A stretch of DNA of 64,000 bases, from the NCBI GenBank assembly GCA_903907995.1, contig CAIVQH010000041.1, forward strand, positions 124,001 to 188,000, written 5' to 3'. Below, in pieces: positions 1 through 64,000 of this stretch. Position 1 is the stretch's first letter, and each line of letters starts with the position of its first letter. Source of the stretch: an uncultured Verrucomicrobiota bacterium (lineage in GTDB: Bacteria; Verrucomicrobiota; Verrucomicrobiia; Limisphaerales; UBA9464). The notes under the pieces are model-generated. The model did no database searches and had not been told where the DNA came from. It was given only the letters and a program-made list of their open reading frames with translations. Both the position numbers and the translations under genes were made by a program.

Positions 1-1613
1 ATGCCGGCGGATTGAGCCTGAACTTCGGCCCGCAAGCAGAAACGGGGCCGTTCTCCCGGGGAAACCGGACGCATCTGGCGCCCAATGCGCCCTGGTTGGT
101 GGGTGCGTTCCGCGAGGGAGACCAGACCCGGGATTTTGTGCTCCGCTCAGTTTCTACTTCGGCCAGCCAGCCCGACGGACCGACCTTGCCGGGACTCGCG
201 CCGGATACTGAATGGGCCTGGGGGCAGTTCCAGACGAACACTCCGGCCAGCTTCCTCTTTTATTCGCCCGGCGCTTCCAACCTATACGTGACCGCCGTCC
301 AGGGCACGGCTCCCGGTCCCTACTCGTGGCCGGCGGGCAACACCTATGCCTTCGATCTGCCCATCAGCCGGGTGCTCGTGCTCCCGGCCGGGACCGTGGC
401 CATGCTGCTGATCGTGTTCGAAGACGGGAACAGTGCGGCCACTTACGACTTTGACGGGAGGAGCGCGCCGGTCTTGCGGCAGCGTATGACCGCGCCAGCT
501 GGCCTCAAATTCTCGGCCGGGGGCGCGTTGGCCAACGGCGCATTCATCCTGTTGGGAGGTCCCAACGGAGCGCATGGCACCTCCACGACCTGGCAGCACT
601 GGGGCTTCGACGGCACCCAGCACAAGCTCCTCGCCAGCGGTGGCCTGCCCGGCTTGAACGTGTCCCAAACCCGCGCGAACCTGCTCCTCTTCACCGCCAA
701 TCCCGACTTGGATCCGGACGCAGTGCTGGTCCACACCCTGCGCGTCGGCGACTGGAGTGACAGCGCAGCGCCCCTGGGGGGAACCTTGCAGGTGATCCGG
801 GAGCAGTTCCTGGGGACCTCCCCCGGGCTGGGCTCGCCGGGCACGACGAATGTCACTGCGCTGGCGGGCCTGTTCCCGGTCGTCAACCAGCACGCCCCGC
901 CCGACAGCGTGGCCGTATTTGAACCGCCCACGGCGGCGGCATTCACCGGGCTCTCATTTTCACCGGCCCCGGGCACCTACCACACCACGGGCGGTGCTGG
1001 GCTTCAGGTCCGGATGAGTTCGGCGTCGGGGGCACCCATCTTCTACCGCCTCGGCGTGTCGCAGCCCTGGGTGGCGTATTTGGATTCGGCTCCGCCCACG
1101 ATTCTCGCCACCACGACCTTCCAGGCCTATGTGGACGATCCGCAGCCCAGCCCCTTGCAATCGGCGACCTATGTCATTGCGGACGCCCCGGGCATCGTCG
1201 TTGGGCCGTCCGTGGACACCAACCACAATGGCCTGCCCGATGCGTGGGAGCAGGCCTTTGGCGTCAGCGATCCGAACGGCGATCCGGACGGGGACGGAGC
1301 GACCAACCTTCAGGAGTACCTCGCCGGCACCGACCCCCTGGACGCCACATCGGTCCCGCCCGTTAATCCGGTGGATCTCGGGTTGGTGGCGCGCTTCCCC
1401 GGAGCCGGCGCGCCCGCCGGCACCTTTTGCGAGATCGCCTGGCAGGTGACTTCGGCGACGGTCGTGCTGGAGACCACGGAGGATCTCAACGATCCCTCGT
1501 CCTGGGTGCCTGCCGCCGGAACCGAAATCACGGTCGGTTCGGAACGCATCCACTACGAACCCGCCAGCGACGCCCGTGACCTGCGCTATTACCGCCTGCG
1601 CGTGAATCCGTGA
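1..1613 (+). CDS. Secreted protein with chitobiase-like and Ca-binding repeat regions (5' partial)
   Basis: The frame is open to the left edge, so the true start lies outside the window; a TTG at position 12 is only an internal possibility. About 535 codons are visible. The N-terminal two thirds is a beta-rich region I cannot assign. A segment encoded around 940-1180 (FSPAPGTYHTTGG, then a predicted beta-sandwich) resembles the chitobiase C-terminal/FN3-like fold. It is followed by an Asp/Asn-rich stretch (DTNHNGLPDAWEQAFG, then DPNGDPDGDGATNLQEYLAG) typical of thrombospondin type-3 calcium-binding repeats. Together these suggest an extracellular or surface protein; substrate and role are unknown. 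The stop codon abuts a heptamer repeat. Confidence 0.8.
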   Translation, partial: AGGLSLNFGPQAETGPFSRGNRTHLAPNAPWLVGAFREGDQTRDFVLRSVSTSASQPDGPTLPGLAPDTEWAWGQFQTNTPASFLFYSPGASNLYVTAVQGTAPGPYSWPAGNTYAFDLPISRVLVLPAGTVAMLLIVFEDGNSAATYDFDGRSAPVLRQRMTAPAGLKFSAGGALANGAFILLGGPNGAHGTSTTWQHWGFDGTQHKLLASGGLPGLNVSQTRANLLLFTANPDLDPDAVLVHTLRVGDWSDSAAPLGGTLQVIREQFLGTSPGLGSPGTTNVTALAGLFPVVNQHAPPDSVAVFEPPTAAAFTGLSFSPAPGTYHTTGGAGLQVRMSSASGAPIFYRLGVSQPWVAYLDSAPPTILATTTFQAYVDDPQPSPLQSATYVIADAPGIVVGPSVDTNHNGLPDAWEQAFGVSDPNGDPDGDGATNLQEYLAGTDPLDATSVPPVNPVDLGLVARFPGAGAPAGTFCEIAWQVTSATVVLETTEDLNDPSSWVPAAGTEITVGSERIHYEPASDARDLRYYRLRVNP

Positions 1614-1641
1614 ACTCACTCGCAACTCGCAACTCGTAACT
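1614..1641. repeat. Heptamer array, unit CGCAACT
   Basis: Four consecutive 7-nt units (actcact, cgcaact, cgcaact, cgtaact) start on the base after the TGA of the preceding gene and fill the gap to moaD. This is the GAGTTAC/GAGTTGC family read on the other strand. Confidence 0.75.
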
Positions 1642-1646
1642 CCCCT

Positions 1647-1892
1647 TCACCCTCCCTGCACCGGCGGGAATAGCGACACCTCATCCCCGGCCCGGAGCAC
1701 CTGGCTGGGATCGGCATAATCCACCCCCACGGCAATGAGCGTGGATTTGCGCAGAGCGGCCAGTTGGGGATGACGCGCATAGACGGCATTCAGCACCTCC
1801 TCGACGGTGGCACCTTCCGCCAGTTCGACCTCGACACTCGCCACCCCGGCGAGATCGCGGAAGTAGGACCAGAGCTGGACAGGAACCGTCAC
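1647..1892 (-). CDS. moaD: MoaD-like molybdopterin synthase sulfur carrier
   Basis: An 81-residue ubiquitin-fold protein of the MoaD/ThiS family, matching the usual MoaD length. It ends in the diagnostic Gly-Gly (FPPVQGG), which is adenylated and thiocarboxylated and then donates sulfur to precursor Z in molybdopterin synthesis. The internal pattern (VELAEGATVEEVLNAVYARHP and RAGDEVSLFPPVQGG) fits MoaD better than ThiS. The start is GTG at 1892. No moaE or other cofactor gene is adjacent, so the assignment rests on sequence alone; another small sulfur carrier remains possible. Confidence 0.85.
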   Translation of the reverse strand: MTVPVQLWSYFRDLAGVASVEVELAEGATVEEVLNAVYARHPQLAALRKSTLIAVGVDYADPSQVLRAGDEVSLFPPVQGG

Positions 1893-1906
1893 AAATTTCG
1901 AAGGGC

Positions 1907-1942
1907 GAATTTCAAATTACGAATCACGAGTGATGCGAGTGA
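1907..1942. repeat. Degenerate heptamer array (GAATTTC/AAATTAC/GAATCAC)
   Basis: About five imperfect 7-nt units lie directly upstream of moaD. They belong to the GAATTAC family seen more clearly at 27174-27353. The rest of the 1893-2137 spacer shows nothing I can assign. Confidence 0.5.
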
Positions 1943-2137
1943 TCCCCAGCATGCGGAAACCCGGAGTCCGCGACAATGGAACTTGAAACGATGTATACCC
2001 AAATAGGCATCCCTTCTTCATGGCTCATAGTGGAGGGGATGAGTTGAAGACGTAAACGCGGGCCGCCTTTTGCAGCTCCGCAAGATTTGAAACCTCCACC
2101 TGAAATTCACAGGGTGCCAACAGGGATACGGCGCGGA

Positions 2138-2560
2138 TCATTTGGATGGATTGGGCACCAGAGGAATCACGATCTGTTGGTGCCGGTCATGTGTTACTGA
2201 TGCCGGAAAGGGCCCATCCCATTTGGATGGCGTCCAAGGGGAATTGACGCCGATCAGCCCGTGTCCGTGATAGCCAAAGTTTGCGTCCTCATATCCCGTC
2301 GCCTCGATCAGGATACCGTCTTTCGTCCACAGTTTGACTTCGAATTCGCCCAGGTGATCGCTCCGGCCAAGGAAACGGTTCGGCTTCACACTCGCAGCGC
2401 TCTGAAACATGGATATATACGGTATCACCGTGAAACTGGCCCCTTCGACGGGCTGCTTCGTCCCGGCAGAAACCACCTTCACCTTGAGCAGATACGTGGG
2501 GCTGCAACCGCCCGCGAGGAAAGCGAGCACAATGCAGGCTGAAAGCGTCCTTAGCTTCAT
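2138..2560 (-). CDS. Small lipoprotein with carboxypeptidase-regulatory-like fold
   Basis: A 140-residue protein with a clear lipoprotein signal (MKLRTLSACIVLAFLAGGC, Cys at residue 19), so it is probably lipid-anchored. After the signal, VKVVSAGTKQPVEGASFTV is the opening of a carboxypeptidase-regulatory-like/transthyretin-type beta-sandwich, and a GEFEVKLWTKDG segment follows. A decayed relative of the same general type lies at 17988-18409. It is transcribed with, and 119 bp downstream of, the gene starting at 3879. No specific function can be given. Confidence 0.8.
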   Translation of the reverse strand: MKLRTLSACIVLAFLAGGCSPTYLLKVKVVSAGTKQPVEGASFTVIPYISMFQSAASVKPNRFLGRSDHLGEFEVKLWTKDGILIEATGYEDANFGYHGHGLIGVNSPWTPSKWDGPFPASVTHDRHQQIVIPLVPNPSK

Positions 2561-2679
2561 TGAAGAACCCGAATGAGGGTTTGAGATTGTTGGAAAACAA
2601 TGGTGACAGGGTCAAGAACCTCCTTCTGGCCATTGGGATCGAATTGGACTTGGCCGGGTGCTTCGCGCCTAGTTTAGGA

Positions 2680-3879
2680 TCAGGGAAAAGCCATTCCCGG
2701 ATACCTGAACGCATCAACAGTAGCCCGGACTGTTTTGTCCAATGCCTCCTGCCGTTCACGCAGATCCCGGTGCCTTTCCTGGGTGACGTAAGTTTCAAAC
2801 CCGGCGACGGGAAAATTCGTAACAATCGGCAGATTCACCACCGACCACTGACCGTTGTTTTTGACCAGGGCTTCCCATGCGGTCTGGCTCAGGTCCCAAT
2901 GACTCCCTAACTGGGCAGTCGCAACCCCATCTTTCCCCACGCTCACGCCGGCGATTTCATTGATCTGGATCATGGCCGAATTCATTCCACCCAGGGAATC
3001 CGTGTCGCAGTCGTGATGATCAAACCAGATGGGGATTTGCAGCAGCAGCCGGTATCGTCCGCCGAAATAAGCCACGCTATGCCACACTGGAATTTTCCCC
3101 TTGCTGTCGAATTTTGAGATCAGGTGATCAACATTGTTCGTGCCGAACAGTTTCTCGACTTCCCCAGGAAGGATCAGCAGGCGCGAACCGTCGCGGACCA
3201 TTTTTTCATAACAGCCCGCCTCCGGTCGCACATACTTCCAGATGTTGGAAAGGTCCTTCGGTTTCGCCGATGGCCCGGAGGATTTTGCACCCGTGGCTTC
3301 CGCGGCGGCGATAGCTTCCTTGATGAGTTCACCAATCTGTGCCTTTCCACCCCGGAGCGGCCTCCGGGATGCTTCCACATAGTCTTGAAAATGCTCAATT
3401 GGGACGCCATTGGTCACGATCGGAATTCCAACCGCCGCCCAGTCCCCGCCGTTGGTCGCCAAACGCCTCAAATCGTCCGGAGTCAGATGCCAGTGCCCCC
3501 CTCTAAACCAGGCACCGGCACCTCCGCCGGGCTGATAATCGACCTGGGTGACTTCATTAATATTTGCTGTCACCGGTCCCGAGATGCCAGTCGGCGTGTC
3601 CGTCCGGTAATCAATCACGACCAGAAACTGCAGCTCGAACACGTAGCGGCCGCCAAAATGGGCGATCGAGTTCCAAAACGGTTTGTGATCCTCATCACCC
3701 AGTGAGCTGATGAAATGATCGACGTTGGAAGCGCCAAACACCTGATTGACGTCCCGAATCAGAGAGAGACTCCCCATCCCGTTACGGACCACGGCATCCT
3801 GCCGCTCCAGGATCTTCAGCGCGTCATCCGCGCAGAGCCTGAATGACAGGACCAGGCACACCAGAAGAAAAGTTCTCAT
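2680..3879 (-). CDS. Secreted protein with two tandem copies of an unrecognised domain
   Basis: A 399-residue protein with an N-terminal signal peptide (MRTFLLVCLVLSFRLCADD). It contains an internal duplication: residues about 39-171 and 232-370 align. Shared landmarks are FGASNVDHFISSL / FGTNNVDHLISKF, SIAHFGGRYVFELQ / SVAYFGGRYRLLLQ, INEVTQV / INEIAGV and IPIVTNGV / LPIVTNFP. The linker is rich in Ala, Lys and Ser. I do not recognise the domain. The Phe-Gly-Gly-Arg-Tyr core is the best signature. It sits upstream of the small lipoprotein on the same strand, so the two may be co-expressed. Confidence 0.8.
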   Translation of the reverse strand: MRTFLLVCLVLSFRLCADDALKILERQDAVVRNGMGSLSLIRDVNQVFGASNVDHFISSLGDEDHKPFWNSIAHFGGRYVFELQFLVVIDYRTDTPTGISGPVTANINEVTQVDYQPGGGAGAWFRGGHWHLTPDDLRRLATNGGDWAAVGIPIVTNGVPIEHFQDYVEASRRPLRGGKAQIGELIKEAIAAAEATGAKSSGPSAKPKDLSNIWKYVRPEAGCYEKMVRDGSRLLILPGEVEKLFGTNNVDHLISKFDSKGKIPVWHSVAYFGGRYRLLLQIPIWFDHHDCDTDSLGGMNSAMIQINEIAGVSVGKDGVATAQLGSHWDLSQTAWEALVKNNGQWSVVNLPIVTNFPVAGFETYVTQERHRDLRERQEALDKTVRATVDAFRYPGMAFP

Positions 3880-3958
3880 ATCCGCAGAATGGCACCTGAA
3901 ATTCGAGAATCCGGAAAGCGTGATGAGGAAGAGTCGGGAGGGCCCGTCCCCGAGAAGG

Positions 3959-4609
3959 TCACTTTGTGTAAACTTCCTTTTTCAGGACACCCACGAAGGG
4001 GAGGTTGCGGTACTTCTCATCGTAGTCGAGGCCGTAGCCCACCACGAACAGGTGCGGCACGACGAAGCCCACGTAATCGGCCGCAAACTCCCCTACCCGG
4101 CCGGCCGGCTTGTCGAGGAGCACGCAGGTGCGGACGCTGGCGGCCCCGAGCCGGGCCAGTTCAGCCGTGACGGCCCGCAGCGTCTTGCCGGTGTCGAGGA
4201 TGTCGTCCACGAGCAGCACATGACGGCCCTTCACGCTCAGCTTGAGCGGGCGGTTGAACTCGAGCCGGCCGGAGCTGGTGCCGCCGTGGTAGCTGCTCAC
4301 GCCCATGAGATCCATCTGGAGCGGCAATTCCATGCAACGCATTAGGTCGGCCAGAAAAGTAACCGTGCCATTCAGCAGGGCGACGATCACGAACTCCTGG
4401 TCGCGGTAGTCGGCCGAGATCGCCGCGGCCAGCTCGCCCACACGGCGCTGGATGCGGGCTGCGGGAATCAGCACCGCTTCCACCTCGCGCCGCAAAGCCA
4501 CCGGGACCACGGCCCGGCTGCGATGAACATGCGAGGGGGCGGCAAGGATGGCAGGCCTTGGTTGGGTGGGCGGCTTCGTCTGTGGCTTCGGGGGGCGCGG
4601 GGACTTCAT
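3959..4609 (-). CDS. hpt: Hypoxanthine phosphoribosyltransferase
   Basis: Transfers phosphoribose from PRPP to hypoxanthine or guanine in purine salvage, in the cytoplasm. The type I phosphoribosyltransferase PRPP loop is at residues 131-143 (VLLVDDILDTGKT), with the upstream ALLNGTVTFLADL and SSYHGGTSSG segments and the C-terminal VGYGLDYDEKYRNLPFVGVL typical of Hpt. At 216 residues it carries a roughly 40-residue Pro-rich N-terminal extension beyond the usual 180 or so; a start further in is possible. The ATG overlaps the stop of the TPR gene (ATGA), implying translational coupling in a dUTPase - TPR - hpt operon. Confidence 0.95.
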   Translation of the reverse strand: MKSPRPPKPQTKPPTQPRPAILAAPSHVHRSRAVVPVALRREVEAVLIPAARIQRRVGELAAAISADYRDQEFVIVALLNGTVTFLADLMRCMELPLQMDLMGVSSYHGGTSSGRLEFNRPLKLSVKGRHVLLVDDILDTGKTLRAVTAELARLGAASVRTCVLLDKPAGRVGEFAADYVGFVVPHLFVVGYGLDYDEKYRNLPFVGVLKKEVYTK

Positions 4610-5286
4610 TTGGCGACGTTGCCCGGGTTAGGAGGGCTGCGCAATTCGTCCGCCACTTTTGACTTCGGGTCAATCGCGATGCCCGTCTGCCAGAGCTTTT
4701 CTGCCTTCGCCCGGTCGCCGTACTTCGCCTGCGCCACGCCGTGATACAGGCAGACATACTGCCGGAACTCGGTATTGAAGAGCCCCTTGTCGGTGCGCTC
4801 CTGCAGCCACGCGAAATCGGCCAGCACGATGGCCTTCCGTTCAAAGAAGTCCGGCAGGAACACGTTGTTGCTGGCGCGCGTGAAGCGGGCGTTCTCGTCG
4901 TCCGGTGCCTCTTTCACCGCTGCGTCCAGTTCGGCCAACCCGCGGCGCACGCGGCTGATCTTGGTGGTGGGCAGCCAGGCCTCCTTCGCCGTGATCACCG
5001 TCGCGCTGCCCAGCAGCGCGCGGCCGAAGGCGTGGTGCGGATTCAGCTTCAGCAGCTGGTTGAGGTAGTTTTGCGCCAGTTTCAGGGCCTCTCCGGCATC
5101 CGGACCATCCTTGGTCGCCCGGTTGTGACAGAGCTTGCCGAGGACGATCAGGTTCGTGGGGTTGGCCGGCTGGGCGGCAAGTTTCGCCTGCCAGGCGGCC
5201 AGGTCGTTAGCGTAGGAGTCCGCCGCGTGAACGGGTCCGATCAACGCAAGCCAGCCGACGAGGGTCAGGAGCAGGAGCCGTTTCAT
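4606..5286 (-). CDS. Periplasmic TPR-like protein
   Basis: A 226-residue protein with a Sec signal peptide (cleavage near VHAADS). Its helical body resembles TPR units: GKLCHNRATKDGPDAGEALK, YLNQLLKLNPHHAFGRALLG and the C-terminal AKYGDRAKAEKLWQTGIAID. It is probably a periplasmic scaffold; partners are unknown. It is the middle gene of the dUTPase - TPR - hpt operon, 44 bp after the dUTPase gene and overlapping hpt by 4 bp, yet its predicted location differs from its two cytoplasmic neighbours. Confidence 0.8.
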   Translation of the reverse strand: MKRLLLLTLVGWLALIGPVHAADSYANDLAAWQAKLAAQPANPTNLIVLGKLCHNRATKDGPDAGEALKLAQNYLNQLLKLNPHHAFGRALLGSATVITAKEAWLPTTKISRVRRGLAELDAAVKEAPDDENARFTRASNNVFLPDFFERKAIVLADFAWLQERTDKGLFNTEFRQYVCLYHGVAQAKYGDRAKAEKLWQTGIAIDPKSKVADELRSPPNPGNVAK

Positions 5287-5330
5287 GTCAGGTCACGTCA
5301 CGGATTCAGACTCTCCGGTTCGGGCCGCGT

Positions 5331-5711
5331 TCAGATATGCTTCGAGTCGTCGTGATCCTTGGCGATATAGCCGGAATCCTGGCGCTTGAAGTTCACCTCG
5401 TTCTTCTTCACGTAGGCGGCGAAGACGTCGTCGGCGCTCATGCCGAGCACCTGGGCCATCGAGATGAGGAAATGCAGGAGGTCCACCACCTCGACGCGGG
5501 CGTTCTGCTCGTCGAACTTCTGGTACTTGGCCCACCACTTCCACGGCACGCTGTCCGTCAGCTCGGCCATCTCCTGCGTCATGGCGCGGGTGTAGTTCAG
5601 GATCCATTTGGTCTTCTCGGCCTCGTCCATCTGGTCGGTGTGGACGCCGATGCGCTCATTGAGCGCCTTTTGCATGCGGAAGAGTTCGCGCAACTGGTCG
5701 GGTGCAGACAT
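5331..5711 (-). CDS. Dimeric all-alpha dUTPase
   Basis: A 126-residue all-alpha NTP pyrophosphohydrolase, probably the dimeric dUTPase family that converts dUTP to dUMP. Evidence is the metal-binding ExxEL of the first helix pair (TQEMAELTDS), the aromatic cluster SVPWKWWAKYQKFD, the second acidic motif EVVDLLHFLI, and a C-terminal KKNEVNFKRQDSGY. The order matches dUTPase_2 rather than generic MazG. It begins the operon with the TPR protein and hpt, a sensible nucleotide-metabolism pairing. It is shorter than many phage and trypanosomal homologues; substrate range could extend to dCTP or dUDP. Confidence 0.85.
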   Translation of the reverse strand: MSAPDQLRELFRMQKALNERIGVHTDQMDEAEKTKWILNYTRAMTQEMAELTDSVPWKWWAKYQKFDEQNARVEVVDLLHFLISMAQVLGMSADDVFAAYVKKNEVNFKRQDSGYIAKDHDDSKHI

Positions 5712-6315
5712 GCGGAGACCTTGCCGGAGCGGAATGCCGGGTCAAAGCCGAAAGCCGGGTGAATCGTTGTTACGGCAGGTCAAATTGCACCTTCTGGCCT
5801 TAAAAGGTCACCGGCCAGTGCCCCCTGCTGATCGCAGCCGTTGCTGCCGTCCAGAATCGTCGCCGCTTCACCGCGATGGCATTTTCCGGCCTCCCCGGGC
5901 GGGCAATTCCGCCCGGGTTGGCCGCTTCGGAGGATGGCTTCCCAGAGCGGGTCTGCGGTCCAGGTTCTGACGAGGGCATGAAGACCGGGTAATACCCCAT
6001 GGCGGCCATTCGGAGAAACGATTTACCTTGGCCTTTTATGAATCCCCAAAACCCATCCAAAACCCGGACAAGATCGGCGGCGTCAAAGACCAAAACGGCC
6101 GTTGATGACCCTCTACGAGGCTGGGCCACGTGGCACTTCGGCAATGCATTTCGAGCGGCGGCCAGCCTAGTAGCTTGAACTTCCCGTCCCATGCACGCGT
6201 TTGAATTCCCTGCGTTGTCACGCCCGCTGACGGCCAATGCGTTTTCGCGCGCCGGCTTCGTCATCCGCCCCGGATCTGAACGGGCCGTTTCCCAGTAACA
6301 AAGCGTCCCCCCCCC
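5712..6315. other. Long non-coding spacer with a strong hairpin
   Basis: No convincing gene is seen between the divergent dUTPase and MBOAT genes. The spacer holds a strong inverted repeat at 5888-5923 (arms 5888-5902 and 5909-5923, core CCCGGGCGG/CCGCCCGGG, 6-nt loop) and one copy of a 38-bp dispersed repeat (5726-5763). A run of eight or more C residues lies just before the MBOAT start. Confidence 0.6.
5726..5763 (+). repeat. Dispersed 38-bp repeat, left copy
   Basis: Begins GGAGCGGAATGCC and matches 8800-8837 at 32 of 38 positions in direct orientation. The two copies bracket the MBOAT gene and its frameshifted partner. Confidence 0.6.
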
Positions 6316-7752
6316 ATGCTGTTCAACAGTTGGTCCTTTGCCGTTTTTCTGCCCCTGGTGTGGGTGCTGCAATATGCCGGTCGCCGGGCGGGCTGGCAGA
6401 TTGCCGTGCTCACGGTCGCCAGCTTCGTGTTCTACGGCTGGGGAAACCCCGGACTGGTCCCGTTGCTGGCCGCCTCGACCTTCATCAACGGCCTTTGTGC
6501 CCAGCAGTTGCTGACGCCGGGAATGCCCGCCACCCGCCGGCACGTGGCGCTGCTGCTCGGGCTGGGCTTCAATCTCGGGGCGCTGGGGTTTTACAAATAT
6601 GCCGGCCTGATCGCCGGGCTTTTTCTGCCATCCGAATGGACCGACGCGCTGAAGCAGAGCATTCCGCTGCCCATTGGCATTTCGTTCTACACGTTTCAGG
6701 GCATCAGCCTGGTCATGGAAGCCTGGTGGGCAGGTGCCGCCGGCATCGCGGGCCTGACGGCCCCGGTGACCCTCCGGGAATGTGGCTGGTTCCACGCCAA
6801 GGTCTGGTTCTTCAAAGCCTTTTTTCCACAGCTGGTCGCCGGTCCGATCGTCAAGGCGAGGGAGTTCCTGCACCAGATCGGGCCCAAGCGGCCCGCCGAC
6901 GTTGATTGGAACGGAGCCCTGAGGAAGCTCGTCCTCGGCTTCTTCCTGAAAATGGTCGTGGCCGACAACCTGAAGGAGGCGACCGCGGCAATTCGCTTTC
7001 CCGAGTTCACGGAAATGCCGCGGCTGAATCTGCTGGCGCTGCTTTACGCGTTCTCCTTTCAGATTCTGGCCGATTTCGGCGGCTATTCGCTGATCGCGCA
7101 GGGCCTGGCCAAGCTGTTCGGCTATGAGCTGCCGCTGAACTTTGACTTTCCCTACCTCAGCCGCAGCGTGACTGAGTTCTGGCGGCGCTGGCACATCAGC
7201 CTCAGTTCGTGGCTGCGGCAGTACCTGTACATACCGCTGGGGGGAAACCGCCAGGGCGAGGCCCGGACCTACCTGAACCTTTTCCTCGTGATGTTTCTGG
7301 GCGGCCTGTGGCACGGAGCCGCCTGGAGCTATGCGATCTGGGGTGGCGCCCATGGCCTGCTGCTCGCGGGCGAACGCCTCGTGTTCCGCCAGAACAAGGT
7401 CCGGGAGGAGGCCGGCTGGACCTGGCTGGGCGCATTCCGGGCATTTGCGGTGTTCAACGTTGTCTCGCTCCTCTGGCTGCTCTTCAAGCTGCCCAACATC
7501 CATGACGTCGTGGCGTATATGCGCTGTCTGGTGGGCAATCCGCTGCAGCCACAGCCGCAGTCCTTGTACATCATTGCGGTCTTTTCACTGCCGGTGGTCG
7601 CCTGGCATCTCTGGGCCGCTTCGGCCCCCGCACGCGCGCGCTGGCGACCGGCGCTGAACTGGCGGGCCGAAACGGCGCTCTACTCCGCGATGCTGTGGTT
7701 GACCCTGTTCAACTCGGGTTCGGCGGGTGACTTCATCTATTTCCAATTCTGA
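6316..7752 (+). CDS. MBOAT-family O-acyltransferase (AlgI-like)
   Basis: A 478-residue polytopic membrane protein of the AlgI branch of MBOAT enzymes, which move acyl groups across the membrane for O-acetylation of exported polysaccharides. It starts with the typical MLFNSWSFAVFLPLVWVLQY. It contains the conserved YLYIPLGGNRQGEARTYLNL segment and the catalytic His in LGGLWHGAAWSYAIWGGAHG. The length is normal for AlgI. The next gene starts 2 bp after its stop and looks like the SGNH/AlgX-type periplasmic partner, now frameshifted. The modified polymer cannot be deduced. Confidence 0.93.
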   Translation: MLFNSWSFAVFLPLVWVLQYAGRRAGWQIAVLTVASFVFYGWGNPGLVPLLAASTFINGLCAQQLLTPGMPATRRHVALLLGLGFNLGALGFYKYAGLIAGLFLPSEWTDALKQSIPLPIGISFYTFQGISLVMEAWWAGAAGIAGLTAPVTLRECGWFHAKVWFFKAFFPQLVAGPIVKAREFLHQIGPKRPADVDWNGALRKLVLGFFLKMVVADNLKEATAAIRFPEFTEMPRLNLLALLYAFSFQILADFGGYSLIAQGLAKLFGYELPLNFDFPYLSRSVTEFWRRWHISLSSWLRQYLYIPLGGNRQGEARTYLNLFLVMFLGGLWHGAAWSYAIWGGAHGLLLAGERLVFRQNKVREEAGWTWLGAFRAFAVFNVVSLLWLLFKLPNIHDVVAYMRCLVGNPLQPQPQSLYIIAVFSLPVVAWHLWAASAPARARWRPALNWRAETALYSAMLWLTLFNSGSAGDFIYFQF

Positions 7753-7753
7753 C

Positions 7754-8660
7754 ATGCGAAGGAACCGCCAGGCTCTGTGGATTGTGCTGCTGGCCCTGCT
7801 GGGGGTGGGCGGATGGACGCTGGGGCAGTGCTGGCTGCCGAAGGCCGAATTCGCCGAAGTCATTTTCCAGTCGAACCTGATCCGGTTGCAGGCCTGGGAA
7901 TTCGAAGCGCCCCGGTCGAACCTCATCGTCGGTTCCTCCATCAGCGGCAGGCTGTTGCCGGGATATTTTGCCGGCACCCCGCTGGCCAGCATGGATGACC
8001 TGGGACTGGATGGCTCCGGCCCGGAATTTGGCCTGCGAATGGCGCTGGCCCGCAGCAACCCGCCCTCACGGATCTTTGTGGAAGTGCATCATCATTGGCC
8101 GACCCTGGTCGGCCAATGATGATGTCTTGCTGGCCGCGTTAAACGGGACGGAGTTTGCCCTGGCGGGCCGGATTCACAGCTTCCGGGCAGAAGCGCGTCC
8201 CACCACCTTGCTTTATGTTTGGCTAAAAGGGTTTCAGCGCCCCAGGAACCGGCCGGGTGTGACCGGGCATGCCAGCCTGCCAACGCGTCCGGCTTCGGAT
8301 TGGCAGCCTCACTTTGCCGCTGAAGTGGCCGAACTGCGCCGTCGCGGTTGTGAGGTGATCTTGCTGCGTATGCCGGCCGGTCGGGAGAATCCCGTAAACT
8401 CCGCCGCGCCCGACGAAGCAGACGTGCTGGCAAGCCGGCTTGGAATAAGGTTCATTGATCTCAACCGGGAGGCGGCACAACGGGGTCTGGAGGTTGCCTA
8501 TTCGGACGGCCTTCACCTGACTTTTCCTTGTGCGCGCACGGTCAGCAAGCTGCTGGCTGAAGTTGTCACGACCACCCCCCAAAGAGGCATCGTGGGCTCG
8601 ACCGAACCCAAACCTGTAACTGGTTTGGGCGAACAAAATCCGTCCCGCCTCCGGCCGTGA
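7754..8660 (+). pseudogene. Frameshifted SGNH-like partner of the MBOAT protein
   Basis: The reading frame from ATG 7754 encodes a single-pass signal anchor (RQALWIVLLALLGVGGWTLG), then NLIVGSSISGRLLPGYFAG and IFVEVHHHWPTL, and stops at 8119. The protein sense continues in another frame (DDVLLAALNGTEFALAGRIH) to 8660. That part includes RRRGCEVILLRMPAG and the closing DGLHLTFPCART, where an Asp-x-x-His fits an SGNH hydrolase active site. Removing one base near 8110-8116 would restore a roughly 300-residue protein. The break lies inside a perfect 17-bp inverted repeat, so a sequencing artefact, a real mutation or a recoding site are all possible. It is likely the periplasmic acetyl-transfer partner of the MBOAT gene. 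Confidence 0.8.
8087..8124. repeat. Perfect 17-bp inverted repeat at the frameshift
   Basis: Arms 8087-8103 and 8108-8124 are exact reverse complements around a 4-nt loop (cctg). The stop codon of the first reading frame and the point where the frame changes both lie in the right arm. Confidence 0.9.
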
Positions 8661-8986
8661 AGTGGCCATCGGAAAGGCGTCCGCCTGCTACGACGCGGCT
8701 CGAACCTTGAACACCCCGGGAGGGCATGGCCCAAGCGCACGTGAATGAGGGAGGGTTTCGTCCAGTGCAAGGAGAGTGGCTGGCTGAGGCGCACGTGTAG
8801 GAGCGGATTCCCCGGTCAAAGCCCAAACCCGAGTGAAGAATTACCGGATACCACTTTCGGGCTTGAATTGGCCAAGGCACGGGGAGCGGACACGCCATTC
8901 CAACCACAGGCTGATTCGACATGAGCGCCGATTGCGCGGTAACGGAAAGTTCGAAAGCTCAAATGACGATAACCTTCCATAATAAT
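8661..8986. other. Non-coding spacer
   Basis: No gene is supported here. It holds the right copy of the 38-bp dispersed repeat (8800-8837), and two short GCGCACGTG-containing stretches near 8737 and 8790. A second hairpin, CCCAAACC/GGTTTGGG (8607-8629), lies just before this spacer within the last codons of the preceding pseudogene. Confidence 0.5.
8800..8837 (+). repeat. Dispersed 38-bp repeat, right copy
   Basis: Begins GGAGCGGATTCCC; direct-orientation match to 5726-5763 with 6 differences over 38 bp. See the left copy. Confidence 0.6.
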
Positions 8987-10258
8987 ATGAACTCACTACA
9001 ATATGGTGCGGCGGTCGGTGTTGGCCTTCTGGTGACTGCCTGGGCTCAGGCGGCGTCCCTCACCGGCCTCGGGTTCCTGCCCGGCGGCGATGCGAGTTGG
9101 GCCAGAGCGGTGTCGGCCGACGGTTCGGTGGTCGTGGGCGAGTCGGAGATTCCCACCTCCACCAACGCGGTGATGCAGGCCTTTCGCTGGACCGAGGGCG
9201 GGGGAATGGAAGGTCTCGGGATGTTGCCGGGTGGAAAGGACAGCGGGGCCAAGGCCGTTTCTAGCGACGGCGGGACGGTGGTCGGGTTTAGCAGCATCCT
9301 GGCGGGAGATCCACCCGCACTTACCGAGTGGTATGGTTTTCGCTGGACCCAAGCCGGGGGCATGTCACCGGTGGATTTCGGATTTCCCCGAGGGGTTTCG
9401 GGCGATGGCTCGGTCGTCGTCGGCGATCGCAGCTTTACGAACGAACCCAGCCAGGCATGTCGCTGGACGGCGGATGGCGCCATCGGTTTAGGCGTGTTGC
9501 ACGGCGGCGTTTCCAGCAGCGCCATGGGCGTCTCACACGACAGCCTGTCAGTCGTGGGCACTTCCTTCACGGATCTCACTCCCGGCGGCGAGCAGGCTTT
9601 TCTTTGGACGCCGGCCACCGGCATGGTCGGCCTGGCCGGTTTGCCCGGCAGCAGCTTCACCGAAGGAAACGGAATTTCCGCCGATGGCACCACTGTCGTG
9701 GGCGTCTGTGCCGGGCCTGATGTTAGCCAGGGTTTCCGATGGACTGCGAAGGAGGGGATGACCGGCTTGGGCACGCTGCCGGATGGCGGCAACACTGCCG
9801 CCCTGGCAGCTTCGGGCGATGGACGCATTGTGGTCGGCTTTGCGAACACACGTCTTCCCGCCGAGGCAATCGTTTGGGACATCACCCACGGAATCCGCAA
9901 TCTGCAAAGGCTGTTGATCGAACAGCACGCGGACCTGACCGGATGGCAGCTCGATACCGCGCTCGCCATCTCGTCGGATGGCCACACGATTGTCGGCTCC
10001 GGCTATCACAACGGCACCACTGAGGCTTGGGTCGCACGCGTCGGCGATCTTACCCGTCCCGAATTGTCCGTGGCCATCGGCGGCGGGGGCCTGAAGCTCT
10101 CGTGGCCAGGAACGGCCATCGTTTGCCAGCTTCAATCCTCGCCCACCCCTTCCGGTCCCTGGACCAATGTCAGCATCCCTCCCGTGGTGGCCGGGAACAG
10201 TCAAAGCGTCATCCTGCCCGCCGCCGACACTGCGGGCTTTTTCCATCTGCTTTTTTAG
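8987..10258 (+). CDS. Extracellular HAF-repeat protein
   Basis: About 423 residues from the chosen start. ATG 8987 is preferred because it opens a normal signal peptide (MNSLQYGAAVGVGLLVTAWA); in-frame ATGs at 8921 and 8963 add unlikely leaders. The body is six or so degenerate HAF repeats (about 45-50 residues each) with the pattern GLGMLPGGKDSGAKAVSSDG followed by VVVG and a later FRWT. These are thought to form a beta-propeller-like surface protein. The C-terminus (LSVAIGGGGLKLSWP onward) resembles the beta domain that closes many secreted Verrucomicrobia proteins. A paralogue lies at 28371-29732. Function is unknown. Confidence 0.85.
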   Translation: MNSLQYGAAVGVGLLVTAWAQAASLTGLGFLPGGDASWARAVSADGSVVVGESEIPTSTNAVMQAFRWTEGGGMEGLGMLPGGKDSGAKAVSSDGGTVVGFSSILAGDPPALTEWYGFRWTQAGGMSPVDFGFPRGVSGDGSVVVGDRSFTNEPSQACRWTADGAIGLGVLHGGVSSSAMGVSHDSLSVVGTSFTDLTPGGEQAFLWTPATGMVGLAGLPGSSFTEGNGISADGTTVVGVCAGPDVSQGFRWTAKEGMTGLGTLPDGGNTAALAASGDGRIVVGFANTRLPAEAIVWDITHGIRNLQRLLIEQHADLTGWQLDTALAISSDGHTIVGSGYHNGTTEAWVARVGDLTRPELSVAIGGGGLKLSWPGTAIVCQLQSSPTPSGPWTNVSIPPVVAGNSQSVILPAADTAGFFHLLF

Positions 10259-10285
10259 GCGCTGATCGCAGGCAAAGCAAAGAAG

Positions 10286-10350
10286 GGAAGGCGAGGGTGC
10301 GACGCCGTAAGCCTCGTCTTACGGCTCGCCTTCCGGTTTCGCTTCGCACC
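10286..10350 (+). promoter_or_regulatory. Structured leader with alternative pairings before mtnB
   Basis: In the 98-nt gap before mtnB, GCCGTAAG (10304-10311) pairs with CTTACGGC (10318-10325), nested inside GGAAGGCGA (10286-10294) with TCGCCTTCC (10326-10334). The 9-nt bulge contains GGTGCGA (10296-10302), which can instead pair with TCGCACC (10344-10350) just upstream of the ATG at 10357. It could be the terminator of the HAF gene or a regulatory leader. It matches no riboswitch class I can name. Confidence 0.45.
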
Positions 10351-10356
10351 AGGCTC

Positions 10357-11010
10357 ATGCCCGTCTTCATGGATAACTCCGCCGACATCCGGAACGGGCT
10401 GATTGAAACGGGCCGAGACTTTCACCGGCGCGGCTGGTCGCTGGGCACGAGCAGCAATTACAGCGTCGTGCTGGGCCGCGACCCGCTGCGGCTGCTCATC
10501 ACAGGCAGCGGCTTTGACAAAGGGCGGCTCACACCGGAACAGTTTGTCGTGGTGGATGACCGGGGCACCCGGCTCGATGCGGCGCATCCCAAACCCTCCG
10601 CCGAAACGCTCCTGCACACCCTGCTGGCCCGCACCGTCGGGGCCGGGGCCATTTTGCATACGCATTCCGTCTGGGGCACGCTCCTGTCCGAGGCCAATGT
10701 CGCACGTGGTTTCCTGGAAATCTCCGGCTACGAAATGCTCAAGGGCCTGGCCGGCATCACAACGCATGAGACGACCGTGGCGGTGGCCGTCGAGCCGAAC
10801 ACGCAGGACATTGCCGGCCTGGCGGATCAATTGGAACCCCGCCTCCGGGCTGGTGACCCCGCGTTGCGCCACGGCTTCCTGATGGCCGGCCACGGCCTCT
10901 ACACGTGGGGTGCCGACCTTCCCGAAGCCCGCCGCCATGTGGAGGTGCTGGAGTTTCTGTTCGAGGTCACCGGAAAGAAACTTTCGTTGCCGGCCAACCT
11001 GCGCCTATAA
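10357..11010 (+). CDS. mtnB: Methylthioribulose-1-phosphate dehydratase
   Basis: Class II aldolase-fold enzyme of the methionine salvage pathway, dehydrating 5-methylthioribulose-1-phosphate to the diketone intermediate. About 217 residues. Evidence is WSLGTSSNYSVVLGRDP near the N-terminus, the zinc-ligand pair in GAILHTHSVWGTLLSE, and the third His in FLMAGHGLYTWGADLPEARR. ATG 10357 gives the normal MtnB N-terminus; the open frame extends further upstream but into the structured leader. It is followed 10 bp later by mtnD and then mtnC, so the three act consecutively in one operon. Confidence 0.95.
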   Translation: MPVFMDNSADIRNGLIETGRDFHRRGWSLGTSSNYSVVLGRDPLRLLITGSGFDKGRLTPEQFVVVDDRGTRLDAAHPKPSAETLLHTLLARTVGAGAILHTHSVWGTLLSEANVARGFLEISGYEMLKGLAGITTHETTVAVAVEPNTQDIAGLADQLEPRLRAGDPALRHGFLMAGHGLYTWGADLPEARRHVEVLEFLFEVTGKKLSLPANLRL

Positions 11011-11020
11011 ATCCCCCGTC

Positions 11021-11611
11021 ATGGCACTGCTCCGCATTCCCGAGGAAAACCGGCTGCTCCGCACGCCGGAAGAGGTCCGCGACTATCTGGCGCCGTACGG
11101 CATCCACTACGAACAGTGGGTGGTCGAGGGCCGCGTCAAAGCGGATCCCACCGCCGAGGAAATTCTCACGGCCTATGCGCCCGAGGTCGAAGTGCTGAAG
11201 CAGCGCGGCGGCTACGTCACGGCCGACGTGATCGACGTCACTGCTGACATCCCCAACCTCCAGGCGATGCTCGACCGGTTCAACAAGGAGCACACGCACG
11301 CCGAGGACGAGGTGCGCTTCATTGTCCGTGGACACGGCATCTTCCACGTCCATCCGAAAGACGGCCCGGTGTTTGCCATCGAAGTGGAGGCCGGCGACCT
11401 CATCAACGTGCCCGCCGGCACGCAGCACTGGTTCGACCTCTGCGCCGACCGGAACATCCGCGCCATCCGCCTCTTCCGCGAAAAGGCGGGCTGGACCCCG
11501 CTCTACACCGGCAACAACATCGCCACGGGCTTCCAGCCCCTGTGCTTCGGGCCGAACTACCTGCCGGGAACCGCGGCGAAGCTGGAGACGCTGCCGGCGC
11601 TCTCGGCATGA
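11021..11611 (+). CDS. mtnD: Acireductone dioxygenase
   Basis: Cupin enzyme that oxidises the acireductone of methionine salvage. With Fe it yields the 2-keto precursor of methionine; with Ni it gives an off-pathway product. About 196 residues. The metal ligands are visible in EHTHAEDEVRFIVRGHGIFH (His-x-His-x3-Glu) with a fourth His in NVPAGTQHWFDL. ATG 11021 follows mtnB by 10 bp. Its TGA overlaps the ATG of mtnC (ATGA), implying tight coupling of the dioxygenase to the enzyme that makes its substrate. Confidence 0.96.
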   Translation: MALLRIPEENRLLRTPEEVRDYLAPYGIHYEQWVVEGRVKADPTAEEILTAYAPEVEVLKQRGGYVTADVIDVTADIPNLQAMLDRFNKEHTHAEDEVRFIVRGHGIFHVHPKDGPVFAIEVEAGDLINVPAGTQHWFDLCADRNIRAIRLFREKAGWTPLYTGNNIATGFQPLCFGPNYLPGTAAKLETLPALSA

Positions 11612-12348
11612 TCGAGTTTGCGGGCCGCCTCATCCTGCTCGATATCGAGGGCACCACCTCGAATCTGGCGTTTGTCCATGAGGTGCTTTTCCCCTACGCC
11701 CGGCAACGGGTGGCCGATTATCTGACGGCGCACCGTGGTTCCGGCCCCGTCCGCGACGCGCTGGAACAGGTCGCCCGCGACGCGGGTGCGGCGAACTTCG
11801 CTGCCTGGTGCCCGCATCCGGCCGATTCGGCGAAGGCCGTGGCCTGGGTGGTCGCCCAGGTCCATCGCCTGATGGATGCCGACGCAAAACAGACCGGGCT
11901 GAAGCAGCTGCAGGGGCTGATCTGGGAGGACGGCTATCGCGACGGCACTCTGCGGTCCCATGTCTTCCCCGAAGTGCCTTCGTGCCTCCGCGTTTGGAAG
12001 GCGGCGGGTCTGACTCTGAGCATCTATTCTTCGGGCAGCGTGGCCGCGCAGAAGCTTTTCTTCGCCCACACCGTGGCGGGTGATCTTACGCCGCTTTTCT
12101 CCGGCTACTACGACACGAAGGTCGGTGGCAAGCGGGAGCCGGCCAGCTATCGGGCCATCGCCGCCGAGGCGCAGCTGCCGCCGGAGGAAATTCTCTTTCT
12201 CAGCGATGTGCCGGAAGAGCTGAATGCTGCGCAGGCCGTGGGCTACGCAGTTGGTCTCGCGGAAAGACAGGGTAATCGGGCCGTCAGCGACCAGCGGCAC
12301 CCGCGCTTCCATTCGTTCGAGGAGATTACGGTGACACCGATACGGTGA
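11608..12348 (+). CDS. mtnC: Enolase-phosphatase (acireductone synthase)
   Basis: HAD-superfamily bifunctional enzyme that enolises and dephosphorylates diketo-methylthiopentyl-1-phosphate to acireductone. About 246 residues. HAD motif I is ILLDIEGTTSNLAFVHEVLF. Motif II lies in LSIYSSGSVAAQKLFF and motif III/IV around KVGGKREPASYRAIA and EEILFLSDVPEELNAA. The start overlaps mtnD. With mtnB, mtnD and mtnA it makes most of the salvage route from methylthioribose-1-phosphate; no MTA phosphorylase, MTA nucleosidase or final aminotransferase is present in the window. Confidence 0.96.
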   Translation: MIEFAGRLILLDIEGTTSNLAFVHEVLFPYARQRVADYLTAHRGSGPVRDALEQVARDAGAANFAAWCPHPADSAKAVAWVVAQVHRLMDADAKQTGLKQLQGLIWEDGYRDGTLRSHVFPEVPSCLRVWKAAGLTLSIYSSGSVAAQKLFFAHTVAGDLTPLFSGYYDTKVGGKREPASYRAIAAEAQLPPEEILFLSDVPEELNAAQAVGYAVGLAERQGNRAVSDQRHPRFHSFEEITVTPIR

Positions 12349-12379
12349 GGCCGGATGTCAGAAGTGTATGCTGGGCGCG

Positions 12380-12507
12380 CCAGCGTTCTGGAGTGTGGTG
12401 GGGCTCCGGCGCTTAGCACGCGCGGCTCCATCCAGACCGATGCACATTCTGGTTGCATGTGCCAACCTCAATAAGCGGTGCAGCAGCACCGCACTCCAGA
12501 ACGCTGG
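12380..12507. repeat. Nested-hairpin inverted-repeat element (GCGTTCTGGAGTGCGGTG type)
   Basis: Outer arms 12380-12400 and 12487-12507 match at 20 of 21 positions. The right arm carries an internal hairpin GCGGTGC-AGCA-GCACCGC; the corresponding left hairpin is degraded. The element fills the gap between the convergent mtnC and mtnA genes and could terminate both. Its arms resemble those of the element at 31480-31609, indicating one dispersed family. Confidence 0.8.
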
Positions 12508-12531
12508 AGGGCTCACCGAATTCCAAAGACA

Positions 12532-13632
12532 TCAGCGTGCGAACAGCCGCCGCAATCCGGCCGTGCTCGCCCGGCACACGCCGCGCTCCGTGATAAAGCC
12601 CGTGATGAGCCGGGCCGGGGTCACGTCAAAGGCGTCGTTCCGCGCCGGCGTGCCTTCCGGCGCGAGACGGACTTCCGTGGGGCGACCATTGCCCGCGAGG
12701 CCGGTGAGGTGGGTAAGTTCGCGGGCATTGCGCTGCTCGATGGGGATCTCCGCCAGACCATCGCGGAGGGTCCAATCGATGGTCGTGCCCGGAAATGCGA
12801 CGTAGAAAGGCACACGGTGCGCACGGGCGGCGAGCGCCTTGAGGTAGGTGCCGATCTTGTTCGCGGCGTCGCCTCTGGCCGTCACGCGGTCCGCGCCGAC
12901 GATGACGAGGTCCACCAAGCCGCGCTGGATAAGGTGGCCACACGAGCTGTCGGTCACCAGCGTGTGCGGCACGCCGCGCCCGCCGAGTTCCCAGGCCGTG
13001 AGCGCCGCCCCCTGATTACGCGGCCTTGTTTCGCTGACCCAGACGTGAATGGGCAGGCCCGCCGCGTGCGCAAGATACATCGGCGCGGTGGCCGTGCCCC
13101 AGTCGAGCGTGGCGATGCGCCCGGCGTTGCAATGGGTCATCACCTGGAGCGGTTCGCCGGATTTTTTGCGCGCGAGCAGGTCATGGAAAATTTTCAGTCC
13201 GTGTTCCCCGATGGCGCGATTCGTCGCGACATCCTCCTCCACGAGTTCGGCGGCGCGGGCATAGGCGGCGGACGTCCGCTTTTCCTTGGGCAACGGTTGG
13301 AGGAGAGATCGCATCTGGTCCAGCGCCCAGCGCAGGTTCACCGCCGTCGGCCGCGTGTGGATGAGCTGGTCATACGCGGCGGCGAGGGACGCGTCCGAAG
13401 CATCGCGGCGCATCGCGAGGGCAATGCCATAGGCCGCCGTCACACCGATGAGCGGCGCGCCGCGCACCTCCATGGTGACGATCGCCCGGGCCGCGTCGTC
13501 CACCGTCCGCAGACGGAGGGTCTTTACAACATGCGGCAGCCGTGTCTGGTCAAGGATCTGGACGGACCAGCCGTCCACGGCGAGCCAGAGCGGGCGTTGG
13601 ATGGGGGCGGATGATTTCGCTGCCGGTGGCAT
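12532..13632 (-). CDS. mtnA: Methylthioribose-1-phosphate isomerase
   Basis: Isomerises methylthioribose-1-phosphate to methylthioribulose-1-phosphate, the substrate of MtnB; related to eIF2B subunits. 366 residues, normal length. Evidence is MEVRGAPLIGVTAAYGIALA near residue 55, the catalytic Cys segment MTHCNAGRIATLDWGTA, and the catalytic Asp in VIVGADRVTARGDAANKIGT. The C-terminal FDVTPARLITGFITERGV is also typical. It is transcribed towards the mtnBDC operon with a hairpin element between the ends, so it must have its own promoter. Confidence 0.95.
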   Translation of the reverse strand: MPPAAKSSAPIQRPLWLAVDGWSVQILDQTRLPHVVKTLRLRTVDDAARAIVTMEVRGAPLIGVTAAYGIALAMRRDASDASLAAAYDQLIHTRPTAVNLRWALDQMRSLLQPLPKEKRTSAAYARAAELVEEDVATNRAIGEHGLKIFHDLLARKKSGEPLQVMTHCNAGRIATLDWGTATAPMYLAHAAGLPIHVWVSETRPRNQGAALTAWELGGRGVPHTLVTDSSCGHLIQRGLVDLVIVGADRVTARGDAANKIGTYLKALAARAHRVPFYVAFPGTTIDWTLRDGLAEIPIEQRNARELTHLTGLAGNGRPTEVRLAPEGTPARNDAFDVTPARLITGFITERGVCRASTAGLRRLFAR

Positions 13633-14539
13633 AGTGACGCGCCCGGATAGGGCGAGCCTTGCTCGGAAAATTCAAGGCTATTGCCGCGACAAACAAGAGT
13701 ACGGAGTGGCGAACCACCCAATCCCGATTCTCCTCGTCGCCCCGACGGCTGCGCCAACCCAAAGGGATTTCATCCCCCTGGCCGGCGTTTGCGTTGGCTT
13801 TGCCGCTGGCGCTTCTCATTGCCGTTGCCGCTATCGGGGATAGCCATGCCGGGCTCACCGGCCGGCATCGCGCAACGGGACTCAAGGTCCTGCCAGCGAT
13901 GGGAAGTGGCCCGCGGTTTGGCCGGTTCCGAACCCTGATCAAGCAACGGGCTGTCACCTTCGCTCCGACCACCCATGGGCGGCTGCCCGTCAGCGATGGT
14001 GTCATGGAGAGTGGCAGCCTGGGCGTCGAGTTGTTGACGCGGCGCGGCGCTTGCCTCGGCGGCGCTGGCGGTGCCCTGGGTCGGCTTCTGGCAGGCCGTG
14101 TCGATCTCGGTGACCTGCGGTTCGACGCGGCAGGCAAAGATGCGCAAAACTTTTTGAACGAGGTTCAGCACCGATTTAAGTTTCATGCCAGCAGCAGGGG
14201 TGAGGTTCGGAGCGCGAGGCCGCGATGGCCTCCGGCAGCCAAAGCCGCAGGCGAGCGCCCCCTTCCCCATTCCGTCGGGATGCGAGGCTTGGCGGAGGCG
14301 CTGTGGCGCTGTGGCGGTGGCGGTTTTGGCCCATAACAGGATCGATGGCGCATCCAAACAGTCGGAGCGCACGGTGCGTGCTGGATAAGAAGGCGGTTCG
14401 GATGAGGAACTGCTCTCACGTCATCGGCGGCTGCGGCGATTCCTTAATCCCAAATGCGATCCGGGCGTCAATCCGGGCACGGTTCGGTATTCCAGTCCGT
14501 TGACCAAATCGGCCGGCGGCCCCTAAACTGCCGCATCCC
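13633..14539. other. Poorly coding 0.9-kb region
   Basis: No recognisable protein is encoded. Several overlapping open frames exist on both strands, all Arg/Pro/Ala-rich in the way of non-coding GC-rich DNA. The best of them is listed separately (13770-14186, minus strand). No repeats or RNA genes were seen. Confidence 0.5.
13770..14186 (-). CDS. Doubtful hypothetical protein
   Basis: About 138 residues from ATG 14186. The first 35 residues (KLKSVLNLVQKVLRIFACRV) could form an amphipathic or membrane-associated helix. The rest is low-complexity, polar and Gln/Arg-rich, ending GNGNEKRQRQSQRKRRP. No family is recognised. It is kept only because it is the single frame in the region with protein-like composition at its start; it may not be a gene. 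Confidence 0.25.
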   Translation of the reverse strand: MKLKSVLNLVQKVLRIFACRVEPQVTEIDTACQKPTQGTASAAEASAAPRQQLDAQAATLHDTIADGQPPMGGRSEGDSPLLDQGSEPAKPRATSHRWQDLESRCAMPAGEPGMAIPDSGNGNEKRQRQSQRKRRPGG

Positions 14540-15565
14540 ATGAAAGTGTCCTTCCTGTTCTCCGCATGCCTCGCGGCGGCCTTCCTCGCCCACGCGCAGC
14601 AAACCTCGCCCACCCGAACGACCTACGGCTCAGTCGAGCGCCTTGCTCCCGAGTTGGATGCGCTGCTGGCACCCTCCGCCCAGATGGAAAAGCTGGCGGA
14701 AGGCATGCACTGGTCCGAAGGACCGACCTGGCTCAAGCGCGAGCGGGCCCTGGTCTTCTCCGACGTGCCGGAGAACAAGGTTTATCGCTGGTCCGACAAA
14801 GATGGGCTTTCACTGTATCTGTCGCCCAGCGGCCACACCGGCCATGGCGAAGGCTTTGCCGAGCCCGGCTCCAACGGCCTCATCATCGACCGGGCCGGGC
14901 GGCTGATCCTCTGCCAGGATGGTGACCGGCGCATCTCGCGGCTGGTGAAGCGCGACGGCGTCACCGGAACCTACGAGCCGCTGGTTACGCTCTTCGATGA
15001 CCGCCACTTCAACTCCCCGAACGACGTCGTCTTCGATCATGCCGGGAACCTTTACTTCACCGACCCACCGTACGGTCTGGCCGGACGTAACCAGAGCCCG
15101 CTGAAGGAGCTGATGTTCAACGGCGTCTATCTGCTCCGCCCCGGGGCCGCCGCCATTCTGCTCACCAGCAAGATGACCTTCCCCAACGGCATCGGCCTCT
15201 CACCCGACGAAAAGACCCTCTATGTCACGCAGTCCGATCCCGATGCCCCCGTCGTCATGGCCTATGACGTGAAAGCCGACGGCACCATCGACAATGGGCG
15301 GATCTTCTTCGATGCCCGGTCGCTCGTCCGGGCCGACCGCCCCGGCCTGCCCGATGGCATGAAGGTCGATAGCCACGGAAATCTCTGGTGTACCGGCCCC
15401 GGCGGAGTGCTGATCCTGAGCCCGGCCGGCAAGCACCTTGGCACGCTGCGGACGGGGCAGCCCACCGGCAACTGCGCCTGGGGCGACGACGGCTCGACGC
15501 TCTACATCACGTCCAACCACGATCTGGTGCGCATCCACACCCTCAGCAAAGGGCTGGGATTCTGA
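14540..15565 (+). CDS. SMP-30/gluconolactonase family secreted protein
   Basis: A 341-residue six-bladed beta-propeller of the SMP-30/gluconolactonase/LRE family with a signal peptide (MKVSFLFSACLAAAFLAHAQ). Family landmarks are the metal-binding Glu in LAEGMHWSEGPTWLKRER, SPNDVVFDHAGNLYFTDPPY with the Asn/Asp ligands, and GLPDGMKVDSHGNLWCTGPG. It probably hydrolyses a sugar lactone in the periplasm. It stands alone; the next features are tRNA genes on the same strand. Confidence 0.92.
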   Translation: MKVSFLFSACLAAAFLAHAQQTSPTRTTYGSVERLAPELDALLAPSAQMEKLAEGMHWSEGPTWLKRERALVFSDVPENKVYRWSDKDGLSLYLSPSGHTGHGEGFAEPGSNGLIIDRAGRLILCQDGDRRISRLVKRDGVTGTYEPLVTLFDDRHFNSPNDVVFDHAGNLYFTDPPYGLAGRNQSPLKELMFNGVYLLRPGAAAILLTSKMTFPNGIGLSPDEKTLYVTQSDPDAPVVMAYDVKADGTIDNGRIFFDARSLVRADRPGLPDGMKVDSHGNLWCTGPGGVLILSPAGKHLGTLRTGQPTGNCAWGDDGSTLYITSNHDLVRIHTLSKGLGF

Positions 15566-15627
15566 CGATTTCTGACCGCTAAGACTGACATCTGCCGGAG
15601 AAAGTGGCCCGGCAGGCAAAAAACTCT

Positions 15628-15656
15628 TTGCAAAGCCGGCGGGTGTTTCCCATCTT
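15628..15656 (+). promoter_or_regulatory. Probable sigma-70 promoter of the tRNA genes
   Basis: TTGCAA at 15628-15633 and CATCTT at 15651-15656 are separated by 17 nt and lie 18 nt upstream of tRNA-Pro. The -10 is a weak match. Confidence 0.45.
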
Positions 15657-15674
15657 CCGCCCCGGTTTAAGGTT

Positions 15675-15752
15675 CGGGGCGTAGCGTAGGCTGGCTAGCG
15701 CGCCTGGTTCGGGTCCAGGAGGTCGTGAGTTCAAATCTCACCGCCCCGACCA
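15675..15752 (+). tRNA. tRNA-Pro (anticodon CGG)
   Basis: A complete cloverleaf with encoded CCA. Acceptor CGGGGCG pairs with CGCCCCG. The anticodon stem CCTGG/CCAGG encloses the loop TTCGGGT (anticodon CGG). The T stem GTGAG/CTCAC encloses TTCAAAT. It is followed 35 bp later by tRNA-Leu. Confidence 0.95.
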
Positions 15753-15787
15753 TTTAAGCCCGCAGTGACGGAATTCACTTTGTTCAT

Positions 15788-15872
15788 GCGCACGTGGCGA
15801 AATTGGCAGACGCGCTACTTTGAGGTGGTAGTGCCGCAAGGCATGCAGGTTCAAGTCCTGCCGTGCGCACCA
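15788..15872 (+). tRNA. tRNA-Leu (anticodon GAG)
   Basis: A class II tRNA of 85 nt with encoded CCA. Acceptor GCGCACG pairs perfectly with CGTGCGC. The anticodon stem CTACT/GGTAG encloses TTGAGGT (anticodon GAG). There is a long variable arm (TGCCGCAAGGCAT) and the T arm GCAGG-TTCAAGT-CCTGC. Its last 22 bases recur exactly at 17852-17873, followed there by a terminator. Confidence 0.96.
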
Positions 15873-16205
15873 ACGAAAAATGACAGGGATCGCCCACAAA
15901 ATGTGGAGTCCCTCCGCATCCGTGAAGGGACCCTCTGCATCCCTCACACCGCAAAATTCCAGAATTTCTCCGTTTTGCGGATGGGGCAGAAAACGCCTGC
16001 GAGCGATCACTTGCAACTGACGCGGCCTTCGAACAAATTTTCCGCCATCAAATGCCGGTCGGGGCCATCCAAATGCGCAGCCAATGCCAGTGGAATTCTC
16101 CACGACAGCCCCCTCAATTTTTGTCACCGGCGGTTACGCCAGGACCCTTCAGAAATTTCCTGTGCATGTAAGCAGCTTTCTAATGTCTGCAGAAGAAACG
16201 GACTG
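15873..16205. other. Gene-free left part of the tRNA-Leu insertion
   Basis: No coding sequence or RNA gene was recognised in the 333 bp between the tRNA and the SGNH hydrolase start. An open frame continues upstream from the hydrolase gene through here, but it runs through the tRNA and is not protein-like. Confidence 0.5.
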
Positions 16206-17801
16206 ATGCGACGCATTCTCCCCACTTCCTGCTTGCTGATCGGTTTTGCCCTCTGTCTGAAGGCCAACCCAACCCTGTCCCTGGACATCAAACCGGCCCG
16301 TCTGACCGTCGCCGCGCCACCGGGCACTCCGGTTGCCATTCAGCAGTCCGAAGATTTGATAAGTTGGTCTGAATTGGTTCGGGGCGTGGCGGAAGAGGGC
16401 AAATTCGAGGCGGCCATTGGTTCGGCCGGATCACGGTTCTTTCGGGCGGTTTCGACGGAATCGGTCGTTAAAATCACACGAGGCTCGTTCGATCTGAAGA
16501 TCAACCCTTCCCTCGTCTCCCGGCCGGACGGACAAGTATGGATTCAAGCTCCGCAGACCGTCACGGTCCGCCCCGGGACCAACTTTTTGGCGGCCGATCT
16601 GTTCGACGGCCGGCTGCACGTTCTGCCGCGCCGCCTGCATGACGGCGCAATTTATTTTGCGCGGATCCTTGCGGATGCCACCGGTGCGATCCAGGCGGAC
16701 CTTCTCGATGCGGCGTTTCCCTCGACCGCAATCCCAAAGACGATGGCCGCTGTGGCCGCCCACCAACCGCTCAGCGTCGTCCTGATCGGTGACTCACTGA
16801 CCGAAGGCGCGGGAGTGGCGGATTATCACGATACCTGGCCGTTTCTGGTATTCCAACCTTCCGCCCCCACCAACACATGGACCTTGCTTCAGGACGTTCC
16901 GCAGCTGGGGGTGAGGCAACTGGGGATTGGTGGCATCAGCGCCGAATACGGTCTGGTGGCCACGCGTGCCGGAAGTCCGGTCCTGGCCGATGATTACGAT
17001 CTTGCAATTGTAGGCTTCGGCGCAAATACGGAGCTTGGTGATGCCCCCTTGGTCGAAGCCATCGTGCATGCACTTCGAGGCGCCGGCATCGAGGTCATTT
17101 TGCAAAGCGGGGAGAAGCGGTTGGATGGTAAGGCCACCCCCTTTCTTTCTGATGAAGACCTCCTCAGGAGCGTGGCCACCAACCAGGGCTGTGCCCTCGC
17201 CGACACCTATTCCTACATGCTGGAAACGGACGGCACCTATTCGACGGACAACATTCATCCATCAGTGCTTGGGCATCAGGTATGGGCCGGATGCATCAGG
17301 TCCGTCCTAAACGGCTTGAAGGAGGATCCCCGTCCTAACAGGCCATCGGACGCGCTGGAGACTTTGGCAAGTCTGCCCGAATCGTTGCGACCCGGTTTCC
17401 CGGACTCGACGACAGTGCAATTCAAACCCTCGGCTACAACCGGCATCACGGCTCCGACATTATTTTATAACAGCATTGGGCCGAACCTTGGAAGGATTCC
17501 GAGCGCCACTGCGATCACGGTGCTGATCAGTGGGCAGAGCGCCACTTTTCATGCCGATCGGGCATGTGCGGTTTCGCTGTTGAGCGAATGCCAGAGCACT
17601 GAATCGGCAAACGTCCAGTTGGAGTACGGGAACGGCATGCCCGGCAATTCGCTGACGGTGGTGGGATCGTTTAGCCCAAGGCTCACTCCCGCCGCAGCCA
17701 TTGGTCTGTGGTCCAGCAATCTGCCGGTGGACCTGACCATCACCGTCACCGACGGTCTCCTGCGCCTCTCGGGAGTGTCGTTCCCATTCCGGAAGCAATA
17801 G
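16206..17801 (+). CDS. Secreted SGNH/GDSL hydrolase
   Basis: About 531 residues from ATG 16206, which opens a signal peptide (MRRILPTSCLLIGFALCLKA). An N-terminal beta domain is followed by an SGNH hydrolase: block I LSVVLIGDSLTEGAG with the nucleophile Ser, an Asn-containing block (VGFGANTELGD), and the catalytic Asp/His in STDNIHPSVLGHQVWA. The C-terminal 150 residues form another beta-rich module. It is probably an extracellular esterase of unknown substrate. It is the only gene between the duplicated tRNA-Leu ends, so it is the cargo of that insertion. Confidence 0.88.
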   Translation: MRRILPTSCLLIGFALCLKANPTLSLDIKPARLTVAAPPGTPVAIQQSEDLISWSELVRGVAEEGKFEAAIGSAGSRFFRAVSTESVVKITRGSFDLKINPSLVSRPDGQVWIQAPQTVTVRPGTNFLAADLFDGRLHVLPRRLHDGAIYFARILADATGAIQADLLDAAFPSTAIPKTMAAVAAHQPLSVVLIGDSLTEGAGVADYHDTWPFLVFQPSAPTNTWTLLQDVPQLGVRQLGIGGISAEYGLVATRAGSPVLADDYDLAIVGFGANTELGDAPLVEAIVHALRGAGIEVILQSGEKRLDGKATPFLSDEDLLRSVATNQGCALADTYSYMLETDGTYSTDNIHPSVLGHQVWAGCIRSVLNGLKEDPRPNRPSDALETLASLPESLRPGFPDSTTVQFKPSATTGITAPTLFYNSIGPNLGRIPSATAITVLISGQSATFHADRACAVSLLSECQSTESANVQLEYGNGMPGNSLTVVGSFSPRLTPAAAIGLWSSNLPVDLTITVTDGLLRLSGVSFPFRKQ

Positions 17802-17851
17802 ATTGCACCCGCACAGATAAGGCAGCGCTTTTGCCTCAATATTCAACCCCA

Positions 17852-17873
17852 TCAAGTCCTGCCGTGCGCACCA
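17852..17873 (+). repeat. Duplicated tRNA-Leu 3' end (putative att site)
   Basis: Exact 22-bp copy of 15851-15872, beginning TCAAGTCC and ending GCGCACCA. The sequence before it is unrelated to the tRNA, so this is not a second tRNA gene. Confidence 0.85.
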
Positions 17874-17877
17874 TCCG

Positions 17878-17911
17878 AAAGGCCCCTTGAGCTCAAATCC
17901 AAGGGGCTTTT
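17878..17911 (+). terminator. Intrinsic terminator, probably native to tRNA-Leu
   Basis: AAAGGCCCCTTG (17878-17889) pairs with CAAGGGGCTTTT (17900-17911) around a 10-nt loop, with a T-run at the end. It starts 4 nt after the duplicated tRNA-Leu end. Confidence 0.85.
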
Positions 17912-17987
17912 GCTGCTTCCGCGAACTCAACCTGCCAACCGCATTCGCCCAACAGTCCTGTAATTACTCCCAACTGCATCGCGTCCC

Positions 17988-18409
17988 GTGAGATTTCGCG
18001 CCCCTATCACCTTGCCTCCACTGCTGGCAGCCTTCGTTTGCTCAGGCTGCATCCCTTACCATTAGACGTTGCGACCCAGCGCATCGGGCACCATCGTTGC
18101 CGACCTTGGCGGCGCTCCGGTCACCGGCGCTTCATTTTCACTCGCACCGGTGAATGGCGACGATCAGGCTGGAAGGACAATCACAGGCGCAGACGGTTCC
18201 TTCTGGGTCGCCCCACTCCGCCAATGGGAAGTCTACTTTTTGTCACTGACTGCGACCCGGCTCCTTTCACCTTGTCGGTTCTGCATGCCGGCTATCGGCA
18301 GAAAACGGTGTCGATTCGCTATTCTCCCCTGGGCCGGCCCACAGCTACCAACTTCTGAATCCTCAAACTGGAGAGCACGACCGGAAGCGGAAGGCCAACC
18401 AGTCCATGA
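17988..18409 (+). pseudogene. Decayed lipoprotein gene
   Basis: From GTG 17988 the frame encodes a lipoprotein signal (LPPLLAAFVCSGC, then IPYH), meets a TAG, and continues in the same frame with SGTIVADLGGAPVTGASFSL and ITGADGSFWVAPLRQWEVYF. At a T5 run (18237-18241) the sense moves to another frame (PFTLSVLHAGYRQKTVSIRY, then SPLGRPTATNF). It then hits a TGA where Gly is expected and reads ILKLEST. One nonsense codon, one single-base deletion and a second nonsense codon disable what was a roughly 140-residue carboxypeptidase-regulatory-like lipoprotein. It lies just outside the tRNA-Leu insertion. Confidence 0.8.
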
Positions 18410-18560
18410 CGCCGGTCCCACGAGCATCCGTGAACTGGCCATTTCAAAAGATACCAGGGTCACCAAGCTTTCATGTTGTGGGGCAGGACGCTCAGATGGC
18501 AGTTCGCCAATCCATGCGACGTGGCAAATGAACCATGGCCGGTAAATTACCCGCATCAGC

Positions 18561-19391
18561 TTACTGTCCCGGAAGAGGAGGGACGGGGGTTCCCGGCCGC
18601 AAAGTGCCATTAACCGTACCCGGATGTGACGGCGCCGCCGGGCCGGCAGGTGTCGTGCCCGTGTCCAAATTCTGCGTCGGAACGGCCCCGGCTCCTCCGC
18701 TCAGGTAAACCCCGCGCCGGGCCGGCAGCTGCCGCTGCGCGGGAGCTTCGGTGGCGGCGGCGTCCAGGGCAACGGCGGCAGCGGGGGCGGCGGCGGCATT
18801 CTCAGCCGCCGAACCACCACGGCCGATGATGGTGGGGGCCGCAGCCGCGACCGGCTGGGCCGCCGGCTGTGGGGCGTAACCGGGAGGAGGCGGCACCCCG
18901 CGCATCGGCCCCCCATTGGGCGCACCCGGAGCCATCACCGGCACCGCGTTTGCCTTCAACCCGTTATCCTTGAAGTTCAGGGTCACCTCCGTACCCGCAT
19001 TGCGCACCCGTACGACCTGCTTGCGGGGATCAATCTCCAGCACCTGAAGTCCGTCGCTGTCGTAATTCTCTTCGACCGAGAGGTATTCGGGTTGCTTGGC
19101 CCCGGTCTTGTTGACGACCAGATAGGCCCGCTTGGAGCCATTGAGGAAACTTAAACCGGTCAGAAACAGGTTGGGGGGCGGGGTTGCCGGCACCACGGGT
19201 GCCGGGGGCGGCGGCTCCGGTGGAGGCTTGATGCCGAACGCGTTGCGGTTGGTGATGACGATGTAGCTGCTCGCCGGTACCGCCGGGTTGGCGTCGTCTT
19301 CGGCAATGGCGGCGCGGCCCGCAAACCCCAGCAGGCTACAACCGATGGCTAGCATCCGTGTTCCACAGCGCATGATCGAACCGTAACTCAT
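18561..19391 (-). CDS. Secreted Pro/Ala-rich hypothetical protein
   Basis: About 276 residues from ATG 19391, with a signal peptide (GTRMLAIGCSLLGFAGRAAI). After it come ASSYIVITNRNAFGIKPPPE, a proline linker, and a conserved-looking middle (LFLTGLSFLNGSKRAYLVVN, then VLEIDPRKQVVRVRNAGTEV). That layout, an N-F-G motif followed by a small beta domain, recalls the periplasmic part of pilus or type II secretion accessory proteins, but I cannot assign it firmly. The C-terminal half is low-complexity Ala/Pro/Gly. It is divergent from the histidine phosphatase gene. Confidence 0.7.
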   Translation of the reverse strand: MSYGSIMRCGTRMLAIGCSLLGFAGRAAIAEDDANPAVPASSYIVITNRNAFGIKPPPEPPPPAPVVPATPPPNLFLTGLSFLNGSKRAYLVVNKTGAKQPEYLSVEENYDSDGLQVLEIDPRKQVVRVRNAGTEVTLNFKDNGLKANAVPVMAPGAPNGGPMRGVPPPPGYAPQPAAQPVAAAAPTIIGRGGSAAENAAAAPAAAVALDAAATEAPAQRQLPARRGVYLSGGAGAVPTQNLDTGTTPAGPAAPSHPGTVNGTLRPGTPVPPLPGQ

Positions 19392-19435
19392 CCCTCTTGA
19401 AACACCACGCCGAAACTTTGGTTGCGCCCGGTCTT

Positions 19436-19491
19436 GGGTCCCGGGTTCCAGGTCCCAGGTCCCAGGTCCCGGGTCCCGAGTCCGAAGTCCC
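19436..19491. repeat. Heptamer array, unit AGGTCCC
   Basis: Eight consecutive 7-nt units: gggtccc, gggttcc, aggtccc three times, gggtccc, gagtccg, aagtccc. The array lies in the divergent promoter region between the genes starting at 19391 and 19637. Confidence 0.9.
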
Positions 19492-19636
19492 GAGCCAGAC
19501 AGGTCGCGCCTGCCCGAACGATCAGGCGCTGCCATGGGCTGATCGGAAGTGCCTTCTACCACGTAAACCCCTTGGCGGCGATGGGTGCCAGTATTTTGGA
19601 ATCGAACAGAATGGGACCATCGCAAGTCCAATAGGC

Positions 19637-20176
19637 ATGAAACGATGGTGGTTGCGGTTATGGTCGTCGCTGCTTCTGCTGCTGCTGGCGGCGACTCCGG
19701 TCGTCGCGCAGCCAGCCCGGATTCTGCTGATCCGGCATGGGGAAAAGCCCGAGAGCCATGATGACCCGCACCTCACCGCCGCCGGCCGGGAGCGCGCCGA
19801 CCGATGGGTGGGCTATTTCACCAACGCTCCGACACGCACGCCGGACGTCCTCTTTGCTTCGCGCCCGACAAAACAGCATCCGAGCGTGCGTCCGGTCGAA
19901 ACCTTGGAACCGCTGGCCCGGGCCTTGCATCTCCAGATCGGCACGCCATTCGCTTCGGGCGATTACGCCCGGCTCGCCGAGCACTTGCTCGCCGACCCGG
20001 GGCTGAAGGGCAAAACCGTCGTGATCTGCTGGGTGCATCAGTCACTGCCCCAGCTTGCGGCCGCGCTCGGGATCCAGCCCGAACCGGCAACCTGGAAGGA
20101 TGACGACTATTCAGGAATCTATCTGATCACATTCGAGGACGGGAAGGCGAAGCTGGTCGCGACCCATCCCAAGTAA
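19637..20176 (+). CDS. Secreted histidine-phosphatase-superfamily protein
   Basis: About 179 residues with a signal peptide (MKRWWLRLWSSLLLLLLAAT). The phosphatase signature is ILLIRHGEKPESHDD, where the His of R-H-G would be phosphorylated. LTAAGRERADRW and the late VVICWVHQSLPQLAAAL, with the second His, complete the branch 1-like fold. ATG 19637 was chosen because the upstream sequence is heptamer repeat. Exported members often dephosphorylate small phosphoesters or polysaccharide-linked phosphates; the substrate is unknown here. Confidence 0.85.
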   Translation: MKRWWLRLWSSLLLLLLAATPVVAQPARILLIRHGEKPESHDDPHLTAAGRERADRWVGYFTNAPTRTPDVLFASRPTKQHPSVRPVETLEPLARALHLQIGTPFASGDYARLAEHLLADPGLKGKTVVICWVHQSLPQLAAALGIQPEPATWKDDDYSGIYLITFEDGKAKLVATHPK

Positions 20177-20317
20177 GCAAGCTCGGCGTCTTTTAGGACG
20201 GAAAGGGCATCCGCGCGTTTTCGCTGAGGGGCAAGTTTCTTGCCCGGGGTTCACGCCAACAGACTCATCAGCTAGGTGCCCATTGGAGTTTTGGGCTGGC
20301 CGAACCCTGGAAGGTTC

Positions 20318-20345
20318 GAGTTACGAGTTACGCATTGCGCATGCC
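20318..20345. repeat. Short heptamer array, unit GAGTTAC
   Basis: Two exact GAGTTAC units and two drifted ones (gcattgc, gcatgcc) lie in the 256-bp spacer ahead of the ECF sigma gene. Their presence argues against the long upstream extension of that gene. Confidence 0.6.
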
Positions 20346-20432
20346 GTTGCCGCTCCCCCGCTCCTCTCTTGGCTCAAAAACTTCCCCGCGACATACAAAT
20401 CCCCGGCTGGCAGTGTCTGTCGGGTAGAAAAC

Positions 20433-20999
20433 TTGAGCCAAGACCACTCCAACCGTTCCTGGTGCGAACCGCTCTACGAGGCACAGGCCGCCGGCCTGAT
20501 CCTCTATGGCCGTGCCCTCGGCTTGGGGCACGGCGAGGCGGAAGATGTCGTTCATGAGGTGTTCGCCGCGCTGCTGGGAATGGCCGAGGCACCCGCCCAG
20601 CCCGACCGGTACCTGGTCCGGGCCTTTCGCAATCGCGCCCTGAACCGCCACCGCTCGCTCTGGCGACGGGTGGCCCGGGAATTTGAGTCGCGCCGCTGGT
20701 TTGAGCGTTCGTCCGACGAATCCCCCCGTGAACGCGAGGCGATGCGCTGCCTGCGCCAGCTGCCGCCGGAGCAGCGCGAGGTGATTGTCCTGAAAATTTG
20801 GCATCAGCACACCTTCGAGGAAATCGGTGGCCTGCTGGGCCTGTCACCGAACACGGCCGCCGGCCGTTACCGCTACGGTTTGCAAAAGATTCGCACCTGC
20901 CTGCGCGAAACCATTGAGGCTGATACCTATGAATCCGAACGATCCGCTGCTGACGCTGCTGTCTTCCTGGACGCCGCGCCGCCCGTCTCCGGCGCTTAA
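20433..20999 (+). CDS. ECF-type RNA polymerase sigma factor
   Basis: About 188 residues from a TTG start at 20433; the frame is open further upstream, but that part includes heptamer-repeat sequence. Region 2 is seen in GEAEDVVHEVFAALLGMAEA and FRNRALNRHRSLWRR. Region 4 is LPPEQREVIVLKIWHQHTFE followed by EIGGLLGLSPNTAAGRYRYG, a sigma-70 helix-turn-helix. It should direct RNA polymerase to a specific stress or envelope regulon. The 3' end overlaps the next gene by 71 bp, suggesting co-regulation with that membrane protein. Confidence 0.9.
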   Translation: MSQDHSNRSWCEPLYEAQAAGLILYGRALGLGHGEAEDVVHEVFAALLGMAEAPAQPDRYLVRAFRNRALNRHRSLWRRVAREFESRRWFERSSDESPREREAMRCLRQLPPEQREVIVLKIWHQHTFEEIGGLLGLSPNTAAGRYRYGLQKIRTCLRETIEADTYESERSAADAAVFLDAAPPVSGA

Positions 21000-21297
21000 G
21001 TCACGCCTGTTCCCCACCCCGCCGGCACCCGCCGGCCCAACCAGTCCGACGTTCTGGCTGGCATGGACGGCACCGGCCCTCGGCTGCCTGATGCTGCTGG
21101 CCACGCTGGGTGTGCATCCGGCAGGCCACGTCGAGGCCGCTGTCTGGCCGGGCTTTGGCGGGACCAACACCCCCCTTTATGCCGCCTATCGCCACGCGGC
21201 CGAACAGAGTGCACAGAACGCGCTGACCTCCAGTTTTACGTGGACAAATCACGCCCTGGTTCCCTCCACTAACGCCTCCTTGGGCGGGGCCAACTGA
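20929..21297 (+). CDS. Small single-pass membrane protein, possible sigma-factor partner
   Basis: About 122 residues starting MNPNDPLLTLLSSWTPRRP. One transmembrane segment (FWLAWTAPALGCLMLLATLG) is followed by a polar tail. It overlaps the end of the ECF sigma gene by 71 bp in another frame. The position and topology (short cytoplasmic N-terminus, one membrane helix) are those of an anti-sigma factor, but no zinc-type HxxxCxxC motif is visible, so that role is only inferred. Confidence 0.7.
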   Translation: MNPNDPLLTLLSSWTPRRPSPALKSRLFPTPPAPAGPTSPTFWLAWTAPALGCLMLLATLGVHPAGHVEAAVWPGFGGTNTPLYAAYRHAAEQSAQNALTSSFTWTNHALVPSTNASLGGAN

Positions 21298-21330
21298 TCC
21301 CCCGCCCCATTTATTTTTCTGTCCGCGACT

Positions 21331-24300
21331 ATGTCCAAATCCAAGTCCCTCCCCGGCAAAGGTGCCGCGAACGCGTCGAGACCGCCCGTTCCGCCTCTTG
21401 AGGCCGTCCAGGCCGAACCCGCCAAGCCGGCCCCGCTGTTCCGGCGCGTCGATTGGCTGACGTTCCTGATCGCCACGCTGATCGTGCTCGCCGGTTATCT
21501 GTACACGATCGCCCCCGACCTCACGCTGGAAGACTCCGGGGAGCTGGCTGTCGGCTCCATGTATGCCGGCGTGCCGCATCCTCCCGGTTATCCGGTGTGG
21601 ACGATCTATACCTGGGCGTTCACCAAGCTGATCCCCTTCAGCAACATCGCCTTCCGGGTCGCAGTTTCCTCCGCCGTGGCCGCAGCCATTTCCGCCGGCC
21701 TGGTCGGGCTCCTGATCTCGCGGGGCAGCAGCATGATTTTGGAGAGCATCGACCTCTTCAAATCGCTCGAACGCCGCTGGGAGAATCCTCTCTGCATGGT
21801 ATCCGGACTGGTGGGGGCCCTGCTGCTCGGCTTCAACGGCTACATCTGGAGTCAGGCCGTGATCGTGGAGGTGTACACGCTCGCCGTGCTTACCTTCATG
21901 GCCATGCTGACCTGCCTGCTGCGCTGGATGTATGCACCGCACCAGCGCCGCTACCTTTATCTGGCCCTGTTCCTGTTTGGCCTCTGCTTCTGCAACCACC
22001 AGACGTTGATTGTGGCCGCCGTCGGCATCGAGGTGGCGGTCATCGCCGCCAGCCCGAAGCTGGGCCGCGACTTTTTCTTCGGCAACGCCCTCTTCTACGC
22101 GCTGGTCATCACTGGCCGCGCGTTTGGGTTCCTCGGCATCCTCGCCGACAATCCGGGCGTCTTCTTCATCTTCAACCTGATCGGCATCGGCTCGCTGGCC
22201 ACGGCCTATGCGTTTTCCGGCGAGCTTTCCCGGCAGGCCCGGCTCTGGATCACCGGCATCGTCACCGGGCTGCTGCTCCTCCTGTATTTCAAATATCACT
22301 TCGCGGGCAATACCGCCGCCAGCCTGTCCGCCCAGGCCGGCCAGTTCGTGGCCCAGGGCAAATCGTCCGAGGCGGAGAGGCTCATCCGGGATCTGCAAGG
22401 CTATGAATCTACCGCCATCACCGGCCTGAAGCTGCTGGCCATCGCGCTGATGGTGGCCATCGCGGGCCTGTTTGGCCTGTCGTACGGCACGGAAAAGCAG
22501 AAACGCCTGCTGGCGTACTGGTGGCCCGCCATCGCCTGCGGTCTCTGTTTTGCCGCCGGCGCGCTGTTCTACTTCTACATGCCGCTCTCCTCGATGAGCA
22601 ACCCGCCGATGAACTGGGGCTATCCCCGCACCTGGAAGGGCTTCATCCACGCCTTTACCCGCGGCCAGTACGAGAAGACCAATCCGAGCATCGACATCAT
22701 CACCCTGGGGAAGCAGATCGCGATGTATGCCCAGGGCTGCAAGGAGGAATTCAACTGGGCCAACCTGCTGGTCGGTCTCGTGCCCTTTGCCTTCCTCAAC
22801 CGGATGAAGCGCCGCGAGCGCGGCTGGATCATCGGCCTCACCGGCATCTACGTCTGCCTCGCCCTGCTCCTGCTGGTACTGCTGAACCCCGGCGTGGACC
22901 GCCAGAGCCGCGAACTGGTGAAGGTGTTCTTCACCTCCTCGCACGTCGTCATCGCCCTGGCCATCGGCTACGGCATCTCGCTCATCGGGGCGCTGATCCT
23001 GACGCGTTTTGAAGAGGTCCGCTGGCCTCTCTTCATCGGTGGTTTTGCGGCGTTTGCCTTCAACCTATATGAGCTGGGCACGGTCTGGAATGATTCCCAG
23101 TTTACGATCCTGCGCGTAGCCGCCGCAATCAGCGTGCTGATCTCGGTCGGTTTCCTGATCTTCGTCTTCCTGCGGCAGCAGAAGTCCTTTTTCACGCCGT
23201 TCCTCGCTCTCTTCCTCCTCATCCCCACCGACGCCATCCTCTCCCACTGGGGTGACAACGAGCAGCGCCACCACTACTTCGGCTTCTGGTTTGGCCACGA
23301 CATGTTTGAGCCCGGGGCTGACACCTCGGCGGCTCCCGCGCCCAAGGACAAGGATGGCAAACCGCTCTATCCCTCAATGGCCCGCGACGCCGTACTTTAC
23401 GGCGGCACGGATCCGGGCCGCTTCTGCCCGACCTACATGATCTTCTGCGAAAGCTTCATCCCGGCGAAAGACCGTCGTGACCCGAACTTCGACCGGCGCG
23501 ACGTCGTGCTCATCACCCAGAACGCCCTCGCGGACGACACGTACCTCGACTACATTCGCGCCCACTACAACCGGAGCGCCCAGTCCGATCCGCCGTTCTT
23601 CTATGACATGCTGAACGACGCCAACTCGGTCGCCCGCGGACGGACCAATGCGCTCGCCAGCCTGGCCGCGCCGCTGGACCGCTTCTTCACCAAGCTGGGT
23701 GCCAACATCGAGAAGGAGCGCCGCGCGGGCAGCTCCTTCTTCCAGCCCTCCCAGATCACCGACCTGAAGGCGTTCCAGGCGCGGCTGCACGGCACGCCGA
23801 TGGCGCCGGCCAAGCAGCCGGATCTCAACACGGCGCGGTTGAAAACGCCGCCCGACTCCGCGGCGCTTTCCGCCTACCTGCGGCAGCGGCTCGGCGCGGC
23901 GGCGGATGGTGATGCCAAAACGCTCACCGACGCCCTGAACAAACTCATCGACGGCCCGTCGCTCTATGACGATCCGAAGCGCTTCAATGGCATCCCCCTC
24001 AGCGACCGCATGCTCAGTTTCGCCGCGCAGAATCCGAACACACCGAACCGGGTCCGCCTGAACCGCCTGCTGCTCGAGGAGGCGTATCCCGACCTGATCG
24101 CCCCCAGCGAAGGCGGCCTCTATCCGGACCGGGAAATCCAGACCGCCACCCTGGAGGACCTCAGCCGCAGCTTCACCGAATACAGCACCGATGCCGCCCG
24201 GCGCTATTCTCAGGGCCAGCTGGAACCAGGCGAAATTGTTACCCCGCTGCAGGATGGCCGGGTGTCCGTCTCGGGACAGATTGCGGTCATGGCCATCAAC

Positions 24301-25365
24301 GGCCTCCTGACCAAGGTCATGTTCGACAAGAACCCGGATCACGAGTTCTACATCGAGGAAAGCTTCCCGCTGAAGTGGATGTACCCCCACCTCGTCCCCT
24401 ACGGCATCATCATGAAAATCGAGCGCAATCCGGCCCCCGATCTCACGGCGGACCAGATTCGCCGCGATCATGAGTTCTGGAGCCAGTATTCCGCCCGCCT
24501 CATCGGCAACTGGATCACCTACGACACCCCGATCAAGGACGTCTGCGCCTTTGCGCTCCGCACCTATCAGCAACGTGAGCTGAAAGGCTTCACCGGCGAC
24601 CCGAAGTTTGTCCGGGATGACAATGCGCAGAAGTCCTTCAGCAAGCTGCGCAATGCCCAGGGCAAGAGCATCTACGCCTGGCGTTCCCAGACCGCGACCA
24701 ATCCGGTGCAGCAGCAGCTCTACCTCAAGGAGGCCGAGTTCGCCCTGAAGCAGGCATTTGCCTTTTGTCCTTACAGCCCGGAAACCGTGTTCAACCTCGC
24801 CTCCCTGCTCGCTTCCACGGGCCGGCAGGAGGATGCCTACCTGGTGGCCAGCACCTGCTACGAGTTCGACAAGGACAATGCCGGCGTCCGCGATCTCGTC
24901 CGGCAATTGGAACGCATGCGTGGCCCAGCCGGCCAGCCCACCGCCGCCACGTCCGCCTCCTCGGCGGCCGTCCCACCGGGCGCGCTTCAATCCGCCGCGC
25001 TGCTGTATCAGTCAGGCCGCACGAACGAGGCCATCGCCGCGCTGGATTCAATGCTGACGAACAACGATGCCAACACGCTCCTCCAGCTGGCCGAGGGCTA
25101 CCGGGAGCTGGGCCGGGCCGACCGCATGGAGGCCGCCCTGCTCCGCCTTTCCCAGGTGATGCCCGATCATCCCGAGACGTGGCTGAACCTGGCCATGGTG
25201 CAGGCTTCGCTCGGCAAAATCACCGAGGCCAATGCCTCCTTGGAAACCTGCTTCCGCCTGAGCGACGCCCGGCTGGCCAAGAACCCGAAGGCGGAAAACA
25301 TCCGTAAGGATTTCCAGACCAACTCCCGCTTCGACCAGGCCCGCGCCTGGTTCAAGGCAAAATGA
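21331..25365 (+). CDS. DUF2723 membrane protein with C-terminal TPR region
   Basis: 1344 residues. The N-terminus carries the DUF2723 signature: multiple membrane helices, LTFLIATLIVLAGYLYTIAP, the acidic DLTLEDSGELAVGSMYAGVP and HPPGYPVWTIYTWAFTKLIP. This layout is shared with GT-C glycosyltransferases, where the Asp/Glu in the first loop is catalytic. About ten further helices are followed by a large soluble region. TPR-like units lie near the end (ALLYQSGRTNEAIAALDSML and MPDHPETWLNLAMVQASLGK). It may transfer a sugar from a lipid carrier to an extracellular acceptor; this is inferred from the family. It follows the ECF sigma/membrane-protein pair by 33 bp. Confidence 0.88.
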   Translation: MSKSKSLPGKGAANASRPPVPPLEAVQAEPAKPAPLFRRVDWLTFLIATLIVLAGYLYTIAPDLTLEDSGELAVGSMYAGVPHPPGYPVWTIYTWAFTKLIPFSNIAFRVAVSSAVAAAISAGLVGLLISRGSSMILESIDLFKSLERRWENPLCMVSGLVGALLLGFNGYIWSQAVIVEVYTLAVLTFMAMLTCLLRWMYAPHQRRYLYLALFLFGLCFCNHQTLIVAAVGIEVAVIAASPKLGRDFFFGNALFYALVITGRAFGFLGILADNPGVFFIFNLIGIGSLATAYAFSGELSRQARLWITGIVTGLLLLLYFKYHFAGNTAASLSAQAGQFVAQGKSSEAERLIRDLQGYESTAITGLKLLAIALMVAIAGLFGLSYGTEKQKRLLAYWWPAIACGLCFAAGALFYFYMPLSSMSNPPMNWGYPRTWKGFIHAFTRGQYEKTNPSIDIITLGKQIAMYAQGCKEEFNWANLLVGLVPFAFLNRMKRRERGWIIGLTGIYVCLALLLLVLLNPGVDRQSRELVKVFFTSSHVVIALAIGYGISLIGALILTRFEEVRWPLFIGGFAAFAFNLYELGTVWNDSQFTILRVAAAISVLISVGFLIFVFLRQQKSFFTPFLALFLLIPTDAILSHWGDNEQRHHYFGFWFGHDMFEPGADTSAAPAPKDKDGKPLYPSMARDAVLYGGTDPGRFCPTYMIFCESFIPAKDRRDPNFDRRDVVLITQNALADDTYLDYIRAHYNRSAQSDPPFFYDMLNDANSVARGRTNALASLAAPLDRFFTKLGANIEKERRAGSSFFQPSQITDLKAFQARLHGTPMAPAKQPDLNTARLKTPPDSAALSAYLRQRLGAAADGDAKTLTDALNKLIDGPSLYDDPKRFNGIPLSDRMLSFAAQNPNTPNRVRLNRLLLEEAYPDLIAPSEGGLYPDREIQTATLEDLSRSFTEYSTDAARRYSQGQLEPGEIVTPLQDGRVSVSGQIAVMAINGLLTKVMFDKNPDHEFYIEESFPLKWMYPHLVPYGIIMKIERNPAPDLTADQIRRDHEFWSQYSARLIGNWITYDTPIKDVCAFALRTYQQRELKGFTGDPKFVRDDNAQKSFSKLRNAQGKSIYAWRSQTATNPVQQQLYLKEAEFALKQAFAFCPYSPETVFNLASLLASTGRQEDAYLVASTCYEFDKDNAGVRDLVRQLERMRGPAGQPTAATSASSAAVPPGALQSAALLYQSGRTNEAIAALDSMLTNNDANTLLQLAEGYRELGRADRMEAALLRLSQVMPDHPETWLNLAMVQASLGKITEANASLETCFRLSDARLAKNPKAENIRKDFQTNSRFDQARAWFKAK

Positions 25366-25477
25366 CCAGTAAGCCGGTGATCAGTAAATCGGTGGTCAGT
25401 AACCAGCGCTGAGGCGGAAGCCATCCCTGATGAGTGGCAGGCACTGTTCACTGTTTCACTGATTACTGATTACTGAC
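25366..25477. repeat. Inverted pair of heptamer arrays (CAGTAAN / ACTGATT)
   Basis: Just after the DUF2723 stop come ccagtaagccggtgatcagt and related units (to about 25405). About 40 unique bases later come the complementary-strand units cactgtt, cactgtt, and actgatt repeated (25443-25477). The two halves can pair into an imperfect stem. Confidence 0.75.
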
Positions 25478-25529
25478 TCGCTCCGCTTTCCCGCTCGCCC
25501 CGCGCCCAACCGCCCCCTAAAAAAGCGCC

Positions 25530-26189
25530 GTGTTACTGCTCGGTTACGCGCTCACCGCGCTGCTTGCCTACCTGTTCGGGTCGCTGCCGACCGGTTTTCT
25601 GGTCGCCAAGGCCAAGGGCGTGGACATCCGCACTGTCGGCTCCAAGAACATGGGGGCGACGAATGTCTTCCGCGTGCTCGGCAAGGGGCCGGGCATCCTC
25701 GTCCTGCTGGTGGACGCCTTAAAAGGTGCGCTCGCGGTGCTGCTGCTGCCGCTCCTGTTTGCCCGCCTGGCCCCTCAGGCCGCCACCGTCGGGCTGCCGC
25801 TGACGGCGGCGCTCTGCGCCGTGCTCGGTCATAACTACACCTGTTGGCTCGGCTTCAAGGGCGGCAAGGGCGTCGCCACCTCCGCCGGCGTGCTGGCGGC
25901 GCTGGTCCCGGGGGCCTTCCTGGTAACGATCTCCGTATGGGTGGTTGTCTTTGCCTTCAGCCGCTATGTCTCCCTGGCCAGCGTCTGTGCCGCCGCCGCC
26001 CTGCCCGTCGCAACGGCCCTGTTGCGGGCACAGCTGCCCATCGTCTGCCTTACCCTTGCCCTCGGGTTGCTCGCGATCTGGAAACACAAGCCGAACATCG
26101 AACGCCTCGTGAAGGGCACCGAGCATCGCTTCGGCAAGAAGCGGCCGGACGAGGCCACACCGTCCTCCACCCCGGAGGCCCGGCCATGA
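25530..26189 (+). CDS. plsY: Glycerol-3-phosphate acyltransferase PlsY
   Basis: Inner-membrane enzyme that transfers an acyl group from acyl-phosphate to glycerol-3-phosphate, the first step of phospholipid synthesis. 219 residues with five or so membrane helices. The three PlsY signatures are visible: FGSLPTGFLVAKAKGVDIRT, GSKNMGATNVFRVLGK and GFKGGKGVATSAGVL. The start is GTG at 25530. Its stop overlaps the gpsA start (ATGA), so acceptor supply and acylation are translationally coupled. The C-terminal 15 or so residues (Pro/Thr-rich) are an extension. Confidence 0.96.
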   Translation: MLLLGYALTALLAYLFGSLPTGFLVAKAKGVDIRTVGSKNMGATNVFRVLGKGPGILVLLVDALKGALAVLLLPLLFARLAPQAATVGLPLTAALCAVLGHNYTCWLGFKGGKGVATSAGVLAALVPGAFLVTISVWVVVFAFSRYVSLASVCAAAALPVATALLRAQLPIVCLTLALGLLAIWKHKPNIERLVKGTEHRFGKKRPDEATPSSTPEARP

Positions 26190-27166
26190 ATGTAGCCATC
26201 ATCGGGGCCGGGGCCTGGGGCACGGCACTCGGGCTGATCGCCCATCAGAACAGCCACCAGGTCACCCTCTGGGGCCACAACGCCGCGCACCTCGCCGAAA
26301 CCGCTTCGGCCCGGGTGAACGAACGTTACCTGCCCGGCGTGCCGCTCCCGCCCGGCTTCCGTTACGAGGCGGACCTTGCTGCCGCCGTGATCGGGGCCGA
26401 GGTCGTCGTGCTGGCCGTCCCCAGCAAGGCGTTTCGGGGTGTGACCCTACGGCTGGGCGGCTATCGCGGTCTGATCGTCAGCGTCACCAAGGGCATTGAG
26501 TTCAATACCGGGCTGACCATGTGCGGGGTGCTGGAACAGACCGTCCCCACGGCGCGTCTCGCCGCGCTGTCAGGCCCTTCCCTGGCCATTGAAGTGGCGC
26601 ATGGTGTGCCCACTGCGGTCGTCGCCGCCAGCGACCAGCCCGAAAGCGCCCGTCTGGTGCAGAGTCTTTTCCACCGGCCCACCTTCCGCGTGTACACGGG
26701 CAACGATCTCGTCGGCGTTGAGTTGGGCGGCGCGCTCAAGAACGTCATCGCCATCGCCGCCGGTGTCTGCGACGGCCTGGGGCTCGGCGACAATTCCAAG
26801 GCGGCCCTCATCACCCGGGGCATCGCCGAAATGTCGCGACTCGGCGTGAGCTGCGGCGCACGCGCCGAGACTTTTGCGGGCCTCGGCGGTCTCGGCGACC
26901 TGACCGTGACCTGCTTCAGCAAGCACAGCCGCAACCGCTCCTTCGGCGAACGCCTCGGCCGGGGCGGCCGCGCCGACGAACTGCTTGCTGCCGCGACCAC
27001 CGCCATCGAGGGTTTTCCCACCGCCCGCAGCGCCCAAGAACTGGCCACCCGGCTGGGGGTCCCCTGCCCCATCATCGCCCAGGTCTATGCCATGCTTTAC
27101 GAGGCCAAGGAGCCCCGTCGCGCCGTCACCGATCTGCTCGGTCGCGATTCCAAGGCGGAAGACTGA
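26186..27166 (+). CDS. gpsA: Glycerol-3-phosphate dehydrogenase [NAD(P)+]
   Basis: Reduces dihydroxyacetone phosphate to sn-glycerol-3-phosphate for phospholipid synthesis. 326 residues, normal length. The dinucleotide-binding motif is NVAIIGAGAWGTALG. SVTKGIEFNTGLTM, LSGPSLAIEVAHGVPTAVV, the catalytic Lys in VELGGALKNVIAIAAGVCDG, and GLGGLGDLTVTCFSKHSRNR are all present. The ATG overlaps the plsY stop, so the two form a phospholipid operon. Confidence 0.97.
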   Translation: MNVAIIGAGAWGTALGLIAHQNSHQVTLWGHNAAHLAETASARVNERYLPGVPLPPGFRYEADLAAAVIGAEVVVLAVPSKAFRGVTLRLGGYRGLIVSVTKGIEFNTGLTMCGVLEQTVPTARLAALSGPSLAIEVAHGVPTAVVAASDQPESARLVQSLFHRPTFRVYTGNDLVGVELGGALKNVIAIAAGVCDGLGLGDNSKAALITRGIAEMSRLGVSCGARAETFAGLGGLGDLTVTCFSKHSRNRSFGERLGRGGRADELLAAATTAIEGFPTARSAQELATRLGVPCPIIAQVYAMLYEAKEPRRAVTDLLGRDSKAED

Positions 27167-27173
27167 AGGAAGT

Positions 27174-27353
27174 GGCGAGTTGCGAATTTCGAATTACGAA
27201 TTCAAACGACCGCGAAAGGCGGGAGGGCGGGTCTGAGTTTTCGGTTTTCGGTTTTCGGTTTTCAGTGATCAATGGGTGAAATCAAATCCGGTCGCACCCT
27301 GCTCGTCATTCGCAATTCGAAACTCGTCATTCGTAATTCGTAATTCGAAATTT
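27174..27353. repeat. Composite heptamer array (GAATTAC, TTCGGTT, AATTCGT)
   Basis: Eight bases after the gpsA stop comes gcgagttgcgaatttcgaat and more. TTCGGTT is repeated three times at 27240-27260. At 27301-27353 the reverse complements of the first family follow (attcgta units). The array ends 3 bp before the thrB ATG, occupying the place of a ribosome binding site. First and third parts form an inverted pair. Confidence 0.85.
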
Positions 27354-27356
27354 CAC

Positions 27357-28244
27357 ATGCCCCTTTCTGCCACCGTCCGCGTCCCCGCGACCACCGCCAA
27401 TCTCGGTCCCGGCTTTGACACGCTGGGGCTCGCGCTCCGGCTTTACAACCACGTCACCGTCACCCGCTCGGCGAAGCGCGGTGTCCGCATCACATCCCCC
27501 ATCGCCGAGGATGCCCGCGCCGGGGCGACCGCTCTGCTCACCGAAGCAGCGAAGCTGTATTTCAAGCGCGCGCGGCAGGCCGCCTTCAGCTTCGACATCG
27601 CCCTGACTGGCGACGTGCCCATCGCGCGCGGCCTCGGCTCCAGTGTGACGGCCCGCCTCGGCTGCGTCGGCGCCCTCAACCTGTTATGTGGGGAACCGCT
27701 CGACCGCCAGCAGCTCTTCCAGCTCGTCACGGAACTCGAGGGCCATCCCGACAATGCCGCCCCCGCCATCTTCGGCGGCTTTACCGCCGCGACTATGGTC
27801 AGCAAAGAGGCGCGTGCCGTACGCTTCGCCGTCTCGCCGAAAGCCACCTTTGTGACGCTCATCCCCGACTTCGAGGTGAGCACCCCCGAGGCGCGGAAGC
27901 TTGTCCCGCAGCAGTTCTCCAAGGCTGACACCGTCCACTGCCTCACCCGCGTCGCGGTCATCACCGCCGCCTTTGCCAGCGGCGACCTCACAGCCCTGCG
28001 CGGCTGTTTCGACGACCGCATCCACCAGCCCTACCGCGAGGCCCTCATCCCCCAGCTCAGCCGCGTGATCCACGCCGGCGAAAAGGCCGGCGCCATCGGC
28101 GGCTGGCTGAGCGGCAGCGGCAGCACCATCATGTGCCTGACGCTCGAAAATCCCGAAGCCGTCGCCCGCGCGATGCAGCGCGAATTGCCCAATTCCATCG
28201 TCCATCTGCTTAAGGCGGATCGGAACGGGTTCGGCGTCGCCTGA
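27357..28244 (+). CDS. thrB: Homoserine kinase
   Basis: GHMP-family kinase that phosphorylates homoserine in threonine synthesis. About 295 residues. It opens with VRVPATTANLGPGFDTLGLA; the ATP-binding loop is PIARGLGSSVTARLG and motif 3 is GAIGGWLSGSGSTIMCL near the C-terminus. ATG 27357 is preferred because the sequence upstream is heptamer repeat. No other threonine genes are adjacent. Confidence 0.95.
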   Translation: MPLSATVRVPATTANLGPGFDTLGLALRLYNHVTVTRSAKRGVRITSPIAEDARAGATALLTEAAKLYFKRARQAAFSFDIALTGDVPIARGLGSSVTARLGCVGALNLLCGEPLDRQQLFQLVTELEGHPDNAAPAIFGGFTAATMVSKEARAVRFAVSPKATFVTLIPDFEVSTPEARKLVPQQFSKADTVHCLTRVAVITAAFASGDLTALRGCFDDRIHQPYREALIPQLSRVIHAGEKAGAIGGWLSGSGSTIMCLTLENPEAVARAMQRELPNSIVHLLKADRNGFGVA

Positions 28245-28370
28245 ACCCCTCCTCGTTCGGCCGCGCTTGGTGCCACCCTATCCGGCCCTGGAGCGGGCTC
28301 GCTTTTCAGCGTTCTCAAAACTGTTGGCCTCGAATCTGCTTAGCGGGTTTGCTCACACAGCCGTACAGAT

Positions 28371-29732
28371 ATGAGAAAATCCAAGCCATATCATTTCCTT
28401 GTTCTATGCACACTTTTTGTGGGTTTTAAAACCTTGTCAGCCGAGCAGGCCACCCTCGATGCCCTGGGTGTGTTGCCCGGAACCCGTTTCAGTTTTGCCT
28501 CCGGCATCTCGGACGACGGCGGCACGGTGGTAGGCGGCGCAAGCACGAACCGTTTTGGTATCCAAAGCCTGCGTTCTCACCCGGTGGGTCAGGCGTTCAT
28601 CTGGGGTGCTGCGGGCGGAATGGTCCGTTTGGCAGGCCTGAATCAGGAAAATGACTCGTCTTGGGCTGAAGGCATTTCCGCCGATGGCAAGATCGTGGTG
28701 GGTTCGGCCACCGATGCCACCGGGAAATTCGTCCCGGTGCGGTGGGATCAGGGGCAACCGACGTCGCTGGCCCTGCCCTCGGGCGGCAGCGGAACCGCCG
28801 TCGTGATCTCGGCGGATGGCAGCACTATCGTTGGCTTTGACGGTTTGAGCCACGTGCTGCGCTGGCGACACGGCCGGCCCGAGTCCCTGCTGGCTGCCCC
28901 CTTTCTAAACTACGCCGAGTTCGCCATCTCCGCCTCCGGCAATTACGGGGTGGTCTGCCTCACAGCAAACGACAGCCTGTTCCGCTGGAGTGACCCGCTC
29001 GGAGTGCTTCCCGCCCGCATCAGCCCGACGGCGTTGGACGGCCTGACGCACAACTTCCGGGCTGCCGCCATGACGGCGGATGGTCAGCGCTTCTTCGTTT
29101 CCACCAGCGGCGACTCCAGCCTTGCGCCCAATGGCGCGTACCAATGGACCGGCCTGAATGACGGCCAGCCCATCCCCACCTACCAGGCTGCGGCGGCCTA
29201 CGGCTACTTCGGCCACCTCGCCACCAGCGCCTCCGGCAGCCTGCTGGCGGCCACCGCCAGCACCACGGCGGCGCTTCCCGACAATGGCGCCGTTCTCATC
29301 ACGCCCTTTGGCCCGCTGCCGTTTGCTCCGCTTCTGCAGGCTCAGGGCGCTGACACCTCCCGCTGGACGGCGCTCACCAATCTCACCGCCATGTCGGCGG
29401 ATGGCCGTTGGCTGGCCGGTGCCGGCGGGCTCGCCGGAGCCGGGGGCACACCCGGCCAGGTCATGGCGTTCCGCACCAAGCTGGTGCTGCATGCCGAGGG
29501 CGAACCTGCGCTCAAGGTCAGCGCCACCACCGATGTTTTCAACCGGACAACGACCGATCTGCGCTGGCCAGCGAGCGACCTGCTCGTGACCGTGGAATCG
29601 GTGCCGGCGCTGCACCCCACTCTCCCTTGGCAGCCCGAGGTCGGAACCCCGCGGATCGAGGGCAATGAAATCGTGCTCCGCCTTTACCAATCGAACGGCC
29701 CACGCTACTTCCGTCTGCGCCGCCTGGACTGA
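28371..29732 (+). CDS. Extracellular HAF-repeat-like protein
   Basis: 453 residues with a signal peptide (FLVLCTLFVGFKTLSAEQAT). It opens with the same LDALGVLPGTRFSFASGISD, then DGGTVVGG pattern as the HAF-repeat protein at 8987-10258 and contains further ISADGKIVVGSATD-type units. The repeats are more diverged in the second half. The C-terminal 90 residues form a beta domain ending in PRYFRLRRLD, like many secreted Verrucomicrobia proteins. Surface location is inferred; function is unknown. Confidence 0.82.
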   Translation: MRKSKPYHFLVLCTLFVGFKTLSAEQATLDALGVLPGTRFSFASGISDDGGTVVGGASTNRFGIQSLRSHPVGQAFIWGAAGGMVRLAGLNQENDSSWAEGISADGKIVVGSATDATGKFVPVRWDQGQPTSLALPSGGSGTAVVISADGSTIVGFDGLSHVLRWRHGRPESLLAAPFLNYAEFAISASGNYGVVCLTANDSLFRWSDPLGVLPARISPTALDGLTHNFRAAAMTADGQRFFVSTSGDSSLAPNGAYQWTGLNDGQPIPTYQAAAAYGYFGHLATSASGSLLAATASTTAALPDNGAVLITPFGPLPFAPLLQAQGADTSRWTALTNLTAMSADGRWLAGAGGLAGAGGTPGQVMAFRTKLVLHAEGEPALKVSATTDVFNRTTTDLRWPASDLLVTVESVPALHPTLPWQPEVGTPRIEGNEIVLRLYQSNGPRYFRLRRLD

Positions 29733-29757
29733 GCACCCAAGGAATGAGTGGGGAAGT

Positions 29758-29783
29758 AAACAGTGATCACTGATCACTGTTTT
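29758..29783. terminator. Palindromic heptamer repeat acting as likely bidirectional terminator
   Basis: A 25-nt palindrome with one unpaired centre base (AAACAGTGATCA, c, TGATCACTGTTT) is followed by T and preceded by A residues. It is made of ACTGATC-type heptamers and sits between the convergent HAF-like and lysS genes. Further units continue to about 29800. Confidence 0.65.
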
Positions 29784-29834
29784 ACTGATTAATGGCTCAC
29801 TCGCCTGCACCCCGCTCCCTTTCTCCCCTGCTCT

Positions 29835-31313
29835 TCAGGACTTCGGCTTCAACTGCGGGAACAGGATCACGTCGCGGATGCTCTCCTGGCCGAGGAGCAT
29901 CATGCACAGGCGGTCGATGCCGATGCCGATGCCGCCCGCCGGCGGCATGCCATGCTCGAGGGCCACGATGAAATCCTCGTCGAGCTTCTGCTGCTCGCCG
30001 CCGGCCTGGTGCTCAAGGGTCTCGCGCTGGGCGATGGGATCATTTTGCTCGGTGTAACCCGGCGAGATTTCCTGGCCATTGATGCAGCACTCGAAGACCT
30101 CGACCGTCGTCGGGTCATCCGGCGACAGCTTGGCGAGCGGCACCAGTTCCTTCGGCAGATGCGTGACAAACGTCGGCTGGATGAGCGTCGGCTCGACGAG
30201 CTTGCCGAACACCGCACCGGTGACCTCGAAATCCTCGTAACCCGTCGCGGCGATGTCGCCCGCGAGCTTCAGCTCATCGACCGCCCGGCGATGGCGCTCC
30301 TCGGGGGTAATGTCAAACCAGTCGGCCCCGGCCTTCTCACGCACGAGGTCTTTGTAGCGCGCGCGCCGCCACGGCGTGCCGAGGTCGATCGACTTCGTGA
30401 CGACACCCTCGGCGTCCTTGGTCTCGATAACCAGCGTCCCGAGCACGTTCTGGGCGACCCGCTTCACTAGGCTTTCCACCGTCTCCATCATCGTCGCGTA
30501 ATCTCCGAAGGCCTCGTACGCCTCGAGCATCGTGAACTCCGGGTTGTGCTTCCGTGACAGGCCCTCGTTGCGGAAGTTCCGGCCGATCTCGAACACCTTG
30601 TCCACGCCGCCCACCAGCAGCCGCTTGAGGTACAGCTCCAGCGCGATGCGCAGGTAAAATTCGCACCCGAGCGAGTTGTGAAACGTCTTGAACGGCTGCG
30701 CCGCCGCGCCGCCCGGGATGGCCTGCATCATCGGCGTCTCAACCTCCACATAGCCGCGCTCGTGGAAGAACGCGCGGATCTCCCGGATGATCTGCGAGCG
30801 CTTCAGAAACGTCTGCTTCACCGCGTCATTGGCGATGAGGTCGAGGTAGCGCTGACGGTAGCGCACCTCGGTGTCGGCGAGGCCGTCCCACTTGTCGGGC
30901 GGCGGCCGCAGCGCCTTGGCGAGCACGGTGAAGGACTCGGCCTTCACGCTGATCTCGCCCGCGCGCGTGCGGAACATCGTGCCCTTCACGCCGATGAAAT
31001 CCGCCAGGTCGAGATGCTTGAAGATCTCGAACTGCTCGTCCCCGAGCGCCTGCTTCTGCGCGTACACCTGGATGCGCCCGCTCACGTCCTTGAGGTCGAT
31101 GAACTGGCTCTTGCCCATGTCGCGGTGCGCGGAAATGCGCCCGGCGATGGCCACCGGCTGGTTCTCGGCGAACGCGCCCTGCTCGAATTTCGCGCGCGCC
31201 TCCCCACACCCGACATCGGGCGTGAACTTGTTCATGAAGGGGTTGATGCCTTTCGCCGCGAGGGCGGCGAGCTTCGTGCGGCGCTGTTCGATCAGTGAAT
31301 TCGTGTCTTCCAT
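29835..31313 (-). CDS. lysS: Lysyl-tRNA synthetase, class II
   Basis: Charges tRNA-Lys. About 492 residues from ATG 31313 ([20 protein letters not shown]), the usual length. The OB-fold anticodon-binding domain includes [20 protein letters not shown]. The class II catalytic core shows motif 2 in [20 protein letters not shown] and motif 3 in [16 protein letters not shown], and ends FPQLKPKS. The frame is open 18 codons further upstream, but that start is less typical. Confidence 0.97.
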
Positions 31314-31397
31314 GTGCGTGCTGGCATATCCGGCCGGGCTCCCGGCGCAGGACGCGTAGTGAAGCACAGTCGGCGGAACTACCGCAAGGCAGGGGAC

Positions 31398-31425
31398 GAT
31401 TTACGATTTTGGATTTACGATTTAC
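31398..31425. repeat. Heptamer array, unit GATTTAC
   Basis: Four consecutive units: gatttac, gattttg, gatttac, gatttac. It lies upstream of lysS. Confidence 0.8.
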
Positions 31426-31479
31426 GGGCACCCGGAGCGTCCACCGCTCCCTGTTGCCCTGCACGCCGCCGGGTCGCGA

Positions 31480-31609
31480 AGCGTCTTGGACTGCGCCAGT
31501 CCTCTGGCGCTTTCGATCACCGGATGGAGTGACGATAGGCTGATGCGTGCCTCTCCCTCACCGTCCGCCCTGACCAAAGCGGTAGAGGACTACCGCACTC
31601 CAAGACGCT
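31480..31609. repeat. Nested-hairpin inverted-repeat element (GCGTCTTGGA type)
   Basis: Two 34-nt arms (31480-31513 and 31576-31609) match at 29 of 34 positions. Each arm holds its own perfect 7-bp hairpin with 4-nt loop: GCGCCAG-TCCT-CTGGCGC on the left, GCGGTAG-AGGA-CTACCGC on the right. The arm differences preserve pairing inside each hairpin, which is covariation. It is related to the element at 12380-12507. Confidence 0.88.
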
Positions 31610-31632
31610 ACCGCGCCGCCTCACGCCGCCTG

Positions 31633-31688
31633 ACTGATCACTGTCTTACTGTTTACTGGCTCACCGCACACTGCTCACTGCTTCACCC
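31633..31688. repeat. Heptamer array, unit ACTGATC/TCACTGC, running into a gene end
   Basis: Eight drifting 7-nt units (actgatc, actgtct, tactgtt, tactggc, tcaccgc, acactgc, tcactgc, ttcaccc). The last ones cover the stop and final codons of the methyltransferase gene on the minus strand. Confidence 0.75.
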
Positions 31689-32721
31689 CCACGAGTGCGC
31701 CGCAATGCACCAGCGTCGGCACAATCCCCGGCTCGATGGTCAGGCCCGCCTCGCCCAGCCAGCCACGATACTCCGCCGCGCTATACGCCCGGCCCTCGGT
31801 GAGCGAGAACAGCGCCGCGGAATAAAGCGCGATCGGCAGCGGACCGCCGAGATCGTCGTTGAGAAATACGTCGTGAATGACCAGCCGGCCACCTGGTGCA
31901 AGCGCCTTAGTCGCCCGGCCCACGAGGGTGCGGCACTCGACCACTTCCCAGTCGTGCAGGATGTTCGATAGCAGCACTACATCGGCCGACGGCAGCGTCG
32001 CGGTGAACATGTCGCCGGGAGCAAGCGTGAGCCGGTCGGTCACGCCGGCCGCCGCAGCGAATTCGGCCGCGACCTTCAGCACCTCAGGACGGTCCAACAC
32101 CGTCGCGCGCAGACCCGGATTCGCCTGCAGCAGCGCAATCGCATAGAGCCCTGTGCCGCCGCCCAAGTCCAGCAGGTGCGTCGCCCCCGGCAGCGGCAGG
32201 TTGCGCGCGAGCAGCGGCGCGACATTCTTCGCGCGACCCGCCAGCGCCAGCGTCAGCGAACGCGCACTGGCTTCCTTCTCCATCGCCGACTCGACACCCT
32301 CGCGGAAAATGAAGGCCGCGCCCACCTCCGGCTTCTCCGCATCCTTTGGACGGCTGCTGCGCAGGCGCTCGGCCATCGCCACGACCCCGGGCGACTGCGC
32401 CGCGAGCCCGCCGTAATCGCCCACGTAGAAGGCCCCGCCCGGCACCAGATGCTCCCGCGCCAGCTCGGTGAGCGTGAGCTGGCCCGCGTTATCCAGGGTC
32501 AGCGTCCCCATCGCGCGAAGCGCCGTGAACAGCACATTCGCCGCGCGATCGCTCAATCCCAGCTCATCCCGCAACTCCGCGAACGGACGCGCCCCCTCGG
32601 CCAGCCGCCCAAAGACACTGAAGTGCGCCACCGCCGACACGAGCAGGTCGGTAGCATGGCCGCTCCGAAACAATTCAAACAACGGCGTCGGATCGGTGAC
32701 AGGCAATGCGGTGTGATTCAT
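31675..32721 (-). CDS. SAM-dependent O-methyltransferase (acetylserotonin OMT-like)
   Basis: About 348 residues from ATG 32721 (an ATG 36 bp upstream is also possible). An N-terminal winged-helix dimerisation domain (ELRDELGLSDRAANVLFTAL) is followed by a Rossmann methyltransferase: ATHLLDLGGGTGLYAIALLQ binds SAM. NILHDWEVVECRTLVGRATK holds the catalytic His and LAPGGRLVIHDVFLNDD follows. Small-molecule O-methylation is likely; the substrate is unknown. The C-terminal KQ and the stop come from heptamer-repeat sequence. Confidence 0.9.
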   Translation of the reverse strand: MNHTALPVTDPTPLFELFRSGHATDLLVSAVAHFSVFGRLAEGARPFAELRDELGLSDRAANVLFTALRAMGTLTLDNAGQLTLTELAREHLVPGGAFYVGDYGGLAAQSPGVVAMAERLRSSRPKDAEKPEVGAAFIFREGVESAMEKEASARSLTLALAGRAKNVAPLLARNLPLPGATHLLDLGGGTGLYAIALLQANPGLRATVLDRPEVLKVAAEFAAAAGVTDRLTLAPGDMFTATLPSADVVLLSNILHDWEVVECRTLVGRATKALAPGGRLVIHDVFLNDDLGGPLPIALYSAALFSLTEGRAYSAAEYRGWLGEAGLTIEPGIVPTLVHCGALVGVKQ

Positions 32722-32777
32722 GCGCTGAAGATGCGATTTCCAATTGAACAAAGCCAAGGACCGATCGGGCCATTTAT

Positions 32778-32859
32778 GATTTTGGATTTACGATTTACGA
32801 ACTCCAGAACGACCACCCACTCCCTCCGATCGTAAATCGTAAATCGTAAATCGCCTCAC
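32778..32859. repeat. Inverted pair of GATTTAC heptamer arrays
   Basis: gattttg, gatttac, gatttac (32778-32798), then about 33 unique bases, then gtaaatc three times (32832-32852). The right half begins 3 bp beyond the stop of the epimerase gene. Confidence 0.88.
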
Positions 32860-33845
32860 ACGGGGTACGGTCCCTCCTCAAACCTCGTCGCATGATACCC
32901 CTTCGCCCCGATCACCCGGGCCAGCGGGCTCCGGATATCCTCATCCTGCCCGATCCGGGCGAGGACTGATGCGAAGTCGTGGCGCGGCTGCCAGCCCAGC
33001 TCGCGGCGCGCCTTTTCGTTCACGTACACGCGGTCGATCTGCGGATGCATCCGCCAGCCGCGCCGGGCGAATTCGGCCTCGTAGCCCGGCACCCGCCGCC
33101 GCACGACCGACGCCGCATCCGTGCGCAATTCCGCGAGATCCTCCGGCCGAAACGGTGTCGTCGCGCTGATGATGTAGCGCCCGAAGCCGAGGGCTGGCGC
33201 GCGCCCGATCGCCTGAAGATGGGCCGACACCACATCCTCGATGTCCACGCGCCGGTGCAAATGCTCGTTCAACTTGAGATTGGCATCGGCGAACGACTCA
33301 CGGGCTTCGGCGCTGTCATCCTCCTCCGGGAAAAAGCGCGACGTCCGCAGCACGAGACACGGCAAGCCCTCCTTCCGGTGAATCAGCTCGCACAGGTCTT
33401 CCGCCGCCACCTTGGTCACGCCGTAGATGTTTTTCGGCACCGGCGTGACCTCTTCGGTGATCCATGCCGCCGGCGCACCAGGCGGCGGCACGAGCGCCCC
33501 GCCAAACACACTGGTCGTACTCGTGAAAATGAACGCCTCCGCCCCGCCTGCCACCGCCTCCTCGAGGAGATTCAGCGTGCCCGTGATGTTCGTGTCGACG
33601 AAGGCCTGCCGGCTGTGCGTCGCCACGTGCGGCTTGTGGAGGGTGGCCGTGTGCAACACCACGTTGGCCCCCGTGCCCACCACGCACTCCCGCACGAACG
33701 CCCGGTCCGCAATCGTGCCGACCAAGCTGGTGAACGGCCCCGGCAATAGGTCCGCGCCCACGACCTCGCGCCCGTGCTCCCGCAGCGTCCTCACCAGCGC
33801 CTCGCCGAGATGCCCCGAACTGCCCGTGACCAAGACCCGTTGCAT
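32856..33845 (-). CDS. NAD-dependent epimerase/dehydratase (extended SDR)
   Basis: 329 residues of the extended short-chain dehydrogenase family acting on nucleotide sugars or similar. The Rossmann motif is VLVTGSSGHLGEALVRTLRE. FTSTTSVFGG supplies the catalytic Ser/Thr and IYGVTKVAAEDLCELI the Tyr-x3-Lys. A sugar-specific assignment is not possible; no polysaccharide genes surround it. It is transcribed in the same direction as the methyltransferase, 134 bp upstream of it with a heptamer inverted pair between. Confidence 0.9.
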   Translation of the reverse strand: MQRVLVTGSSGHLGEALVRTLREHGREVVGADLLPGPFTSLVGTIADRAFVRECVVGTGANVVLHTATLHKPHVATHSRQAFVDTNITGTLNLLEEAVAGGAEAFIFTSTTSVFGGALVPPPGAPAAWITEEVTPVPKNIYGVTKVAAEDLCELIHRKEGLPCLVLRTSRFFPEEDDSAEARESFADANLKLNEHLHRRVDIEDVVSAHLQAIGRAPALGFGRYIISATTPFRPEDLAELRTDAASVVRRRVPGYEAEFARRGWRMHPQIDRVYVNEKARRELGWQPRHDFASVLARIGQDEDIRSPLARVIGAKGYHATRFEEGPYPV

Positions 33846-33861
33846 TGCATTTATGAGCTAC

Positions 33862-33935
33862 GATTGATGATTGATGATTGTCGGAGGCCGGAGCCCTCCT
33901 GAGTCCAAGGTCCCGGGTCCGAAGTCCAAAGTCCC
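33862..33935. repeat. Heptamer arrays, units GATTGAT and AGGTCCC/AAGTCCA
   Basis: gattgat, gattgat, gattgtc at 33862-33882, then five units at 33901-33935 (gagtcca, aggtccc, gggtccg, aagtcca, aagtccc). They lie between the start of the epimerase gene and the end of rpiB. Confidence 0.85.
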
Positions 33936-33992
33936 GGCGGTCGATCCCCAATTTTCAATTTCCAATTGAAGCAGGCGAAAGCGCGACCCTCT

Positions 33993-34034
33993 TCACTGCT
34001 CACTGATTACTGATTACTGATTACTGATCACTCG
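33993..34034. repeat. Heptamer array, unit TTACTGA
   Basis: Six consecutive units: tcactgc, tcactga, ttactga three times, tcactcg. It ends 20 bp before the rpiB stop. Confidence 0.9.
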
Positions 34035-34053
34035 CTCACTCCGCTGCCCTGCT

Positions 34054-34500
34054 TCAAGTGGCCGGCGAGCCGAGCGCGGCGAACTTCGCGAGCCGTGCGA
34101 TGTGGCGGCCCCCCTCGAAGGGCGTCTCCAGCCACGCGCGCACGATCCCGTCGATTTCCGCCTCGGGCACCAGCCGGCCGCCGAGCGAGAGCACGTTGCC
34201 GTCGTTGTGCCTGCGGTTGAGCTGCGCGGCCTCGACCGTCCAGCACAGGCCGCAGCGCACACCGCGAATCTTGTTCGCGGCCATCGCCTCGCCATTGCCC
34301 GAGCCGCCGAAGACGATCCCGCGTTCGCACTCGCCGCGCGCCACGGCCATGGCCGCTGGCAGCACGAAATCCGGATAGTCGCAGGGAGTCTCCGAGAAGG
34401 TGCCAAAATCCACCGGCTCATGGCCGAGCGTCACCAGCAGCGCCTTCACGCGCTCCTTGAAAAGGAACCCGGCATGATCCGTACCCAAAGCGATCTTCAT
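34054..34500 (-). CDS. rpiB: Ribose-5-phosphate isomerase B
   Basis: Interconverts ribose-5-phosphate and ribulose-5-phosphate in the pentose phosphate pathway. 148 residues from ATG 34500. It starts MKIALGTDHAGFLFKERVKA, the conserved phosphate and substrate-binding Asp-His. The active-site loop reads GIVFGGSGNGEAMAANKIRG: it lacks the catalytic Cys of E. coli RpiB and instead has Glu in the position used by the mycobacterial type. NRRHNDGNVLSLGGRLV completes the family pattern. Confidence 0.93.
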   Translation of the reverse strand: MKIALGTDHAGFLFKERVKALLVTLGHEPVDFGTFSETPCDYPDFVLPAAMAVARGECERGIVFGGSGNGEAMAANKIRGVRCGLCWTVEAAQLNRRHNDGNVLSLGGRLVPEAEIDGIVRAWLETPFEGGRHIARLAKFAALGSPAT

Positions 34501-35037
34501 CGGCGCCGAGCATGCGCCCGTCGGACCCGGAAGGCAAAACAACCAAGAATCGAAGGCGCAAAGCCCGGATTGCCATAATCATCATAGGAGTCTTCATCGC
34601 CACTTCGTTCCGTGCCTGGTTCTAGGGTCTCCTTTTGCCTTCCCACGATTCGGAAAATCCCAAAGGGATTGGATCATTCAGCCCAGGGTTGGACCGCAGG
34701 GTGGGCCTACCCTGGGGTTTCCGGCGAAAGTAATTTCAACCCCATCGGGGTTGCATCGGGCTTCGGAGCGGAATGGCTTCATCTCCTTCAGAGATGGGCA
34801 TGATTTGCGCGGGTAACCCAGCGTAGCCTGACTGCGTCACGCAACGCTGGGCTGAATGATGCAATCCCGTTGGGATAGGGTCTCACCGGGATGCGCGTTG
34901 CTTCCCAACTCATCCTTCAAACAAAAGACCAAGGAACGAAGCCCCCATGTCGAAGACGCCCCACCGACATCTTCCGGGTAACTCCATTCCTTGGTTGATA
35001 AGCCTTTCGGGCCGCCATGGGCCGCCATTGCTTCTGC
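34501..35037. other. Gene-free spacer with an inverted-repeat element
   Basis: No protein gene is supported. A short plus-strand frame (34612-34803) is an accidental reading of the repeat element at 34657-34876. The rest shows no recognisable feature. Confidence 0.6.
34657..34876. repeat. 220-bp nested-hairpin inverted-repeat element
   Basis: Outer arms 34657-34690 and 34843-34876 are near reverse complements; both contain GGATT(G)-CATCATTCAGCCCAG-type sequence. Inside are small perfect hairpins: AATCCC-AAA-GGGATT, CAACCCC-ATC-GGGGTTG, CATCTC-CTTCA-GAGATG and ATCCC-GTT-GGGAT. It is probably a miniature dispersed element with a folded RNA or single-strand form, unrelated in sequence to the GCGTCTTGGA family. 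Confidence 0.8.
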
Positions 35038-35775
35038 TCAGGCGCGGGTGTAGGTGACCTCCAGGGTCTTCTTGCCGTCGTGGGACATCTCGAAGACGTG
35101 CTTGTCGGCGCCGAGGATGCGATACACCGATTCCACGGCCTTCTGGCCGCCCGACATGGGACAGGTACACTCGCCTTTCAGCGTGATGACCTTGTTGCCG
35201 CTGTCGCCCTTGCCCTCGCTCGTAAACAGCGACGTCTGGGTGTCCGCCAGCCAGGCCATGTTATAGGTCTGCTTCGTGTTGTCGTAGCCCAGGAGGGTCA
35301 GACCCTTGAAGGGCTTGCCCATCATCTCGCCGGAGAAATCCTCCTGCAGGAAGCGGCCCTGGAGGATCCACATCGTCTTCGCGGTGCCCTGGCTCACGTG
35401 GGCTTCACCCGCGCCATCCTTCCAGCACTTCACCTGGGCCTTCCAGTTGCCGATCATCGGTTCGAGCGCCTTGTGCGCGGGGCCTGGCGTGCCGGCGGCT
35501 TCCATTTTCTTCATGGCTTCCTGGCACTGGGCGTCCGAATGGACGGCGGCATCCGCCTTGCCGCCGTGCTGGGGCTGATTGCCCGCCTTGCTGTCCGCAT
35601 TCGCCTTGCCGGCGACCTGCGGCTGGTTCGGCTTCTGGTTCTGAAGCTGCTGCTGCTGATGGGGCCGGTTCTGGCTCTGCGGCTGGTTCTGATTTCCGAC
35701 CTTCGCGTCCGCACCCGGCTTGGTGGACGCTGCGTTGCTGGCCTGGGTGGGAGTGTTTTCGGTGTTCTTGGTCAT
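35038..35775 (-). CDS. DUF1579 protein with Gln/Asn-rich N-terminus
   Basis: 245 residues. The first 80 are low-complexity and rich in Gln, Asn, Ala and Lys (NQNQPQSQNRPHQQQQLQNQ). The C-terminal 150 form a DUF1579 domain: AHKALEPMIGNWKAQVKCWK, a middle beta region with FKGLTLLGYDNTKQTYNMAW, and the end KKTLEVTYTRA. DUF1579 proteins are small beta-barrels of unknown role. No signal peptide is visible. Confidence 0.82.
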   Translation of the reverse strand: MTKNTENTPTQASNAASTKPGADAKVGNQNQPQSQNRPHQQQQLQNQKPNQPQVAGKANADSKAGNQPQHGGKADAAVHSDAQCQEAMKKMEAAGTPGPAHKALEPMIGNWKAQVKCWKDGAGEAHVSQGTAKTMWILQGRFLQEDFSGEMMGKPFKGLTLLGYDNTKQTYNMAWLADTQTSLFTSEGKGDSGNKVITLKGECTCPMSGGQKAVESVYRILGADKHVFEMSHDGKKTLEVTYTRA

Positions 35776-35974
35776 AACGTGTTTTCCTTAAAGGTTGTTC
35801 CGTGTGTGCGCCCTGGGCTCATTGCGCCCATGGCTCCCGATGCAAAGACATCGGGATGAGTCACAACCTGCCCCACCCCCGGCGAATGACCATGGGGTGA
35901 ATCCCCACCTTGCGTGCGAAGGAATCCCGTTTAGCAAAACCAGCTAAGCAATTACCAATTGTCACTCATCGTCG

Positions 35975-36009
35975 ATAGACTCATAGCCGACAAGGCCGCA
36001 TAGACTAAT
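35975..36009 (+). promoter_or_regulatory. Candidate operator of the XRE regulator
   Basis: Direct repeats ATAGACTCAT (35975-35984) and ATAGACTAAT (36000-36009) are 25 nt apart, ending just before the GTG start at 36012. Controller proteins of restriction-modification systems often bind paired boxes at their own promoter. Binding here is inferred. Confidence 0.4.
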
Positions 36010-36011
36010 GG

Positions 36012-36239
36012 GTGCCTCGTAAAGACCCCACCCTGGAAGCCTTTGGTAAGTGTGTTTCCTTGCGCCGGAAGGACGGAAAACTCTCGCAGGAGCAACTCGC
36101 GGAACGCGCAGAGCTGGATCGGACTTACGTCAGCGACATTGAGCGCGGGCAACGGAATCCGGGCATCAAGAATGTGGTCCGCATCGCCAAGGCGTTGGGC
36201 ATCACCACTTCCGAGCTCTGCAAAGGGATCGACGCATGA
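36012..36239 (+). CDS. XRE-family (controller-like) regulator
   Basis: A 75-residue single-domain Cro/C1-type helix-turn-helix protein from GTG 36012. The HTH reads LSQEQLAERAELDRTYVSDI, followed by ERGQRNPGIKNVVRIAKALG. Size and sequence match the controller (C) proteins that time expression of restriction-modification genes. Its stop overlaps the ATG of the cytosine-methylase fragment (ATGA), so it once regulated, or was coupled to, that methylase. The gene itself looks intact. Confidence 0.85.
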   Translation: MPRKDPTLEAFGKCVSLRRKDGKLSQEQLAERAELDRTYVSDIERGQRNPGIKNVVRIAKALGITTSELCKGIDA

Positions 36240-36505
36240 AGCGATCGACTCCAATTCGGGCTCTGGATCTCTTTTGCGGAGCGGGCGGCAGCAGCTGGGG
36301 TGCACGCGAAGCCGGCGTTGAAATCGTGGCCGCTTTCGACCTTTGGCCACTGGCTGGCGAAGCCCATTTCCGAAGCTGCGGCTGGCCCTGTTTGTCGATG
36401 GCTGCTTCTGGCACGGGTGTCCGCAGCACGGCACGAAACCAAGGGGCAATGCGGCCTTTTGGCGGAAAAAGTTCGCGGCGAACCGCGCCCGCGACCTCCG
36501 CGTGA
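36236..36505 (+). pseudogene. N-terminal fragment of a DNA cytosine-5 methyltransferase
   Basis: The first 35-40 codons encode methylase motif I: IRALDLFCGAGGSSWGAREA, then EIVAAFDLWPLA. Beyond about 36350 the similarity stops and the frame reads through unrelated sequence that is really the Vsr gene in another phase. All catalytic motifs (PC, ENV, QRR) are missing, so it cannot methylate. A deletion has joined its 5' end to the 3' part of the Vsr gene. Confidence 0.8.
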
Positions 36506-36675
36506 CGCGGATGCTCCGCCGCCACGGCTGGCGGGTGCTGCGGATCTGGGAGCACGAGCTGGCCTGGGCGAGGACGAAGGCAAAGCGCCCATCTACCGGC
36601 ACTGCCATTGGTGCCCCCAAGGCCAAGGCCGAGACGCGGCTGGTGGCCAAGTTGCGGCGGGCCAGGCTGGGCTGA
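36343..36675 (+). pseudogene. C-terminal fragment of a Vsr very-short-patch-repair endonuclease
   Basis: The segment encoded from about 36360 reads FPKLRLALFVDGCFWHGCPQ, then NAAFWRKKFAANRARDLRVT and GWRVLRIWEHELAWA, clearly Vsr. Zinc ligand and active-site His/Cys residues in GCFWHGC remain. The N-terminal third is absent. The catalytic Asp that normally sits 14 residues before the Gly of GCFWH appears replaced by Arg at the junction (inferred from the family pattern). It would not nick T:G mismatches. With the methylase fragment it marks a deleted methylase-vsr pair. Confidence 0.78.
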
Positions 36676-36678
36676 TGG

Positions 36679-36727
36679 GAGTTACGAGTTACGAGTTGCG
36701 AGTTGCGAGTTGCGAGTTAGGAGTTCC
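36679..36727. repeat. Heptamer array, unit GAGTTAC/GAGTTGC
   Basis: Seven consecutive 7-nt units: gagttac twice, gagttgc three times, gagttag, gagttcc, starting 3 bp after the Vsr stop. A second family, CTCCCCG, follows at about 36772-36795 next to the transporter stop. Confidence 0.92.
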
Positions 36728-36800
36728 GGAATTGCAGACCGCTCGTCACCCGTCCCCTCTTCGCTGGTTCGCCGCTCCCCGCTCCCCGCTCCGCGCTTCC

Positions 36801-37745
36801 CTACAGTCCCACCGCTTTCATCCCGAGGCGCAGCCAGAAGGGGATGGTGATGAAACCCACGAGGGAGGTGCCTATCACGATGCGGACGGCGGTGAGTGAG
36901 TCACCCCCATAATGGCGTGCGAGTACGATGGGGAACACGGCCGCGGGCATGGCAGCCTGCACGACCAGGACCTCCTTCAGCTCCTTGGAGACCGGAAGGA
37001 AGTACGCGATCAACAGCATGAAGACCGGCAGGATTCCGAGGCGCACCACGCAGCTCCAGATGAGCGTGCGCAGGCCGAGTTCCTGCCGCAGCTCCCGCGA
37101 GGAATCCGCGAGCGTCGCGCCAATGAGCACGATGCCGAGCGGAAAGCAGCACGCCCCCAGCATGTGCGCAGTGGTAAGGGTAAATTTCGGCAGCCATTCC
37201 CCTGCCCCGATAACGTTCAGCCCGAGGGCCACCACCACGGCGATGATCGGGGCATTGATCAGGCGCCCCCATTCACGCCAGCCGCCCCGCCCGAGGGCAA
37301 TCAGGCAGAGCGTCCACATGGCGGTGTCCACGCCGAGATTGTGGACGAAGAGCACGCCGGTGGTATTGCCCGGAAAGAGCTGCTCGACCAGCGGCAGCGG
37401 CACGTAGCCGTAGTTCTGAATGCCCGTGGTGGCCGCAAAGGTGCGCTGCACGGCGTCGCCCTTGAGCCCGGTCCGGCGGCGCAGCAGCCAGCAGAGGCCA
37501 ACTCCGAGCGCCACGCCACCAAACCCAAGGACCGGCGGCAGAAAAAGATTCTCCGGCCGGCGCAGGGCGGCATTGCCGAGCACCTTGTCGAGGATGAGCG
37601 CGGGCGTGAGGACGTTGACGACGACGCGCATGAGGCTGGCGTCGGCCTCCTCAGTGAGCCACTCCACCTTGCGCAGCACCACGCCGACCACCGCGAGACA
37701 GAAGACGGGGAGGACGGCGGAAAGGACGGTGTAGAACTCGTTCAC
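36801..37745 (-). CDS. AEC-family transporter
   Basis: A 314-residue polytopic membrane protein of the auxin efflux carrier family, two sets of five helices. Evidence is YTVLSAVLPVFCLAVVGVVL at the start, FAATTGIQNYGYVPLPLVEQ with the conserved Asn/Gly break in the first repeat, and VVQAAMPAAVFPIVLARHYG in the second. The family exports small carboxylates or amino-acid-like compounds; the substrate is unknown. It starts with GTG and overlaps the stop of the 188-residue gene upstream, so they are co-translated. Confidence 0.9.
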   Translation of the reverse strand: MNEFYTVLSAVLPVFCLAVVGVVLRKVEWLTEEADASLMRVVVNVLTPALILDKVLGNAALRRPENLFLPPVLGFGGVALGVGLCWLLRRRTGLKGDAVQRTFAATTGIQNYGYVPLPLVEQLFPGNTTGVLFVHNLGVDTAMWTLCLIALGRGGWREWGRLINAPIIAVVVALGLNVIGAGEWLPKFTLTTAHMLGACCFPLGIVLIGATLADSSRELRQELGLRTLIWSCVVRLGILPVFMLLIAYFLPVSKELKEVLVVQAAMPAAVFPIVLARHYGGDSLTAVRIVIGTSLVGFITIPFWLRLGMKAVGL

Positions 37746-38308
37746 GCGAGCAGGTGCGCCACGATTTCCTCGAATTCGGCGTGCTGCACCTGGCGCAGCC
37801 AGAGCACCTCGGGGTCCAGCGCGGGCTTGCGGGCGGCGGCTTCCACGAGGTCAACGAAGGTGAACGGATCAAACGCCCCGGGCCGGGTGATTTCCTTCGC
37901 GAGCGGCTCATGAACGGGCGCGGTCACCAGCGAGGGTATTCGACGGCCCAGCGAAAGATGGGCCGGATGCGCGACAAAGCGGCGAAACCAGTACTTGGCG
38001 TTCCAATAGTCCGGTTCCCGACGGTGCAAAATGCCGTGGAGCAGCGCGCCGTCCTGATCGGTCAGATCCTGGACGATGTCGTGGGCCTCATCATGGTGGT
38101 CGTGGTACAGCAGGGCGGCGGCCCGGAGGCGGGCAATCCGGTCGGCGTCAGTGACCCCGGTGTTGGCAAAAACGAGGGCCAGTTTTGCTTCGAGCAGGCC
38201 TGGCTCCAGGACACCACGCCGAGGCCCCTGCCCGAGTTCCGGCGGCTCGGGGGTCGCGATGGCCTGCCAAAAGGCATTGGCGCGGGAGTTGACGGACGGA
38301 GCGGTCAT
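37742..38308 (-). CDS. Conserved-looking protein of unknown function
   Basis: About 188 residues from ATG 38308; cytoplasmic, no signal or membrane helix. The most distinctive part is AALLYHDHHDEAHDIVQDLT, followed by DGALLHGILHRREPDYWNAK and YWFRRFVAHPAHL. This has a spacing of His, Asp and Glu that could bind metal. I have no named family for it, though the HRREPDYxNAKYWFRR segment has the look of a conserved core. Its stop overlaps the start of the AEC transporter. Confidence 0.75.
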   Translation of the reverse strand: MTAPSVNSRANAFWQAIATPEPPELGQGPRRGVLEPGLLEAKLALVFANTGVTDADRIARLRAAALLYHDHHDEAHDIVQDLTDQDGALLHGILHRREPDYWNAKYWFRRFVAHPAHLSLGRRIPSLVTAPVHEPLAKEITRPGAFDPFTFVDLVEAAARKPALDPEVLWLRQVQHAEFEEIVAHLLA

Positions 38309-38438
38309 GGCGTTAAAGCGGCGGGCAGAATCCGTCGCAGGCCAGCGCGAGTCAACGCAGCGCAGACCCGAATGAACGGAGATTCCCGGCGGAGTCTCCG
38401 GATTTGACGGGCGGCAGCCACCCGCACACGATGACTTC

Positions 38439-39359
38439 ATGCGTTGCCTCCCGACCCTCCTGGCTTTCGGTACGCTGGTGCCCCTGGCGGTGGTAGCGGA
38501 TACGGCGCAGTTCAAGCCGGTGGCCGACACGGCCATCTTCCAACAGGAGGCGCCCAACAATTTTGGCCGGCAAAATTCCCTGCCGCTGGGGACGGTGGCC
38601 AACCAGACCGCTTCCGGCCGGCTGCTGCTCCGCTTCGACGTGAGTTCCCTGCCCTTCAATGCGGTGATCACCAACGTTTCGCTGCGGATCACCGTGCTGA
38701 AGCAGGCGCAGACCCCCAAGGCGGAGTCGGTGGAAGCCCATCGGCTCCTCCAGCCCTGGGGAGAAGGCACCAAGACGGGGCAGCTCGGCGCGCTGGCTTC
38801 CGCCGGCGAAGCCGACTGGACCGACCGGCTCAAAGGACAGGCCGCGTGGGCCATGGCAGGCGGGCAGGCGGGAACGGACTTTGCCACGGCGGTGAGCACC
38901 TCCGCCGGTCTGGGCGGGCCAGGCAATTACACCTTCCTTTCCACCGCGACGCTGGTGGCGGACGTGCAGGCATGGTTGCAGAATCCGGCAGGCAACTTCG
39001 GTTGGCTGCTGCTAAACGCCAATGAAAGCGTGAGGAGCAGTGCCAAACGGGTGGCTTCACGCGAAGCAGCAGCTACGCAACAGCCCCTGCTCACCGTCAG
39101 CTATTCGGTGCCGCCGCCCCCGCCTCCCGCGCCGCAGTTCACCCAGGTCGCGCTCAAATCCGGCCTGCTGGAACTGGGGTTTCATGCCGAGGCTGACTAC
39201 ATCTACACCGTGAGTTTCCGCGAGGCCGTCAACGTGGGTGTCTGGCAGCCCCTGACCAACGTGGTCAGCCGGTTCCAGCCGGCCGATGCTGTGGTGACCG
39301 ACCCCGCCAACCAGACCGGCCGCTTCTATCAGGTGAGCATCACCGGGCAGGTGGATTGA
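38439..39359 (+). CDS. Secreted DNRLRE-domain protein
   Basis: 306 residues with a signal peptide (LPTLLAFGTLVPLAVVADTA). The body is a DNRLRE/CBM96-like jelly roll: FKPVADTAIFQQEAPNNFGR, RLLLRFDVSSLPFNAVITNV, and AWLQNPAGNFGWLLLN. After a Pro-rich linker comes a short beta domain. Such proteins bind or display on extracellular polysaccharide. No partner gene is obvious. Confidence 0.85.
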   Translation: MRCLPTLLAFGTLVPLAVVADTAQFKPVADTAIFQQEAPNNFGRQNSLPLGTVANQTASGRLLLRFDVSSLPFNAVITNVSLRITVLKQAQTPKAESVEAHRLLQPWGEGTKTGQLGALASAGEADWTDRLKGQAAWAMAGGQAGTDFATAVSTSAGLGGPGNYTFLSTATLVADVQAWLQNPAGNFGWLLLNANESVRSSAKRVASREAAATQQPLLTVSYSVPPPPPPAPQFTQVALKSGLLELGFHAEADYIYTVSFREAVNVGVWQPLTNVVSRFQPADAVVTDPANQTGRFYQVSITGQVD

Positions 39360-39443
39360 CCGGGGAAAACACGAAAAGTTTGGCGACTTGGCAGGGAATC
39401 GGCTTTTCGCACCGGCCTCTTCGGCATACAACGCGCCTGACCA

Positions 39444-40388
39444 ATGAAGTTAGTCCTCAAACTGGCCCTCTATCTCGGCCTGCTGATCGTGGCGGTGGTG
39501 TTTTTCGGCAAGTTCCGGAACTCCTACCGTCAGGTCCCCGTATTGAACCGGACCGAACTGAACACCGCCGGAGGCGAGGCTCCCACCACGAATGAGGCCG
39601 TCGCCACCGAGGCGGCTGCGGCTGCGGTCACGGTCACCAATGAGCCATCCGCAGTCACCAACGCCACCGAACAGGCGGCCGCGGTGACCAATCTGGTGAC
39701 GACCAACGCCCTGGAAAAGGCGACGACGGCGGTCAAAAAGTCCAAGAGCGCCAAGCCGTCCGCGTCCGAAAAACCGGCTTCGGAGGACAAATCCTCGGCG
39801 TTCCTGTTTCTGGGACTGTTCGTCGTGTGCCTGGTCCTGATCGCCGCACTCGCGGCCTGGGACTTCACGCAATATCTGGGTAACCGGACCGAGCGGGCGA
39901 TAATGGCTTCCGACTTCCAGCTGCCGACCGATCCCAACTACGAAGCGGCCGAGCAGGAATGGGCCAAGGGAAACCACCTCGATGCCATCAACCTCATGCG
40001 CGAATATCTTGCGCGCAACCCGAACGAGCAGCACGCCGCCATCCGCATCGCCGAGATTTACGAGAAGGATCTGAACAACTATCTCGCCGCCGCCCTGGAA
40101 CTGGAGGAAGTGCTCACCAAGAAGCTGCCCCGGGAAAAATGGGGGTGGACCGCGATCCATCTCGTCAACCTTTACTCCGGCAAACTTAACCAGCCGCCCA
40201 AGGCGCTGGCCGTGCTGGAGCGGATCACCCGCGACTATCCCGACACTGCGGCGGCCAAGAAAGCCCGCCAACGCCTGGGACTGCCGGAGCCGGAAACAGT
40301 TCAGGCTCCGGCGGAGCCGGCTGCGCCGGAGGCACCCGAAGACCAGTCTTCGGCCAACCTTCCCAAGGGTTTTCGGGCGAAGAAGTAA
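39444..40388 (+). CDS. Membrane-anchored TPR protein
   Basis: 314 residues. One membrane helix at the N-terminus (VLKLALYLGLLIVAVVFFG), an Ala/Thr/Val-rich low-complexity linker, a second helix (FLFLGLFVVCLVLIAALAAW), then TPR units: AEQEWAKGNHLDAINLMREY, LARNPNEQHAAIRIAEIYEK and VLERITRDYPDTAAAKKARQ. It is probably a scaffold on the membrane. It is convergent with ftsH and separated from it by a bidirectional terminator. Confidence 0.82.
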   Translation: MKLVLKLALYLGLLIVAVVFFGKFRNSYRQVPVLNRTELNTAGGEAPTTNEAVATEAAAAAVTVTNEPSAVTNATEQAAAVTNLVTTNALEKATTAVKKSKSAKPSASEKPASEDKSSAFLFLGLFVVCLVLIAALAAWDFTQYLGNRTERAIMASDFQLPTDPNYEAAEQEWAKGNHLDAINLMREYLARNPNEQHAAIRIAEIYEKDLNNYLAAALELEEVLTKKLPREKWGWTAIHLVNLYSGKLNQPPKALAVLERITRDYPDTAAAKKARQRLGLPEPETVQAPAEPAAPEAPEDQSSANLPKGFRAKK

Positions 40389-40512
40389 ACAACATCGCCT
40401 GCGATGCGGAGGCCGTGAGCAGGATGTGGTGGGTTCAGCACCACCGATTGCCGCACGTTGACTTGCGGTGAGAAGGCCGGGCCACGAGCCGGTTCAAACC
40501 CGCTACAAAGCA

Positions 40513-40546
40513 AAAGCCCCGGTGGAACTGCTCCAACCGGGGCTTT
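40513..40546. terminator. Bidirectional intrinsic terminator
   Basis: AAAGCCCCGGT (40513-40523) pairs with ACCGGGGCTTT (40536-40546); A-rich on one side and T-rich on the other. It serves the TPR gene and ftsH. Confidence 0.88.
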
Positions 40547-40566
40547 CGTTTGAATGGAGAATGCGC

Positions 40567-42570
<2,004 letters not shown>

Positions 42571-42666
42571 ATTGAAGTGCGCCGCAACCTAACAGCCGCC
42601 CGGGCCGGTGCAAGGCAGGTTTCGACCTGGTGGAATTTGAATCCAGAATTCCATCGTTCGCGCGGG

Positions 42667-42701
42667 GAGTCCCAGGTCCCGAGTCCAAAGTCCAAAGTCA
42701 T
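42667..42701. repeat. Heptamer array, unit GAGTCCA/AGGTCCC
   Basis: Five consecutive units: gagtccc, aggtccc, gagtcca, aagtcca, aagtcat. It lies between the start of ftsH and the end of the M16 gene. A CTCCCCG-type stretch follows at about 42705-42730. Confidence 0.88.
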
Positions 42702-42762
42702 GAGCGACTCGCCCCCCGACCGCTCCCCGCTCCCTGCTTTGCCATCTCCCATCTCCTTCCTT

Positions 42763-45324
42763 TCATTTGCCCCGCACGATCGCCACTACCGCGCTTTCCG
42801 TCCGCAGATAGCGGGCGGCGACCGCCTGCGTATCGGCCTGGGTGACCGCCTCGTAACGCGCGTCGTCGCGCTCCGAATGTTCAAAACCAAGTCCGTAAAG
42901 TTCGTCCAGCGCCGAGGCCAGGGCGAGACCGCCCAGGTCCTGCCGGGCGATCTTTCTCTGCCCGATGACCTTGGCCTTGGCCCGGCCCAGCTCCTCCGCC
43001 GTCAGCCCGTGTTGCCGCAAGGCCTCGGCCTGCGCCCGCAGCTCGGTCTCGACCAGGTCCACCTTGTCCGGGGCGGTGCCGCAGTAAAACGCAAAATAGC
43101 CGGGGGTCCGGCCAAGGAAGTTCGACGCGCCCACATAATAGGCCAGCCCCAGCTCATCCCGGATACGGAGGAAGAGGCGCGAGCCCATGTCGGAACAGGC
43201 TTCCTGGATCAGCTCCAACACATAGCGATCGGCCCCGTCAAAGGAGGCGCCCGGAAACCCGAGCGCGATGACCGCCTGCTCCTTGTCCCGCTGCTCATCG
43301 CTGCGGGGCGTCAGCGTGCGCGGCTGGGCGGATTGCGTGCCGAACAGCGTGCCCGGCTTCCAATCCTTGAACGCCGCCTCCACCGCCCCGCGCACCGCGT
43401 CGGCGTGGATGTCCCCGAAGATGGCCAGCACGCCGTTGTTCGGCGTGGCCAGTGCCGCGTGGTATTCCCGCAGGCATTGGGGGTTGAGCCGGCGCACCGT
43501 TTCCTCCGTTCCCAAGCCGTCCAGCCCGTAGCCGTTCTCCCCGAACAGCCCGCGTCGCATCGCGCGGAAGGCGCATTGCAGCAGCTGGTCGCGCTGGCCC
43601 CGGATACTCGCAAGCTGCACCTCCTGCTCCCGCGCGATGACCTCCGCGGGAAAGGCCGGCCGCAGCAGCACATCCGTAAAGAGCTGCAGGCCCGTCTCGA
43701 AATCCTCGCGCAACACCTCCGCCGTGAGGCCGAAGCTGTGGTTGCCCGCATAGGCATCCAGGCTCCCGCCGAGACTCTCGATCTCGGTCGCAATCTGCTC
43801 GGCGGTGCGGGTCGCGGTGCCCTTGACCAGCGCCCGCGACAGCAGCGAGGTGATGCCGGAATTCGCAGTGGTCTCGGATAGCAGCCCGCCATTGAAGGCC
43901 AGGCGGAACTCCACGAACGGCAGCCGGTGATCCTCCTTCACGAGCAGCCGCAGGCCGTTCGCGAGCGTAAATTTGCGGACCGGATGCTCGGTGTTCGACT
44001 CGACCTCCAGGCTCGCCTTCGGGGCGGTGCCCTCGGGCAGCAGCGCGAAGATCGTCCGGCCATTCTCCAGCAGGTACGCGTTGGCCACCCGGCGCAGGTC
44101 CTCCGGGGTCAGCTGGCGCACGGCCGCCAGATAGCGTTCGCTGAAGCTCAGGTCGTGCGCGGCCATCCAGTTGCCGCCGAGATCCTGTGCCTGCCCCTCC
44201 ATCGTCTTGCGGGTGGCGAGCGTGCCGGCGGTGTACTGCTTCACGGCCTTGGCCAGCTCGGCTGAAGACACCAGGTCCTCCTTCATGCGGTCGATTTCCG
44301 CGAGAATCGCATCCCGTGCCGCCGGAAACTTGTCGCCATCGCTTACGCCGCTGGCCCCGAAGAGGCCGGCCAGCCCCGGCGTGTAGGTCCAGGCGCCGAC
44401 CGAGTGGGCCAGCCCGGACTTCTCGCGGACAGCCTGGTAGAGCCGGGAGCTGCGCCCACTGCCCAGCAGCGTCGCCAGTACGTCGAGCGCCGGGATGTCC
44501 GCATGCCGCACGTCAGGAATGTGCCAGCCGATGTGAAAATGCCCGAGCTCGACCGGGGCTTCCTCGACCACTTCCCGGGGCGAGGTCTGGCGCGGCTCGT
44601 TGGCCAGCACGGGCTGGGGTACCGGCCGGGCCTTGTTCTCGGAGTAGGCGCCCTTGATCTGTGCGATGATCTCCTCGGCCACGAAGTCGCCCACGAGCAC
44701 GAAGAAGGTGTTGTTGGGGGCGTACTTCTCCGAATAGTAGCCGGCGATCTGCTCCCGCGTGAGGCGGTTGAAAATGTCGATGTGCCCGATGATCGGGAAG
44801 CGGTACGGACTCCGCGTGTAGGCCGTCTCAAAGAGCCGCATGCTCGCCCGCCGGCCTGGATCATCCTTGCCCATGTCCATCTCCCGACGGATGACGTCCA
44901 GCTCCTTCACCAGCTCGTCCGCCGGCAGTGTGGCGTGCTGCATGATGTCGCAGAGGATGTCCACCGCGACCTTCGCGCCCGTGTTAGGCACGTTGATGTG
45001 ATAGACCGTACGATCAAACGAGGTGTAGGCGTTCATGGAGCCGCCGGCGGCCTGCACCGCCTGGTCGATCTCCGCGCCCGGCCGCGTGGCCGTGCCCTTG
45101 AAGAGCATGTGCTCCAGCACGTGCGACAGGCCGGCTCCCAGCCAGGCGCCCTCGTCGATGCTGCCCGCCCGGCACCATGCCTGGGCGCTGACCACCGGCG
45201 CGCTGTGGTCCTCGCGCAGGATGAGTTGCAGCCCGTTGTCGAGGGTGAGCAGCCGCACTCCCGGTGGAACCTGCGGAATGCCCGGGGCGGGCGTGGCGGC
45301 GGACTGGAAATTGGACGTGTTCAA
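42763..45324 (-). CDS. M16-family zinc peptidase (two tandem halves)
   Basis: 853 residues containing two M16 units. The N-terminal half has the inverted zinc motif in GLSHVLEHMLFKGTATRPG (His68, Glu71, His72) and the downstream Glu region MNAYTSFDRTVYH. The second half (from about residue 430) lacks HxxEH (SETTANSGITSLLSRALVKG), as usual for the inactive half of fused PqqF/insulinase-like enzymes. No clear signal peptide is seen, though exported homologues exist. It degrades peptides; targets are unknown. Confidence 0.93.
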   Translation of the reverse strand: MNTSNFQSAATPAPGIPQVPPGVRLLTLDNGLQLILREDHSAPVVSAQAWCRAGSIDEGAWLGAGLSHVLEHMLFKGTATRPGAEIDQAVQAAGGSMNAYTSFDRTVYHINVPNTGAKVAVDILCDIMQHATLPADELVKELDVIRREMDMGKDDPGRRASMRLFETAYTRSPYRFPIIGHIDIFNRLTREQIAGYYSEKYAPNNTFFVLVGDFVAEEIIAQIKGAYSENKARPVPQPVLANEPRQTSPREVVEEAPVELGHFHIGWHIPDVRHADIPALDVLATLLGSGRSSRLYQAVREKSGLAHSVGAWTYTPGLAGLFGASGVSDGDKFPAARDAILAEIDRMKEDLVSSAELAKAVKQYTAGTLATRKTMEGQAQDLGGNWMAAHDLSFSERYLAAVRQLTPEDLRRVANAYLLENGRTIFALLPEGTAPKASLEVESNTEHPVRKFTLANGLRLLVKEDHRLPFVEFRLAFNGGLLSETTANSGITSLLSRALVKGTATRTAEQIATEIESLGGSLDAYAGNHSFGLTAEVLREDFETGLQLFTDVLLRPAFPAEVIAREQEVQLASIRGQRDQLLQCAFRAMRRGLFGENGYGLDGLGTEETVRRLNPQCLREYHAALATPNNGVLAIFGDIHADAVRGAVEAAFKDWKPGTLFGTQSAQPRTLTPRSDEQRDKEQAVIALGFPGASFDGADRYVLELIQEACSDMGSRLFLRIRDELGLAYYVGASNFLGRTPGYFAFYCGTAPDKVDLVETELRAQAEALRQHGLTAEELGRAKAKVIGQRKIARQDLGGLALASALDELYGLGFEHSERDDARYEAVTQADTQAVAARYLRTESAVVAIVRGK

Positions 45325-45401
45325 GACGGCCGGAAGCTAGCGGCTGCCGCGTAAATCTCCAACTGCCAAGCGACAGTTTTCCGAGGCAGGCCAGCAAACG
45401 G

Positions 45402-45551
45402 TAATCAGTGGGTCAGTAATCAGTGAGCCAGTGTGTGAGGGAGGGAGAAAGAGGGTGGAGGTGCAAGGAACGGTCAGACAAGGGGAGTGGGCGATCGCCA
45501 TTCCCTGTTCCCTGTTCACTGATTACTGATTACTGCATCACTGATCACTGG
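45402..45551. repeat. Inverted pair of ACTGATT heptamer arrays
   Basis: Left half about 45402-45433 (taatcag, gtcagtaatcagtgagccag). Right half 45503-45551 with seven strict units: ccctgtt twice, cactgat, tactgat, tactgca, tcactga, tcactgg. About 70 unique bases separate them. The right half includes the stop codon of the HxlR gene. Confidence 0.88.
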
Positions 45552-45901
45552 CTCACGTGCCGGCTTTTCTCCGGCGTCCTGCGGAGCTGCTCGCAGCTGT
45601 CCATGGCCAGCGAATGCATCTGCAGGATCAGCCCACGCAGGCGCTCGCCGAAAAGCGTGAGCGAATACTCCACCTGCCTGACGCGGCCGACCAGCTGCTC
45701 CTGACGCAGCACCGCGCCGTCAAGCACGAGCTCACCGAGCTGGTCGGTGAGAACCTTCGCGCTGACGCCCGGCAGGGCGCGGCGGAGTTCGCCATGGCGC
45801 TTCGGGCCGGTGAAGAGTTCACGCAGGATCAGCACCTTCCAGCGTCCGCCGATTACCGCCAACAGGCGTTCGACTTCGCAGGCGACAGTCTTATGGTTCA
45901 T
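45545..45901 (-). CDS. HxlR-family transcriptional regulator
   Basis: A 118-residue winged helix of the HxlR/DUF24 family: VIGGRWKVLILRELFTGPKR, FGELRRALPGVSAKVLT-type segment (here HGELRRALPGVSAKVLTDQL) and the wing GRVRQVEYSLTLFGERL. One Cys (EVE-preceding VACEVERL) lies in the N-terminal helix, where redox-sensing members carry theirs. It is divergent from the pirin gene 86 bp away and probably controls it. The last codons and the stop lie in heptamer repeat. Confidence 0.92.
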   Translation of the reverse strand: MNHKTVACEVERLLAVIGGRWKVLILRELFTGPKRHGELRRALPGVSAKVLTDQLGELVLDGAVLRQEQLVGRVRQVEYSLTLFGERLRGLILQMHSLAMDSCEQLRRTPEKSRHVSQ

Positions 45902-45931
45902 TCAGTCAGTGAGTCCGGACGGATGGCGGGC

Positions 45932-45949
45932 GGTTACCCCAAGGTGACC
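45932..45949. promoter_or_regulatory. Candidate HxlR operator between hxlR-like and pirin genes
   Basis: GGTTACC (45932-45938) and GGTGACC (45943-45949) form an inverted repeat (6 of 7) with a 4-nt centre, midway in the divergent promoter region. Confidence 0.45.
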
Positions 45950-45987
45950 GCTTGCGCATCCCACAGATGACCTAAAGTCACCCTGTT

Positions 45988-46683
45988 ATGATTACAATTC
46001 GCAAATCCCAGGAACGGGGCCACGCCAACCATGGCTGGCTCGACAGCTACCACACCTTCAGCTTCGCGGACTACTACGATCCCAAGCACATGAGCTTCCG
46101 CAGCCTGCGCGTCATCAATGATGACGTGGTTGCTGGCGGCGGCGGTTTCGGCACCCACCCGCACCGCGACATGGAGATCATCACCTACGTGATCCGCGGC
46201 GCGCTGGAGCACGCCGATTCCATGGGCAACGGCAGCGTGATCCGGCCCGGGGACGTGCAGTACATGGCCGCCGGTACGGGCGTCCAGCACAGCGAGTTCA
46301 ACCACTCGCCCAGCGAAGAAGTCCGCCTGCTCCAGATCTGGATCCAGCCGGACCGCCGGGGTGCCAAACCCGGCTACGCCGAGAAACACCTCGCGGACGC
46401 CCCGCCGGGCCAACTGCACCTGATCACGTCCAAGGCCGGGCGCGATGGCTCCATCGCCATCAACCAAGACGCGGACCTGTGGCTGGCAAAATTCATCGGT
46501 GGTGAACGGGTCACGCACACCCTGGCACCGGGTCGCAGCGCCTATCTGCAAGTCGCCGAGGGCGAAGTCACCCTCAACGGCCAGCCGTTGGCGCAGGGCG
46601 ACGGCGCGCAGGTGAACGCCGAAACCGCGCTGGAACTCACGGCGGCAGGCAAAGCACAGGTGCTGCTGTTTGACCTGGGCTGA
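45988..46683 (+). CDS. Pirin-family protein (YhaK/quercetinase-like)
   Basis: 231 residues, bicupin fold. The N-terminal cupin has the metal ligands in FGTHPHRDMEIITYVIRGAL and the second set in GTGVQHSEFNHSP. It opens with ITIRKSQERGHANHGWLDSY and HTFSFADYYDPKHMSFRSLR, which are standard for bacterial pirins. Some members are quercetinases or redox sensors; the role here is unknown. The divergent HxlR regulator suggests induction by an electrophile or oxidant. Confidence 0.93.
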   Translation: MITIRKSQERGHANHGWLDSYHTFSFADYYDPKHMSFRSLRVINDDVVAGGGGFGTHPHRDMEIITYVIRGALEHADSMGNGSVIRPGDVQYMAAGTGVQHSEFNHSPSEEVRLLQIWIQPDRRGAKPGYAEKHLADAPPGQLHLITSKAGRDGSIAINQDADLWLAKFIGGERVTHTLAPGRSAYLQVAEGEVTLNGQPLAQGDGAQVNAETALELTAAGKAQVLLFDLG

Positions 46684-46793
46684 GTGGCTTGGCCTCCATT
46701 TATCGATCCGGCGGCGGGCGAACGGCGCCTGCCGCCGGATTTATTGGAGAGGAAATCAGGTGTCGAGTGGCCGGGCCACCATCAGATATTCGA

Positions 46794-47414
46794 TCATACA
46801 ATGCCCGTTGCGGTCTCCTCGCGTCCGGCTTTCCGAAACAGCAACGCTGATCCGGCGAACAGCATGGCGACAACCGCATTTCCGCAAAATCCCCGCCATT
46901 CAGGCGGCGTCCAGAAAGTCATCTGAGGCTTTCGGGCAATCAATATGACCAGCGCGGCCACCAGGACTGCGATTTGGGCGAGCGCGGTGGCAAACAGGGC
47001 GCGGGCCATACCATTGGGTTGCAGGCGTGCCACGACAGCACCAATGACTCCGACGAGGGGCACTCCGAAATACATCGCGGCGGCGGGAGTCACATCGGCG
47101 AATTGGACCAGGCTGCTCCAGGCGAGAAGGAAGGCGGTCGCAAACGCGAGGCCCATGGCGGCCCGGTAGGCGAGGGCGTCCCTCTCCCAGGTAATGAGCT
47201 GGAAGACCAGACCAAGCGCAAAAAGAACGGCGCCGACCACGGCAAAGCCGTCGGGATGCCAGTTCCAGCCTTCCACGAAATGGTTTCCCCACAAGGGGAT
47301 CAGCAGAAGGAGTGCGGTGACCAACGCCGGGCCTTTCCAGAGGCTCCTGCGCCGCCCGCTGCCGCCATGGGTCCTTCCGGCCGCCAACTTGTCCGTTTGG
47401 ATGGTTGCTTTCAC
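46794..47414 (-). CDS. Polytopic membrane protein of unknown function
   Basis: 206 residues with about six hydrophobic helices: ALVTALLLLIPLWGNHFVEG, FAVVGAVLFALGLVFQLITW, AAMGLAFATAFLLAWSSLVQ, AAMYFGVPLVGVIGAVVARL, ALFATALAQIAVLVAALVIL and a final one. The pattern resembles small uncharacterised membrane proteins found in many phyla. No catalytic motif is seen. It is convergent with the pirin gene. Confidence 0.8.
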   Translation of the reverse strand: MKATIQTDKLAAGRTHGGSGRRRSLWKGPALVTALLLLIPLWGNHFVEGWNWHPDGFAVVGAVLFALGLVFQLITWERDALAYRAAMGLAFATAFLLAWSSLVQFADVTPAAAMYFGVPLVGVIGAVVARLQPNGMARALFATALAQIAVLVAALVILIARKPQMTFWTPPEWRGFCGNAVVAMLFAGSALLFRKAGREETATGIV

Positions 47415-47551
47415 GGGGTGCCTTTACTTTGTGATACAAAGTGAATGATCGAGGATCACTAATCCAGTCCAAAATGGCCCACGGATGCGCCGAGGCCGGG
47501 CGCACCAGCGGACCTCTCCTGCCCCTGTCTCCTCCGTCCCCAAAACGCCAG

Positions 47552-47597
47552 TTGACTTCGCAGCCCTCGCCATACAATCGTTTCAAACGAACGTATG
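47552..47597 (+). promoter_or_regulatory. Promoter and palindromic operator of the TetR-RND operon
   Basis: TTGACT (47552-47557) and TACAAT (47573-47578) form a sigma-70-like promoter with a 15-nt spacer. A 27-bp palindrome at 47571-47597 (arms CATACAATCGTTT and AAACGAACGTATG, 11 of 13 paired) covers the -10 and the ATG of the TetR gene. It is almost certainly the autoregulatory operator. Confidence 0.7.
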
Positions 47598-48215
47598 AGC
47601 GAACCACGGGATACCCGGTCGCGCATTCTCGATGTGGCCGAGGAGCTCTTCAGCGAGAATGGGGTGGACCGCGTCTCCATCCGGGACATCACGAAGAAGG
47701 CGCGGGTGAACCTCGCCGCCATCAACTACCATTTCGGCAGCAAGGAAGACCTGATCGCGGCCGTCTTCGAGCGGCGTATCGTGCCCATGAACGAGGCCCG
47801 GCTGGCTGCCTTGGATGCAGTTGAACGCACCTCGCCAATGGGCCCCCGGCTGGAGGACATCCTGGAATCGTTCATCCGTCCGACGATCCAGCATTCCGGC
47901 ACGACCACCGCCGGCGGGAAGGCCTTTTCCAAGCTGTTCGGGCGCTGCCTTTCCGAGCCCAGTCCCGAGATCGAGGCCCTGCTGAAGCGCCAGTTTGAGC
48001 CCCTGTCGGAACGGCTTAACGCGGCCCTCACCAAGGCGTTGCCAAAGCTGTCGCGCTCGGACATTTTCTGGTGCCTGAAGTTCACCTTCGGGGCGCTGCA
48101 CCACTGGCACCTGACCAAGGACCGGTTTCTCCCTGCTTGGCTGGCCAAAACCGAGGACGAGGAGCAGATCAAAAAGCTGATCGCCTTTTCCGCCGCCGGA
48201 TTCCGCGCCACCTGA
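47595..48215 (+). CDS. TetR/AcrR-family repressor of the efflux operon
   Basis: 206 residues. The N-terminal HTH is typical: RSRILDVAEELFSENGVDRV, SIRDITKKARVNLAAINYHF and GSKEDLIAAVFERR. The C-terminal ligand domain is specific to this subgroup. It heads an operon with an RND adaptor, pump and outer-membrane factor, and a palindrome covers its own start. It should repress the pump until a toxic ligand binds. Confidence 0.94.
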   Translation: MSEPRDTRSRILDVAEELFSENGVDRVSIRDITKKARVNLAAINYHFGSKEDLIAAVFERRIVPMNEARLAALDAVERTSPMGPRLEDILESFIRPTIQHSGTTTAGGKAFSKLFGRCLSEPSPEIEALLKRQFEPLSERLNAALTKALPKLSRSDIFWCLKFTFGALHHWHLTKDRFLPAWLAKTEDEEQIKKLIAFSAAGFRAT

Positions 48216-48230
48216 TTTACCCGCAACCCG

Positions 48231-49424
48231 ATGAAAGCACGCTTTTCCGAAACGCCTCCCCTGTTCCTCACGCTATCCCTCGCCGCCCTGCTGATCGGGT
48301 GCAGCAAGGAGGTGCCGAAGCCAGCCGCTCCTCCACCCGCCGAGGTCTCCGTCGTGACGGTCGCCGCCGAGAGCGTGGATCGCACCACCGAGCTGCCGGG
48401 CCGCATCAACCCAGTGCGGGAAGCCCAAGTGCGGGCCCGCGCCACCGGCATCCTGCTGAAACGCTCCTTTACCGAAGGAGCGGACGTGAAGGAGGGCCAG
48501 GTGCTCTTCGAGATCGATCCCCTGCCCCTCCAGGCGACGCTGAGCAGTTCGCAGGCCTCGCTCGCCAAGATGGAAGCCACGCTGAAAGAATCGAAGGCCC
48601 GGGCCGCCCGCTACGAGGAACTGGTCAAAATCAACGCCATCAGCCGCCAGGTGTACGACGAGGCGGTGGCCACGCTCGGACAGAACGAGGCGGACTTGCT
48701 CGCCGCCAAGGCCGCCCTGCAGACCTCCCAGCTCAATCTCGGCTACGCCCAGGTCACCGCGCCGATCTCCGGCCGGATTGGCCGCGCCCTGGTCACCGAG
48801 GGCGCCCTCGTGAGCGCCACCGAGGCGACGCAGCTCGCGGTGATCCGCCAGCTTGATCCGGTGTACTTTGACTTCACCCAGTCGAGCACCGAGGTCCTGC
48901 GGTTGCGCCGCGCGCTGGAGAGCGGCTCTTTGCAAGGGGCTACCACCAACCGCGCCAGCGTCACGCTTACGCTGGAGGACGGCACCGCCTATCCTCATCC
49001 GGGCAAACTGCTCTTCTCCGACATCGCCGTCGATCCGACCACCGGCATGATCACCCTCCGCGCCGAGGTGCCCAACCCGGAAAACCTCCTGATGCCCGGC
49101 ATGTATGCCCGGGCGCAGATCATCGAGGGCGTCACCACCAATGCCCTCACGATCCCGCAGCGCACCATCGCCCGAGGCTCCGCCGGCGCCTCCACCGTGC
49201 TCGTCGTCAATGACCAGAACACGGTCGAGATCCGCAGCATCACCATCGACCGCACCTTCGGCTCCAAGGTGGTCGTCGCCAGCGGACTGAAGGCCGGCGA
49301 AAAAGTCATCGTGGAAGGATCGCAGAAGGTCCGCCCAGGTGCGGCGGTCAAACCGGTGCCCTTCACCGCACCGCCAGCCCCAGGCTCCACCAACGCCCCC
49401 GCCGGCGCCGCCCACTCCAACTGA
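48231..49424 (+). CDS. RND efflux periplasmic adaptor (AcrA/MexA-like)
   Basis: 397 residues. Lipoprotein signal with lipobox LAALLIGC (Cys at about 24). Membrane-fusion-protein layout: beta-barrel and lipoyl start LPGRINPVREAQVRARATGI, coiled-coil hairpin LQATLSSSQASLAKMEATLK, then NLGYAQVTAPISGRIGRALV and the C-terminal barrel. It joins the inner-membrane pump to the outer-membrane factor. It follows the TetR gene by 15 bp and precedes the pump by 15 bp. Confidence 0.96.
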   Translation: MKARFSETPPLFLTLSLAALLIGCSKEVPKPAAPPPAEVSVVTVAAESVDRTTELPGRINPVREAQVRARATGILLKRSFTEGADVKEGQVLFEIDPLPLQATLSSSQASLAKMEATLKESKARAARYEELVKINAISRQVYDEAVATLGQNEADLLAAKAALQTSQLNLGYAQVTAPISGRIGRALVTEGALVSATEATQLAVIRQLDPVYFDFTQSSTEVLRLRRALESGSLQGATTNRASVTLTLEDGTAYPHPGKLLFSDIAVDPTTGMITLRAEVPNPENLLMPGMYARAQIIEGVTTNALTIPQRTIARGSAGASTVLVVNDQNTVEIRSITIDRTFGSKVVVASGLKAGEKVIVEGSQKVRPGAAVKPVPFTAPPAPGSTNAPAGAAHSN

Positions 49425-49439
49425 GCAACCGAGCAGCAC

Positions 49440-52400
49440 ATGGCACGTTTTTTCATCGACCGCCCGATCTTCGCCTGGGTGGTGTCCATCCTGATCATGG
49501 TGCTGGGCGGGCTCGCGATCACGCAGCTCCCGGTCGCCCAGTATCCCAGCGTCGCGCCGCCCTCGATCTCCGTCACGGCGAACTACGCGGGCGCCTCCGC
49601 CGAAACGCTCCAGGAGACGGTCACGTCCGTTATCGAGCAGCAGCTCAATGGCATCGACAACCTGCTTTACATGTCGTCGAGCAGCGACGCCTCCGGCCTG
49701 TCGGTGGTGACGTTGTATTTCCTCCCCGGCACCAATCCCGACACCGCCCAGGTGCAGGTGCAGAACAAGGTGCAGCTCGCCACTCCCAGCCTGCCGCAGA
49801 CCGTGCAGCAGCAGGGCGTGGTGGTCGCGAAGGCCACCCGGAACTTCATGATGTTCTTCACGCTGTCCACGACCAACGACAGCTTGGATGAGATCGCGCT
49901 GGGCAACTACATCGCCTCCAGCGTGCTCGATCCCATCCGCCGCGTCTCCGGCGTGGGCGAGGCCAACATGTTCGGCTCGCAGTACGCCATGCGCGTCTGG
50001 ATCGATCCGGGCAAGCTGATCAGCTTCGGGCTCACCACGGCGGATGTGACCGCCGCCATCCGCGATCAGAATCAGCAGGTGCCCGTCGGCCAGGTCGGAG
50101 CGAATCCGGCCGTGCCCGGGCAGCAGCTCAACGTGATCATGCAGGGCCGCAGCACGCTGCGCTCGGTGGCGGAATTCGAGAAAATCCTGCTTCGCACCAA
50201 TCCCGACGGCTCGCGCGTACACCTGAAGGACGTGGCCAACGTCTCCCTCGCCGCGGAAAACTACGGCACGAAAGCCCGGGTCAACGGCCACCTCTCGGCC
50301 GCCGTCGCGATCAAGCTGTCGCCCTCGGCCAATGCGTTGAACACCGCCGAGGCCGTCCGCAAGAAGGTCATCACGCTGTCCAAATTCTTCCCGCCGGGCG
50401 TGCGCGTGGACTACCCGCTCGACACCTCGACCTTCGTGAAGATCTCCATCGAGGAGGTGCTCAAGACGCTCGTCGAGGCCATCGTGCTGGTGTTCCTCGT
50501 GATGTACCTGTTCCTCCAGAACCTCCGGGCGACGCTCATCCCCACGATCGTGGTTCCAGTGGCCCTGCTGGGCACTTTCGGCGCGATGCTCGCGGCGGGC
50601 TTCTCGATCAACGTGCTGACGATGTTCGGCATGGTGCTAGCCATCGGCATCCTCGTGGATGACGCCATCGTCGTCGTGGAAAACGTGGAGCGCATCATGG
50701 CCGAGGAGGGCCTGTCCCCGCTGGAGGCGACGCGCAAGGCGATGGACCAGATCACCGGCGCGCTCATCGGCATCTCGCTGGTGCTCGTCGCGGTGTTCAT
50801 CCCCATGGCCTTCTTCAGCGGCTCGGTGGGCACGATCTACAGGCAGTTCTCGCTGGCGCTGGTGTCGTCGATGCTCTTCTCGGTGTTCCTCGCGATGTCG
50901 CTCACACCCGCGCTGTGCGCGACACTGCTGAAGCCGGTCACCAAGGGCCACAACCACGAAAAGCGCGGCTTCTTCGGCTGGTTCAACCGCACTTTTGCCA
51001 AAGCGACCACCCGCTACCAGACCTCGATCGGCGGCATCCTGAAGCACAGTTGGATCTCCATGATTCTGTTCGTGGTGATCGTTTTCCTTGTCGGCCTGTT
51101 CTACGTGAAGATGCCGTCGTCGTTCCTCCCGGCGGAGGATCAGGGCTACTTCATCACCAACATCCAGCTCCCCGTCGGCGCGACCCAGGAGCGCACGGAC
51201 GAGGTGCTGCGGCAGGTGGAGGAATATTTCCTGAAGCAGCCCGAGATCGAGAGCTTCATCACCGTCGCGGGTTTCAGCTTCAACGGTCGCGGCCAGAACT
51301 CCGCCCTCTCCTTCGGCCGCCTCAAGGACTGGAGCCAGCGCAAGGGCGCCGACCACACCGTGCAGGCCGTGATCGCGCGCGCCTACGGCAAGTTCTCCTC
51401 GGTCAAGGACGCCATCATCTTCCCGCTGAATCCCCCGGCCATCGCCGAGCTGGGCAACTCGACGGGCTTCGACCTGCAGTTGCAGGATCTCGCCGGACTC
51501 GGCCACGAGGCGCTCGTGGCCGCGCGTGACCAGCTCGTGGGCCTCGCCGCGAAGGACGCGCTCGTCACCGGCGTGCGCATGCAGGGCCTCGACGACGCGG
51601 CGCAGCTCAAGATCAACGTGGACGAGGACAAGGCCAGCGCGCTCGGTGTCAGCCTCGGCGACATCAACGAGACCCTCCAGACCTGCTTCGGCTCGGCCTA
51701 CGTGAACAACTTCATCAACGGCAACCGTGTGCAGCGCGTGATCGTGCAGCTCGACGCGCCCTTCCGCATGACGCCCGACGACGTGAAGAAAGTTTACGTC
51801 CGCAACCACGTGGGCACGATGGTGCCGCTCGCCGCCTTCACGACGGTGAAATGGATCTTCGGCTCGCCGCAGCTCCAAAACTACAACGGCTTTCCCGCCT
51901 ACGAGATCGTCGGCGGCGCCGCTCCCGGCAAAAGCACGGGCGACGCCATGAATGAGATGGAAGAGCTCATCGGCAAGCTGCCGGCGGGAATCGGCTTCGA
52001 ATGGACCGGCCAGTCCTACGAGGAGCGCCTTTCCGGTTCACAGGCCCCGATGCTCTACGGGCTGTCCCTGCTGGTGGTCTTTCTCTGCCTCGCGGCGCTC
52101 TACGAGAGCTGGTCGATCCCCCTCTCGGTGATCCTGGTGGTGCCGCTCGGCGTCCTCGGCGCCCTGCTCGCCGCCACCCTGCGCGGCCTGCCCAATGACG
52201 TTTACTTCAAGGTCGGCCTGCTCACGACGGTCGGCCTCGCCACCAAGAACGCCATCCTGATCATCGAGTACGCCAAGGATCTCCAGGCCGAGGGCAAGGG
52301 CCTGATCGAGGCCACCCTCGAGGCTGTCCATCTTCGGCTGCGGCCGATCCTCATGACCTCATTCGCGTTCATCCTCGGCGTGATGCCGCTGGTGATTAGC

Positions 52401-52586
52401 ACGGGCGCCGGCTCCGCCAGCCGCAACGCCATCGGCACCGGGGTCGCCGGCGGCATGTTCGCGGCAACGGCCATCGGTATCTTCCTGATCCCGGTCTTTT
52501 ACGTCGTGGTCCGCCGTATCTTCAAGGGCGGGGCGAAACCGGTTCCCGCCACCGGAGCGGAAGGCAGCAAGGCTCAGACTGTATGA
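49440..52586 (+). CDS. RND multidrug efflux pump (AcrB/MexB-like, HAE1)
   Basis: 1048 residues, the usual length. Proton-driven trimeric exporter of the hydrophobe/amphiphile efflux family. Evidence is the start [40 protein letters not shown], the proton-relay helix [20 protein letters not shown] with two Asp, and [20 protein letters not shown] in the second half. Its end overlaps the start of the outer-membrane factor (ATGA). Confidence 0.97.
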
Positions 52587-53977
52587 AGCATTCCCTTTTC
52601 ATTCTCGGCCTGGGCGCGGTGATGGCCGGTTGTACCCTAGCGCCGAAATACGAACGCCCCGCCGCTCCAGTTGCCGGCACCTGGGCTAACGGCTCCCTCG
52701 CTACCACCACGACCAACCGCACCGCCGACCTCGACTGGCGTGAGTTCTTTGACGACCCGCGCCTGCGGCAGCTCATCACCGTCGCGCTCGCCAACAACCG
52801 CGACCTGCGGATCGCCGCGCTGCGGGTCGAGCAGGCGCGCGCCCAATACCGCATCCGCCGCTCGGACCTCTTTCCCAGCATCCAGGGCGACGCCAGCCTG
52901 CTGCGCAGCAAGGCCTCAGGCACGGTCTCCGAGTTCAACGGCGGCACCACCACCTCGGTGTACAGCGTGGATGTCGGCGCTTCCTACGAGGTGGATCTCT
53001 TCGGCCGCATCCGCAGCCTCAAGGCGGAGGCTCTGGAAGCCTATCTTTCCACGGAAGAGGCCCGCCGCAGTGTGCAGATCGCCCTCATCTCCGAGGTGGC
53101 AACCGAGTACCTGACGCAGCTCCGGCTGCGCGAGGCCAAGGCCGTCGCGGCGCAGACGTTGGAGGCGGTCCAGTACTCGTATGCGCTGATCAAGCGCAGC
53201 TTTGAACTGGGTGCGGCTTCAGAACTGGATCTGCGCACAGCCGAAGGTCAGATCCAGACGGTGCGGGTCAGCTCGGCGGATTTCCTCCGCCAACTGGCCG
53301 AGTCCGAGAACGCCCTCGTCGTGCTGATCGGCCAGCCGCTGCCAGGCGACCTGCCTTCCGGCCAGCCGTTCCAGCAACAGCGCCTGCTCACCGATCTGCC
53401 CGCCGGGATTCCCTCCGAAGTACTGCAACGCCGGCCCGACATCCTCGCCGCCGAGCACACCCTGAAGGCGGCCAACGCCGACATCGGCGCGGCCCGCGCG
53501 GCCTTTTTCCCCCGGATCATGCTGACCGGTTCCTACGGCACCGCCAGCGCCAAGCTCACGGACCTGTTCGCCGGGCCTTCCGAGACGTGGAGCTTCTCCC
53601 CGCAGATCACGGTGCCCATTTTCAATTACGGGGCCAACTTCGCCAAGCTCGACACCGCGAAGATCAGCCGCAGCATCGAGGTGGCCACCTACGAGAAGTC
53701 CATCCAGACCGCCTTCCGCGAGGTGGCCGACGCCCTGGCCGCCCGCTCCATCCTGGACGACAAGCTCAAGGCGCAGGAACTCCTCCTAGCCGCCCAGCAA
53801 AAGCGCTTCGACCTCACCAGCGCCCGCTACAAGCAGGGCGTGGACAGCTACCTCGACGTCCTCCTGGCCCAGCAGGATCTCTACTCTGCCCAGCAGAACC
53901 TCCTGCAGTTCCAGGCCGCCCGCCTGCTGAACGCCGTAGTGCTTTATCGCTCGCTGGGTGGCGGTTGGAAATCCTGA
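52583..53977 (+). CDS. RND outer-membrane factor (OprM/NodT family)
   Basis: 464 residues. Lipoprotein signal ([20 protein letters not shown], Cys at 17), then the TolC-like fold with two repeats of long helices: [40 protein letters not shown] and the second copy ending [40 protein letters not shown] is the classical NodT-family motif. It completes a self-contained tripartite exporter. Confidence 0.96.
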
Positions 53978-54056
53978 TGAGGAGTGGGCGCCGGTGCTTT
54001 CCGATCTTCACCAGGAGTCAGCCTGGCCGGAAATTCCAAGACCGTCTGTTTGAGGC

Positions 54057-54920
54057 TTACTTCGGGCTCGTCGCGTGCGACTGCAGCCACGCGAGGTCCG
54101 CGCTCTTCGGATTGCTCACATTCACGAACTTGTGGAACTTCGTCTCCAGCGGCGGCTTGGTCCGGGCATCGTGCCAGGAGTGGATCTCCCCGTGGCCGTC
54201 CGCAAAGGTCGTCCCGCTGGCGCCGTTATGATAGCTCGCCGGGAAATTGACGATCTGCGCCCCCGCCCCGGTCGTCATGTCGATGGCGAAATAGCCGTCG
54301 TCGATGCTGTCGGAGCGTTCATCGAGGAACACCAGCGCATCGCTCGGTGAAAGTGGGACGATGTCACCCGTTTTGCCAAAGGTGCGAAAGCCCGGGTTCC
54401 ACGGCGGCGCGTTGGCGCCCATCCAGCAGTTCATCGCGATGCTGCGCACCCGCGGCAGCTTCGCCGCGCCGAACTTGGCGATGCTGCGGTCGGCAATGCA
54501 TTTGTAAACTGCGGCGGACTGCACGTAGATGCCGAGCTGAGAATAGCGCGGATCCAACAGGAAAACGGTATTGGTATTGTCCGTGTTGTTGGCGGCCTCG
54601 CCCTCCGGGCTCATCCAGCCGGTGATCCAGTTGCCGGCATTCGTGGCGTGGCTGGCCTGCTTCTGCCAGTCATCTCCCGGCAGGGCATCCCGCTGGTCCG
54701 TGGCATACATGATCCATCCGAGCTGCAGCTGCTTGAGATTGCTGAGGCAGTGAATTCCCTGAGCCTTGGTCTTCGCCTTGGAAAGCGCCGGCAGCAGCAT
54801 GCCCGCCAGGATGGCGATGATGGCGATGACGACCAGCAGCTCAATCAAAGTGAACCCGTCGCGAAGCACCCCGGCCATCGGATTGCGCCGGAGAGCGGAC
54901 CTGGTAAAGATTTGCGGCAT
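54057..54920 (-). CDS. Prepilin-type N-terminal protein with H-X9-DG tail (first)
   Basis: 287 residues. A prepilin peptidase site and helix ([20 protein letters not shown]) is preceded by a 20-residue leader. The soluble part contains [20 protein letters not shown] and a late [19 protein letters not shown], the His-x9-Asp-Gly motif of the Verrucomicrobia/Planctomycetes pseudopilin group. Many such genes are scattered in these genomes; function is unknown. It is adjacent to a paralogue on the same strand. Confidence 0.9.
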
Positions 54921-54961
54921 AAGACGATGGCTATAGCCGGTTTTCCGGGGGAATTGCGCGA

Positions 54962-55711
54962 CTACGGCGGATTGAAGTTCCCCGTGTTGGTCCGCCAGTA
55001 CTGCGTCACCGCCCAGTAATTGATCGGCGCCAGCGACCTCCCATACTTGAGGTAGCGGGAGCTGCCGTCGGCGAAGGCGTAGTTCGAGCCTGTGCCGTGG
55101 GCGCTGCCGATGCGGCCGTGGCGGCCATGCTCCAGCTCCTCGATGTCATCGCCCAGCTTGCCGTCGAGGAGGTCCATGTGGAAATGGCCGTGCAGCTTGT
55201 CCGAGCGCTTCTCGCCGAAGACAATCGTGTCGGAAGGTTCCTGCACCGCTGATTCCGGCACCGACAGCACGACGGTGTGGGCCATGTAGCTCGTGAAATC
55301 AGCCGCGCTGAGGGAGTCCTTAAAGTAATCGTTCCAGCCGTTCATGATGTAGCTGCGCGGTGAGTTGTCAGCGACGTGGTTCGTGTCGGGCGAGCCGAAC
55401 GTGTATGGGTTGGGCACGTCACTCAGGCAGCGCAGGATATTGGTCGCCTGATAGCCGGGCCGCAGGAGGGTTGGCCAGGCTGGCTGATACGTCCGGGGCA
55501 CATATTTCCCGTTGTGATCGCCCGTATAGAGCGTGTGCGCCAGGCCGAGCTGATGCAGGTTGTTCACGCAGGCGATGCGCTTCGCCGATTCCTTCGCCCC
55601 AGCGAGGGAAGGCAGCAGCATCCCCGCCAGAATCGCGATGATTGCAATGACCACCAGCAGCTCGATGAGCGTGAAGGCGCGCCGGTGGTCGGGCTGATAC
55701 CGGGTGAGCAT
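54962..55711 (-). CDS. Prepilin-type N-terminal protein with H-X9-DG tail (second)
   Basis: About 249 residues from ATG 55711 ([20 protein letters not shown]). The pilin helix is nearly identical to that of the first copy. The soluble part shows [40 protein letters not shown] and the tail [20 protein letters not shown]. It is divergent from the DUF1549/DUF1553 gene. The open frame continues upstream but into the divergent gene's promoter region. Confidence 0.88.
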
Positions 55712-55829
55712 GGTCGAGTCTGGACGCAACCCGGTCCGGAAAGCTTCAAAAATAACTCCGAAGATACCTTCGCTTCCCGGCGTCATAAGCGCGTTCCTGA
55801 AAGCACCTTGGCTCCAACCGACGACCTTT

Positions 55830-57647
55830 GTGCCCGGCTGCCGGCTTGCCGCTGCCGTATTGGCCATGCTTTGCCTGTGGCCGGTTTCCGCCGGCGAACC
55901 CGTCCGCAAGGCGGACCACTGGGCCTTTCAACCGCTGAAAAAGGCCCCGCTGCCGGCGGTCCACGATTCGCGGTGGATGCGTTCGCCCATCGACCGTTTC
56001 ATCCTTGCCCGACTGGAGCGCGAGCATCTGCCGCCTTCGCCCGAAGCCGACCGCCCGACGCTCATCCGCCGCCTGAGCCTGGATCTGACCGGCCTGCCGC
56101 CCACCACTTCAGAAACGGATGCATTTCGCGCCGATCCGGCACCGGGAGCTTATGAACGGCTCGTGGACCGCCTGCTGGCTTCGCCGCATTTTGGCGAGCG
56201 TTGGGGCCGCCATTGGCTTGATCTCGCCCGCTACGCGGACAGCAGCGGCTACCAGGTGGACCGCGAACGCCCCTGGGCGTGGGTCTATCGCGACTGGGTG
56301 ATCGACTCCTTCAACCGCGACCAGCCTTTCGACCAGTTCACGATCGAGCAGCTCGCCGGCGATCTGTTGCCCAGCCCGACGCCCGACCAGCTAATCGCCA
56401 CCGGTTTTCACCGCCTGACCCTGAGCAACCACGAGGATGGCATTGATCCTGCCGAATTCGTGGCCAAGGCCAAGGTGGACCGGGTGGCCACGACCGGCCT
56501 GGTCTGGCTCGGGCTGACCCTGGGCTGTGCCGAATGCCATTCGCACAAATACGACCCCATCAGCCAGCGCGAATTCTACCAGACGTACGCCTTCTTCAAC
56601 GCGACCGAGGAGCGCGACTTGCCCCTGCCCGATGGGCGCACCGCCTACACGCTGGCCCGCCTGACCAATGCCCCGAAGACCTTCGTCCACGTGCGCGGCG
56701 ATTATCAGCGCCACGGCGACGAAGTGCAGCCCGCCTTTCTGCAGGTCGTGAGCACGCGGGTCCGCCCGCCGGAGCCGGAGGTGACGTCGCCCACCCGCTT
56801 GGATCTCGCCCGCTGGCTGGTGGCGCCGGAAAATCCGCTGACCGCGCGGGTCGCCGTGAATCACCTGTGGCTGCACCTGTTCGGGCGCGGCCTCGTCGCC
56901 ACCACAGAAGATTTCGGAGTGCGGGGCGAGCCTCCCACGCACCCGAAACTGCTCGACTGGCTGGCTGGTGAGTTCCAGCGCTCCGGCTGGAGCCGCAAAC
57001 AACTTATCCGCCTAATCGTTACCTCCTCGGCCTACCGACAGTCGTCGCATGTGCGGCCGGAACTGCTGGCGCGCGATCCTGATAACCGGCTGCTGGCCCG
57101 GCAGGGACGCTTCCGGCTCGAAAGCGAAGTCCTCCGCGACGAGGCCCTCACCGTGTCCGGCCTGCTCAATCCCCGGATCGGCGGGAAAAGCTTCCGGCCG
57201 CATCTGCCCGACGATGTGAAGTGGCTCAGCACCGCCGGAGCGTGGAGCTGGACCGACGACACCGGTCCCGACCTGCAACGCCGCAGCCTCTATATTTACG
57301 CCCAGCGCACCGTGGCGCATCCGCTTTTGCCCACCTTTGATCAGGCGGATTCAAGCCAGACCTGCACCCGCCGCGAACGCTCCGACAATCCCCTGCAGGC
57401 GCTGACCCTGCTGAACAACGAGACCTTCACCGCCTGTGCCCGCGCCTTGGCCACGCGCATCGCAGCGGAGCCGGCCGACCAAATCCGTTACGCCTTGCGT
57501 ACCTGTCTCGGCCGCGAGCCGGAGCGCGAGGAGCTGAAGCGCCTGAATGAGCTGACCGCGAAAACCCGCGCGGTGGCGCCTACAAACGAATTCCCCATCC
57601 TCGCGCAAACCCTCCTGAACCTCGACGAGTTCCTGACCCGCGAATGA
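55830..57647 (+). CDS. DUF1549/DUF1553 protein (PSD1 family), short form
   Basis: About 605 residues from GTG 55830, chosen because it opens a signal peptide ([20 protein letters not shown]). An ATG at 55704 would overlap the divergent gene's start. DUF1549: [55 protein letters not shown] and a CxxCH in [23 protein letters not shown]1553: [40 protein letters not shown] and [18 protein letters not shown]. The N-terminal cytochrome domain of long PSD1 proteins is absent. The role is unknown, but it is regularly paired with DUF1501. Confidence 0.9.
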
Positions 57648-57715
57648 GCACCTGCCCTGAGCGCACTTTTTCATGGGAGTTGATGGTCGCCGATTCGGAG
57701 GCAGCGCGGCCTGGG

Positions 57716-57849
57716 GTAGCGCAGATTTGCAATCTGCTGTATCGCAGGTTTGCAACCTGCACCGGCCTAAGGCTTTCCCGTGCGCGTCCGAGCATTCCGG
57801 CCCTGCCGATTGAAAATCGGCGATACAGCAGAATACAATTCTGCGCTAC
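57716..57849. repeat. Nested-hairpin inverted-repeat element (GTAGCGCAGATT type)
   Basis: Outer arms 57716-57745 and 57820-57849 are near reverse complements. Inside are four perfect 7-bp hairpins with 3-nt loops: GCAGATT-TGC-AATCTGC (57721-57737), GCAGGTT-TGC-AACCTGC (57744-57760), GCCGATT-GAA-AATCGGC (57805-57821) and GCAGAAT-ACA-ATTCTGC (57828-57844). Stem sequences differ while pairing is kept, which implies selection on structure. It lies in the 297-bp gap between the PSD1 gene and the first DUF1501 gene. Confidence 0.9.
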
Positions 57850-57883
57850 TTCCCTAAAGCTTCCGCATCCGACATCTCCCTGC

Positions 57884-57940
57884 TTCGCGTCTTCGCGTCT
57901 TGGCTGTTTTCTTTCCGGCTCCCCGCTCCCCGCTCCGCGC
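57884..57940. repeat. CTTCGCGT octamer and CTCCCCG heptamer repeats
   Basis: cttcgcgt, cttcgcgt, cttggc (57884-57905), then ctccccg, ctccccg, ctccgcg just before the DUF1501 ATG at 57945. Confidence 0.6.
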
Positions 57941-57944
57941 TTCT

Positions 57945-59429
57945 ATGAGCCTTGACCCCATTGACATCGCCCGGATCACGCGTCGCGACTTCCTCGTGAA
58001 CGCCGCGCGCGGCGTCGGTGGGCTGGCGTTCGCCTCGCTGCTGGGCCGCGATGGCCTGCTCGCCGCCGGTGCGGGGCTGCCCGGCGCGGTGCCGGCCGCC
58101 CACCTGCCCCACTTCGCTCCGCGCGCCAAGAACTGCATCTTCCTCTACATGGAAGGCGGCGTCAGCCAGGTGGACCTGTTTGACCCGAAGCCCAAGCTCA
58201 ACGAACTGCACGGCCAGAAGCTGCCCGAATCGTTCACCAAGAACGTCCGCTTCGCCTTCATCCAGAAGGACAGTGCCGTGATCCTGGGCTCGCCGAATCC
58301 CTTCCGCCGCTACGGCCAGTGCGGCCACGAAATGAGCGGCCTGCTGCCCCACATCGGCCGCCACGCCGATGACATTGCCTTGGTGCGCTCCATGCACACC
58401 GAGGCGTTTAACCATCATCCGGGCGAGCTGCTGATGTATTCGGGCTCGATGTCGCTCGGCCGTCCCAGCGTGGGTTCATGGATTAACTACGCGCTGGGCA
58501 GTCCGTCGCAGAACCTGCCCGGCTACGTCGTCCTCACGGCGGGTCGCGCGCCGAGCGGCGGGAACACGATGTTCAGCAGCGGCTTCCTGCCCTCCAACTT
58601 CGCCGGCGTGCCCTTTCGTGCCCAGGGCGAGCCGGTTCAGGATCTCAACACACCCGCCGAACTCAGCCCCGAGGCGCGCCACCTCGGGCTCGAAGCCCTC
58701 CGCGACCTGAATGCGCTGCGGCAGAAAGCCGTGGGTGATCCCGAAATCGCCTCCCGCATCGCGAGCTACGAGCTGGCCGCCCGCATGCAGGTCGCCGCGC
58801 CGGAACTGACCGACCTGTCGCGTGAACCGGAAGCCCTCCGCGCCGCCTACGGCGTGGAACGCGACGCTGCCGGATTGAAAACCCAGCGCGGCGGCGGTCC
58901 CGATGCCTTCAAGACCTTTGCGAAGAACTGCCTCCTCGCCCGGCGCATGGTCGAGCGCGGGGTCCGGTTTGTGGCCATCCACCACGCCTCCTGGGATCAC
59001 CACAATGACCTCGAATCCGACATGCAGTTCAACTGCCGCGTCGTGGACCAGCCCGTGGGCGCATTGCTGGCCGACCTGAAGCAGCGCGGGCTGCTGGATG
59101 AGACCCTGGTCGTCTGGGCCAGCGAGTTTGGCCGCACGCCGCTGGGGGAAAACCGACCCGGCTTTGCCAAGGTCAGCGGGCGCGACCACCATCCCTTTGC
59201 CTACAGCATGTGGATGGCCGGCGGTGGCATCCGGGGCGGCCAGGTGATCGGCTCCACCGATGACATCGGCTGGAATGTCGCGAGCGAACCGGTCCATGTG
59301 CATGACTTCCACGCCACGATGCTCCACCTTTTCGGCCTCAACCACGAGAAGCTCACCTATCGTCACCAGGGCCGGGACTTCCGCTTGACCGACGTGGCGG
59401 GCGAAGTGGTAAGGAAGCTGATCGCCTGA
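57945..59429 (+). CDS. DUF1501 protein (first)
   Basis: About 494 residues, alkaline-phosphatase/sulfatase-like fold. It starts with a probable Tat signal (ARITRRDFLVNAARGVGGLA). Landmarks are CIFLYMEGGVSQVDLFDPKP, VRFVAIHHASWDHHNDLESD, LVVWASEFGRTPLGENRPGF and the metal-site-like GRDHHPFAYSMWMAGGGIRG. It is downstream of the PSD1 gene, as is usual, so the pair probably works together in the periplasm. The reaction is unknown. It is more diverged from the three DUF1501 copies that follow. Confidence 0.92.
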   Translation: MSLDPIDIARITRRDFLVNAARGVGGLAFASLLGRDGLLAAGAGLPGAVPAAHLPHFAPRAKNCIFLYMEGGVSQVDLFDPKPKLNELHGQKLPESFTKNVRFAFIQKDSAVILGSPNPFRRYGQCGHEMSGLLPHIGRHADDIALVRSMHTEAFNHHPGELLMYSGSMSLGRPSVGSWINYALGSPSQNLPGYVVLTAGRAPSGGNTMFSSGFLPSNFAGVPFRAQGEPVQDLNTPAELSPEARHLGLEALRDLNALRQKAVGDPEIASRIASYELAARMQVAAPELTDLSREPEALRAAYGVERDAAGLKTQRGGGPDAFKTFAKNCLLARRMVERGVRFVAIHHASWDHHNDLESDMQFNCRVVDQPVGALLADLKQRGLLDETLVVWASEFGRTPLGENRPGFAKVSGRDHHPFAYSMWMAGGGIRGGQVIGSTDDIGWNVASEPVHVHDFHATMLHLFGLNHEKLTYRHQGRDFRLTDVAGEVVRKLIA

Positions 59430-59560
59430 CGGGCAGGATTGGGTTGAACACGGCGGCCCAAAAAAACTTCTAATTCCCCGGTTCCGGGGCTTGCCACGTT
59501 GCACGAATAAGGCGAAAAGATGGACCGTAAAGTTCCCCGAAACGTGTCCCTGAGAAGAAC

Positions 59561-60922
59561 ATGCTAAAAATCCTCGGACCAAAGCCTGCTCACAGCGGCT
59601 TCTGTGACGGTGTGTCGCGGCGCAATTTCCTGCGCATCGGCGCGCTCGGTCTCGGCGGTCTTGCCCTGCCCCAGTTGCTCAATGCCGAGGCCGCCGCCGG
59701 CATCCGTTCGGCCGGCAATCAGCACAAGGCGGTCATCATGATTTTCCTGCCCGGTGGCCCGAGCCATCAGGACATGTTCGACCTGAAGCAGGACGCGCCG
59801 GCCGAGGTACGGGGCGAGTTCAAGCCGATCGCCACGAACGTCCCAGGCATCCAGATTTGCGAGCACCTGCCGAAGCTCGCCCAGCTCGCCGACAAGTATT
59901 CCCTGATTCGCTCCATCATCGGCTGCAACGGGGATCATTACGCCGTTCAGTGTCTCACCGGTCGCGACAGCCGGAACATGCCTCCGGGCGGCTGGCCGGC
60001 GCTGGGCTCGGTGCTGTCCAGGCTTCAAGGCGCAGTGGATCCATCCATTCCGCCCTTCGTCGGTCTTTCGCCCAAGATGGGGCACGAGGAATGGTCCGAG
60101 AACGGCAAGCCGGGTTTCCTTGGCGTTGGCCATGCCCCTTTCCAGCCGAACAAGGGTGGCGGCTCCGAGGACATGACGCTCAAGGGGCTCACCCTCGACC
60201 GGCTCAGCGACCGCCGGTCGCTCCTCAAGAGCCTCGACCAGTTCCGTCGCGATGCAGATTCGACCGGCATGATGGATGGGCTCGACGCCTTCAACCAGCA
60301 GGCCTTCGGCATCCTCACCTCCAGCAAGCTCGCCGACGCCCTCGACCTCAAGAAGGAGGATCCGAAAATCGTCGAGAGCTACGGCAAGGGCGATCCGCGC
60401 AACCGCGACGACGGCGGTCCGAAGCTGATGGAGCAGTTCCTCGTCGCCCGTCGCCTGGTGGAGGCCGGCGCGCGCTGCGTCACGCTCGCTTTCAGCCGCT
60501 GGGACCATCACGGCGACAACTTCGGCGCGCTGCGCCAGGACCTCCCGCTGCTCGACCAGGGCCTGAGCGCGTTGATCCGCGACCTGCATGACCGTGGTCT
60601 CGACAAGGACGTCAGCGTGGTCGTCTGGGGCGAATTTGGCCGTACGCCGACCATCAACAAGGATGCCGGCCGCGACCACTGGCCGCGCGTGAGCTGCGCG
60701 CTGGTCGCCGGCGGCGGCATGAAGCACGGCCAGATCATCGGCGCCACCGACCGCCTCGGCGGCGAGGCCTCCGAGCGCCCCGTCCAGTTCGGGGAGGTCT
60801 TTGCCACGCTCTACCAGAACCTCGGCCTCGACGTGAACAAGATCACGATCCCCGACCTCACCGGCCGCCCGCAGTTCCTCGTGGACAACGGCTACCAGCC
60901 GATGAAGGAGCTGGTGGGGTGA
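59561..60922 (+). CDS. DUF1501 protein (second)
   Basis: 453 residues with a Tat signal ([20 protein letters not shown]). [60 protein letters not shown] and [20 protein letters not shown] are the family landmarks. It ends [20 protein letters not shown], nearly shared with the third copy, so the two arose by recent tandem duplication. A short CCCCGG-TT-CCGGGG palindrome (59476-59489) lies in the spacer before it. Confidence 0.92.
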
Positions 60923-60975
60923 GAATGCTTTCTCCTACGAACCCAGTTCCATAATCACGACCGAATCATGATCCT

Positions 60976-61620
60976 ATGAAAACGTTGTTTGCAGTGTTGC
61001 CGGTGAGTGGCCTGTTCGTCTTCACGTCCGCCGCGGCGATTTTCAGCGACACGTTTGATTCCGGCCCTTCTCCGTCCTGGGGCAATGAGGTGGGGAACTG
61101 GACCGCTTCGGGCGGGGTTTATTTTGCGCAGGCGCCGAACAACGCCCCGCCCACCTATTCGAGTCTCCCCTTCAATCTTCAAGATTTCAGCATCGACCTG
61201 GACATCAACCATGTTCAGGACGGTGGCGTATGGCTTCGCAGCAGCGACAATCAGAATGGCGTCCTGCTCGTGACCGGCGCCGCCCCCAACGGGCTCTATT
61301 GGCATGTGATTTCTGGCGGAGTGGTCTCGCCCCGATTGAATATCGCCAGCGGACTGTTTACCGACGGGGTCAGCGACGCCCACTTGCACATCACGGTTTC
61401 CGGCGACACCTATTCGGTCTTCGTCAACGGGGCCCTGACGCCGGCAACCACCCTGACCGACAGCACTTTCAGCAGCGGCAAGATCGCCCTCTACGATTTC
61501 AGCCCCCAGACCTTCGACAATGTGACGGTCGTTCCTGAACCCTCGTCCGTGTTCGTCGCCTCCCTGTTGCTGCTGGGTTGCGGTGCGTGGCGGGCAGTTC
61601 GTCGCCACAGGCCTTTGTAG
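60976..61620 (+). CDS. PEP-CTERM sorting-domain protein
   Basis: 214 residues with a signal peptide (TLFAVLPVSGLFVFTSAAAI). The middle is a concanavalin-like beta domain (DTFDSGPSPSWGNEVGNWTA). The C-terminus is the PEP-CTERM signal: VPEPSSVFVASLLLLGCGAW then RAVRRHRPL, cut and sorted by an exosortase not present in the window. It sits between two near-duplicate DUF1501 genes and may be inserted or part of the same exported set. Confidence 0.9.
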   Translation: MKTLFAVLPVSGLFVFTSAAAIFSDTFDSGPSPSWGNEVGNWTASGGVYFAQAPNNAPPTYSSLPFNLQDFSIDLDINHVQDGGVWLRSSDNQNGVLLVTGAAPNGLYWHVISGGVVSPRLNIASGLFTDGVSDAHLHITVSGDTYSVFVNGALTPATTLTDSTFSSGKIALYDFSPQTFDNVTVVPEPSSVFVASLLLLGCGAWRAVRRHRPL

Positions 61621-61631
61621 TCCGATCCACC

Positions 61632-62969
61632 ATGCTCACCATTCCTGGCCAATCAAAGCGGTTCTGTGACGGGTTTTCGCGCCGCAATTTCCTGCGCATC
61701 GGCGCGTTGGGCATGGGTGGATTGGCGCTGCCACAATTGCTCCAGGCTGAGGCTGCGTCCGGCCTCCGTTCCGGCCACAAGGCGGTCATCATGATCTACC
61801 TGCCGGGCGGGCCGCCGCACCAGGACACCTTTGATCTCAAGATGGACGCCCCGGCGGAAATCCGGGGCGAGTTCAAACCAATCCCTACCAGCGTCCCCGG
61901 CTTCCAGATCTGCGAACATCTGCCGCGCCTCGCGAAGTGCGCGGACCAGTATGCCCTCATCCGTTCCCTGTCGGACGCGGTGGATGACCACTCGGACTTC
62001 ATGTGCCAGACCGGCCGTCGCAAGAACCAGCAGCCACCGGGCGGCTGGCCCTCGTTTGGCTCGTGTGTCTCGCGCGTTCTGGGCGCGGCGGATCCGGCGG
62101 TGCCCGCCTTTGTCGGCCTCGAACCCCGGATGCAGCACCGGCCTTATAACGCCGCCACCGCCGGCTATGCGGGTGTGGCGCACGATGCTTTCCGGCCCGC
62201 CGCCGACGCCAAGTCCGACATGGTGCTCAACGGCATCACTACGGACCGCCTCGCCGACCGTCGTTCGCTGCTGACCGCCTTCGACAAGTTTCGCCGCGAC
62301 GTAGATGCCAGCGGCCTGATGTCCGGGCTCGATGGCTTCAATGAACAGGCCTTCGGCATGCTCACCTCGAGCCGGCTGCTCGAGGCGCTGAGCGTCGAAA
62401 AGGAATCCGCCGCGCTCCGTGAGCGCTACGGCAAGGGCGACATCAAAGTTCACGGCGACGCCGCGCCGATGATGAACGAGCAGTTCCTCGTGGCCCGCCG
62501 CCTGGTCGAGGCTGGTGCCCGCTTCGTGACGGTCGCCTACGGCTTCTGGGATTATCACGGCAACAACTTCGGCAATGCCCGCAATGACCTGCCGATGCTC
62601 GATCAGGGCGTAAGCGCGCTGCTGGAAGATTTGAAGCAGCGCGGCCTCGACAAGGACGTCAGCGTGCTGATGTGGAGCGAATTTGGCCGTTCCCCCACGA
62701 TTAACAAGGACGCCGGCCGCGACCACTGGCCGCGCGCCAACTGCGCCCTGCTCGCCGGCGGCGGCATGAAGGTCGGCCAGGTCATCGGTGCCACCGACCG
62801 CCTCGGCGGCGAACCGAGCGAGCGCCCGGTGCAATACGGCGAAGTGTTCGCCACGCTGTACCAGAACCTCGGCATCGACGTGAACAAGGTGACGATCCCC
62901 GACCTCACGGGCCGCCCGCAATATCTCGTCCCCGACGGCTGCCAGCCCATGAAGGAACTCGTGGGATGA
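61632..62969 (+). CDS. DUF1501 protein (third)
   Basis: About 445 residues from ATG 61632 with a Tat signal ([20 protein letters not shown]). It shares the landmarks of the second copy: [60 protein letters not shown] and the end [20 protein letters not shown]. The His pair in WDHH of the other copies is WDYH here, a change at a likely metal or active site. A cassette with a GxxExxY gene follows directly. Confidence 0.92.
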   Translation: MLTIPGQSKRFCDGFSRRNFLRIGALGMGGLALPQLLQAEAASGLRSGHKAVIMIYLPGGPPHQDTFDLKMDAPAEIRGEFKPIPTSVPGFQICEHLPRLAKCADQYALIRSLSDAVDDHSDFMCQTGRRKNQQPPGGWPSFGSCVSRVLGAADPAVPAFVGLEPRMQHRPYNAATAGYAGVAHDAFRPAADAKSDMVLNGITTDRLADRRSLLTAFDKFRRDVDASGLMSGLDGFNEQAFGMLTSSRLLEALSVEKESAALRERYGKGDIKVHGDAAPMMNEQFLVARRLVEAGARFVTVAYGFWDYHGNNFGNARNDLPMLDQGVSALLEDLKQRGLDKDVSVLMWSEFGRSPTINKDAGRDHWPRANCALLAGGGMKVGQVIGATDRLGGEPSERPVQYGEVFATLYQNLGIDVNKVTIPDLTGRPQYLVPDGCQPMKELVG

Positions 62970-62980
62970 AGAAGACGGGA

Positions 62981-63133
62981 ATGAACAACGAAGACGCAAA
63001 GACGCGAAGAGAAAGCTCAAGGAACCAAGCCTGATGCCAGCCCCGCCCAACACCCTCTCGCCCTGCTTCGTGCCTTTGCGTCTTTGTTGTTTTCTTCTCG
63101 GAATGAACGACGAAGGCGTTAAGGCGCGAATGG
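62981..63133. repeat. Left flank of the GxxExxY cassette: GAAGACGC octamers in both orientations
   Basis: Forward copy 62981-63012 (tgaacaacgaagacgcaaag, then acgcgaag; 8-nt period). Reverse copy 63074-63101 (ctttgcgtctttgttgtttt onward). Second forward copy 63101-63133 (gaatgaacgacgaaggcgtt, then aaggcgcgaa) ending just before the GxxExxY start. Confidence 0.82.
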
Positions 63134-63141
63134 GACAATGA

Positions 63142-63582
63142 ATGATGCCCTTGGCGTTTCCAGAACAGCCGTTGAGGAAGGTGAACGTATCACCGGAAGT
63201 CGAAGCGCTGGCCTCGGTGGCAGTTCGCGCTGCCTTCGATGTTCACAAGGAACTAGGTGCGGGCTTGCTGGAGAACGTTTATGAGGCGGCGTTTGCCCAT
63301 GAACTGGAATTGCGCGGTGTTCGCCATAAGCGACAAGTGCCAATCTCAGTCACCTATAAAGGACGGGGTATGGACCTCGGTTTTCGGGCTGACGTCATTT
63401 TGGAAGAAAGGCTCTTGGTCGAATTGAAAGCCGTCGAACAAGTCATCCCGGTGCATAAGGCACAGGTTATCACTTATCTGAAAATCCTGAATTTCCCGCT
63501 TGGACTGCTCATCAATTTCAACGAAGTCCTGATTAAAAACGGCATCGATCGTGTCCTGAACCTCAATCATCGCATTTCTTAG
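63142..63582 (+). CDS. GxxExxY protein
   Basis: 146 residues. The defining motif is ELGAGLLENVYEAAFAHEL (Gly41, Glu44, Tyr47). It is followed by MDLGFRADVILEERLLVELK, where Asp84 and Glu94-x-Lys96 fit a PD-(D/E)XK nuclease core, and LKILNFPLGLLINFNE near the end. The family is small, sporadically distributed and of unknown function. The gene is bracketed by inverted copies of an 8-nt-period repeat and interrupts an array of DUF1501 genes, which suggests it is a mobile or transmitted cassette. Confidence 0.92.
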   Translation: MMPLAFPEQPLRKVNVSPEVEALASVAVRAAFDVHKELGAGLLENVYEAAFAHELELRGVRHKRQVPISVTYKGRGMDLGFRADVILEERLLVELKAVEQVIPVHKAQVITYLKILNFPLGLLINFNEVLIKNGIDRVLNLNHRIS

Positions 63583-63610
63583 CGCCTTCGCGTCTTTGTT
63601 GTTCAACTCC
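63583..63610. repeat. Right flank of the GxxExxY cassette (inverted copy)
   Basis: cgccttcgcgtctttgttgt and eight more bases fill the whole 28-bp gap from the GxxExxY stop to the next ATG. It is the reverse complement of the left-flank sequence (gaacaacaaagacgcgaagg type). Confidence 0.85.
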
Positions 63611-64000
63611 ATGCTGACCATCCCCGGCAACTCCCACAGCCCCTTTTGCGATGGCCATTCGCGGCGCGACTTCCTGCGCATTGGTGGACTGGCAATGGGT
63701 GGCTTGGCGCTGCCGCAACTGCTCCAGGCCGAACAGCTCTCGGGAATCCGCAAGTCACATAAGGCGGTCATCATGATCTATCTGGTCGGCGCCCCGCCGC
63801 ATCAGGACATGTTCGACCTGAAGATGGACGCGCCGCTGGAGATCCGCGGCCCGCACAAGCCGCGCGTGACCAACGTGCCCGGCATCGAGATTTCCGAGCA
63901 CATGCCATACTGCGCCCGGATTATGGACAAGCTCGTCCCGATCCGCACGATGTACGGCTCGCCCAGCGGGGACCACGACTCCTTCATTTGCTACACCGGC
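63611..64000 (+). CDS. DUF1501 protein (fourth, 3' partial)
   Basis: 130 codons to the right edge. Tat signal (GHSRRDFLRIGGLAMGGLAL) and [20 protein letters not shown] mark it as a close relative of the second and third copies; IEISEHMPYCARIMDKLVPI, then RTMYGS and GDHDSFICYTG follow. The gene continues beyond the window. Confidence 0.9.
   Translation, partial: MLTIPGNSHSPFCDGHSRRDFLRIGGLAMGGLALPQLLQAEQLSGIRKSHKAVIMIYLVGAPPHQDMFDLKMDAPLEIRGPHKPRVTNVPGIEISEHMPYCARIMDKLVPIRTMYGSPSGDHDSFICYTG

Follow-up and report, generated by a model that had tools for sequence, protein, structure and literature searches.

The DNA analyzed here, a stretch of 64,000 nucleotides that we call the window, comes from a Verrucomicrobiota genome of 5.1 Mb in 60 contigs and includes an array of DUF1501 genes, the third of which ends with its stop codon at position 62969 and the fourth of which begins with an ATG at 63611. 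Between them lies a 641-nt block (62970 to 63610) carrying a gene for a GxxExxY protein of 146 amino acids with a predicted PD-(D/E)XK nuclease fold (63142 to 63582, forward strand), in agreement with the placement given in the original prediction. That prediction also held that inverted copies of a repeat with an 8-nt period surround the gene; the period at this locus is indeed 8 nt, and a scan with the full, ungapped 26-nt arm at up to 7 mismatches located six arms, four at the block and two alone, with none found in the reversed window used as a control at the same setting. The lone arms lie upstream of the first DUF1501 gene (57883 to 57908, reverse strand) and, as a weak match with 5 mismatches of 26, at 34538 to 34563 (forward strand). 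Three copies of alternating orientation precede the gene, just as described (62984 to 63009, forward; 63066 to 63091, reverse; and a degenerate copy at 63106 to 63131, forward, with 6 mismatches to the query arm). The first two are 88% complementary and make up a complete gene-less hairpin (62984 to 63091), and the third is the left arm of a gene-carrying unit that follows (63106 to 63603), so that the block is a composite; positions 63100 to 63130 are a direct repeat (84%) of 62978 to 63008. The right flank, said to take up the whole spacer, holds one arm (63578 to 63603, reverse strand) that overlaps the GxxExxY stop codon and runs into the 28-nt spacer before the fourth DUF1501 start (63583 to 63610).

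An empty site in related genomes had been proposed as a check on mobility, and one is present in two genomes of the same genus. The spacer between the flanking DUF1501 genes is 641 nt in the window genome versus 16 nt in G147 (93% identical), and it is also 16 nt in G148 (83% identical); in both relatives it is a plain spacer with no arm visible. The breakpoints against these genomes coincide with the edges of the block, which, judged from this sequence comparison, is an insertion, and because two relatives lack it, gain in the window's lineage is the simpler reading. A third genome, G149, has a decayed copy of the window element immediately after a different DUF1501 gene in the array (81% DNA identity over 104 nt), in which GGGAATGAACAACGA of the left end is joined to C-terminal codons. 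A second empty site was found at another GxxExxY locus of the window genome, L003, which measures 992 nt there versus 28 nt in G147, where the site reads TTTTTAACCA, near the element end TTTTTGAACCA (one case).

Of eleven sites at which the window genome was set against G147, only these two (the window locus and L003) gave clean empty sites. Four hold a hairpin in both genomes (L006, L007, L008, and L014), four have other DNA in the slot (L005, the hairpin at L206:1063, L013, and L001), and at L004 G147 keeps the left arm only. Reoccupied slots include hairpins with interiors that differ between the two genomes, and the L001 slot holds a GxxExxY gene in the window genome (G000) versus a 23S_rRNA_IVP gene in G147 (PF05635, 5e-27) between short-period repeats of its own. 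The converse comparison, in which the GxxExxY locus of G147 (L252) was sought in the window genome, gave no clean empty site; an unrelated ORF occupies that slot (G000:C10:10939-11454). By eye, an apparent C-terminal GxxExxY fragment lies beside the GxxExxY gene of G147. The left arms of L004, L006, L007, and L008 read GGAAC in G147 versus mainly GGCGC in the window genome, with right arms that are not uniform and with CGC kept at L014; the one GxxExxY gene in G147 is of another flavor than these arms, and this parallel change remains unexplained.

By curated cutoffs, the window gene is a member of the GxxExxY family, a family named by motif and fold: it scores 130.5 bits against TIGR04256 (cutoff, 35) and 130.6 bits against PF13366 (PDDEXK_3; cutoff, 22), the only Pfam model matched. 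The putative active-site set is intact (E44, D84, E94-x-K96, Q108, and Y112); across the family, 188 of 189 proteins have E44/D84/[ED]94/K96 in full and 183 also have Q108 and Y112, with the caveat that conservation of E44 was partly selected, a GxxE-like motif having been required for 123 of the 189 when the strand was set. The AF2 model (pLDDT, 92.9) has as its best structural match SSO0001 (Z 9.2, VIA), which we take to be Cas4-type, followed by restriction enzymes and Holliday resolvases at Z of about 6 to 7, a range common for VIA. The fold is, on the evidence of this model, PD-(D/E)XK, and nuclease activity is inferred. Foldseek alone returned no row at an E value of ≤0.001, and a profile of alignment A3 found no match among PDB sequences at an E value of ≤1. 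Of five gene pairs, all had more synonymous than nonsynonymous change, with a dN/dS of 0.12 in the sole computable pair; synonymous change was saturated in the other four, where pN was below pS. No phage record turned up in a tblastn search with the window protein, alignment A2 recovered 1 locus from viral contigs, and 8 plasmid records were found, all below 60% identity. Assignment to a defense system was rejected, PADLOC having returned nothing beyond weak Cas4 rows at an E value of about 0.01.

The family is widespread, with TIGR04256 matches in 69 of 145 sampled Verrucomicrobiota genomes and at least 578 confirmed relatives recovered by two short peptide patterns in one species-level collection. 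To compare their frames, the left flank of each gene was locally aligned with the reverse complement of its right flank. Scores of ≥18 were reached at 22 of 33 loci in a first set (29 of 1,056 mismatched pairs) and at 12 of 18 in a second (4 of 306); in a set of 80 loci from many phyla, matched arms were found at 47 of 78 versus 351 of 6,006 mismatched pairs, a control raised by CACAGAG/CACGGAG units that recur in different phyla. Two of these 80 loci are in archaeal MAG records, one with arms (L123, score 19.0) and one without (L086, 8.5). Measured against neighboring ORFs, the frame is typical of GxxExxY genes: 104 of 124 had matched arms at a score of ≥14 versus 4 of 135 neighboring ORFs, and 80 versus 2 did so at ≥18 (flank length sufficed at 124 of 131 loci; L017 and L074 are one place counted twice, both below 14, so that the first count is 104 of 123 without the duplicate). 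The four control matches were two further GxxExxY genes, one subthreshold 23S_rRNA_IVP match (7.2e-7, 29.8 bits; cutoff, 33.8), and one ArsR gene. At a score of 14, 20 of 124 GxxExxY genes (about 16%) lack matched arms. In a held-out set, which shares its phylum with part of the discovery set and from which L262 was left out for lack of flank, 60 of 65 loci had matched arms versus 165 of 4,160 mismatched pairs. The median distance from the profile match is 36 nt for the arm ahead of it and 21 nt for the arm behind it (score of ≥16 at 138 loci). The expectation that other GxxExxY loci carry similar flanks is therefore met as far as inverted short-period arms are concerned, which are usual, but not for the repeat sequence itself, since the units differ between genes; the outcome said to refute the original prediction, such flanks around many unrelated genes without enrichment at GxxExxY loci, was not encountered. 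One locus (L046:2486-3715) has two adjacent GxxExxY genes, the second of which, by eye, sits between CCACGGATTGCACAGAT arms that are nested in a longer inverted repeat; its neighbors are presumably recG-like and glutamine-synthetase-like genes.

Each end has three units of about 7 nt, 8 to 11 nt apart and inverted between ends. An alignment of 45 loci without gaps in their arms, anchored at the first unit, gives a family end of TTNAC and then three C[AG]CN[GA]A[GTA] units; the window ends read TGAAC, and the first unit there is AACGAAG. The ends are sharply bounded, with left-right identity in these 45 loci falling from 0.67 at position −5 to 0.40 at −6 and standing at 0.42 at +26 and at no more than 0.42 beyond. 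Unit spacing is 8 to 11 nt (mode, 9), and autocorrelation detected only weak periodicity in these flanks, whose spacing varies over that range. The units match between arms at 1,290 of 1,386 positions versus 147 of 256 (57%, above background) for the linkers, and poor matching of linkers points to recognition of the units by a protein rather than to a perfect stem. No clear target-site duplication was found at 60 family loci for lengths of 2 to 14 nt against mismatched flanks, a result that does not extend to the window's own site, where the spacers have diverged, and a search of eight loci against Rfam at an E value of ≤0.1 gave no match.

The similarity of arms tracks the similarity of the proteins that they enclose (Mantel r of 0.52 for 84 loci, 0 of 2,000 permutations), both within the phylum set (39 loci; r of 0.46, 0 of 2,000) and, less strongly, beyond Verrucomicrobiota (38 loci; r of 0.30, 4 of 2,000). 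A single genome may hold many flavors: in G122, eight different units were present at the eight loci looked at among its 11 GxxExxY loci (L048 being counted despite a weak arm score of 13.5). A scan of some 110 protein columns against four base positions at 84 of 123 loci, from which the best columns were chosen, yielded two associations that were written down ahead of the held-out test. Residue 2 of an N-terminal LTxxIIG motif is associated with base 5 of the unit and a C-terminal xG[ILV] loop with base 7, such that Thr goes with G at base 5 and the loop with G at base 7. Both held in the 42 of 66 held-out loci that gave a unit, with counts of 18,1/6,15 for Thr (G and not G with the residue/without it; Fisher 1.8e-5) and 24,2/2,14 for the loop (Fisher 2.4e-7). 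Over all 126 loci the counts were 36,1/16,67 for Thr (120 usable; 25 parsimony changes, 0 of 2,000 tree simulations) and 37,3/2,84 for the loop (5 changes, 2 of 2,000), on a protein tree built without the two associated columns. The code is not absolute, since proteins without Thr have both G (16) and A (36) at base 5; the sole locus combining Thr with A is L268, where the unit seems to have been taken from an unrelated palindrome. The window protein fits the code, with Ala24 and A at base 5 and with the loop present and G at base 7, although it appears as a gap in the count because its profile match starts at residue 26.

A locus entered the base tables only with an arm score of at least 15 and at least four C[AG]C-type units; 39 of 123 discovery loci and 24 of 66 held-out loci were left out on these grounds. 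Nine of the 24 have ACAGGAT/CAGGAT-type units (L258, L266, L271, L275, L279, L280, L281, L283, and L298), and when framed post hoc on GGAT these have Thr in 8 of 9 and no loop in 9 of 9, as the code predicts. Five loci were dropped because the strand could not be set, and L041 and L266, which are near-identical, are both absent from the tables. Recognition by the protein of the units of its own element is supported by these patterns, with no binding data behind it. The suggestion that the nuclease has a role in its own transmission likewise draws support from the covariation but has not been demonstrated by any assay.

The window genome has three GxxExxY genes, each with its own repeat (GACGCGAA type at the window locus, GGAAAACAGGAAAGCAGG type at L001, and CACGGATTGCACGGAT type at L003), and these repeats are also present without a gene, as hairpins elsewhere in the genome. 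Dispersed paired inverted repeats that lack a gene, as in REPINs, are thereby documented, and at some loci several stand side by side. An exact-pattern count of the window's repeat in its own genome was unconvincing alone (only 12 versus 8 for the reversed pattern); arm pairing read within loci is convincing where such counts were not. The genome-wide arm lists are minima, because the search expression passed over weaker matches ahead of the best one. For one flavor, CACTAAT, triplets were found in 8 of 145 genomes, all with a TIGR04256 match (weak in G076), and G122, which carries such a gene, has 44 exact triplet arms versus 0 for the reversed pattern. At L008 and L014, a hairpin is nested within a hairpin of another flavor, an arrangement kept in both sibling genomes.

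A parallel design is seen in 23S_rRNA_IVP genes, which encode a four-helix bundle (TIGR02436) and occur in 103 of 145 genomes. Their flanks have a clear 7-nt period by autocorrelation, and 20 of 29 have matched inverted arms at a score of ≥14 versus 20 of 812 mismatched pairs (one of 30 loci, incomplete, was dropped). Many such genes can be seen in inverted arms of 7-nt units (L146-L175 and L231:1041-1442), and the window itself has arrays with a 7-nt (or 14- to 15-nt) period at 25363-25476, 27237-27352, 33993-34032, 36679-36801, 45401-45550, and 57918-57941 that resemble the type at four-helix-bundle genes. The IVP family scores weakly against Avd-type models. According to a previous report, the family is known from intervening sequences of 23S rRNA that RNase III excises, for which a mobile-element origin has been proposed and the means of spread left open (PMC4990558).

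We consider it probable that the block at the window locus is a mobile element whose own nuclease recognizes its ends and which has MITE-like derivatives, with cutting and movement inferred; the original proposal of a mobilized unit with repeat termini is supported by the empty sites together with the matched arms at GxxExxY genes. Such an element would comprise a single small PD-(D/E)XK (Cas4/RecB-like) nuclease gene framed by two inverted ends, each given by the family consensus as TTNAC plus three units of about 7 nt roughly one helical turn apart, and the covariation of residues and bases supports recognition by the protein of the units of its own element. By inference, protomers would occupy all three units of each end, draw the two ends together, and cleave at that place, and either the element itself or a copy made in repair would enter end-like sites without target-site duplication. 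Gene-less hairpins with both ends would be mobilized in trans, as MITEs are, and the window element would have entered the DUF1501 gap after its lineage split from the two same-genus relatives.

Because slots are reused, cutting and repair at existing arms may well have a part in this process, and a possible but less favored explanation gives them the whole of it: in homing or gene conversion, the protein would cut preexisting arms, and repair would copy the element or alter the units. The differing contents of reoccupied slots (hairpin interiors, and GxxExxY in G000 versus IVP in G147), the single empty site at L003 that resembles an element end, and the lack of a target-site duplication are all compatible with homing, but it has difficulty with the window site itself, where the plain 16-nt spacer in both relatives has no visible arm. 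It seems unlikely that the hairpins are moved by something else and that GxxExxY is merely cargo between two of them. Gene-less hairpins are common, with several adjacent at some loci, and four-helix-bundle genes without a nuclease have a similar frame, yet arms frame GxxExxY genes and hardly any other neighboring ORF, the unit and residues of the protein between the arms covary over 126 loci, and eight genes in G122 have eight different units.

Two further explanations take the arms to be something other than ends in DNA. The arms could form a transcript hairpin, with a protein that binds RNA and spread by reverse transcription of the stem-loop; their inversion would suit this, as would the parallel with the IVP family, with its weak Avd-type scores and its RNase III-excised intervening sequences (PMC4990558). 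We hold this to be improbable, given that the linkers are poorly matched between arms, if above background, that a 641-nt block has no room for a reverse transcriptase, and that Rfam gave no match in the eight loci searched. There is very little to recommend the idea that homologous recombination moved a nuclease gene and that the arms serve this gene as operators: the protein does appear to read the repeat, but operators would not account for arms at both ends with sharp edges, for gene-less pairs, or for a site from which the entire block is missing.

Among known systems, REPIN-RAYT is, by analogy, the closest to the mobile element proposed here in its way of working, although the enzyme is unrelated. 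In REPIN-RAYT, paired inverted repeats are dispersed and also enclose a nuclease gene, as appears to be the case for the window element; however, RAYT is an HUH/Y1 enzyme and REPs have GTAG-type tags, whereas the window element has a PD-(D/E)XK nuclease and three-unit ends, and GxxExxY genes often occur several to a genome with different units. An HUH/Y1 domain was not found in the window protein, for which Pfam gives only PF13366. MITEs and DDE IS elements pair an autonomous copy with short gene-less derivatives that have the same ends, and the window family likewise has gene copies and gene-less derivatives sharing ends, but the block has no DDE transposase and the family no target-site duplication. 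The fold and the motif order of the window protein are, we presume, those of Cas4/RecB-type PD-(D/E)XK nucleases, from which it differs in standing alone within a repeat frame. Cas4 has four cysteines for an Fe-S cluster; the 146-residue window protein has no cysteine and is therefore not Cas4 proper, nor does it have an iron-sulfur cluster. The 23S rRNA intervening sequences also place a small ORF inside an inverted-repeat frame, but with another protein family, a 7-nt flank period, and a location inside 23S rRNA genes, in contrast to the window element between protein genes. The window gene was also rejected as an IVP protein, since it matches only PF13366.

In the open literature searched, the passages that mention GxxExxY do not concern repeats or mobility, PDDEXK_3 is not mentioned, and the repeat strings occur only in papers on animals. 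We found no description of such an element in this literature, with most subscription papers and bioRxiv preprints outside its scope, and GxxExxY elements look like an undescribed kind of mobile DNA.

If the mobile-element reading is correct, the many bacterial genes labeled only "GxxExxY protein" would be enzymes of an unrecognized class of mobile DNA. We lean, by a modest degree, toward a broader view in which one stand-alone Cas4-like nuclease reads three-unit inverted ends through a residue-base code and thereby splits into many mutually separate lineages within a genome, with the IVP four-helix-bundle protein as the basis of a second class, of like design, that competes for the same slots. 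The N-terminal Thr would then read G, and Ala or Ser allow A, at base 5, the C-terminal loop would read G at base 7, and the whole would amount to a new class of transposable elements in bacteria and archaea. The covariation provides a testable recognition code for a nuclease domain of about 120 residues, and the IVP parallel offers a clue to the spread of 23S rRNA intervening sequences. Together, if this is true, the two classes would account for many of the unexplained short-period hairpins in bacterial intergenic DNA.
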